IMG/VR virus record: IMGVR_UViG_3300042938_000256
Location: 1 to 31,903 of that record
Length of the DNA: 31,903 bases
Source: a virus
Strand: one strand, 5' to 3'
A model generated the notes under the pieces. That model saw only the letters and a list, made by a program, of their open reading frames with translations. It was not told the origin of the DNA and ran no database searches. A program made the translations under genes and the position numbers. Below, piece after piece: positions 1 through 31,903 of this stretch (the stretch's first letter is position 1; each line of letters starts with the position of its first letter).

Positions 1-182
1 GACGCATTAGTAACATTTATCGCAAAATATGTGCTTACATTTCCGTCACTATTTGTAGCTAAATTTGTTCTTTGTCCCTCTACCAATAAACTCGGACAAC
101 TTCCGTTTGTGTAATCAACACGAGGTACGTTTACCGCTACGCTTTCAATTAATCCCGCACTATTTACTCTCGTTGCAGTTGT
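1..182. repeat. Left copy of terminal direct repeat (182 bp)
   Basis: Bases 1-182 match 31722-31903 at 179 of 182 positions. The differences are at 128 and 129 (CG here, TA in the right copy) and 150 (T here, C in the right copy). The repeat lies inside the tail-fibre reading frame, which stays open across the join. This is either an assembly overlap of a circular or permuted genome sampled from a mixed population, or a real short terminal redundancy. Confidence 0.95.
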
Positions 183-296
183 AGCACGAACTACATCCAA
201 ATCGCCCAAAGTTGTGTTTGGAACTACTGAATATAATTTACTTGCTTTATATGCGTTTGGCGTAACAACCAAACTTGCTTTATCTAATAAACTCAT
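1..296 (-). CDS. Tail fibre/spike protein, N-terminal part (continues from the right end)
   Basis: This is the first 98 codons of the fibre gene whose remainder lies at 30854-31903. ATG is at 296-294 and overlaps the stop of the 82-residue gene upstream as ATGA. The protein begins MSLLDKASLVVTPNAYKASK and reads in frame off the left edge; the same residues (39 onward) reappear at the right end, so joining the two copies of the terminal repeat gives one 387-residue protein. The section PRVDYTNGSCPSLLVEG is typical of phage fibre and spike proteins with lectin-like folds. It probably makes up part of the receptor-binding tip. Truncation here is only an effect of where the contig was cut. Confidence 0.85.
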   Translation of the reverse strand, partial: MSLLDKASLVVTPNAYKASKLYSVVPNTTLGDLDVVRATTATRVNSAGLIESVAVNVPRVDYTNGSCPSLLVEGQRTNLATNSDGNVSTYFAINVTNA

Positions 297-541
297 ATTT
301 TATTTAAATTAGTTAATGTTGCGTTTAAACAAGTTTCTGCTTCAAACAATCCGCTATCTGCTAAAACCCTTGTCTTAAAATTAATTATTATAGTTGGAAC
401 AGGCGAACCTACTATATCTGTTTCACCTGACCAGCTTAAAATATAAATAGAACCCCACCCAATTAAATTGTTAATAGCACCTTGTCCCCAACCTATTACG
501 TTATTTACAGCACCTTGACCCCAACCTATATTATTTGCCAT
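293..541 (-). CDS. Small glycine-rich tail/fibre-associated protein with IGWGQGA repeats
   Basis: 82 residues. The N-terminus carries two and a half copies of a ten-residue repeat, NNIGWGQGAV / NNVIGWGQGA / NNLIGWG. The C-terminal third holds the motif FKTRVLADSGLFEAETCL, which is repeated in altered form near the start of the 720-residue tail protein (FISRVQADSGTFESGNCL). It sits between two fibre-type genes and its stop overlaps the start of the main fibre as ATGA, so it is probably a small structural or fibre-joining protein. The biochemical role is unknown. I recall similar short proteins in Flavobacterium phages and prophages. Confidence 0.75.
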   Translation of the reverse strand: MANNIGWGQGAVNNVIGWGQGAINNLIGWGSIYILSWSGETDIVGSPVPTIIINFKTRVLADSGLFEAETCLNATLTNLNKI

Positions 542-543
542 AA

Positions 544-1164
544 TTAATAAACTTTAGTTAGTGTGAAATTTTGTGAGCGTATTGTATTAGTAGCAGATGA
601 AGTAATCCATTGTGCAGTAATAGTTAAAGTATTTGAAATAGTAGTATTAAATACAGTATTGCTTATTTGTCCAAAGTTTATTCCCTCTATTGCATTTGAA
701 GCATTTTTATTATATGTAAATACACCATTTGCTGTTAATTCAGCAACTCCAGCAGCTCCAATTTTAGAAACTGTAAAGTCTAATATTAAATCAAAAAACT
801 TATTAGTAGCAGTTGCCAAAGTATAAACCAAAGCATCAATAATTACAACCCCATTTGAACGCACTCTAAAGTGTATTTGTTCGTTATTTGCATTTGTTAA
901 ATTACCGCACATTTTAGCAACAAATGAATCACCAACTTTAAAAGCATTTGCAGGAACAATTAATGTGCCAACTCCTGTTCCTATCAAAGATGCTTCGCCA
1001 CTTGCATAAACTATTGGTGTACTTAATGCTGTTTGTGCATATAAACCATTTGAAGCCAAAGAATATACTTCAGTAAAGTTATCATTTACTTTATCAAACG
1101 CATTTCTTACTGTATCACCAGTTCCATCGTTTGCAGTTGTTCCTATATTAATTACTTGTATCAT
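544..1164 (-). CDS. Tail fibre-type protein with NIGTTANDGTGD N-terminus
   Basis: 206 residues. The first 35 residues contain NIGTTANDGTGDTVRNAFDK followed by VNDNFTEVYS, an N-terminal module seen in many phage fibre, collar and baseplate proteins. The rest is rich in Thr, Asn, Ala and Ser with alternating hydrophobic residues, as expected for a beta-structured fibre shaft or head. It begins inside the short gene at 1148-1249 and ends two bases before the 82-residue gene, so the fibre cluster is tightly packed and probably cotranscribed. Which receptor it binds cannot be told from sequence. Confidence 0.75.
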   Translation of the reverse strand: MIQVINIGTTANDGTGDTVRNAFDKVNDNFTEVYSLASNGLYAQTALSTPIVYASGEASLIGTGVGTLIVPANAFKVGDSFVAKMCGNLTNANNEQIHFRVRSNGVVIIDALVYTLATATNKFFDLILDFTVSKIGAAGVAELTANGVFTYNKNASNAIEGINFGQISNTVFNTTISNTLTITAQWITSSATNTIRSQNFTLTKVY

Positions 1165-1249
1165 TTTTTTTATCTAATTTATTTAAAAAAATTTCTAATT
1201 TCTTTACGTTTACTTCTTTCGGCTTATATGTTTCTTTTATAGTACCCAT
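1148..1249 (-). CDS. Short hypothetical protein (33 aa) bridging two tail genes
   Basis: The minus-strand frame starts at ATG 1249, overlaps the last 13 bases of the adaptor gene, and stops inside the start of the 206-residue fibre gene. It encodes a Lys-rich helical peptide starting MGTIKETYKPKEVNVKK. It fills an otherwise empty 72-base gap with overlaps at both ends, the usual gene packing here. No family is recognised; it could also be only a translational coupling leader. Confidence 0.5.
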   Translation of the reverse strand: MGTIKETYKPKEVNVKKLEIFLNKLDKKNDTSN

Positions 1250-1737
1250 CCTACAAAATTGCTATCTTTATCTGGAAATACATCAGCATTTGAATTACTA
1301 TTATATTCAGGAAATAAAACTTGATTAAAACTCATATAATCTATAAATCTATTTGTATAAGATTGTGCAACATCACGCTCTTTTTCAATTAAAAAGTCTA
1401 TTTCATTTTTTTCAACTGTAGTACTATTTTCAGAATTATGTTTAAATACTCCTTTATTTGATACTTTATAAGCTGCGTAAGGTAAAAACTCTACCATAGC
1501 CCAATGTATTACCATCGGTTTAATATATACGCTTAAAAGCGTTGTATATGGGCTTGCTAAATTACCAGCTACAATACCATCATTAATCTTGTTATATAGT
1601 TTTGTTCCTAAATAATTCTGAATGTGTAATTGCTGTGCTTGAAAAATATACTGAGTATAAATATCAGGGTCTAAATTACCATTTAAAACAGTGAATTTAA
1701 CTATATCGTTTGTTGAAATAAATAATCCTTGTGCCAT
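1237..1737 (-). CDS. Head-tail adaptor-like protein
   Basis: 166 residues, mostly helical, starting MAQGLFISTNDIVKFTVLNG. It follows the portal gene after seven bases. Proteins of this size and position are commonly head-tail connectors in tailed phages, and the helical N-terminal half (residues 20-75, with repeated aromatic positions) fits an adaptor fold. The C-terminus ends FVGWVL. I recognise it as a type found beside portal genes in Bacteroidetes phages but cannot name a family from sequence alone, so the role is inferred from position. Confidence 0.55.
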   Translation of the reverse strand: MAQGLFISTNDIVKFTVLNGNLDPDIYTQYIFQAQQLHIQNYLGTKLYNKINDGIVAGNLASPYTTLLSVYIKPMVIHWAMVEFLPYAAYKVSNKGVFKHNSENSTTVEKNEIDFLIEKERDVAQSYTNRFIDYMSFNQVLFPEYNSNSNADVFPDKDSNFVGWVL

Positions 1738-1744
1738 ATCTTAA

Positions 1745-3544
1745 TTAATTTGTATATCCCATTTTATCCCAATACGCTTGTGTGTAACCTTTTGTAGGCA
1801 TATCACTTGGCTTCATAGAAACTTCTTTATCATTTCTAATTCTATAACCATATTTTTCAGCAGTTGCAGCACTAATTACTTTTTCTTTAGCATTTGGATT
1901 TGTAGGGTCAATTTTAACACCTTCAAAATTAGCATAAGTTCTACGAAGCCATTTATGATTGCATCTTGCTCCGCCCTTGTATAACCAGATAGAATAAGAA
2001 TCAGAACCACCTTTTCCAAAGCCTGAATTAACAACCTGTGATTCCATATTTATAATATCTTCTTTTCTGTAAACTTTATCTGAACGTAACATCTTGCTGC
2101 AAAACTCTCTTTCACCTGTTAAATCACCACTATATTTATATCTTGTAATAAATTGAATACCATCAATAACTTTGTCTTGTTCGGGACTTTTAATATTTGG
2201 TCTTGCAGTTCCTGTTGAAGTAATAAATTTCCATATTTTAGATAATGTACTTTTCTTTTTATTATTTAAAGTATTAATTTCAGCATCTAATTCTTCTTCA
2301 GTGTCATAATCAACTTCAGTTTCATCAATCAAAAACCATTCGTCGCTTAATGTTTCGCCTTTTTCAATTAATAAATCAGCAATAGAATCTGTAGCTAAAT
2401 TATGTGAACACATTTTAACGCCAGTTTCTTCTTCTGTAGTTTCTGCATTCATACCCGTTGTATCTACGAATTCTAAAGGTTGTATTGTTTTAAAATATAA
2501 TTTTAATGATATACTATTAATAGCTAAAATTTCGTCTAAAGCATCAACTATTTCTAATTGATATGGTTTTATAACTATATTATCAAATAATAGCGTAGCA
2601 GTCTTTATTTCATCAGCATTGTTACCTAATCCACCACCTGATTCTCTAATTCCTAATAACATTGGACTTGTAACTCTATGACCTACAATTAACTTTTCAA
2701 AACATTCTTTAGATAAATACTCGTAATGTGCAGGAGCATCATTTAAAGGTAAATCATCAACTGTAGTTTTTGATTCAGCATTAGCATTAAAAGCAATAAT
2801 AACTTTTTCACCTCTTGCCCCTGTTAATTTACCTAAAACATCACGCTTCATTTTATCACGCATTTCTTCAGAAGGAATACCATTATTGAAATTGATAACT
2901 TTAGTTCCACTAAAACCATTTTGACAATCATTAATTTGATAATCTGCTATGTTTTCTTCAAGCAAAGCATAAGGCAAAGAACCTGAATAATCTATTGGAC
3001 TGTAATAATCAAAACCTGATACATAAGGATGTAAAATATATAATTCAACTTCATTACCATTACCAAATCCAAAAGCAGGAATGCGTTTTAATTCTTCGCT
3101 TGGTTTCTTTTTAGTCCAATCAGGGTGGTAGTACCAATTTTCTATTTGTCCTTTATCATTGCATTTTTCAGCACGTAATGTATGCATCGGAAAATGAAGT
3201 ATTTGCTTTACTTGTTTCTTTTCCATTACAACTTGCATTGCAGCCATTCCTAAAAGTTTTCTTTCTAAAGCTATTTTCTTTAAATCAGAATCTTTTATAA
3301 TAGATTTCATTTGTGCATATTCATTTGGCTTTTTATTAGAATCTAAAGCATCTAATCCTTTGCCATAAATCATATTTGCAACCCCTGTAATAATAGCTCC
3401 ATTTGTAGCACTATATAAATACCTGTCAATTAAATATTGAAAGTAATTATTATCTGCACCATACTCAATATAGTTATTCTTCTTGTTTTCTTGTATTACA
3501 GGACTTGTATAAGCACTTAAATTTACAATTGATATATTACTCAT
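1745..3544 (-). CDS. Portal protein with extra C-terminal domain
   Basis: 599 residues. The portal forms the dodecameric DNA channel at one capsid vertex. Residues 1-380 look like a portal: an N-terminal stretch with DNNYFQYLIDRYLYSATNGA, a central beta-rich segment, then HRVTSPMLLGIRESGGGLGN followed by NADEIKTATLLFDN, which resembles the stem and crown helices of this class. After an acidic linker (about 385-430), residues 460-599 form a separate domain containing FCSKMLRSDKVYRKEDI and SDSYSIWLYKGGARCNHKW, a module I recall at the C-terminus of head proteins in Bacteroidetes phages. It overlaps the 137-residue gene by 8 bases. Being far from terminase is unusual. The portal call is good; the role of the C-terminal domain is unknown. 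Confidence 0.75.
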   Translation of the reverse strand: MSNISIVNLSAYTSPVIQENKKNNYIEYGADNNYFQYLIDRYLYSATNGAIITGVANMIYGKGLDALDSNKKPNEYAQMKSIIKDSDLKKIALERKLLGMAAMQVVMEKKQVKQILHFPMHTLRAEKCNDKGQIENWYYHPDWTKKKPSEELKRIPAFGFGNGNEVELYILHPYVSGFDYYSPIDYSGSLPYALLEENIADYQINDCQNGFSGTKVINFNNGIPSEEMRDKMKRDVLGKLTGARGEKVIIAFNANAESKTTVDDLPLNDAPAHYEYLSKECFEKLIVGHRVTSPMLLGIRESGGGLGNNADEIKTATLLFDNIVIKPYQLEIVDALDEILAINSISLKLYFKTIQPLEFVDTTGMNAETTEEETGVKMCSHNLATDSIADLLIEKGETLSDEWFLIDETEVDYDTEEELDAEINTLNNKKKSTLSKIWKFITSTGTARPNIKSPEQDKVIDGIQFITRYKYSGDLTGEREFCSKMLRSDKVYRKEDIINMESQVVNSGFGKGGSDSYSIWLYKGGARCNHKWLRRTYANFEGVKIDPTNPNAKEKVISAATAEKYGYRIRNDKEVSMKPSDMPTKGYTQAYWDKMGYTN

Positions 3545-3950
3545 ATATTTTAAATTCGTTTGTTGTAACGTTTGCTACGTATTGATTTTCATTAACAGTA
3601 TAATTATCCTTGTTTTGATTTGTACAAAATATTTTATCTCTATAAATTAAAGAATTTTCACTACTAAATTGTGTCATATCTGCAGTTAATATATTATTAT
3701 CAACTGTAATAGTTCCATTATCAGCAGTAAAAGGCAAAGCAGTATTTAAGACAGTTAAATTATAAAAAGTATTTTCTTTTAAATCTAAAATTAAATCACA
3801 TTTTAAATAATATCCATCAACTACAAAAGTAGGATTTAATGTAACTGAAACATTAGTAGTTTCATTTCTTAAAATAAGCGTATCAGCCAAGTAAAATCTT
3901 GGAATGAATTTTATAGTTTGTGATTCTATTTGCTGTTTTAAGATTATCAT
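3537..3950 (-). CDS. Putative structural protein upstream of portal
   Basis: 137 residues, predicted all-beta, beginning MIILKQQIESQTIKFIPRF. The C-terminal part contains YRDKIFCTNQNKDNYTVNEN and QYVANVTTNEFKIYE, a motif I associate with small structural proteins of Bacteroidetes phages. It is the first gene after the terminator that follows the tube-protein pair, and it overlaps the portal start by 8 bases. A head decoration, connector or tail role are all possible. No catalytic residues are evident. Confidence 0.55.
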   Translation of the reverse strand: MIILKQQIESQTIKFIPRFYLADTLILRNETTNVSVTLNPTFVVDGYYLKCDLILDLKENTFYNLTVLNTALPFTADNGTITVDNNILTADMTQFSSENSLIYRDKIFCTNQNKDNYTVNENQYVANVTTNEFKIYE

Positions 3951-3995
3951 ATAATATTTTTTATATTAATAAATTAAAATATAAATTGTTTTAAA

Positions 3996-4028
3996 ACAAA
4001 AAAGGCATACTAATTAAAGTACACCTTT
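3996..4028 (-). terminator. Intrinsic terminator after second tail-tube gene
   Basis: On the minus strand an 11-bp stem (4028-4018 with 4011-4001, including two G-U pairs) closes a six-base loop and is followed by a run of T. It lies 22 bases past the stop of the tube paralogue and before the 137-residue gene, so it should lower transcription into the portal region. Confidence 0.8.
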
Positions 4029-4049
4029 CTTAAAAAAAACAAATAATAA

Positions 4050-4589
4050 TTATGCTACAGTTCCTACAACAATAAATTCTAATCCAATAGAATCTATATC
4101 GTTATTAAGAATAAAATTAGCAGCAATAAATTCAGTTCCTAAAAATTCTAATTTATAACCAGACATATCACTCATTGATGCACCTGTAGAAATTGTAGAA
4201 GTAGTTAATTCCATACCTTTTTCTTTTCCAGCTAAAAATATGTTTCCGTTATTATCTTCTACAAATATTCTTGGTCTACCATAACTTAAAATTTTAAGTT
4301 GTTTGTGGTCGGCAATAGATAACTTTTTTAAATGTAAAGTTAATTTTTGTTCTACAAAAGACGAACCATTTTCTCTTGATGAAGTAACTGTTTGTTCAAA
4401 AGTTGAAGCCCCTTTTAATTCGTACTTATATAGTGATGCATCACCAGGATTTGATACGTTTTGTATTACATCATTGCCATCAACAGTTATAACGGTACTA
4501 CTAAGATAATTAAAAAGATAAACTGCCCTTATTCCACCAATAACATTCTTACATTGTTCAGCTCTTCCCAAAGTTATATCGCAAGGCAT
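4050..4589 (-). CDS. Tail tube (major tail) protein, paralogue 2
   Basis: 179 residues. It is aligned along its full length with the neighbouring 180-residue protein: both begin MPCDI(S/T)LGRAEQCKN and share YELKG(T/A)STFEQTVTSSREN, LSYGRP and EDNNGN blocks, and both end in GTVA. The fold expected for this class is the beta-barrel tail tube, whose hexameric rings stack around the tape measure. Divergence is concentrated in residues 25-55 and in the last 25, as expected for surface loops. A strong terminator follows, consistent with an abundant product. Whether both copies are built into one tube or one has another role (decoration, distal ring) is not known. Confidence 0.65.
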   Translation of the reverse strand: MPCDITLGRAEQCKNVIGGIRAVYLFNYLSSTVITVDGNDVIQNVSNPGDASLYKYELKGASTFEQTVTSSRENGSSFVEQKLTLHLKKLSIADHKQLKILSYGRPRIFVEDNNGNIFLAGKEKGMELTTSTISTGASMSDMSGYKLEFLGTEFIAANFILNNDIDSIGLEFIVVGTVA

Positions 4590-4612
4590 AGTCTATTTTT
4601 TTAAAATTAATA

Positions 4613-5155
4613 TTATGCTACAGTACCTTCAACAATAGAAGCTAATATACCTGTAGTTAATGGTCCAGTTACAAAGTTTGCAGCAACAGGCTCCATTCCT
4701 TGAAATTCCATAGAATATCCACTTTTATCAGCCATAGCAGCACCATTTGAAATAGTTGCAGTTACTAAGTCCATACCTTTTGTTAAACCAGCTAAAAAGA
4801 AGTTTCCATTGTTATCTTCAATGATAACTTGTGGTCTACCGTAAGATAATAATTTCAATTGTTTATGGTCAGCAATAGTTAATTTTGCTAAACTTAAACT
4901 TAATTTTTGGTCTACAAATGTAGTTCCATTTTCTCTTGAACTTGTTACAGTTTGTTCAAATGTAGAAGTTCCTTTTAATTCATATTTATAACCTACAGGA
5001 GTTCCACCTAAAGCAGTTATAACATCTTCTAATCCTGCAGTTGCAGAATAAGTTACCGTTGTTGCATCACCCCAATTAATGAAGTACGCAGCTCTTAATC
5101 CACCGATTGAATTTTTACATTGTTCGGCACGTCCTAAAGATATATCGCAAGGCAT
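4613..5155 (-). CDS. Tail tube (major tail) protein, paralogue 1
   Basis: 180 residues, the first of the tandem pair, placed just downstream of the capsid gene and its terminator. Residues 57-160 carry the conserved block STFEQTVTSSRENGTTFVDQ, then LLSYGRPQVIIEDNNGNFFL and GYSMEFQGMEPVAANF. I recognise this pattern from major tail or tube proteins of Bacteroidetes phages. Position after the capsid gene and duplication both fit a high-copy structural protein. It is less certain than the capsid assignment because tube proteins diverge quickly and a head decoration role cannot be excluded. Confidence 0.65.
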   Translation of the reverse strand: MPCDISLGRAEQCKNSIGGLRAAYFINWGDATTVTYSATAGLEDVITALGGTPVGYKYELKGTSTFEQTVTSSRENGTTFVDQKLSLSLAKLTIADHKQLKLLSYGRPQVIIEDNNGNFFLAGLTKGMDLVTATISNGAAMADKSGYSMEFQGMEPVAANFVTGPLTTGILASIVEGTVA

Positions 5156-5177
5156 AGTTTATATATTTTAAAGTTAA

Positions 5178-5204
5178 TAAAAAAGGGAGCGATTAAACTC
5201 CCTT
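5178..5204 (-). terminator. Intrinsic terminator after major capsid gene
   Basis: A perfect 7-bp stem (AAGGGAG at 5183-5189 with CTCCCTT at 5198-5204) with an 8-base loop. On the minus strand it is followed by a run of T. It lies 17 bases past the capsid stop and before the first tube gene, so readthrough probably sets the capsid to tube ratio. Confidence 0.8.
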
Positions 5205-5220
5205 CTTAATTTGTTTCTAA

Positions 5221-6165
5221 TTATGCAGCAGGAGTGTAAAGTACAATTTCAGCACCAACTCCGTATTGAACAGCAGCGGTAAATCTCATTATTACTCTTA
5301 CATTTTCAGAACCGTCAATGTCCTGTAAATCAATCAGTTTAACTTCATTGTGGTCAGATAATAAACCTGTTCCAAAATATAAGTTAGATTTTTGAGCAGC
5401 CATCATATAATCGTTAGCCAATCCATTTGCAACAAAGATTTTAACACCATCAAAAGATAATGAACCATTATTGAACCATTGTGTACCTTGTGCGTTTGTA
5501 CCGTTAGCACCTAATCCACTTGCACCAAATCCACCTAAAGCACGTACATAATCACGAGCAACTGATTGTGAAACGTAAAGATATAAATCTTCTTTTCCGT
5601 ACAATGTAGCAGGAATAGCATCTACCAATTTCCCAAGTTCGCCAATAACGTTCGCAGCAGTAATTCCACCTGAAACAGGAGAAGCTACATCAATAACAGC
5701 TGCATCAGCAGTAGCTAAAGTAACAAGTCCATCAAATTCACCTGCAGTAGCAGTAGCACCTTTCCAGATATTGTTTTCCATTTTCTCAGCAACTTTAGCA
5801 ACAACGTGTGCTAAGATAAAATCAGCGAAAGCTGGAGGCAAATTATCAAATGCAGAATATCCCATTTGAACTGCTTCCCAATCCGATTTAAACGTTTTTT
5901 TACAAAATTCAAGATTTACTTGAAATTCTTCAGGAGTAATAATTCTTTCAGTTAAAGTAACTGTAGAAGTAGAAGTAAAATCACAAGTAGCATTAGCAAC
6001 GATTGCATCAGTAGCAATTCTTTTGATAACTTCTTTAAATTTAATGTTTGGTTTTACTTCGATACCGCCATTAGCGATTGTAGAACCTGAAAGCAATGCA
6101 GCAGAAATATATTTTCCTGCATTTTCACCAGCATAAGTTGTGGTAATTGATGTTGTAGTAGCCAT
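5221..6165 (-). CDS. Major capsid protein
   Basis: 314 residues. The composition (Ala, Gly and Thr-rich with few Cys) and features such as an N-terminal arm (1-35), FKEVIKRIATDAIVANATCD, a central helix-rich segment with AFADFILAHVVAKVAEKMEN, and a C-terminal beta-rich stretch ending YGVGAEIVLYTPAA fit an HK97-fold capsid subunit. It follows a scaffold-like acidic protein by six bases and has its own downstream terminator, as expected for the most abundant virion protein. The upstream protease could trim an N-terminal segment, but the short arm suggests that any delta domain is supplied separately by the scaffold-like gene. Confidence 0.75.
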   Translation of the reverse strand: MATTTSITTTYAGENAGKYISAALLSGSTIANGGIEVKPNIKFKEVIKRIATDAIVANATCDFTSTSTVTLTERIITPEEFQVNLEFCKKTFKSDWEAVQMGYSAFDNLPPAFADFILAHVVAKVAEKMENNIWKGATATAGEFDGLVTLATADAAVIDVASPVSGGITAANVIGELGKLVDAIPATLYGKEDLYLYVSQSVARDYVRALGGFGASGLGANGTNAQGTQWFNNGSLSFDGVKIFVANGLANDYMMAAQKSNLYFGTGLLSDHNEVKLIDLQDIDGSENVRVIMRFTAAVQYGVGAEIVLYTPAA

Positions 6166-6171
6166 AGTTTA

Positions 6172-6714
6172 TTAATTAAAAAGTTTTGCCATAACTATAT
6201 CTTGTGTAGTCATTTGGCGATTAGTTGATATTTTATTTAGTTTAACTTCGTTTTTAACTTCAGGCGAGTGTGTTAATGGTTCAACAACAACTTCTGAACT
6301 TAATTCTTCTTTAACAACTTCTTTTACTGATTTTAATTCAGCAATTTCAGTTCTTAGTTTTTCAATTTCTGCAAAGAACATTTCTTTAGAAACTGATTCT
6401 ACAATTCTTTTTGGAGTTGCTACTGTTTCAGCTTGTGCTTCAACTTCTTCTTCAACTTCAGGAGCTTCTTCTTCTACAATGGCTTCTTTAATTTCAGCAA
6501 TAATACCTTCAACGGCTACTACTAAAATCATTCCATCTTCAAGTTCGTATTCGCCAACTGGCATTGCAATACGTTCTTCACCGTTTACAATAAAAACAGC
6601 ATTATCTGTTTCAAAAGCATCTGCTTCTAAAACAGTAACTCCATCTTTAAGTTTCATTTGAGCAAGATTTACATCCATACCCAAAAGAGTTTTGATTTCA
6701 TTAATTACATTCAT
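6172..6714 (-). CDS. Putative scaffold/capsid assembly protein
   Basis: 180 residues, acidic and low in complexity. Residues 20-70 contain FIVNGEERIAMPVGEYELED followed by GMILVVAVEG, a small beta domain. Residues 78-95 are mostly Glu, Val and Ala. Residues 105-140 form a predicted coiled coil (MFFAEIEKLRTEIAELKSVK). A helical, charged protein encoded directly before the capsid gene and after the protease is the usual place and shape of a scaffold. It starts the head transcription unit downstream of the inserted plus-strand operon. I could not find a matching TANNTTTG promoter for it on the minus strand. Confidence 0.6.
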   Translation of the reverse strand: MNVINEIKTLLGMDVNLAQMKLKDGVTVLEADAFETDNAVFIVNGEERIAMPVGEYELEDGMILVVAVEGIIAEIKEAIVEEEAPEVEEEVEAQAETVATPKRIVESVSKEMFFAEIEKLRTEIAELKSVKEVVKEELSSEVVVEPLTHSPEVKNEVKLNKISTNRQMTTQDIVMAKLFN

Positions 6715-6770
6715 ATTAAAAATTTTAAATTTATATATTAATTACTTTTATTTATATTTGTTATAAATTA

Positions 6771-6820
6771 GTTAATTATTTGTTAAAGTGAATTTTATAT
6801 TATAAAGTTTTATATATTTG
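6771..6820 (+). promoter_or_regulatory. Plus-strand promoter with tandem GTTAA boxes
   Basis: A TATATTTG -7 box at 6813-6820 matches the Bacteroidetes TANNTTTG consensus. Upstream, GTTAA occurs at 6771-6775 and 6782-6786, exactly 11 bp apart, and the proximal box is 26 nt from the -7 box. The same layout occurs at two minus-strand promoters (23029-23078 and 16471-16520). The ATG of the first plus-strand gene is 15 nt downstream. A second TATATTTG at 6753-6760 lacks the boxes. Confidence 0.7.
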
Positions 6821-6834
6821 TAAAAAAATAAAAT

Positions 6835-6975
6835 ATGAAAAAAAATAAAATAATAGGAATATCAAATGGAATTACTTATAATTTAATTGATGCAGATTTA
6901 TCAAATAATACAGGATTAATAGATTCTGTTTGGGGAAGTTGTGTTTGGTGTAAATTTGATAAAATAATAATATGA
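6835..6975 (+). CDS. Hypothetical protein (46 aa), first gene of plus-strand operon
   Basis: 46 residues beginning MKKNKIIGISNGITYNLIDA and containing two Trp and two Cys in its C-terminal third (VWGSCVWCKF). No family is recognised; the Cys pair could bind metal or form a disulphide. It starts 15 nt after a well-formed promoter and its stop overlaps the next ATG as ATGA, both of which argue that it is real despite its length. It runs opposite to all surrounding head genes. Confidence 0.7.
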   Translation: MKKNKIIGISNGITYNLIDADLSNNTGLIDSVWGSCVWCKFDKIII

Positions 6976-7133
6976 TTTATATTATAATTTGGTCAATGAT
7001 AATTTCTTTTTTATTAGGAATTAATATAGGAAAAAAAACTTATCATATTGATTTAAAAAATAATTTAAAAAATAGATTAAAAAATTCAAATGAAGCATTA
7101 TTAGATTATATATACAATCATTTTAAATTATAA
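6972..7133 (+). CDS. Small membrane protein (53 aa), second gene of plus-strand operon
   Basis: 53 residues. Residues 1-20 (MIYIIIWSMIISFLLGINIG) form one clear membrane segment, followed by a Lys- and Asn-rich tail (residues 21-53) that would lie in the cytoplasm by the positive-inside rule. It overlaps the previous gene as ATGA, so translation is coupled. The function is unknown. Small membrane proteins in isolated, self-promoted units are often accessory genes such as superinfection exclusion factors, but that is inference only. Confidence 0.7.
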   Translation: MIYIIIWSMIISFLLGINIGKKTYHIDLKNNLKNRLKNSNEALLDYIYNHFKL

Positions 7134-7135
7134 AT

Positions 7136-7297
7136 ATGAAAGAAAGTTTTGAAAGTTTTAGTATAATGCTAAATGAATTAAATTCCTCTATAGAATTAAA
7201 TAAAATTAAACAAAAAGAAATAGATAGATTAAAAAACGAAAATATTAAATTAAAAAAAGATTTGATTTTTTTGAATACATTAAAATTTTTTAAATAA
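7136..7297 (+). CDS. Hypothetical coiled-coil protein (53 aa), third gene of plus-strand operon
   Basis: 53 residues, beginning MKESFESFSIMLNELNSSIE. Residues 12-50 are a continuous amphipathic, Lys- and Glu-rich helix (KIKQKEIDRLKNENIKLKKD), likely a coiled coil. It starts three bases after the stop of the membrane gene and ends at the hairpin at 7296-7319. No family is recognised. It may pair with the preceding membrane protein. Confidence 0.65.
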   Translation: MKESFESFSIMLNELNSSIELNKIKQKEIDRLKNENIKLKKDLIFLNTLKFFK

Positions 7298-7319
7298 AAA
7301 AGGGGCTTTAAAACCCCTT
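7296..7319 (-). terminator. Terminator between converging units
   Basis: A 6-bp stem (AAGGGG at 7300-7305 with CCCCTT at 7314-7319). Read on the minus strand it is followed by a T run and ends the unit carrying the 125-residue gene. On the plus strand the same hairpin follows the last gene of the plus operon but has a poorer T tract. Confidence 0.75.
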
Positions 7320-7331
7320 AAAATTTAATTA

Positions 7332-7709
7332 TTACAATAATGGTATATCTTGTTGTATTTTCATTAATGTAGCATTTGCATCAGCTGTAGATTTAATTCC
7401 TTTAGAAATAGTTTCTTTTGCAGAAAGAATTTCATTTGGTAATTCTATTCCAAGTTCATTTGCTTTTTTAGAAATATCATATAATAATGCTAAAGCACTT
7501 CCTAATGAATCCCTCCAATTTTGAATAGTTATTTTAGCAGTTTTAACTGAATTAATTAAAGAATCAGAATCACCTTTATATTTACTTTTAAAACTTTCAG
7601 CTTGTTTTAATAATTTATTAAAATCATCTGTTAAAGCTAATTCAATTTTTTCAGAAGCAAGTTCTTTCTTTTTGAATAGTTTATTAAATACTATTTTTTC
7701 CGTAGACAT
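7332..7709 (-). CDS. Hypothetical head-module protein, paralogue of the protease C-terminal domain
   Basis: 125 residues, fully helical. It lines up by eye with residues about 199-304 of the XkdF-like protein at 7980-8894: both have K(I/V)EL.L.DDF near the start, then helices, then LG(I/L)(E/D)LP and a closing helix. It therefore appears to be a free-standing copy of the domain fused to the protease. In other phages, internal helical domains of this kind act as scaffold or protease-targeting segments, so a role in prohead assembly is plausible. It is the last gene before the terminator at 7296-7319. Confidence 0.6.
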   Translation of the reverse strand: MSTEKIVFNKLFKKKELASEKIELALTDDFNKLLKQAESFKSKYKGDSDSLINSVKTAKITIQNWRDSLGSALALLYDISKKANELGIELPNEILSAKETISKGIKSTADANATLMKIQQDIPLL

Positions 7710-7756
7710 ATTATTATTTTTTAGTATTAATTATTATTATTTATTTTTGTTATAAA

Positions 7757-7942
7757 TTACGAACTTACATTTGTTATAACTCTTGCAGTATTTGTGTTTG
7801 TAACTGTTGCATTTGATTGTGCTACTGTAGAACCAATTCCTTGTTCTTGCAATTCACCATTGCAACATTTAGAACTGTATGTTCCATCTTTACATACGCA
7901 ACCTCTTTTACCACCTTTTGGCGAACTTGTTTTATTTCCCAT
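7757..7942 (-). CDS. Small cysteine-rich protein (61 aa) in head module
   Basis: 61 residues using ATG 7942, start MGNKTSSPKGGKRGCVCKDG. An ATG 24 bases upstream is possible, but the extra residues are encoded by A-rich leader-like DNA. Cys lie at 15, 17, 26 and 27 (GCVCKDGTYSSKCC), suggesting a small metal site or disulphides, followed by QGIGSTVA and a Thr/Asn-rich tail. I recall similar short proteins near capsid genes of Flavobacterium phages. The function is unknown. Confidence 0.6.
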   Translation of the reverse strand: MGNKTSSPKGGKRGCVCKDGTYSSKCCNGELQEQGIGSTVAQSNATVTNTNTARVITNVSS

Positions 7943-7979
7943 AATTTTATTTATTAATTTCAGCATTATTCATACATAA

Positions 7980-8894
7980 TTAAATTCCATTTATATTAAA
8001 AGAAGATAATTCTTTTATTATTTGAGAAATTTCTTTTTGCCATTGAATAGCACCGTTTACTCTTTTCTCAACATCTGCCGGTAAATCTAAACCTAAATCT
8101 TTTGCGGATATTTTTAATTTTTGTCCTAAATCAATTAAATCTTGTTGGTCTTTTAAAGAGTTTTTTAATTCTGTTAATAATCCATTTTTTTTATTAAACC
8201 AACTACCAACATTAGCCCCAACATTTGAACCACTATCAGTTGATTTTATTGCTAATGATTTAAAATCATCCATTAAACCTAATTCAACTTTTTGATTCTT
8301 TAATTCACTTTTTTCAATTAAAGATTTAATTTTTTCAATCATAACATTTTTTTGCATTTCTTTTTTATTTAAATTTAAACTCATTTCTAATTTGTCGCTA
8401 AAATATCCTTCAATCGAAAATCCTTTAACTTTACCTGTCTTTACAAAGTCATTCCATATAACATCATTGTTTACTTTCATAGATACCATCCAAGTGCCTA
8501 CGGGTGCATTTAAGCCATACTTTTTAGATTTATCCATATCTACATCTTCAACTATCCAAGATTCAACTACAGTTAAATCCTTTAGCTTTTTATCGTGTTC
8601 TAATGTAGCGTTGTTTTGATTTGAATTCATTAAAAATAATTCACTTGCGTGTCTTACTGTATCTTCTGAAAAGAAAATATAATACTCATCTTCGCCATTA
8701 CGTCTGTAAATATTTTTATTTGGAATTAATGCAGCACCCATTAAAATCTTTTTTTCATCATCTACTTTTGCAAGTTCTAAATGTTCACTTAAAGCTATAA
8801 AATTAGATTCTATTGCAGGAAATTCTACTATTGAAACTGCTTCTATTCCGTTTAACTTTTCGTTTTCGTCTATTATTAATTCTACTATTCGCAT
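7980..8894 (-). CDS. XkdF-like prohead protease with helical C-terminal domain
   Basis: 304 residues. Residues 1-170 match the XkdF / S78-type prohead serine protease pattern: NKNIYRRNGEDEYYIFFSED (60-79), a His in LEHD (H100), ESWIVED (111-117), NAPVGTWMVSMKV (129-141) and a Ser in KGFSIEGYF (S160). H100 and S160 are the likely catalytic pair. Such proteases mature capsid and scaffold during assembly. The C-terminal 105 residues are helical and homologous to the separate 125-residue gene downstream. It lies between the tape measure and the scaffold-like gene. Confidence 0.75.
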   Translation of the reverse strand: MRIVELIIDENEKLNGIEAVSIVEFPAIESNFIALSEHLELAKVDDEKKILMGAALIPNKNIYRRNGEDEYYIFFSEDTVRHASELFLMNSNQNNATLEHDKKLKDLTVVESWIVEDVDMDKSKKYGLNAPVGTWMVSMKVNNDVIWNDFVKTGKVKGFSIEGYFSDKLEMSLNLNKKEMQKNVMIEKIKSLIEKSELKNQKVELGLMDDFKSLAIKSTDSGSNVGANVGSWFNKKNGLLTELKNSLKDQQDLIDLGQKLKISAKDLGLDLPADVEKRVNGAIQWQKEISQIIKELSSFNINGI

Positions 8895-8940
8895 CTTATA
8901 TTTTTTTAATTATAATTAATTTAATTTATATTTGTTTTAA

Positions 8941-10830
8941 TTAACCTATACTTGCAGATTGTACTATATTTCTATCCAAACCTTGTTGAGTTGTAACATC
9001 ATTCGCTACTACATAAGCCTTTATAGGTTGTGCTTCTTTATTGCTTATTGTTTGTGCTAATTGATTTGTAGAACTTGCACCTACTACGTTAAATGCAGGA
9101 GCAGTTGGAGCAGAACCCATTCCTCCACCACTCCCGCCACTTGGAGCAGAACCACCACTAGAACCACCACTTGATAATAATTGTTTTGCTCTTGCAATAT
9201 TTTTAGCAATCATCGAAGCCGAACTTAAATATGAGGCAACAGTTGCTAAAGGTCCTACTACTGGAGCAGCTGGACCAGCCACTGCCGCTGCTTCTTTACC
9301 AGCTTTTATTGCCATTGGTACTGCCGTTGAAAATGCTAATGCTGTATCTATTCCTATTTGTACTAAAGTCAATGCCTTTAATGCTGCCTGTCCTGCTTTT
9401 GTTTTTGCCAATCCAGTAGCTTCAATTCCAGCAATTACATTACTTAAATTTTGTTTAAAATTTGCTATTGCTTCACTTTTATTTTTTTCTAATTCTATTT
9501 CTTTATCATCTGCTGCTTTTTTATCTGCATATTTTTTTTCTTGTGCAGTTAAATTTATGTTATTTATATTGTTTAAATGCTGTATTTCTATTTCTTTTGT
9601 AGAAAGTCCAAATGCCCTTGCGTTATCTAATTTAGTTTGATATGCTTCATTTTCAGTTTGTATTGCTAATTGTTGTTCAGTTAATAAAGCATCTGCATTT
9701 GCTTTTTTAGCATCTGCTTCAACTTTTTGAACCGCCTCTAATTTATTTCTAAATACTTCTGCTTCTGTAATTACGGCTTTGTCTTTTTCTTCTTTTAATT
9801 TTTTAGCATCATCTTCTGTCTGTTTTTTTGCTTTTTCATTATCTGCTTTTTTATCAGCAATTGCTTTTTCATTTGCATCTTTTTGTATTTTTCTTTTTTC
9901 ATCGCCACGTGAAAATTCAATAGCTGCTAATTCTCTATTTAGTTTTTTTGCTAAAGCAACTTGGTCAACTCCATCCTCTTTTATAGCTTCTGCATACGCG
10001 TTTTTTGCTTCTATTTTCTTTTTAGTATATTCGTCTACTTGGTCTCCGTGTTCTTGCATAAACTTTTTATTAACTGACAAAGTATTATCAGCATCTTTTT
10101 TAAGTTTATCTAAAGCACGTGAAGCATCTGAAGTAGCACCTACAAAATCAGTTATTGAATTTACTATTGAACCAAAGAAATCACCAACAGACTTAAGTCC
10201 AGGTATTACATTCATTACTGCATTTTTAACTTTATCAAAGTTTGCAATTAATAAACCTAATCCAACTACAATAGCACCAATTCCTGTACCTATTAAAGCA
10301 AGTCTAAATAATTTTAAACCCGTTGTTGATGCTTGTGTTACAAACGTATATGCAGCCGTTGTAGCTGTTAAAACTTTTTGAACTACAGAAGTATTTTTTA
10401 ATACTGCTCCAAGTTGTTTAAACGAGTCTATACTTTCTCCAACCGATTGCAACCCTTGAGAGAGTGCCATTGCAGATTGTACTTTTAAAAGTTGCTTTTC
10501 TAAATCAGCACTTTCAACACCTATTAATCCCATTCCACCCTGAACAGCAGCAAATCCACCAGCAACCCCACTCAAAGAAGCACTTAACGCTTTAAATTTA
10601 GCATCAGGATTAAATGCATCAGTCAATGCTTTTGCGTCGCCTATTTTATCTTTTAATTCTCCCGCTTTTTTCGCTGCTTCTACCGCTTCTTTTGATGTTG
10701 CACCAAATTTATCAGCAAGTAATGTAACTTCATTTTGTGCTTGTCTTAATTGTGATTTTAAAGAACCAACAGCTTTTTCAGTTTGAGCTAAATTATCGTT
10801 TATTTGTAAATTAACTATTTTATTTTCCAT
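8941..10830 (-). CDS. Tape measure protein
   Basis: 629 residues. It determines tail length and is threaded inside the tube until DNA ejection. The N-terminal 75 residues are coiled coil. Residues about 85-105 and 175-205 are hydrophobic (GLKLFRLALIGTGIGAIVVG and flanks), the membrane-active segments usual in tape measures. Residues 235-460 are a long Lys, Ala, Glu and Asp-rich coiled coil. After a second hydrophobic segment, the C-terminus is Gly/Ser-rich (GGSSGGSAPSGGSGGGMG). The length is modest and would predict a tail of about 90-100 nm if the usual ratio holds. It starts inside the preceding 48-residue gene. Confidence 0.85.
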   Translation of the reverse strand: MENKIVNLQINDNLAQTEKAVGSLKSQLRQAQNEVTLLADKFGATSKEAVEAAKKAGELKDKIGDAKALTDAFNPDAKFKALSASLSGVAGGFAAVQGGMGLIGVESADLEKQLLKVQSAMALSQGLQSVGESIDSFKQLGAVLKNTSVVQKVLTATTAAYTFVTQASTTGLKLFRLALIGTGIGAIVVGLGLLIANFDKVKNAVMNVIPGLKSVGDFFGSIVNSITDFVGATSDASRALDKLKKDADNTLSVNKKFMQEHGDQVDEYTKKKIEAKNAYAEAIKEDGVDQVALAKKLNRELAAIEFSRGDEKRKIQKDANEKAIADKKADNEKAKKQTEDDAKKLKEEKDKAVITEAEVFRNKLEAVQKVEADAKKANADALLTEQQLAIQTENEAYQTKLDNARAFGLSTKEIEIQHLNNINNINLTAQEKKYADKKAADDKEIELEKNKSEAIANFKQNLSNVIAGIEATGLAKTKAGQAALKALTLVQIGIDTALAFSTAVPMAIKAGKEAAAVAGPAAPVVGPLATVASYLSSASMIAKNIARAKQLLSSGGSSGGSAPSGGSGGGMGSAPTAPAFNVVGASSTNQLAQTISNKEAQPIKAYVVANDVTTQQGLDRNIVQSASIG

Positions 10831-10961
10831 TGTCTTTTTATTTGTTCAAATCCTTGCTTCCAAGTTTTTACTAATTGATATTTTCCTTTTGCTATTTCTA
10901 TTACTTCACTTTGTCCGTAATGTTCGTGTAGTGATAATAATTCTAAAATTTGTTTTATCAT
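10815..10961 (-). CDS. Short helical protein (48 aa) before the tape measure gene
   Basis: 48 residues starting MIKQILELLSLHEHYGQSEV and rich in Lys, Gln and Trp. Its ATG overlaps the stop of the 720-residue gene as ATGA, and its end overlaps the tape measure start by 16 bases. Position directly upstream of a tape measure recalls assembly chaperones, but the known chaperone-type gene of this genome is at 16137. No family is recognised. Confidence 0.6.
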   Translation of the reverse strand: MIKQILELLSLHEHYGQSEVIEIAKGKYQLVKTWKQGFEQIKRQWKIK

Positions 10962-13120
10962 AATGTTCTTAAATCAGTTAGTAATTCAAATGATGCTTCG
11001 CCTGTTGTTAAATCCGTTGTTAATGAATTTATAATATATCTTTTGTCTCTTATTATAACTCTATCGTTTAATTTAAGCGATGTTAATAGTGATGTTGGTA
11101 ATATACCACTAACTTTAATTAATCGTGCTCTATAGTTAAATATATTACTTATATAATTTGAGTAATAAGTTTGGTATAAACTATTGTCTACAACTTCATT
11201 TGTTAATGTACTTTGTTGAGCAGGAAAATTTAATGAATATGTAATTCCACCTGTTAATAATTCTTGCCCAAATGCTTTATAACTCGTATGTTGTGTTGAA
11301 GTTCCACCTGTTAAATTTGTATTAAACCAAAAGTCAGTAGCCGTCAAACTTGTTAAAGCTGTCGGATTATAATCATATAAAATTATTGGCTTAGGTATGT
11401 ATTTTTGTAAATCACTTTTTAAAGCATAACCAACTTGTAGTTTGTCTTTTAAATTGTTAAAATTTAAATCTTCAAAAGGTAATTTAATCGAATATTCTTC
11501 TCCTTCGTTATTTGTAGTAAATAATAAATCACCATAATTAATTCCGTTATTTGAAAGGAAACCTACATTGACTAATGATTCAGATTTTTCATATAGAAAA
11601 TTGATTTTTTTATAAGTTTTAACCCTTGTTAAATTTGTAGTATCTGTTTTAATGTATTCTGTCAAATCAATTATATCTCCTAAATTATAATAATTTTCTA
11701 AAGTATCTATTGTGTAATTTACTCCATCGCTTGAAAAACAAGTAAGGTTAAACATTTTTAAAACACCAGCGAAAAAGTCCTCAATTTTAATTTCTGGAAA
11801 ATAATCTTTTATAGATAATTTAGCAGTTACCGTTGTTTGAGTTGTGTTTTTTAAAGCATCATCAGAAACTACATACGGTCCTGATTCAGGGTCCTCAAAT
11901 TGAGTTTCTAAAAGTAAATAAGCATCAAATGTAACAGGTTCATTTGCTACAATGCAAACACTATAAATATCAGTAGTATTAAAATTATTTGCTAAATAAA
12001 TTTTACCTGTATCTGCAACAGTTGTAGAAGATTGTCTTAATATTTCTATTCCATTTTTATAAGTAACAAGACTATATTGCAAACCTACAATCGTAAAAGA
12101 CAAATTAATGAAAGCAAACTGACCAACAAAATCATCCGCAGTTAAAACTTCATTTGGTATAGTTGAACGCCAAGTATCATTGGTTAAATTAATATCAAAA
12201 TAATTAGCTTCAGTTTTAGTGTCCCAAGTTATTAAGTTAGGTGAACTTTTTAAAGTAAAACTATCTGCATTTTTTAAATATAAATAAGCATTTGTAAACC
12301 TTGCGTCTGTTAAAAAGGCACTTGGATTTTCAGTAGTTCCTTGTAAATTAAGATTAAATTTATCTTCAATCATATTGAAAATTGTTTTTAATCTTACTGC
12401 AGGAAATAACTCATTGTATCTTATGGGATATAATGTATTGCTTATGTTATTTGTTGGGTCTGTCGTACTATCATAATTCCAATATCTATTCGAACTAATT
12501 AACGGAAACATTACATCCGCACTTGTTGTAGTTGTTAATACTTTTTCTTTTACAATATCAGCAGTATATGAAATATCATAATCAATAGTATTTAAATCTT
12601 TTAAAAATAATCCTGCAAATTTATCTTTTAAGTTTCCTAAGTTACCGATAAAAGTAATTGAGTAGCTTTGTGCTTGACCGTTTTTAATATCGCAATTTTC
12701 TAACTGAATTTTACCTACTCTAAAAGGTATCGTGTCAAGTTCAATATATGCATCTGCTTTTACTAATGTGCTAAATGAATTATCTAAACTATTTTCGTAC
12801 CAATGTTTGAAAATCTTATTATTGTTTTTAGTAGCTGGAACTGTAAATGTTTGGCTAAAATCTGTATATGTTTTAGATATATCATTTATATTTTGAATAG
12901 AACTCGTTACGCTTATTTTTTCGTCAGCAAATAATTCAATTCTTTTAGCTTGAATTGTTTCGCCTAAAGAACCACCTAAGTTTTGTAATTCAGTTAGTAA
13001 ACAATTACCAGACTCAAAAGTTCCACTATCAGCTTGAACTCTGCTTATAAAATTATCTACAAACAAACTTGACAAATCAGCAATGCTATCTGTGTAAATA
13101 TAAATTCCAACATTTACCAT
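10958..13120 (-). CDS. Large tail/baseplate-like structural protein
   Basis: 720 residues, predicted mainly beta with many Thr, Asn, Tyr and Phe. Residues 18-50 contain VDNFISRVQADSGTFESGNC, an ADSG motif shared with the 82-residue fibre-associated protein. Residues 50-165 (RIELFADEKISVTSSIQNIN and following) resemble the opening domain of distal tail proteins. It lies between the 371-residue tail protein and the tape measure. A role in the tail tip or baseplate is likely, possibly a hub, but no catalytic domain is visible. Confidence 0.6.
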   Translation of the reverse strand: MVNVGIYIYTDSIADLSSLFVDNFISRVQADSGTFESGNCLLTELQNLGGSLGETIQAKRIELFADEKISVTSSIQNINDISKTYTDFSQTFTVPATKNNNKIFKHWYENSLDNSFSTLVKADAYIELDTIPFRVGKIQLENCDIKNGQAQSYSITFIGNLGNLKDKFAGLFLKDLNTIDYDISYTADIVKEKVLTTTTSADVMFPLISSNRYWNYDSTTDPTNNISNTLYPIRYNELFPAVRLKTIFNMIEDKFNLNLQGTTENPSAFLTDARFTNAYLYLKNADSFTLKSSPNLITWDTKTEANYFDINLTNDTWRSTIPNEVLTADDFVGQFAFINLSFTIVGLQYSLVTYKNGIEILRQSSTTVADTGKIYLANNFNTTDIYSVCIVANEPVTFDAYLLLETQFEDPESGPYVVSDDALKNTTQTTVTAKLSIKDYFPEIKIEDFFAGVLKMFNLTCFSSDGVNYTIDTLENYYNLGDIIDLTEYIKTDTTNLTRVKTYKKINFLYEKSESLVNVGFLSNNGINYGDLLFTTNNEGEEYSIKLPFEDLNFNNLKDKLQVGYALKSDLQKYIPKPIILYDYNPTALTSLTATDFWFNTNLTGGTSTQHTSYKAFGQELLTGGITYSLNFPAQQSTLTNEVVDNSLYQTYYSNYISNIFNYRARLIKVSGILPTSLLTSLKLNDRVIIRDKRYIINSLTTDLTTGEASFELLTDLRTL

Positions 13121-13121
13121 T

Positions 13122-14237
13122 TTATACTATGTTATTTATTAAGTCAAAAGCATATTCAAAGTCCAATTCAAAGTTTATCATTTTATCTTTTAATTGTGTT
13201 TTAAAAGTATGTGTTTGTGTTTTAACTTTTACGGGTTTATTATCCAATAATACAGTTTCACTTAATAACAAATCAGTTATTAACTCATTATAATTCTCAT
13301 CTACCCAACCCGTATTTAATTTAACAGTTTGTGTTCCGTTTATATTAAAAACCTTGCTTTGCCCTTTATTTACATTATAATCAATTGCATCAGGTAGTAA
13401 GTTATATTCAGAACCTTTTACGTTTATAGCATTTGTTTGAGCCTTGAAAAAAGTAATAGTTTGCCATCCACCATATCTATTTATAAAATCACAAAGTACA
13501 GGAGTATATTTACATTCTTCTATTGGATATGTATAAAACGATTGAACTATAGCACTTCCTGTAGCAGGTGTGTATGTGATTGTTACCTTACAACCGTTAA
13601 TAAGATTGCCATCTGCTTTTACAGGTGTAATAGGTTGAGCGAAATTAAAAATTCCACTAAAACCAACTGCTAAATTATTAGTAAATGAATAAACAGAACC
13701 GTCTATCCTTTCGTATTTTACATCTATTGTGGTTGTATTTGTAGTTGGCTTATCTACTAATAAATTAAAATATTGAGTTAATGTATTAGGATAAGTGGGT
13801 GCTTTATAGTAATAATTATTGATATTTGGATTTGATAATAATAATAATTTTACTTCGCTTGGGTTTTGTATTCCGTCTGTATAATTAGTGAAACCATTTA
13901 CACCCACATAGTCTATCGTGTCTAAAAGTGTATATGTAGTCCCTACTAATTTATATCTTTTAACTTGGAAAAAACACCATTCATCATTCTGCTCAAGCTC
14001 ACCATAAAATGGAACATAAGTAGCTTTTATATTATCTATATATTCTTTTACATAATTAGAAACATTATAAACTGTACTTAATTGTGTTGTACTTGGATTT
14101 GATTTTGATAATGTATAGGTTGGGGTTGCAGGAACTGAATCGCCATAATTATAAATAAATAATTCAACTTTACTACCTATTGCACCAGCTTCATTTACTT
14201 CAATTACAAATGGACTTCTTACTTTTACTACTTTCAT
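13122..14237 (-). CDS. Tail-associated structural protein
   Basis: 371 residues, beta-rich, starting MKVVKVRSPFVIEVNEAGAI. It contains a YNVSNYVKEYID segment and KSNPSTTQ, with Thr/Val-rich strands throughout. Its ATG overlaps the stop of the 53-residue gene as ATGA, and it ends two bases before the 720-residue gene. The pair is probably coexpressed and may form the distal tail. I recognise the type from Bacteroidetes phage tail modules but cannot give a specific name. Confidence 0.55.
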   Translation of the reverse strand: MKVVKVRSPFVIEVNEAGAIGSKVELFIYNYGDSVPATPTYTLSKSNPSTTQLSTVYNVSNYVKEYIDNIKATYVPFYGELEQNDEWCFFQVKRYKLVGTTYTLLDTIDYVGVNGFTNYTDGIQNPSEVKLLLLSNPNINNYYYKAPTYPNTLTQYFNLLVDKPTTNTTTIDVKYERIDGSVYSFTNNLAVGFSGIFNFAQPITPVKADGNLINGCKVTITYTPATGSAIVQSFYTYPIEECKYTPVLCDFINRYGGWQTITFFKAQTNAINVKGSEYNLLPDAIDYNVNKGQSKVFNINGTQTVKLNTGWVDENYNELITDLLLSETVLLDNKPVKVKTQTHTFKTQLKDKMINFELDFEYAFDLINNIV

Positions 14238-14395
14238 ACTGTATGATATTTTGTTTCAATCAATTCTTCGTCAATATATATTTCCTCTTTACAACCCCAT
14301 AAAATTATGTATTGACTTGAATCAATTACATTTTCACTTTCTATTGTAAAAGTTGGAATTGTATCTTCGCCTTTATAAATTTTTACTATATTCAT
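14234..14395 (-). CDS. Small hypothetical tail-module protein (53 aa)
   Basis: 53 residues beginning MNIVKIYKGEDTIPTFTIES, acidic and probably beta-structured. Both ends overlap neighbours as ATGA, which is strong evidence of translation despite its short length. It sits between the gp10-like gene and the 371-residue tail protein. No family is recognised. Confidence 0.7.
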   Translation of the reverse strand: MNIVKIYKGEDTIPTFTIESENVIDSSQYIILWGCKEEIYIDEELIETKYHTV

Positions 14396-14943
14396 TTTAT
14401 ATCTTTTAAATTATAATCTACCATTGTTTCTATATCTTGTCCAAATGCTTTCATTAAATCTACATCAATATATTTCTTATATCCTGCTTCAAATGGTTTT
14501 GTAAAAAACAAACTTGGTTTAATTCCTTTGTGAAATATTGAACGAGTAATTAAATAAGCAGTTGATTCGTAACTTAAAAACCTACCTTTACTTCCTTCTT
14601 CTTTACTCCTGAATTGAAAACCTTTTTGTTTAACCCATTTTTTAATTCCTTGTGTTAAACCACCATTACCTTTTCCTTTACCACTACCAAACTTATAAGG
14701 ACTATCAGGTGCTTTTGTTGAACTTGTTTTACCTTTAACTCCTAAATCTACAAACGTACCATAATTAGCCATTGTAAATCCTACAATAGTAAATCCATCT
14801 TCAGAAACTACTTCGCCTTTAATACTATTTGCTAATGCACTTGTATTGTTATGACCTGTTCTTTTAAGATTATCTTTTGATTCTCTAATAACATAGTCAC
14901 GAAACATTTCAATAGTCTTATTTACTTTTTCAAGTTTTAACAT
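14392..14943 (-). CDS. HK97 gp10-like tail completion protein
   Basis: 183 residues. The middle contains FTMANYGTFVDLGVKGKTS followed by PYKFGSGKGKGNGGLTQGIK, matching the pattern of gp10-type proteins, whose hallmark is a Tyr/Phe-Gly-x-F-V-D-x-G-like turn before a basic region. These proteins sit at the head-tail interface or cap the tail. The next part, SKGRFLSYESTAYLITRSIF, precedes a C-terminal helix. The 151-residue partner directly upstream overlaps by 7 bases. Confidence 0.6.
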   Translation of the reverse strand: MLKLEKVNKTIEMFRDYVIRESKDNLKRTGHNNTSALANSIKGEVVSEDGFTIVGFTMANYGTFVDLGVKGKTSSTKAPDSPYKFGSGKGKGNGGLTQGIKKWVKQKGFQFRSKEEGSKGRFLSYESTAYLITRSIFHKGIKPSLFFTKPFEAGYKKYIDVDLMKAFGQDIETMVDYNLKDIK

Positions 14944-15392
14944 ATAGTCATTGGATTTTGTATTGCAATGTCAAATGTATATGTAACTCCTGCTATTTTA
15001 TTTTCAAATCTTTCAGTAAAGAATTCTATTGATGCAGAACCATTTACTAATTCATAATCATTACTTAACGAACCTCTATTTAATATTTCTAAGAATCTAT
15101 TTGCAACTGCTAATTGCGTGTTTAATACATCTTGTTCATTGTCATTGCCTATAAATATATCAGTTGTTAAATCTTTAGATTCATCTACAATATCCATACT
15201 TAAAATAGATATATTATAATTCAAAACAGCACCTTGATATGATACTGAATTTACAATGATATGACTTAAAGGGAATATAGTTTGCTTGTTTAAATCAACT
15301 TTAAATATATCGCCAGTAGTTACTGTATTGACAAACAAATCTTCTTGTAGTTTGTTTTTTATTGCTTGTGTTATTTCGTAAAATGTACTCAT
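14937..15392 (-). CDS. Putative tail terminator/completion protein
   Basis: 151 residues, mixed alpha/beta, starting MSTFYEITQAIKNKLQEDLF. Its ATG is fused to the stop of the frameshifted chaperone product (TAATG), and its end overlaps the gp10-like gene. Order chaperone, this gene, gp10-like is consistent with a tail terminator or completion factor, and the N-terminal helix followed by strands and a C-terminal FDIAIQNPMTIC strand fits small tail-terminator folds. The evidence is positional. Confidence 0.5.
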   Translation of the reverse strand: MSTFYEITQAIKNKLQEDLFVNTVTTGDIFKVDLNKQTIFPLSHIIVNSVSYQGAVLNYNISILSMDIVDESKDLTTDIFIGNDNEQDVLNTQLAVANRFLEILNRGSLSNDYELVNGSASIEFFTERFENKIAGVTYTFDIAIQNPMTIC

Positions 15393-16137
15393 TATCTTTT
15401 TTTAATTAAGTCTGATTCTATTTGATTCTTTTGTTTCTCAAATGTTAAATATGTCAAACATTGGTTAATTGGTAATTCGGTAACTCTATCAAATTGGATA
15501 ACGTTTCCTTGAGCAAGAGCATAGATTGAACTATACCATCCCCATCGTTTTCCAAATTGTGCTGATGCAGAATAGTCTGAATCTCCTTGTTGTTCTCCAA
15601 ATAAGTCATCGTACTTTTCAATAGTTCGTTGCCTAAAGTGTAAAAAAAAACATTAGCACCAAATACAACATCTAAAGGTGCGTGTTTCATTACATCTGAA
15701 TATGTTATTGAACCATTATACTTTTCAATCTCATACGTGCCATTTAAGCCATTCTTTTTAATTGGTCTATATAATACTGCCATTGCCTTATGCATCTGTT
15801 CCCAATCATTTATATACGTGTCTAAGTCTGTATATTCTCCAAAGGTCATATCATCTAAATTAGGAATGAAACCAAATTCAACTCCACCCATTTTAAATTT
15901 ATTTATAAACTTATGGTTTTTAACATCAAACATTTTTCCTAAAGAATTTGTAATTTCAACTACATCTTTATATCTTATTTCAGCTACTTCTTTTAAATCT
16001 ATTCCACAAAATGTTTGTACCATTTTCTGATGTAAGAACTCACTATCTTCATTGTCTTTAGCTATCTTTAAAAACGCTTGATATTGTGCTAACTTAATTT
16101 CTTTTAATTCTGTAGGTATGCTAATTTCTAACTTCAT
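15392..16137 (-). CDS. Tail assembly chaperone, -1 frameshift product (gpGT-like)
   Basis: Predicted 248-residue fusion: residues 1-165 of the 227-residue protein, then 83 residues in the -1 frame after slippage in the T9 run at 15650-15642. The -1 frame has no stop from the slip site to 15392. It contains GKRWGWYSSIYALAQGNVIQ, FDRVTELPINQCLTYLTFEK and QKNQIESDLIKKR, which look like real protein and resemble a conserved C-terminal tail-chaperone extension of Bacteroidetes phages. Its stop overlaps the next ATG as TAATG. By analogy with lambda gpG/gpGT the longer form would bridge tape measure and tube subunits during tail assembly. Confidence 0.7.
15454..16137 (-). CDS. Tail assembly chaperone, zero-frame product (gpG-like)
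   Basis: 227 residues starting MKLEISIPTELKEIKLAQYQ. The middle contains the block GFIPNLDDMTFGEYTDLDTY followed by INDWEQMHKAMAVLYRPI, a pattern I know from the tail-chaperone position of Flavobacterium-type phages. The C-terminal 60 residues (GNELLKSTMTYLENNKEIQT and GDGIVQSMLLLKETLSNLIE) share DNA with the -1 frame extension, so about 190 bases are dual-coding. It is the first gene after the terminator at 16184-16213. It lies next to terminase rather than beside the tube genes. Confidence 0.7.
   Translation of the reverse strand: MKLEISIPTELKEIKLAQYQAFLKIAKDNEDSEFLHQKMVQTFCGIDLKEVAEIRYKDVVEITNSLGKMFDVKNHKFINKFKMGGVEFGFIPNLDDMTFGEYTDLDTYINDWEQMHKAMAVLYRPIKKNGLNGTYEIEKYNGSITYSDVMKHAPLDVVFGANVFFYTLGNELLKSTMTYLENNKEIQTILHQHNLENDGDGIVQSMLLLKETLSNLIELPNYQLTNV
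15642..15651 (-). other. Predicted -1 ribosomal frameshift site (T9 slippery run)
   Basis: The zero-frame codons GTT TTT TTT TAC (15651-15640) contain a T TTT TTT heptamer. A one-base backward slip leads into an open frame that ends at 15392. The two frames each encode plausible protein and the longer one is translationally coupled to the next gene. Efficiency and any stimulatory structure downstream cannot be judged here. Confidence 0.65.
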
Positions 16138-16183
16138 ATTATTGTTTTTTATAATAATAAAATAAAGTTGTAATTGTATTAAA

Positions 16184-16213
16184 CAAAAAAAAGACCTACA
16201 TTTCTGTAAGTCT
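16184..16213 (-). terminator. Strong intrinsic terminator before the tail genes
   Basis: A 9-bp stem (16213-16205 with 16200-16192, one G-U pair) is closed by a GAAA tetraloop on the minus strand and followed by eight T. It ends the unit containing the 68-residue gene and separates early/packaging genes from the structural genes. Confidence 0.9.
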
Positions 16214-16241
16214 AATTTCCACTTTAATTAACCAAATTAAA

Positions 16242-16448
16242 TTAATCTTCTATTTCGTGTATTGCTAAATCTATTATATCATTCATTTGTTTTGTAGATA
16301 GTATTTGATATACATCAACACCTTCTATTAATATTTCTACATCTTCAATACAACTACCTGTATAATCATAGTCATCACCTTTTATATAGAACCCTTTAAC
16401 TTCAAATTCTATACCACAATAATTTACTGCTACTTTAATTGTTTTCAT
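16242..16448 (-). CDS. Hypothetical protein (68 aa), monocistronic with own promoter
   Basis: 68 residues, acidic, beginning MKTIKVAVNYCGIEFEVKGF with repeated Asp/Tyr segments (KGDDYDYTGSC). It is predicted as small alpha/beta. It has its own boxed promoter (16471-16520) upstream and a strong terminator just downstream, so it forms a one-gene unit between terminase and the tail genes. No family is recognised. Independent control suggests a regulatory or host-directed role, but that is inference. Confidence 0.7.
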   Translation of the reverse strand: MKTIKVAVNYCGIEFEVKGFYIKGDDYDYTGSCIEDVEILIEGVDVYQILSTKQMNDIIDLAIHEIED

Positions 16449-16470
16449 ATTTTTTGTTTTTAATTATATA

Positions 16471-16520
16471 CAAATATAATACTTATGTTTTAAATAAAAT
16501 ACATTTAACAAATATTTAAC
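16471..16520 (-). promoter_or_regulatory. Minus-strand promoter with tandem GTTAA boxes
   Basis: TATATTTG occupies 16478-16471 on the minus strand. GTTAA boxes lie at 16520-16516 and 16509-16505, 11 bp apart, the proximal one 26 nt before the -7 box, as at 23029-23078 and the plus-strand operon. The distal box overlaps the stop codon of the 49-residue gene. It drives the 68-residue gene, whose ATG is 23 nt past the box. Confidence 0.75.
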
Positions 16521-16665
16521 TATTCAAATAAGCAGCAGCTATTAAATACATTTGATGCATCTTTTTAATTTCACCTACATTTCTTGGTAAGTTAATCATT
16601 ACTTCTACATTCTTAACGTGGTGTAAGTAACATTGTATTGTGGCAATCATTTGTCCGTAGCTCAT
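16516..16665 (-). CDS. Hypothetical protein (49 aa)
   Basis: 49 residues, MSYGQMIATIQCYLHHVKNV then EVMINLPRNVGEIKKMHQMY, rich in Met and His and helical. It begins 27 bases after a TATATTTG box on the minus strand, behind the large terminase gene. No family is recognised; it could be a small regulator. It is shorter than the usual reporting limit but has promoter, A-rich leader and good codon use. Confidence 0.6.
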   Translation of the reverse strand: MSYGQMIATIQCYLHHVKNVEVMINLPRNVGEIKKMHQMYLIAAAYLNS

Positions 16666-16691
16666 AATTTAATTGTTAGTTTAATATTATA

Positions 16692-16699
16692 CAAATATA
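16692..16699 (-). promoter_or_regulatory. Promoter -7 box downstream of terminase
   Basis: TATATTTG on the minus strand, matching TANNTTTG, eight bases after the large-terminase stop and 27 bases before the 49-residue gene. It lacks the tandem GTTAA boxes of the other promoters. Confidence 0.5.
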
Positions 16700-16706
16700 T
16701 ACAATT

Positions 16707-17915
16707 TTAATATATAAAGTAATTTCCTTTGTTTAAATTTCCTAATTGATATGTAACGCAATATCTAAGTGGGTCTAAAATATGATTGTGGGCATCAATT
16801 GGTGTTTTTGATTTTCTTTCTAACCAACAATAGTTATTTAATTCTTTAATAAGATTTATTGATTCAGGTGAAACTATTAAATCATAATCTTGTAATACAC
16901 TAATACCATAAGTTACAGAATCAGGCCCTTTAATTGCAGGAACTATATTTAAACCTAATGTAGCTAATTCACTTATCAATCTTGGTTCAGCACTATCAGC
17001 AACTATTAAACAATCATTAGCGTGTTGCCTATTTAAATGGTATATCTGCGAAGTAGTTAAACCGTGCAGATAAAACCTTTCATTAATATAAATTCGTTTG
17101 TTTGTTGTATCTATATTGCATTCTACTAAAGTTGATGCGTCTGCAGCAAATCCATAATCTTGACCGAATACAGATTTACCTACCTGCTTATATTCTCCAA
17201 TGGTCCAGTTAGTAAATATAACTCCTTCTGCTTTGTCTAACCATCCACCTAATATTTGATGCTTATACTTTTCAGGTCTACGATTCTTTATATTTTCTAT
17301 TTGATTTATAAATGATTCAGATAAATTTTCTATATTATCTAAATAGGTTGTATGTATGTAGGTTGTATCACCTTTGATTAAATTGCTTCCTGCTTCTACA
17401 CCTTTATCTTCAAAGAATTTCTTATATATAAAGTGTTCTTTTGTTGCAGGGTTTAATACTAATAAAACTCTATTATGTATTCCTTTGGTCCTTATACTAA
17501 AGTCTATCTTTTCAAATGTTTCTTCATCTGTTAATTCTTCTGCTTCATCTAATACCCAAGTTGTAACTCCAGCTAATGATTTTAAAGATGCTGTTTGTGT
17601 TCCACTGCTTGTTTTAATACCTTTAAATAGAATCTTAGACCCTGTTTTTCTATTTATAATTTCGTCTTTAGTTATATAAAAATTGTGGCTTAAATTAGCT
17701 GTTTCAATCTTATCTATAAATTCAGGTATAATAGATACAGATGCAGATGTCAATGTATATCTTGTGAATAGTATTACGTGCCCTGTTTCATAAGTCAATC
17801 CTAATAAAAATGAATTTAAAGAATAAGACTTACCAGAACCACGACCTCCTGTTATAACAAAGTATCTACTTTCAGAACCTAATAAATTAAATTTATCGTT
17901 AAGATTTATTTCCAA
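16707..17915 (-). CDS. terL: Terminase large subunit
   Basis: 402 residues. The packaging motor ATPase and headful or site-specific nuclease. Walker A is TGGRGSGKS at 22-30; Walker B is VLDEAEE at 121-127 with catalytic Glu; LNPATKEHFIY (154-164) fits the coupling motif. The RNase H-like nuclease has acidic residues at D253 (GQDYGFAADAS), D307 (LIVADSAEPRL) and D381 (HILDPLRY). The length is normal for the PBSX/Terminase_3 type. It overlaps the small subunit by 17 bases. Confidence 0.93.
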   Translation of the reverse strand: MEINLNDKFNLLGSESRYFVITGGRGSGKSYSLNSFLLGLTYETGHVILFTRYTLTSASVSIIPEFIDKIETANLSHNFYITKDEIINRKTGSKILFKGIKTSSGTQTASLKSLAGVTTWVLDEAEELTDEETFEKIDFSIRTKGIHNRVLLVLNPATKEHFIYKKFFEDKGVEAGSNLIKGDTTYIHTTYLDNIENLSESFINQIENIKNRRPEKYKHQILGGWLDKAEGVIFTNWTIGEYKQVGKSVFGQDYGFAADASTLVECNIDTTNKRIYINERFYLHGLTTSQIYHLNRQHANDCLIVADSAEPRLISELATLGLNIVPAIKGPDSVTYGISVLQDYDLIVSPESINLIKELNNYCWLERKSKTPIDAHNHILDPLRYCVTYQLGNLNKGNYFIY

Positions 17916-18183
17916 CTTTAAATATATCTTTTATATTAAAATCATTTACGTTGTGTGTAGCTTCTATAATTTCTTTTGGCTTACCAAATATATGCTCAGC
18001 AATAAACAACTGACCTCTTTGTGATTGCATTAATGTATCTTTAACAAAAGCTATTTTAGTATCTTCTTCTGTTTCTTTGCTATACAATTCTTTTAATGCT
18101 TTAACAAATATGTTATTTACTTTTTCTTCTTCTACTTTTGTAGGTCTACCTTTGCTTAATTTATGTCCTTTTTCGAATGCCAT
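17899..18183 (-). CDS. terS: Terminase small subunit-like protein
   Basis: 94 residues, short for the family. It begins MAFEKGHKLSKGRPTKVEEE, a basic Gly-Arg-Pro start often seen in small terminases, and continues with helices (TLMQSQRGQLFIAEHIFGKP). Overlap with the large subunit gene makes the role likely. The small subunit would recognise the packaging start site. Its upstream 50 bases (18184-18233) are AT-rich with no clear promoter. Confidence 0.7.
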   Translation of the reverse strand: MAFEKGHKLSKGRPTKVEEEKVNNIFVKALKELYSKETEEDTKIAFVKDTLMQSQRGQLFIAEHIFGKPKEIIEATHNVNDFNIKDIFKVGNKS

Positions 18184-18233
18184 ATTAAAAGTTATATTTA
18201 AATATAATTATAATAAATAAAATCTATTGTTGT

Positions 18234-18473
18234 TTAAATTAGTTCGTCAATAGCTATATTATGATGTTGCAATAGTTCGCGTATTTTATCAAAGACTATT
18301 TCTATACCATCTTGTTGATACTTTGATGTAATAGAATCGTTTAGTTGATTGATTAATCCTTTTCTTGTATTATATACCAATTCAAAAATAAAGTTCGCCA
18401 TATCCATTGCTTTGACTGTAGCAAGGTATTCTGTATTATCTTCAGGTAGATTAAATTCTAATATTGCTTTCAT
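18234..18473 (-). CDS. Conserved hypothetical protein (79 aa)
   Basis: 79 residues starting MKAILEFNLPEDNTEYLATV, helical, ending with a leucine-rich helix (FDKIRELLQHHNIAIDELI). Proteins with the start MKA.LEFNLPED are widespread in phages, but I know no function for them. It overlaps the cysteine-rich gene upstream as ATGA. Confidence 0.7.
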   Translation of the reverse strand: MKAILEFNLPEDNTEYLATVKAMDMANFIFELVYNTRKGLINQLNDSITSKYQQDGIEIVFDKIRELLQHHNIAIDELI

Positions 18474-18694
18474 AAGTTTATTTGTATTTTAGTTGTTGGA
18501 CAGCTCATTTTATGTACCCCATTTGTTTGATGACAATACTCACATTCTATTTCCCAATAGTAATCACATTCTAATCCTTGATTAGGTGGTTTACAGAAAT
18601 ACGATTGACGATACTTACTTGGTTCTGCTTTATATCTGTAACAGGTTGAACTTAATTCGCAGTTGTTTCCATTACACATTGTTATATCTGGCAT
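18470..18694 (-). CDS. Cysteine-rich, probable zinc-binding protein (74 aa)
   Basis: 74 residues from ATG 18694 (MPDITMCNGNNCELSSTCYR). The frame is open eight codons further up, but that part overlaps the end of the previous gene. Ten or so Cys and a His in pairs (MCNGNNC, STCYRY, YFCKPP, ECDYYWEIECEYCHQ, KMSCPT) suggest one or two small zinc sites. Similar proteins beginning MPDI.MC.G..C are known to me in Bacteroidetes phages without function. Confidence 0.7.
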   Translation of the reverse strand: MPDITMCNGNNCELSSTCYRYKAEPSKYRQSYFCKPPNQGLECDYYWEIECEYCHQTNGVHKMSCPTTKIQINL

Positions 18695-18695
18695 C

Positions 18696-18923
18696 TTATT
18701 TATTTTTAAATTGTTCAAACCATTTTTCTACATCAATAGGATTTTCACTCCTACAATTAAGTAAAAATGTTATAACTTCTTCCTCACTATAACTTCTTTC
18801 TTGTTGATTTGCATATTCATCCATTGCATCAATTATTGTTAAAGGTAAAAGTTCAATAGTTTCTGACTGGTTTACATCTTCAAATTGTATATATTCTCTT
18901 AAAACACTTTCTGTTGTTTTCAT
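18696..18923 (-). CDS. Hypothetical protein (75 aa)
   Basis: 75 residues from ATG 18923 (MKTTESVLREYIQFEDVNQS). An upstream ATG at 18974 would overlap the small membrane gene and lacks a good leader. It is acidic and helical with SYSEEEVITFLLNCRSENPI in the C-terminal half. Proteins of this layout recur in Flavobacterium phage early regions; the function is unknown. Confidence 0.6.
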   Translation of the reverse strand: MKTTESVLREYIQFEDVNQSETIELLPLTIIDAMDEYANQQERSYSEEEVITFLLNCRSENPIDVEKWFEQFKNK

Positions 18924-18927
18924 AATT

Positions 18928-19020
18928 TTATTTCTTTTTAAATTGTTGTAAAATGTCGTGTAACTTAAATGCAATAACCCATAAAGGCATTACTATCAAC
19001 CATATTTTCCAAAATTCCAT
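18928..19020 (-). CDS. Tiny single-span membrane peptide (30 aa)
   Basis: 30 residues with one membrane segment (MEFWKIWLIVMPLWVIAFKL) and a basic tail ending QQFKKK. It starts four bases after the previous stop and ends four bases before the next gene. One of four peptides of about 30 codons in the early region with the same layout. Confidence 0.55.
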   Translation of the reverse strand: MEFWKIWLIVMPLWVIAFKLHDILQQFKKK

Positions 19021-19023
19021 ATC

Positions 19024-19218
19024 TTATTTGTTTTTATAAAGTTTACTTAATTCTTGTGCTACTTCTTTCCAATGTTCTGTTTGTTGCATTGTTCCTGATA
19101 CTAATGTTCTATTGTATTCTATTGGGTATTTATCGAATAATATCTTTGCTCTTTCTTTTGCTGATATGTAACCTTGTTTTAGATTCATATAATTTTCTGC
19201 TCTTTCTTTTGCTGTCAT
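19024..19218 (-). CDS. Hypothetical protein (64 aa)
   Basis: 64 residues from ATG 19218, starting MTAKERAENYMNLKQGYISA. The frame extends upstream, but there it encodes only Asn-rich leader-like sequence that overlaps the membrane peptide gene in another frame; the ATGA overlap with that gene supports this start. It is helical and Lys/Glu-rich. The duplicated word AKERA (residues 3-7 and 20-24) suggests a short internal repeat. The function is unknown. Confidence 0.6.
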   Translation of the reverse strand: MTAKERAENYMNLKQGYISAKERAKILFDKYPIEYNRTLVSGTMQQTEHWKEVAQELSKLYKNK

Positions 19219-19310
19219 AATATTATTATTAAAATTATTGATGTTATTATTACTATTGTACATATCCACGCTGTTACTTCTACTACTATTTTTTCTTGTT
19301 TGTTTGTCAT
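19215..19310 (-). CDS. Tiny single-span membrane peptide (31 aa)
   Basis: 31 residues. The N-terminus is charged (MTNKQEKIVVEVTAWIC) and the rest a stretch of Ile, Leu, Val and Thr that would span a membrane. Both ends overlap neighbours as ATGA (DnaA-like gene before, 64-residue gene after), so it is very likely translated. Confidence 0.65.
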   Translation of the reverse strand: MTNKQEKIVVEVTAWICTIVIITSIILIIIL

Positions 19311-19828
19311 AGTTTTATGTTTTTATTCATTCTATAAAATGCTTGTAGTCTATCGTTTATTATTTCATACTGCATTGTTCCGTTTGTTTCTTCTAAAAGG
19401 TTATTTAAGTTTTCTATTATTTCATAGTTATATTTTTTTGTTTGTTGTTGTTTCTTTAGTTCGTTTTTTAATTCGTTGTTGTTAAATCTTAACGTGTTTA
19501 TTTGTTGCTGTAATGCTTCTGTTTCTGTTAGTTCTTCTATTTGTTTGTCTACCTTTATAAAGTGACTTAAAATAGTATCTTTAATTGCTTTTAAGTCTGA
19601 ATTATCTTTACTGTATACTTCATACATTCTTAATGCGTGTATGATTGTAGCGTGATTTAAATCTATTGTTTCTCCTATTGATTGTAATGTTTTATGTGGC
19701 TTTAATTGTTTTAGTATTGTGCAGTATAAACTTCTTATTTCAACTGTATTTTTCTTTCTTGTTTTTATGTTTATATCTTCGCCTGTTTCTTGTAGTATTA
19801 TTTCTTTTAATCTTTCTGTTATTTCCAT
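19307..19828 (-). CDS. DnaA domain IV-like DNA-binding protein with coiled coil
   Basis: 173 residues. Residues 24-70 resemble the C-terminal DNA-binding domain of bacterial DnaA: RKKNTVEIRSLYCTILKQL followed by LQSIGETIDLNHATIIHAL, where DLNHATIIHAL corresponds to the DnaA signature helix (D-H-(A/S)-T-(I/V)-x-H-A). No AAA+ domain is present. Residues 95-130 are a Gln-rich coiled coil (ELTETEALQQQINTLRFNNN). It could recognise DnaA boxes at a phage origin, compete with host DnaA, or act as a regulator. It follows the MazG fusion by one base and overlaps the next gene as ATGA. Confidence 0.7.
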   Translation of the reverse strand: MEITERLKEIILQETGEDINIKTRKKNTVEIRSLYCTILKQLKPHKTLQSIGETIDLNHATIIHALRMYEVYSKDNSDLKAIKDTILSHFIKVDKQIEELTETEALQQQINTLRFNNNELKNELKKQQQTKKYNYEIIENLNNLLEETNGTMQYEIINDRLQAFYRMNKNIKL

Positions 19829-19829
19829 T

Positions 19830-20585
19830 TTATTTATCTTTTACAAATGTTCCGTCAATCATTTTACCTGTTCTTTTGTTTATAATACTATATGCGCTTA
19901 ATATACAGTCTTCTATATTATATCCTGCTAATTTAGATAGGTTAGTTAATACTACAACGCAATCTCCAATAGCATCTATAATCTCTTCTTTGTCATTATT
20001 TAATAATGCTTTTGCTAATTCACCCGCTTCTTCTTGTAGTTTTATATATTGTGTCTTTACATCTCCTTTTTCAAATATTCCTTTTTGTTCTGCCCAAGTT
20101 CTAATATTACTAAATATTTCTAATTCAGTATTTTTACCAGCATTTAAATAATTTAATAAAGCTTCTACATATATAAATCTTTCTTTGTTATGTTGAGAAC
20201 TTGCATTGTTTTGTAAAATCCAATTAATTGTTTTGTTATCAAACTCTATATGTTTTCCATTTAATAGTTCAACTAACATAGGGAAACTATACCCGGTTAA
20301 TTTAGAATCATTTGTATTTTTAAAAGTTAATGTTCTTTCTGTAACGTGAATCATTTTTGTCATAATTTTTTTATTTTTATTAATCATTAATTGTAAATAT
20401 GAATTTTTATCTTGTTTATAATTGTAAATCTTTTGAAAATGTATTTCTAATTTAGATGCGTGACTTATTTTATCTGTTGAAGCTAATATTTCATAGTCTT
20501 TATATCCTTGTATTAATTCAACTCTTAGTTTTAGATTGTTAGTACATCCTATCTTCACTCCTTCTATATGATATATATAATACAT
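19830..20585 (-). CDS. GIY-YIG domain fused to MazG-type NTP pyrophosphohydrolase
   Basis: 251 residues in three parts. Residues 1-60 look like a GIY-YIG nuclease: YYIYHI, then VKIGCTNNLKLRV with R21, and E47 in SKLEIHFQKIY. Residues 75-155 are unassigned (KLTGYSFPMLVELLNGKHIE). Residues 157-251 match MazG: YIKLQEEAGELAKALL with E185, E186 and E189, and KEEIIDAIGDCVVVL with E201 and D204. MazG enzymes hydrolyse NTPs or dNTPs to monophosphates. M75 (20363) follows an A-rich leader-like stretch that is translated as INKNKKI, so the MazG part may have an independent start and the GIY-YIG part may have been fused onto it. Its ATG overlaps the stop of the synthase as TAATG. Confidence 0.75.
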   Translation of the reverse strand: MYYIYHIEGVKIGCTNNLKLRVELIQGYKDYEILASTDKISHASKLEIHFQKIYNYKQDKNSYLQLMINKNKKIMTKMIHVTERTLTFKNTNDSKLTGYSFPMLVELLNGKHIEFDNKTINWILQNNASSQHNKERFIYVEALLNYLNAGKNTELEIFSNIRTWAEQKGIFEKGDVKTQYIKLQEEAGELAKALLNNDKEEIIDAIGDCVVVLTNLSKLAGYNIEDCILSAYSIINKRTGKMIDGTFVKDK

Positions 20586-21352
20586 TATACGGCCACTTCA
20601 CAAGTTATTACTGGGCCACTAATATATTCTTCTATAACTAATTTTTTATTATTATATTTATATTTAGGCAATTTATTAATTGGTTGTTTTAAATATTCTA
20701 TAACAGAATTTATTTGATTTTTATAAATATGGGCATCAACAATTTGTAAATCTATAATGTTTGCTTTTAAATTTGTTTGTTCGCTTATATACAATAATAT
20801 TTTAGAAAATAAAGCTATATCATATGGTATTCCAAGAAATAAATCACCAGACCTTTGCACAACAAACATATTAAGTTTATCTTTATTAACAAAAAATTGG
20901 AAATATAAATAGCAAGGAGGCAGTGCCATTTGATTTGTTTGTATTGGATTCCACAAAGATATTATATGTCTTCTACTATCTTTATTGTTGTTTAATGAAT
21001 CAATAACATTTTCTAATTGATTTATATTACTATCATTAAAATTTATCATCTGATGACCGTAAACAGGTCCTAAATTTCCATTTTCATCCGCCCAAGCGTC
21101 CCAAATTTTTATATTATTATTTTGGAATCTTTTAATATTAGTTTCGCCGTTAATAAACCATTCAAATTCAGCATTAAAAACTTTAGGGTATATTTTTCTG
21201 CCTGTTAATATAGGAAACTTTTTAGATATATTTATGCTTAAACTTTTATTAAAAATTGAATAACTTCCTATTTTAGTTCTATCATTTCTTTTTATACCTT
21301 TATTTAAACATTCGCTTAATATTTTTTTATAATCTTTTTCAAATTTACTCAT
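20585..21352 (-). CDS. Thymidylate synthase-family enzyme, predicted dCMP-specific (dCMP hydroxymethylase-like)
   Basis: 255 residues, complete. Family residues are all present: R25 (NDRT), FEWFINGETN (63-72), IWDAWADENGNLGPVYGHQ (83-101), R127/R128 (DSRRHI), catalytic C147 in LPPCYLYFQF, QRSGDLFLGIPYDIA (166-180), and DAHIYKNQ (206-213). At the position that contacts the pyrimidine (E. coli ThyA N177) this protein has D178. Asp here is known in T4 dCMP hydroxymethylase, and an Asn to Asp change in ThyA favours dCMP. I infer a 5-hydroxymethyl- or 5-methyl-dCMP product; a thymidylate synthase remains possible. It lies between a DUF6378-like gene and the MazG fusion. Confidence 0.8.
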   Translation of the reverse strand: MSKFEKDYKKILSECLNKGIKRNDRTKIGSYSIFNKSLSINISKKFPILTGRKIYPKVFNAEFEWFINGETNIKRFQNNNIKIWDAWADENGNLGPVYGHQMINFNDSNINQLENVIDSLNNNKDSRRHIISLWNPIQTNQMALPPCYLYFQFFVNKDKLNMFVVQRSGDLFLGIPYDIALFSKILLYISEQTNLKANIIDLQIVDAHIYKNQINSVIEYLKQPINKLPKYKYNNKKLVIEEYISGPVITCEVAV

Positions 21353-21614
21353 TTTTATTATTGTTTGAATTGTTTAATGCTGCTATATACCCAACGCAAT
21401 CAAGCATTGTATCTTCTTTTATATTATAAGCCATTCTACTTATTTTTAATGCTATCATACATTTATAAAAATCTTCTTTAGTTATTTCTTTATTGCATAA
21501 TATAGATGCAACAGTAGCCGCTTTTTGCATTGATTCATCAAATGGGCCATACATACGTTCTTTTTCTTCTGAACGTAAATTAATAATGTTGTTTGCTTCT
21601 TCTAAAATGTTCAT
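21345..21614 (-). CDS. DUF6378-like phage protein
   Basis: 89 residues. RSEEKERMYGPFDESMQKAA then CNKEITKEDFYKCMIALKIS and DTMLDCVGYIAAL match the pattern I know for DUF6378 proteins (YGPF..S...A, ...ALK..R, D...D..GY.A). These helical proteins are frequently found near nucleotide metabolism genes and resemble all-alpha NTP pyrophosphatases in helix layout, but function is not established. It overlaps the synthase start by 8 bases, so the two are likely coexpressed. A weak TATATTTA box lies about 30 bases upstream of its start. Confidence 0.65.
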   Translation of the reverse strand: MNILEEANNIINLRSEEKERMYGPFDESMQKAATVASILCNKEITKEDFYKCMIALKISRMAYNIKEDTMLDCVGYIAALNNSNNNKNE

Positions 21615-21661
21615 TATTTTTGTTTGTTTTAGTTAATAAAATGTAAATATATAATTTTTTT

Positions 21662-22375
21662 TTAATTAGTTCTTAATTTTAACAAGTTATAGCATTCAAT
21701 ATAACGTTGTTTTGCTTTTCTTTTATGTATTTTTTTAAATAATTCATAAACTCTTTTAGTATATTTATAATGTGAATCACAATCTACAAATAACTTTTCA
21801 GCATATTTCTTTCCATAACCTTTACAATACTGCACATTATCTGCTCCATCACCTATAATCATTTGCTCGTAAAAATTATACATAGCTTCTAATTCAGATA
21901 TATCATAAATACATTTGTGATTATAATGGTAATTATAAATTAAAGCGGGAAATTGTTTGTAATCTTTATCAATTGATATTATCATTACATTATCTCTACC
22001 GTGTTCTTGCGATAGATTATACCAATACCTTGCTACCATATCATCTGTTTCAACTCCGTAACCTACTATTGAATCGTAATTGTCTTTTACAAATCTATGC
22101 ATTTCATTTAACAATGGTGGTAAATCTATTGCCAATCTATTTGCTTTATATTTTGGTGATATATATTTTCTAAAATTACCTTTAGAACCTGAAAAAACTA
22201 ATACTTTTTCAATTTCATAAATATCTTCTAAATAATTTATAATACTCATAAACCCTTCTTCAAACTTATGTACTGATTCTTCTATATTAAAATAGAATTT
22301 TTCATCACTGTCATTTTCTTTTCTTTTTAAACAACTTGCAAATATTAAACTATCTGCGTCAAATAATAGTACCAT
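21662..22375 (-). CDS. 5'-3' exonuclease / flap endonuclease
   Basis: 237 residues. Metal-binding acids and motifs follow the T5 D15 / Pol I 5'-nuclease family: LLFDADSLIF (D6, D8), GYGVETDDMVARY (E109, D111, D112), ISIDKDYKQ (D136, D138), IIGDGADNVQ (D176, D179), and a helix-3-turn-helix CKGYGKKYAEKL (184-195). It probably removes RNA primers or processes flaps during phage replication, or degrades host DNA. It starts as TAATG on the stop of the 67-residue gene. The 47 bases after it (to 21614) include an AT-rich leader. Confidence 0.85.
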   Translation of the reverse strand: MVLLFDADSLIFASCLKRKENDSDEKFYFNIEESVHKFEEGFMSIINYLEDIYEIEKVLVFSGSKGNFRKYISPKYKANRLAIDLPPLLNEMHRFVKDNYDSIVGYGVETDDMVARYWYNLSQEHGRDNVMIISIDKDYKQFPALIYNYHYNHKCIYDISELEAMYNFYEQMIIGDGADNVQYCKGYGKKYAEKLFVDCDSHYKYTKRVYELFKKIHKRKAKQRYIECYNLLKLRTN

Positions 22376-22578
22376 TAGTTTACTTCTTGATTATTAATTA
22401 TTAGCTTTAAAATATGATTGTAAACACTTAATTCACGTTCTGTACTGTTAATTATTACAGTTAAATGTTCGTCGCTTATTAAACTTTTACCAGTTATTAA
22501 ATCATTAACTGCTTGATGTAATTCTCTATCCAATCCTATTACTTTAGATTGTATTTTTATTAATGCTAATTCATTCAT
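22375..22578 (-). CDS. Hypothetical helical protein (67 aa)
   Basis: 67 residues starting MNELALIKIQSKVIGLDREL, helical throughout. Coupled to both neighbours (ATGA before, TAATG after). No family is recognised. Confidence 0.65.
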   Translation of the reverse strand: MNELALIKIQSKVIGLDRELHQAVNDLITGKSLISDEHLTVIINSTERELSVYNHILKLIINNQEVN

Positions 22579-22796
22579 AATTTTTCTATTTCTTGTTTAA
22601 CTTCTTGCCAATAGGATACATATTTACCATTTACTTCTACTTTGTAATATGTTCCATATTCTTTTAATACCTCATCAACTGCTATTAATGCACATTTTTT
22701 TTCATATTCACATTTAGACAAATAAATACTATCTTCGTATCCATCTATTCTTGCAAACTTATCTACTAATTCTTCTGCCTTTTCTTTTGGTGTCAT
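22575..22796 (-). CDS. Conserved hypothetical protein (73 aa)
   Basis: 73 residues starting MTPKEKAEELVDKFARIDGY. The pattern KAEELVDKF....CALIAVDEVLKEY is common among small phage proteins of Bacteroidetes. The C-terminal third (KVEVNGKYVSYWQEVKQEIE) closes with a helix. The function is unknown. Confidence 0.7.
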   Translation of the reverse strand: MTPKEKAEELVDKFARIDGYEDSIYLSKCEYEKKCALIAVDEVLKEYGTYYKVEVNGKYVSYWQEVKQEIEKL

Positions 22797-23005
22797 TATC
22801 TTATTTTTATATTATCTAAATTCCCCATTGTTTCATTGTAATTAAGAACTTGTTTTACTTGTTCTTCATAAGCATCTGATTCATTCCATTCTTTTATTAA
22901 TGCTTCTGCTACTTGTGTAAGTTTATTTCTTACATACACATTTTCTGATAAGTTTGATAACTCAATACAGTTACTTAATGTTTCAATAATTTCTTGCTTT
23001 GTCAT
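22796..23005 (-). CDS. Hypothetical protein (69 aa), first gene of the exonuclease-synthase operon
   Basis: 69 residues, acidic and helical, starting MTKQEIIETLSNCIELSNLS. It is the first gene after the boxed promoter at 23029-23078, so it leads the unit that includes exonuclease, synthase, MazG fusion and DnaA-like genes. The function is unknown. Confidence 0.7.
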   Translation of the reverse strand: MTKQEIIETLSNCIELSNLSENVYVRNKLTQVAEALIKEWNESDAYEEQVKQVLNYNETMGNLDNIKIR

Positions 23006-23028
23006 AATGTTTGTTTTAAATTGTTATA

Positions 23029-23078
23029 CAAATATAAACAAGTTTTTAACACAAAATACATTTTAACAAATATTTAAC
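23029..23078 (-). promoter_or_regulatory. Minus-strand promoter with tandem GTTAA boxes (exonuclease-synthase operon)
   Basis: TATATTTG at 23036-23029 on the minus strand. GTTAA boxes at 23078-23074 and 23067-23063 (11 bp apart), the proximal one 26 nt upstream of the -7 box; a further GTTAA lies at 23050-23046. It sits between the terminator at 23081-23108 and the 69-residue gene, 24 nt before its ATG. Confidence 0.8.
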
Positions 23079-23080
23079 AC

Positions 23081-23108
23081 AAAAAAAAGCAACCATTTCT
23101 GATTGCTT
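23081..23108 (-). terminator. Intrinsic terminator upstream of the exonuclease-synthase operon
   Basis: A 6-bp stem (AAGCAA at 23087-23092 with TTGCTT at 23103-23108) followed on the minus strand by eight T. It ends the sigma-factor-containing unit. The 42 bases between it and the last gene (23109-23150) include a C5 run and nothing else recognisable. Confidence 0.8.
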
Positions 23109-23150
23109 AATCCCCCGTTATTAAATTAATCGTAAATGTAAGACCTACCG

Positions 23151-23285
23151 CTAAACCTTTTTTGATAACTTTTGATTAATTATTTTTCTGTATACTTCAT
23201 TAACTGATTCTTTATTGTTTCCTCTTTTCCAGTTAAAATCTATTATTCTATTTATTCTTTGTAATGCTGATTGTTTACTTTTCAT
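23151..23285 (-). CDS. Small basic protein (44 aa)
   Basis: 44 residues, MKSKQSALQRINRIIDFNWK followed by RGNNKESVNEVYRKIINQKL, strongly basic and helical, so nucleic-acid binding is possible. It overlaps the 64-residue gene as ATGA and is the last gene before the terminator. Confidence 0.65.
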   Translation of the reverse strand: MKSKQSALQRINRIIDFNWKRGNNKESVNEVYRKIINQKLSKKV

Positions 23286-23476
23286 AATTCAAAATTTAAT
23301 TTAGATTTTAATTTCTCAATGTAAAGCGTTGCATCCATCAATTCTTCTTGTAAGTGTTTTAGCCATTCTAACATAGTTAAATCATCTCTATCTAATGTTA
23401 CACCATATTTATTTATTCCTAGCTCAGAACGCTGTTTAAATTGTTCTATAACTGATTCTACTATTGTGTCTTTCAT
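23282..23476 (-). CDS. Conserved small phage protein (64 aa), NTP-PPase-like helices
   Basis: 64 residues. RSELGINKYGVTLDRDDLTM then WLKHLQEELMDATLYIEKLK follow a pattern common in phages (KYG.TL.R.DL...WL.H..EE..DA..Y). The helix with EE..D resembles the metal-binding helix of all-alpha NTP pyrophosphatases, but the protein is too short to be a full enzyme of that class. The role is unknown. Both ends overlap neighbours as ATGA. Confidence 0.7.
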   Translation of the reverse strand: MKDTIVESVIEQFKQRSELGINKYGVTLDRDDLTMLEWLKHLQEELMDATLYIEKLKSKLNFEL

Positions 23477-23565
23477 TTGTTTGCTTGTTTAATTAAATAA
23501 TACCAAAGCCAAATTAGTTTTGACCTGATTAGTTCATAAAATGCTATTATTAATATAAATTTCAT
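23473..23565 (-). CDS. Tiny single-span membrane peptide (30 aa)
   Basis: 30 residues, MKFILIIAFYELIRSKLIWL then WYYLIKQANK, aromatic-rich with one likely membrane segment. Both ends overlap neighbours as ATGA (stop of the 87-residue gene, start of the 64-residue gene), which makes translation likely. Confidence 0.65.
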   Translation of the reverse strand: MKFILIIAFYELIRSKLIWLWYYLIKQANK

Positions 23566-23825
23566 TTGTTAAATCTTTTTGAGTGTTGTGTGTAAAGTTC
23601 CATTGTTTTTTTTAATGCGTTGTATTCTGTAAATTCAATATCAATATTGTTTTCTTTATAAGTATATTGTTCTAATCTATTTGATATTTTAAATTTAATT
23701 ACTTTAAATTTTTTTGAATCTTTTATTGGTTGTATTATATATGCTAAGTCATTTTTAAAACATAAATACATATTTTTAATTTCATATTCTTTTGGAATAT
23801 ATTTTTCTAATTGTTTCTTCGCCAT
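23562..23825 (-). CDS. Hypothetical protein (87 aa)
   Basis: 87 residues starting MAKKQLEKYIPKEYEIKNMY, with central strands (AYIIQPIKDSKKFKVIKFKI) and a C-terminal helix; Lys- and Tyr-rich. It could be a small nucleic-acid-binding protein. No family is recognised. It overlaps its neighbours by one to four bases. Confidence 0.7.
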   Translation of the reverse strand: MAKKQLEKYIPKEYEIKNMYLCFKNDLAYIIQPIKDSKKFKVIKFKISNRLEQYTYKENNIDIEFTEYNALKKTMELYTQHSKRFNK

Positions 23826-24181
23826 TAATCTAATTTTAAAAACTCAGTTTCAGCGTGTTCTGCAAACCATTCTTTGTTTTCTTTATATTTGTCGATAACT
23901 GCATTTATAAATACCAATTCATCTATTGAACTTGTTTGTAGTTTTTTAACTATTTCTTCAATGCTGTTTAAAATATTTGTTGTTGTTTCAGGGTCTGTAT
24001 TGTAAATTATACTATATTCTTTTCTTACTGTTTCTTCTAAATCTTTATTTAAACTGTTAATTTTGTGTTTAATTTGTTGTTTGTATTGTGTTGTAAAAAA
24101 CAAACTTTCATTTGCTTCAAGTAATAATTGACTTAATATTACTGATTTTAAATACTCTTGCTGTATTACATTTATTTCCAT
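23825..24181 (-). CDS. Hypothetical helical protein (118 aa)
   Basis: 118 residues, all-helical, starting MEINVIQQEYLKSVILSQLL, ending with ENKEWFAEHAETEFLKLD. No family or catalytic motif is recognised. It overlaps the nuclease-like gene by 10 bases. Confidence 0.65.
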   Translation of the reverse strand: MEINVIQQEYLKSVILSQLLLEANESLFFTTQYKQQIKHKINSLNKDLEETVRKEYSIIYNTDPETTTNILNSIEEIVKKLQTSSIDELVFINAVIDKYKENKEWFAEHAETEFLKLD

Positions 24182-24567
24182 TGTTTTGCTTTTGTGATTT
24201 CTAAATATGCTACTTCTTTTTCTACTTTATTAGTATTATAAAAATGTGTTGTTGCTGGGTTTTTAAAGTTAGTTTCCCATTCAGGTATAATTATGTTTAA
24301 ATTAAAACTATAAATACCTTTTGGAGTTGAATTAAAATACATTGGTGTATCTAAATGCTTTTCACATTCTTGCTTCATTGCATCGTACTTTTTCTTTTCA
24401 AGTAATAAAGTACCATAATGTGCTTTTCTGCATTTTAATTCTAATCTATGACCTGCAGCTGGACTGTAACAATCCCACCTTGACATTTGATTCTTAGCTT
24501 TAACTAAATCAGGATATACATTTTTTTTTAACCAATTAAATAAATCTGATTCTTTCCAGTTATTCAT
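24172..24567 (-). CDS. Putative PD-(D/E)XK-type nuclease
   Basis: 131 residues. D32 (SRWDCYSP) followed by E43-x-K45 in HRLELKCRKAHYGTLLLEKK gives the D...ExK pattern of restriction-endonuclease-like folds, with a following helix of basic residues. A small nuclease among recombination genes could be a resolvase or repair nuclease. The motif is short, so the assignment is moderate. It overlaps both neighbours by 8-10 bases. Confidence 0.5.
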   Translation of the reverse strand: MNNWKESDLFNWLKKNVYPDLVKAKNQMSRWDCYSPAAGHRLELKCRKAHYGTLLLEKKKYDAMKQECEKHLDTPMYFNSTPKGIYSFNLNIIIPEWETNFKNPATTHFYNTNKVEKEVAYLEITKAKQWK

Positions 24568-24937
24568 TAATTTTATATTCGTTGTACACTTTTCTTAATT
24601 CGTCAATTTTACCTTTCCAACAAGAACCACAAGAACTTAACTGTAAACGATAATTAAATACATTAAAATAAATATCTGATACTGCTAATTGTTCTGTCGG
24701 TGTTAATGTGTTTTTTAAAGGGTCTAAAAATCCCGTTAATAAATTATAATCTGCTTCAGTTAAACAATTGATATTTCTATTGTAAGGAAATAATTTGTTT
24801 AATGTTTCTTTGCGTTTATCGCATCCACAATCAATACCAGTTGCTTTACTAAATGTTTCAACTACTGCTTTAATCCCTGTTGCTTCTGTGATAGCTTCTA
24901 TTGTATCACCGAATCCTTTTGCTTTTCTTTTAGCCAT
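24560..24937 (-). CDS. Conserved hypothetical protein with CxC and CxxC motifs (125 aa)
   Basis: 125 residues. TGIKAVVETFSKATGIDCGC (C37, C39) then KRKETLNKLFPY near the start, and LSSCGSCWKGKIDELRKVYN (C103, C106) near the end. The Cys pairs might bind one zinc if they come together. I recall the same layout from many Bacteroidetes phages, always without function. It begins one base after the stop of the sigma-like gene. Confidence 0.7.
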   Translation of the reverse strand: MAKRKAKGFGDTIEAITEATGIKAVVETFSKATGIDCGCDKRKETLNKLFPYNRNINCLTEADYNLLTGFLDPLKNTLTPTEQLAVSDIYFNVFNYRLQLSSCGSCWKGKIDELRKVYNEYKINE

Positions 24938-24938
24938 T

Positions 24939-25481
24939 TTAATATAATGTGTTATAATCGTTAGTAATATAATCCTGATAATCCTTGTTAAATTTTGTAT
25001 TTAATATTTCTTTGTAATTCTTAATACTATGAAATATTGATATTAAACTAATATTGGTTTCTTTTGCAATATCACGCATACTCATATCTGTATCTCTATA
25101 CAATTTAAATAGTTTGCGGTCATACCAGTGCCAATTATCTATTTCTTCGTCAATCATTAAACATATATCATTATACGCTTTATGTTCTTCTACGTTTGAA
25201 TCATCAAATAATTCCCAACATCCATCAAAAGATACTTTATTAATCTTTTTCTTCTTGTTGTAAAACTGATAATAAAGGCTTCTAAGCGTGAAAAACATAT
25301 ATCCTTTACGTACATTACCATTTACATCAATTAACTTTGTAGCATCAGCATATTTCATTAAAGCAATGTAACTTTCTTGGACAATATCTTCTGCATAATC
25401 AAATTCACCAAGTTTATGAATAACTTCTACCCATTCTTTGTGATGTTTTGCAACTTCTTCTAACCATTTGTAGTTGTCCAT
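24939..25481 (-). CDS. Sigma-70-like transcription factor
   Basis: 180 residues. Residues 25-45 (LGEFDYAEDIVQESYIALMK) match sigma region 2 helices (the D..QE.F pattern of ECF sigmas), and residues 60-80 (GYMFFTLRSLYYQFYNKKKK) would be the DNA-contacting part of region 2. Residues 122-160 hold a C-terminal helix-turn-helix (DTDMSMRDIAKETNISLISI) as in region 4. It is the best candidate for redirecting host RNA polymerase to phage promoters. It begins 22 bases inside the membrane protein gene. A non-sigma HTH regulator is possible. Confidence 0.7.
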   Translation of the reverse strand: MDNYKWLEEVAKHHKEWVEVIHKLGEFDYAEDIVQESYIALMKYADATKLIDVNGNVRKGYMFFTLRSLYYQFYNKKKKINKVSFDGCWELFDDSNVEEHKAYNDICLMIDEEIDNWHWYDRKLFKLYRDTDMSMRDIAKETNISLISIFHSIKNYKEILNTKFNKDYQDYITNDYNTLY

Positions 25482-25666
25482 AGGAAATTAAAGGATATAA
25501 ATAATATTAGTATTTGAATTGTATGGTCTGTTTCTGTATCGTAAACATCGTCATTGTATAAAGCACCGAACATAATACCTTTAATTGGTGTAATTATTAT
25601 ATCACAATCAACAAAATTCATTACTATAAAAACTACTGCTAAAATAAATACTAATAATATTATCAT
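25460..25666 (-). CDS. Small two-span membrane protein (68 aa)
   Basis: 68 residues. Hydrophobic segments at about 1-20 (MIILLVFILAVVFIVMNFVD) and 50-62 (TIQILILFISFNFLW), with an acidic loop (YNDDVYDTETDH) between. It lies between the 97-residue gene and the sigma-like gene, overlapping the latter. The function is unknown; an anti-sigma or host-membrane role cannot be judged. Confidence 0.65.
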   Translation of the reverse strand: MIILLVFILAVVFIVMNFVDCDIIITPIKGIMFGALYNDDVYDTETDHTIQILILFISFNFLWTTTNG

Positions 25667-25667
25667 A

Positions 25668-25961
25668 TCAAAATCCTTTTAAAGTTAAAAATGCCTCGTT
25701 TTTTTTATTTAATTCTCTAATTTGAAAATTTATATTAATATGTGTTAGTTGCTCATCTTTTTCTTCAAGTTCTTTAATTGAATTTTCAACTTCTAACCAA
25801 TCATACTTTGTTTCCATATTAATTAATTCATTCAAATATATAATATTTTCATTAACAAATTTAAAATAACTTATTAACATTGCATTATCTGAATTTAAAA
25901 CTAACATCCTTGTATTTGAAGTATGTAGTTCATTTAAAATATTTTTAATTGTTGTTTGCAT
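25668..25961 (-). CDS. Hypothetical coiled-coil protein (97 aa)
   Basis: 97 residues, starting MQTTIKNILNELHTSNTRML. Residues 55-95 form a coiled coil (VENSIKELEEKDEQLTHINI). It starts at the last base of the ATPase gene. It could be a loader or adaptor for the ATPase, from position only. Confidence 0.6.
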   Translation of the reverse strand: MQTTIKNILNELHTSNTRMLVLNSDNAMLISYFKFVNENIIYLNELINMETKYDWLEVENSIKELEEKDEQLTHININFQIRELNKKNEAFLTLKGF

Positions 25962-26803
25962 TAGAATATATCTTTTAGCGGGTCGTAAAATGCTCCTTCA
26001 ACTTGTGGCAATCCGAAACTATTAACTTTAAAGCTAAAGTTTTCAAATGATGCATTTCTTGAGCGTTTACAACTTACTGTTACTAATCCTTTATTTACTG
26101 TGTTTAACTCTAATTGTATCTGTGTTTCTGTTTTCTTTTCTAAAAACGAACCTAAATGACCTGTAGGCTTATCTGAACCAAAATTACTGTGTATTACAGT
26201 TATTATATGACAATTTAATTCTTTAGTCCATTTCATTAACTTTTGAACTACATTATTAGATTCTTCTATATTATTTACATCTGAACATAAATCTGCTATT
26301 CCATCAATAATTACCAATCCTATATTTTTACCTTCTAATTTATCATATAAATAATATTCTATAAAGTCTATTCTTTCTTTAAATGATAATTGTCTTAAAG
26401 CAAGTGTATGATATTTATCTGATTTTATTCCAGTCATATCAATAGGACGTTTAAATACCATTGCAGCGTGAAAATTCCCTTGCTCAGTATCAAAATGAAC
26501 TAAATGTTTGTCATTTCTATTTGCTTTTAATTCACCGCAAAATGATTCTAAATGTTCAGCTAAATATACCGCTGATAATAATGATACAAAAAACGTTTTC
26601 TTTGATTTTGGTGGTGCTTGAATAAAGCTAAAATTTCCGTATGTTCCTAATGGTACTGGATAACTAACTTCGCCATCTTTTGTTTCATAACTTTTAGTTC
26701 CAAATGATATTGCAGGTTTTGGATGTTCTATCTTTTCTAATGGATTAATAAAGCAATCTTCTTCATACATTTGCATTAATAACCTTTGTGCTTCTTTATC
26801 CAT
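25961..26803 (-). CDS. RepA/RecA-like ATPase (AAA_25-type helicase or recombinase)
   Basis: 280 residues from ATG 26803, preceded by an A-rich leader; a longer frame begins at 26869 but would place its first 22 codons in the structured non-coding region. The P-loop is atypical: APPKSKKT (63-70) lacks the usual glycines but keeps Lys-Thr. Walker B is GLVIIDGIADL, and HIITVIHSN fits the following sensor strand. Such proteins act as hexameric replicative helicases or helicase-like recombination factors. Position after ERF and SSB supports a role in replication or recombination. Confidence 0.7.
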   Translation of the reverse strand: MDKEAQRLLMQMYEEDCFINPLEKIEHPKPAISFGTKSYETKDGEVSYPVPLGTYGNFSFIQAPPKSKKTFFVSLLSAVYLAEHLESFCGELKANRNDKHLVHFDTEQGNFHAAMVFKRPIDMTGIKSDKYHTLALRQLSFKERIDFIEYYLYDKLEGKNIGLVIIDGIADLCSDVNNIEESNNVVQKLMKWTKELNCHIITVIHSNFGSDKPTGHLGSFLEKKTETQIQLELNTVNKGLVTVSCKRSRNASFENFSFKVNSFGLPQVEGAFYDPLKDIF

Positions 26804-26830
26804 TGTTTGTTTTGTTTTGTTTGTTAAAAA

Positions 26831-26923
26831 ATTGTACAATTTAGGTAAGTTCAATGATACGCAGCACATACATTGACTATTTAAACTTCTATGTGGCGTT
26901 TATAGTCCCCAGTGATTGTACAA
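26831..26923 (-). other. Structured intergenic element with two TTGTACAA palindromes
   Basis: Between the SSB and ATPase genes. TTGTACAA palindromes lie at 26832-26839 and 26916-26923, 84 bp apart. Between them, 26875-26886 and 26898-26907 pair as a 10-bp stem with a 2-base bulge and an 11-base loop. The stretch is richer in G and C than its surroundings. It could be an origin, a regulator-binding region or an RNA element. Confidence 0.5.
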
Positions 26924-26931
26924 AATTAAAT

Positions 26932-27228
26932 TTAGAACGGCAAATCCGATTCTACTTCTTTTGTAGTAACTTCTACTTTTTTATCAGCAACTTTAATGTT
27001 ACCATCTGTCCAAACTACATTTCCATTTCCTAAATAAGACTTTGGCTTTTTAGCTTCACGTTCTTCTTTAGTTTGTGAATCAGTAGCAGAAACATTTTGT
27101 CCATATTGATTAGAATCATCATTTACTCCAATAGTAAAATTGTAATAAACCGCTCCATCTTTACCTTGTACAAATTTCTCTTTAGGTAATTTGTCAACTC
27201 TTAAACTTAAATTAATTAATGCACTCAT
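26932..27228 (-). CDS. ssb: Single-stranded DNA-binding protein
   Basis: 98 residues, short, beginning MSALINLSLRVDKLPKEKFV. A central strand-rich part (AVYYNFTIGVNDDSNQYGQN) fits an OB-fold; the C-terminus ends VESDLPF, matching the acidic-hydrophobic tip by which SSBs recruit partners. It has its own promoter (27284-27307) inside the end of the ERF gene. Binding of ssDNA would serve ERF-driven annealing and replication. Confidence 0.75.
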   Translation of the reverse strand: MSALINLSLRVDKLPKEKFVQGKDGAVYYNFTIGVNDDSNQYGQNVSATDSQTKEEREAKKPKSYLGNGNVVWTDGNIKVADKKVEVTTKEVESDLPF

Positions 27229-27283
27229 ATTATTTGTTTTTTATTGCTTACCTTTTTTTACTGTTGTCAGCTATTCAGTTTTA

Positions 27284-27307
27284 CAAATATAATAATTTTA
27301 TTTTAAC
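27284..27307 (-). promoter_or_regulatory. Promoter of the SSB gene
   Basis: TATATTTG at 27291-27284 on the minus strand with TTGTTAA ending 11 nt upstream (GTTAA at 27307-27303), serving as the -33 region. It overlaps the last codons of the ERF gene. The same GTTAA-N11-TANNTTTG arrangement occurs before the NinG-like gene. Confidence 0.65.
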
Positions 27308-27852
27308 AATTCGTCTTTAACTTCTTTAGTCATTTTATATTTAGCTTCTATTGCAGATATTAAACCACCATTTTTAACGTATTCTAACGCTTTATTAAAT
27401 TCTGGTGTATTTTTATTCAACCATTTTAATTCTTCTTTAGATGTACTCTTTTCGTGCTTATTTGTTGCATCAGCATCTTGTGAATCGTCAATTAGTAATA
27501 AATTACCTAATGCGTACTTCTTAGCATAACTTGATGCAGAACCAAACTTTTGTGGCATTTGCATTCCTTTTTGTTCTAAGTCTACACCAACTATAGCAGA
27601 AGCAGTTATTGTGTCTAAATCATCGTTTATTGATGCTACAGAACGTAACATTGGAAATTGTAAAAATTGTGATTCCACTATTGATTCTGTAATTGTAAAA
27701 TTGACTTTATATTTTTCATTGTAAGGTTTTAATGCTTCTAATATATCTTCAGCACTTCTAAAATTGTATTTACCAAAACTATTAAATTTTGATTTGTTTG
27801 CTTTAAATTCTTTTTGAATTAAAGATAATTTTTGATTTAATGTTAATTCCAT
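27298..27852 (-). CDS. erf: ERF-family single-strand annealing protein
   Basis: 184 residues. The ERF hallmark lies at about 101-126: KFGSASSYAKKYALGNLLL then IDDSQDAD, matching the family's G.A.SYA.RYAL...L.I pattern. The N-terminal part (FGKYNFRSAEDILEALKPYN) also follows the family. ERF proteins anneal complementary single strands and support circularisation of terminally redundant genomes by recombination, which would fit the repeat at this contig's ends. Confidence 0.85.
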   Translation of the reverse strand: MELTLNQKLSLIQKEFKANKSKFNSFGKYNFRSAEDILEALKPYNEKYKVNFTITESIVESQFLQFPMLRSVASINDDLDTITASAIVGVDLEQKGMQMPQKFGSASSYAKKYALGNLLLIDDSQDADATNKHEKSTSKEELKWLNKNTPEFNKALEYVKNGGLISAIEAKYKMTKEVKDELLK

Positions 27853-27869
27853 TTTTATTTGTTTTTAAG

Positions 27870-27968
27870 TTATTCTTCTATTTCTATAAATTCAGCGTGT
27901 TCTTTACAAGCTGCACATATTCCTGTATCTTCAATCCATTCTCCTGCACCGCAACAATCACTTTCCAT
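27870..27968 (-). CDS. Small zinc-ribbon-like peptide (32 aa)
   Basis: 32 residues, MESDCCGAGEWIEDTGICAA then CKEHAEFIEIEE. Cys at 5, 6, 18 and 21 plus His suggest a tiny zinc ribbon, similar to peptides I recall in Flavobacterium phages. It starts two bases before the preceding stop and precedes ERF by 18 bases. Confidence 0.65.
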   Translation of the reverse strand: MESDCCGAGEWIEDTGICAACKEHAEFIEIEE

Positions 27969-27969
27969 T

Positions 27970-28149
27970 TTATTTTGATTTTAAGTTATAAATTTCTTTT
28001 TTAATAATCATTTTGTATTCTTTAGGACAATCTTTGTCTAATGCTTCAAAGCAATATCCTGATAGTACGTTGTTCACGTTTTCAAGTTCGCAAACTCTTG
28101 CTTGTAAACTTTCGATTTGAAATCTTTGGTAGTCTATTAAATCTTTCAT
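27970..28149 (-). CDS. Hypothetical coiled-coil protein (59 aa)
   Basis: 59 residues starting MKDLIDYQRFQIESLQARVC. Residues 1-30 are a coiled coil; a conserved-looking SGYCFEALDKDCPKEYKMII follows. Its ATG overlaps the stop of the membrane peptide gene. The function is unknown. Confidence 0.65.
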   Translation of the reverse strand: MKDLIDYQRFQIESLQARVCELENVNNVLSGYCFEALDKDCPKEYKMIIKKEIYNLKSK

Positions 28150-28238
28150 TATAAAATTGTTGTTAAAGTTAAATAAATTGTTGTTAGTGTAATCATAAAT
28201 AATAATGATAATGCAAAATCTTTTAATAATTGTTTCAT
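28149..28238 (-). CDS. Tiny single-span membrane peptide (29 aa)
   Basis: 29 residues, MKQLLKDFALSLLFMITLTT then IYLTLTTIL, a single hydrophobic segment after a short basic start. It overlaps the next gene's ATG. One of four peptides of this kind in the early region. Confidence 0.55.
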   Translation of the reverse strand: MKQLLKDFALSLLFMITLTTIYLTLTTIL

Positions 28239-28248
28239 TTTGTTTTTT

Positions 28249-28419
28249 TTAGTTGTTTAAATTTCTTATTTCTCTTTTTATTAAAACACAAGTCATTGAA
28301 TATCTTGAAGCTCTTGGATTTGCGTAAAGTTTACCATTTATTTTTTCACTTAAAATATAAGTTTCTTTTCTGTTTTGAATTCTTGCTAATCTATTTTCTA
28401 ATGTTTGTAAACGTGTCAT
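28249..28419 (-). CDS. Small basic protein (56 aa), first gene of the recombination operon
   Basis: 56 residues starting MTRLQTLENRLARIQNRKET, basic and helical, with Arg- and Lys-rich ends. It begins 37 nt past the -7 box of the boxed promoter at 28456-28516 and leads the unit with ERF. A DNA- or RNA-binding regulator is possible. Confidence 0.65.
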   Translation of the reverse strand: MTRLQTLENRLARIQNRKETYILSEKINGKLYANPRASRYSMTCVLIKREIRNLNN

Positions 28420-28455
28420 AATATTTTGTTTTAATGTTTCGCTTTATTGCTGGTA

Positions 28456-28516
28456 CAAATATATAACTGTTTTTTGAATATAAAACTATATTAAAATACT
28501 TTAACATAACTTTAAC
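28456..28516 (-). promoter_or_regulatory. Minus-strand promoter with tandem GTTAA boxes (recombination operon)
   Basis: TATATTTG at 28463-28456 on the minus strand. GTTAA boxes lie at 28516-28512 and 28505-28501, 11 bp apart. The proximal box is 37 nt from the -7 box, exactly 11 more than the 26 nt at the other three promoters, so the helical face is kept. Confidence 0.75.
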
Positions 28517-28520
28517 AAAT

Positions 28521-28548
28521 AAAAAAAGCTACCTTTTAAAGTAGCCTT
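28521..28548 (-). terminator. Intrinsic terminator after the NinG-like gene and its 3' region
   Basis: Stem GCTAC (28528-28532) with GTAGC (28541-28545), extended by G-U pairs and followed by seven T on the minus strand. Confidence 0.8.
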
Positions 28549-28589
28549 TTAAAACAAAGAAACAAAAACAAAAAATATTTTAAAAAAAT

Positions 28590-28646
28590 GTTAGCCTTTC
28601 CCGCCATATCTTACTAACTCGCATATTATAACAATCAAGTATATGC
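28590..28646 (-). ncRNA. Candidate structured RNA between the NinG-like gene and the recombination operon
   Basis: The interval 28549-28686 has no convincing gene. On the minus strand it can form a hairpin from GCATAT/ATATGC (28646-28641 with 28626-28621) and a second from GTTAG/CTAAC (28618-28614 with 28594-28590) that is followed by a T-rich run. GC content is higher than around it. It does not fold as a tRNA by my reading. It may be a small RNA or a 3' UTR element. Confidence 0.35.
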
Positions 28647-28686
28647 TCCCGATACCACAATACTGTAAAGTGTATTTGTATTCCCT

Positions 28687-29076
28687 TTAGTTTTCTTTAC
28701 TTTCTAAAGCCAGTATTTTAGTATTATAATATTCTATCATATCTTCTAAATCAACATCAGCAAATTTAACTATTTGTTTTGACTTAATATACATTTCTTG
28801 TGCTAAGTTATCACCAAGGTATTGACTAAATTTATATTGTTCGCCAGAACGTGATATATTGCAACCGTAACATTGAACTCCAACATTATTAATATCCCAA
28901 CGTGTACTGTAATGTGAGCGTGATTGAAAGTGACCGCATTGCAGCTTTTTATAATGGTCTTTTTTACCACAAGTAATACATTCAGCTATTTCATCAATAG
29001 CATCTTTTCGTCTTATATATTGACTAAAGACTGTATCTAATTTTATAACTAAACTTTTACGACTTGGTTTCTTCAT
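28687..29076 (-). CDS. NinG-like recombination protein (Rap family)
   Basis: 129 residues from ATG 29076 (MKKPSRKSLVIKLDTVFSQY). An ATG six bases earlier lies in the promoter's -7 box. CITCGKKDHYKKLQCGHFQS then RSHYSTRWDINNVGVQCYGC match the lambda NinG pattern of Cys and His metal ligands, and NISRSGEQYKFSQYLG continues it. NinG is a structure-specific nuclease (Rap) acting on branched DNA in recombination. The transcript may be nearly leaderless. Confidence 0.8.
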   Translation of the reverse strand: MKKPSRKSLVIKLDTVFSQYIRRKDAIDEIAECITCGKKDHYKKLQCGHFQSRSHYSTRWDINNVGVQCYGCNISRSGEQYKFSQYLGDNLAQEMYIKSKQIVKFADVDLEDMIEYYNTKILALESKEN

Positions 29077-29079
29077 ATA

Positions 29080-29103
29080 CAAATGTAATTTTAAGATATT
29101 AAC
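29080..29103 (-). promoter_or_regulatory. Promoter of the NinG-like gene
   Basis: TACATTTG at 29087-29080 on the minus strand with TTGTTAA 11 nt upstream (GTTAA at 29103-29099). The -7 box ends only three bases before the ATG, so the message would be leaderless or nearly so. Confidence 0.6.
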
Positions 29104-29115
29104 AATAGTGTTAAT
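29098..29115. promoter_or_regulatory. Operator-like inverted repeat between divergent promoters
   Basis: ATTAAC (29098-29103) and GTTAAT (29110-29115) form 6-bp inverted arms with a 6-bp spacer. The repeat covers the -33 region of the NinG-like promoter and lies about 30 bp upstream of the plus-strand -7 box, a good place for a dimeric regulator. Confidence 0.45.
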
Positions 29116-29146
29116 AAGTTTTAATTTTTATGTAAATTTTTTATTG

Positions 29147-29154
29147 TAGTTTTG
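29147..29154 (+). promoter_or_regulatory. Plus-strand promoter -7 box
   Basis: TAGTTTTG matches TANNTTTG; the 50-residue plus-strand gene starts 28 nt further on. No clear tandem GTTAA boxes are present. Confidence 0.5.
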
Positions 29155-29182
29155 CAATAGGTAAAATAAGAAACTTTAAAAA

Positions 29183-29335
29183 ATGAAATATAGATTTAAA
29201 ATAAAAAACAATAAAAATAAATTTTTAGAATATATAAAAACATTTGAAAGTTTAAAACATTTAGAAGAATATAAAGATAAATTAAATAAAAATAATTGTT
29301 TAATATTTAAAATATCAGAAATTATATTACAATAA
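29183..29335 (+). CDS. Hypothetical protein (50 aa), plus strand
   Basis: 50 residues, MKYRFKIKNNKNKFLEYIKT then FESLKHLEEYKDKLNKNNCL, very Lys- and Asn-rich. It has a promoter and leader, runs opposite to all neighbours and overlaps the end of the spanin gene by 9 bases tail to tail, so its transcript could run antisense into the lysis genes. No family is recognised. Confidence 0.65.
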   Translation: MKYRFKIKNNKNKFLEYIKTFESLKHLEEYKDKLNKNNCLIFKISEIILQ

Positions 29336-29767
29336 AAATTTGAATCTTTTATATAAATAATAAACAACTGGAATTAAAAGTAACCATAAGTAATTCCAAT
29401 AGTTTTGTTTTCTATCTATATCCTTTTTAAATTCTTTAACTGAAGTTTTAGTTAATTCCTTTTTAAGTTCATTCTTAACGATTGTTTTCTTTTCAATATG
29501 TAAACTATTATCTTTTACTTTTTTGTATCTTAAAACAACGTTCTTGTACGATATACCGTTTACTACAATATCTTTTAAAGTATCTAAAGGTGTAATAGTA
29601 AATTCATCAGTATAAATATCATTTTTAATAGATATATTTGTTTCTTCTTTTGTAACAATTTTAGTTTCTATTTGTTTCAAAGAATCTTTTTTAATTTCTT
29701 GTATTACTACTTTACGAGAACCACAACCAAATAAAATTAAACTAACTAAAATAAATATCTGCTTCAT
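29327..29767 (-). CDS. Putative unimolecular spanin (u-spanin)
   Basis: 146 residues. The N-terminus is a lipoprotein signal with lipobox LFGC (12-15), so C15 should be lipidated and anchored in the outer membrane. Residues 20-120 are charged and mixed strand/helix for the periplasm. Residues 123-140 (YWNYLWLLLIPVVYYLYK) form a C-terminal membrane span for the inner membrane. An outer-membrane lipid anchor and inner-membrane span in one protein is the u-spanin layout, as in phage T1 gp11, and would join the membranes in the last step of lysis. It overlaps the lysozyme gene by 26 bases. Confidence 0.75.
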   Translation of the reverse strand: MKQIFILVSLILFGCGSRKVVIQEIKKDSLKQIETKIVTKEETNISIKNDIYTDEFTITPLDTLKDIVVNGISYKNVVLRYKKVKDNSLHIEKKTIVKNELKKELTKTSVKEFKKDIDRKQNYWNYLWLLLIPVVYYLYKRFKFLL

Positions 29768-30188
29768 AATTTCTTCTTCTTGTTAAACCTGCAACTACTT
29801 TTTTATTTACTTTATTCCATCTTTTAAATTCTAATCCAATTAAAATATCATTATGATTTTTATTAACTAATTTTAAAAGTGTACTATTCATAAAATTAGC
29901 CATTCCAATATTATAAGCTAAAGATACACAAGCATTAAATTGATTTTGATTTAATGGCGTTTTAACTAAATTAGAAACTTTACTTGCAAATCTATCAGCA
30001 ATTACTTTAAACATATCAAACGCTTGTTGTTTGTTTATTTCTTTGTCTAATAAAGTTACACGTTTTCCATCAGTATAATATGTGTTTCCATATCCTATTG
30101 TCGGTACTTTTGCAGAACATAAATAAGGCTTTGCACTAAAACCTTCAAATTCTGTAATAAGTAAATAGCCAGCATTATTTAGCTTCAT
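29742..30188 (-). CDS. Endolysin, GH24 lysozyme
   Basis: 148 residues, a T4-type muramidase cleaving the glycan between MurNAc and GlcNAc. The catalytic triad fits E15-x8-C24-x5-T30 (EFEGFSAKPYLCSAKVPTIG), a Glu-Cys-Thr variant of Glu-Asp-Thr found in many phage lysozymes. QNQFNACVSLAYNIG (about 91-105) and a basic end (AGLTRRRNYEADIY) complete the family. There is no signal peptide, so export depends on the holin. It overlaps the second holin-like gene by 14 bases. Confidence 0.9.
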   Translation of the reverse strand: MKLNNAGYLLITEFEGFSAKPYLCSAKVPTIGYGNTYYTDGKRVTLLDKEINKQQAFDMFKVIADRFASKVSNLVKTPLNQNQFNACVSLAYNIGMANFMNSTLLKLVNKNHNDILIGLEFKRWNKVNKKVVAGLTRRRNYEADIYFS

Positions 30189-30339
30189 CTTTGTTATTTT
30201 TTAACCAATCAAATATTTTCATACCTGTGTATATTATTGAAACTAATAGTAAAACTATTTTTAAATTTGCTTCTGCTTTACTTAATGAAAACAAAAATAC
30301 ACCTGTATTCAATAAATAAATTTTTAAATTATCAATCAT
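30175..30339 (-). CDS. Holin or antiholin-like membrane protein (54 aa)
   Basis: 54 residues from ATG 30339 (MIDNLKIYLLNTGVFLFSLS), coupled as ATGA to the stop of the other holin-like gene; an upstream ATG (30408) would lie inside that gene. Hydrophobic segments at about 8-20 and 26-45 (LKIVLLLVSIIYTGMKIFDW) and a charged tail. Two small membrane proteins before a lysozyme commonly form a holin/antiholin pair. Confidence 0.6.
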   Translation of the reverse strand: MIDNLKIYLLNTGVFLFSLSKAEANLKIVLLLVSIIYTGMKIFDWLKNNKDEAK

Positions 30340-30518
30340 TTTCTTAATCTTTCTACTATTGTTGTAACTCCTTCTATTCCTATATATGCAGTTGCAATTA
30401 TAACCCAATCACTTGAGGTTAATTGTCCGCTAAACAAACCCCCACACGCTACTATAAAAACAAGTAACTTGCGAGAAATCCATTTACTTAATATTATATC
30501 AAATTGCTCTTTACTCAC
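30336..30518 (-). CDS. Putative holin (60 aa, GTG start)
   Basis: 60 residues starting MSKEQFDIILSKWISRKLLV (GTG start at 30518, preceded directly by an in-frame stop). Hydrophobic segments at about 18-30 (LLVFIVACGGLFS) and 36-52 (SDWVIIATAYIGIEGVTT), ending VERLRK. Size, two spans, basic end and position before the lysozyme fit a class II holin. Which of the two membrane proteins is holin and which antiholin is not clear. Confidence 0.65.
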   Translation of the reverse strand: MSKEQFDIILSKWISRKLLVFIVACGGLFSGQLTSSDWVIIATAYIGIEGVTTIVERLRK

Positions 30519-30559
30519 TCAAAAATTATATCTTGCTTCATATCTATTTCTTTAATTGG

Positions 30560-30853
30560 TTAAACTCCTGCAAATCCGTGTACTGGATTGTTTGGGAATA
30601 TCTCATTTATTCCAAAGTCTATTTCTTGCTCACTCATAACATCGTAAGCATATCCATCAGCAAATATTGGAGCAGTTATTTCTTTAAAATCAGCATCGTA
30701 TGTTCCATTTGTTAGAACTATTTTACCAATTTCAACAACTGCGTGAATACCTTGTCCGTAAATAAGTCCTTTTTCTGTTTCAATATAAACTACTTTCGCT
30801 AATAAATCAGCCATTGCAGTTTCTTTGTTTGTGTAATTTAATTTGTATATCAT
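30560..30853 (-). CDS. Small conserved tail-associated protein (97 aa)
   Basis: 97 residues starting MIYKLNYTNKETAMADLLAK, containing GLIYGQGIHAVVEIGKIVL and FADGYAYDVMSEQEIDFG, ending PVHGFAGV. I recognise the pattern as a small protein encoded directly after fibre genes in Flavobacterium phages; fibre chaperone or fibre partner are possible roles. It begins on the base next to the fibre stop. Confidence 0.65.
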   Translation of the reverse strand: MIYKLNYTNKETAMADLLAKVVYIETEKGLIYGQGIHAVVEIGKIVLTNGTYDADFKEITAPIFADGYAYDVMSEQEIDFGINEIFPNNPVHGFAGV

Positions 30854-31903
30854 TTAGAGGGTTGTTAATGTGATACATTCTGTGTCTGTTAAAGCTGTTT
30901 TATAAAGTTGTGTTGAATTATTATAAGAAGTATTAGATAGACTATAATAACCATCATCATAAAGTTGTAAAGAACTTAATGCGTTGCTAAATGTAAATGA
31001 ACTTATTGAAGTTTGTGTTAATTTAACACCATTTAAAAATACTTTAAAAGTTCCATTAATATTATATGTTATTGCAGCTTTATTTCTACCTATTAAAAAA
31101 GCTTCATTTGAATAACTTAATTTTGATGAATTACTTGCTATTACTATAAAATTAGCTTTGCTACTTTGTTGTGAAATATAAATTGCATTAACAGCTCCAT
31201 CTCTTTGAATAGAAGCTGATATTTGATTATTTCTATCTCTAATATAAATATCTACAAACAAAGTCCCTTCTGTTTGCCCTATTAAACTACTTATTCCTGT
31301 TTTAGATATTACATCAGCGTTTCTTGATTGAATACTTGCTACTGTTGGAATATATGAAGTTGGGTAACTTGCTGCTTCTAATTGTATTCCTGTAATTTTA
31401 AAAGATTTTAATACTTGCGTATCGTATCGAAGAACGCCATTATTTGCATTAATTCCTGCACTTGTTGCTGTTCCACTTAATCTGTAAACATTATTTCCGT
31501 AACTTTCAACTTTCAAATTATTTGTAACAACTGCTCCCGCTATAACTAAACAAACATTTCCCGTTGTTTGACTTGCCGAAAGTATTGGAACTGAATTATC
31601 ATCCATTTTTATAAAAGCAGAAATAGCGTAAGTTTGTACTGTTGTAACTATTGTTTTATAAGCTAAAGCTAAAGCAGTGTTTGGAAATTGTATTGCATTT
31701 GTAAATGAATTAAAAGAACTCGACGCATTAGTAACATTTATCGCAAAATATGTGCTTACATTTCCGTCACTATTTGTAGCTAAATTTGTTCTTTGTCCCT
31801 CTACCAATAAACTCGGACAACTTCCGTTTGTGTAATCAACACGAGGTATATTTACCGCTACGCTTTCAATCAATCCCGCACTATTTACTCTCGTTGCAGT
31901 TGT
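30854..31903 (-). CDS. Tail fibre/spike protein, main part (continues at the left end)
   Basis: Residues 39-387 of the 387-residue fibre whose start lies at 1-296. A TTG near 31873 gives an apparent start, but the frame is open to the edge and the true ATG is at 296. After PRVDYTNGSCPSLLVEGQRT the protein is Ser, Thr and Asn-rich with beta-strand spacing. Residues about 240-387 (ISSLIGQTEGTLFVDIYI, then TYNINGTFKVFLNGVKL) resemble a LamG/concanavalin-like sugar-binding domain. It probably recognises a surface glycan of the host. Confidence 0.8.
   Translation of the reverse strand, partial: TTATRVNSAGLIESVAVNIPRVDYTNGSCPSLLVEGQRTNLATNSDGNVSTYFAINVTNASSSFNSFTNAIQFPNTALALAYKTIVTTVQTYAISAFIKMDDNSVPILSASQTTGNVCLVIAGAVVTNNLKVESYGNNVYRLSGTATSAGINANNGVLRYDTQVLKSFKITGIQLEAASYPTSYIPTVASIQSRNADVISKTGISSLIGQTEGTLFVDIYIRDRNNQISASIQRDGAVNAIYISQQSSKANFIVIASNSSKLSYSNEAFLIGRNKAAITYNINGTFKVFLNGVKLTQTSISSFTFSNALSSLQLYDDGYYSLSNTSYNNSTQLYKTALTDTECITLTTL
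31722..31903. repeat. Right copy of terminal direct repeat (182 bp)
   Basis: Second copy of the sequence at 1-182, with three substitutions at 31849, 31850 and 31871. In the fibre frame two substitutions are silent and one changes Val to Ile. That is the pattern of natural strain variation rather than sequencing noise. Confidence 0.95.

Follow-up and report, generated by a model that had tools for sequence, protein, structure and literature searches.

A candidate deoxycytidylate C5-methylase and its MazG-type partner in a phage of probable Bacteroidetes hosts

A thymidylate synthase (TS) homologue with aspartate in place of the substrate-selecting asparagine raises the question of which pyrimidine nucleotide the enzyme acts on, and whether its product enters the phage DNA. 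The gene lies on a viral contig of 31,903 nucleotides (IMG/VR record IMGVR_UViG_3300042938_000256), the whole of which is referred to here as the window. The contig ends overlap by 182 bp with three mismatches, giving a circular sequence of about 31,721 bp, and a gene runs in frame across the join (Table 1), so the record is apparently a complete phage of ~31.7 kb. Owing to the three mismatches, a test that requires exact repeats would miss this closure and call the contig linear. Genes for a terminase, a portal and a tape-measure-like protein are present and the GC content is 27%; no tRNA was found in the window, and no DNA polymerase among its annotated genes. Two tandem paralogous genes at 4050–5155, encoding 179 and 180 aa, resemble duplicated tail proteins, and the early region encodes a sigma-factor-like protein (YlxM/sigma-70 region 4; 24939–25481). 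Among named phages, the flavophages Nonlabens phage P12024L/S have the closest large terminase (55%). A Bacteroidetes MAG includes a contig with one relative of the TS gene, which makes a Bacteroidetes host the most likely.

Table 1 Features of the window discussed in the text.
Feature	Position	Strand	Basis or remark
Contig-end overlap, left copy	1..182	.	98.4% identical to right end
MazG/PRA-PH domain	19890..20125 (approximate limits)	minus	EE-x2-E + D-x3-D
GIY-YIG-like + MazG/PRA-PH protein, 251 aa, predicted dCTP to dCMP supply	19830..20585	minus	
GIY-YIG-like (T5orf172/MUG113) N-terminal domain	20405..20585 (approximate limits)	minus	
TS-fold protein, 255 aa, predicted dCMP C5-methylase	20585..21352	minus	Pfam, ThyA alignment, model
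DUF6378 small protein	21345..21614	minus	Overlaps TS start by 8 nt
Contig-end overlap, right copy	31722..31903	.	ORF crosses join in frame

Active-site residues of the TS homologue and their conservation

A first-pass annotation, which did not state the strand, had recognized the open reading frame as a TS homologue. This was borne out by the Pfam search of the window, in which the minus-strand product matched PF00303 with E = 8e-72. The structure model that the annotation had suggested as a check was built with AlphaFold (mean pLDDT 86.5) and has the TS fold, with a TM score of 0.91 to E. coli TS. It also matches 1njc, the solved structure of L. casei TS N229D with dCMP, and its best PDB matches are methylating TSs. 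The phage protein is slightly shorter than E. coli ThyA (taken from NC_000913) and 36% identical to it, with fold, catalytic residues and tail in common. Retained residues, in the E. coli numbering used below unless stated, are R21, E58, W80, W83, Y94, R126, R127, L143, C146, R166, S167, D169, H207 and Y209, which include all those looked for in a member of the TS superfamily (E58, R126', R127', C146, R166, D169, H207, Y209). The alignment confirmed the offset of one that had been reported for the family residues, with the nucleophile C146 appearing as C147 of the phage protein, and likewise the replacement of N177 by D178 (motif LGIPYDIA; codon 20821–20819). A second change had been missed: Y148 of the phage protein occupies the position of H147, i.e. 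H147Y. The Asn177 of dUMP-specific TSs was thus absent, with Asp found in 78/78 members of the clade to which the gene belongs.

In 35 relatives (60–97% identity) that were retrieved with peptide patterns covering neither position 147 nor position 177, D177 and Y147 were both present in every case. After addition of a profile scan and other sources, D177, Y147 and L143 were found in all 78 distinct clade sequences, although part of the further loci were retrieved with a pattern containing Y147 and only the 35 are unbiased for that residue. Canonical phage TSs used as controls carried N177 and H147 in 66/66 cases, as did 25/25 cellular Bacteroidetes TSs of the host order. Position 147 is likewise not His in two other D177 lineages, being Thr in T4 gp42 and Pro in the XP12-related phages. 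The sole D177/H147 TS seen, on a 269-kb viral contig (L154:2911–3825), is otherwise canonical, reads GVPFDIA and has no linked MazG gene. It shows that D177 alone is not proof, and judged by its residues it might represent a further origin of cytosine specificity.

The clade TS genes evolve under purifying selection (dN/dS 0.05–0.20), and the D177 codon is GAT in 64 and GAC in 14 members, so that it is the residue and not the DNA that is conserved. Together with Asp in 78/78 sequences, these values rule out loss-of-function drift at N177. In the tree, the clade and a marine MedDCM lineage share their own long stem (94/100) apart from the cellular TSs, which rules out a recent origin from host ThyA; T4 gp42 and the XP12 relatives form long branches of their own, the position of which is uncertain in detail. 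The closest match to the TS among 50,697 phage records was an uncultured MedDCM sequence at 44.6%, and no cultured phage of the clade was found among these records. As a separate observation, Microbacterium phage Huwbert has a very divergent second TS-like gene (gp67; L042:2135–2986) directly before its canonical TS gene, in which an Asp aligns at position 177, the alignment being unsure.

The adjoining pyrophosphohydrolase gene and the predicted substrate

Directly downstream, and overlapping the TS stop codon via TAATG, lies a gene for a two-domain protein that scores above the PF01503 cut-off. The metal site of its MazG/PRA-PH domain (EE-x2-E ... D-x3-D) is present and invariant. The best structural match of this domain is cyanophage S-2L MazZ (7ody), a (d)GTP enzyme, with TM scores to the domain of 0.65–0.73 and a weak Foldseek E value for the whole two-domain model. 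In the GIY-YIG-like domain, a Tyr, K-x-G-x-T, an Arg and a Glu are invariant across 20 aligned members; among the positions expected of a GIY-YIG nuclease, Y, G, R and E are invariant, but the YIG motif reads KIG or KVG, and Pfam matches to T5orf172 and MUG113 were found in 6/20 and 5/20 members, with E up to 0.01. Six short relatives of ~100 aa consist of the MazG domain only and lack the GIY-YIG-like part. Upstream of the TS gene, a DUF6378 gene occurs in a subset of the relatives and also stands beside TS in locus L116; its product is possibly NTP-PPase-like. A protein with a DnaA C-terminal helix-turn-helix (19307–19828) adjoins the modification genes on the other side and is a possible origin-binding or replication regulator.

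A pyrophosphohydrolase directly adjoins the TS gene in 73/78 clade members and lies within 1.5 kb in 77/78, compared with 0/66 and 1/66, respectively, for N177 phage TSs, counted over sequences that are related to one another and not independent. In 10/10 XP12-related phages, a pyrophosphohydrolase of a different subfamily adjoins the D177 TS gene on its upstream side; these counts were made with several query families, the narrow MazG HMM alone giving 0/10 in the XP12 relatives as it misses their subfamily. The two arrangements suggest that a triphosphate-trimming partner joined a D177 TS at least twice. In published work, PF01503 co-occurs with TS on modified contigs, positions 177 and 147 are the two most associated with such contigs, and N177D in TS switches the substrate to dCMP with 5mdCMP as product (PMC8670742); a cyanophage MazG prefers dGTP and dCTP (PMC6850273). 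Taken together, D177, the non-His residue at 147, the linked pyrophosphohydrolase and the parallels in T4, the XP12 relatives and the MetaGPA contigs make the predicted cytosine specificity of the TS homologue well supported. The first-pass annotation had proposed a cytosine substrate from the Asp at 177, as in T4, and the wider evidence points the same way.

The searches for partner enzymes bear on what happens to the product. No thymidylate kinase, T4-type dNMP kinase or AAA_33 kinase (PF02223, PF21448, PF13671) was found in the clade, PF02223 having been run on the relatives and the window genes having been covered by separate annotation scans; several of the clade records searched for partner enzymes may be fragments. 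Likewise, searches of the window and the clade records gave no DHFR, dCMP deaminase or second TS, with positive results for T4 or other controls. A marine Autographiviridae locus (L041, MedDCM-OCT-S28-C10, 2164–4185) has its D177/Y147 TS among a PRA-PH pyrophosphohydrolase, a P-loop kinase-like protein and a dCMP deaminase, and from this gene content it may be a fuller version of the pathway.

It is unlikely that the enzyme still yields dTMP, whether by using dUMP despite D177 or through deamination of 5mdCMP by a host dCMP deaminase. Such a supply could serve an AT-rich genome (27% GC), the TS fold comes with all catalytic residues, no 5mdCMP kinase was found, and deaminase-family proteins are common in bacteria, as the search controls showed. 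However, N177D has been published as favouring dCMP, no phage dCMP deaminase was found in the clade of the window, and neither the strict conservation of D177/Y147 nor the pairing with a MazG gene would be of evident use to an enzyme that simply supplied dTMP. Canonical TS is moreover already available in the hosts: 72/79 host-group genomes have their own, and the MAG with the TS relative has both, so that a spare source of dTMP is not obviously needed.

The expected product and a proposed pathway

The first-pass annotation had left open whether the enzyme makes 5-hydroxymethyl- or 5-methyl-dCMP, and the residues favour the second of these. In hydroxymethylases, an acidic residue stands three before the catalytic Cys, a Ser/Thr-x-Tyr motif is present and the C-terminal tail is lost, the corresponding features of the T4 enzyme being Asp145, Ser94-x-Tyr96 and the lack of a tail (PMC6400193). 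None of these was seen here. At the place of the acidic residue, Leu143 was found in 78/78 clade members, and at the place of Ser94 the clade has Pro or Lys; the TS homologue of the window reads Pro-Val-Tyr (no Ser92, Y94), ends in VAV and keeps Trp80 and Trp83. Throughout the main clade the tail ends in VAV or VAI and Trp83 is kept; only the distant MedDCM group deviates in the tail and has Tyr at 83. The Leu, the Pro-Val-Tyr, the tail and the two Trp residues lead us to expect hydride transfer and a 5-methyl product, and with D177 the enzyme has all the sequence features looked for in an XP12-type dCMP methylase. Hence 5-methyl-dCMP is the better prediction for the product. A literature search on 5-methyl-dCMP with TS gave no match.

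A dCMP hydroxymethylase like T4 gp42, in which water replaces the hydride and the phage carries 5hmC, is accordingly quite improbable, even though D177 is common to the two proteins and TS-fold hydroxymethylases do exist in phages; besides the residues just described, on which the T4 type was rejected, the best PDB matches are methylating enzymes and no glycosyltransferase-type partner was noticed. It is very doubtful that 5mC is inserted as an intermediate from which an unrecognized enzyme makes a hypermodified cytosine: Nonlabens phage P12024L, closest among cultured phages in its terminase, has genes for a Tet/JBP dioxygenase and a glucosyltransferase, but a search of the window and 43 relatives gave no Tet/JBP or C5-MTase, and the scanned early genes of the window gave no candidate. 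Three consecutive genes of P12024L (L122, 16409–18674) encode that dioxygenase, a protein annotated as beta-glucosyl-HMC-alpha-glucosyltransferase, and a methyltransferase; this related flavophage may modify its cytosine by another route, acting after replication.

We therefore consider it probable that the TS gene encodes a deoxycytidylate C5-methylase that belongs to a two-gene, pool-editing module, the DNA acquiring 5mC through host kinases and polymerase. In the first step, the MazG-type protein would hydrolyse dCTP to dCMP and so both reduce the pool of the competing precursor and provide the substrate. In the second, Cys147 of the phage enzyme would attack C6 of dCMP while Asp178 would hold and protonate the N3/N4 edge of the cytosine; methylene-THF would provide the carbon and the hydride, and 5-methyl-dCMP and DHF would be released. 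Host nucleotide kinases would then produce 5mdCTP for insertion by the host polymerase, so that 5-methylcytosine might stand for much or all of the cytosine in the phage DNA. Such DNA would be expected to resist restriction at C-containing sites, i.e. to be shielded from bacterial defences. T4 endonuclease II is a GIY-YIG enzyme that cuts unmodified host DNA, and speculatively the GIY-YIG-like domain might do the same.

Several observations stand against this pathway: there is no DHFR to recycle DHF, the MazG domain is structurally closest to a (d)GTP enzyme, the D177/H147 TS of L154 shows Asp177 in a canonical setting, and a phage kinase for 5mdCMP, comparable to the dNMP kinase that T4 encodes, was not found. 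The MazZ match nevertheless supports a supply role, since MazZ feeds a base-modification enzyme (PMC8342488). With no phage kinase detected, phosphorylation of 5mdCMP falls to host enzymes or an unrecognized protein, and this is the weakest step of the proposed pathway. The gap is not fatal: three S-2L genes, none of them a kinase, suffice when expressed in E. coli for Z to appear in its DNA (PMC8342488), and a phage kinase for the modified monophosphate is not required by the definition of a 5mC-substituted phage.

Significance and comparison with known systems

To our knowledge, only a handful of phages that replace all cytosine are known. We put forward tentatively the broader idea that the two genes, with host kinases and polymerase, suffice for 5mC replacement in a ~32-kb phage, with the GIY-YIG domain destroying unmodified host DNA, and that this system arose separately from those of T4 and XP12 and is common in uncultured Bacteroidetes phages. 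If true, pool-level synthesis of 5mC would be widespread in these phages with as few as two phage genes, metagenomic 5mC signals in them need not stem from DNA methyltransferases, and the clade could provide dCMP methylases for the production of 5mdCTP. The combination of D177, a non-His residue at 147 and an adjacent all-alpha NTP-PPase would then distinguish phages that probably modify cytosine from carriers of an ordinary TS. Both TS homologues acting on dCMP or CMP (T4, XP12, MilA) and the occurrence of D177 on modified contigs are already known; as far as our searches reach, what is new is the clade with its Y147, its strict association with a gene for a MazG fusion protein, and the minimal set of genes in a phage of ~32 kb.

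A close parallel is the dCMP methyltransferase of Xanthomonas phage XP12, in whose DNA every C is replaced by 5mC (PMC7653180, PMC9206674). Relatives of XP12 (DLP4, PaMx28) likewise have a D177 TS homologue adjoining an all-alpha NTP pyrophosphohydrolase, but their TS is a separate lineage (P147, N143, F83, no VAV tail), the pyrophosphohydrolase is of a different subfamily and placed upstream, and the genomes of 55–64 kb also carry DHFR and dCMP deaminase. T4 gp42, with the dCTPase gp56, resembles the phage of the window in TS fold, D177 equivalent and a partner that converts dCTP to dCMP. The window TS is only 21% identical to gp42, lacks its water-addition signature and keeps the TS tail and Leu143, and the gp1-type kinase of T4 is missing. 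In the S-2L Z-cluster (MazZ, PurZ, DatZ), a MazG-type enzyme also feeds a monophosphate to the biosynthetic enzyme for an altered base, although the base is a purine, the biosynthetic fold is different and MazZ is (d)GTP-specific. The MetaGPA modified contigs (PMC8670742) share Asp177, an altered position 147 and a PF01503 neighbour with the locus described here, and show carbamoyltransferases and deaminases in addition.
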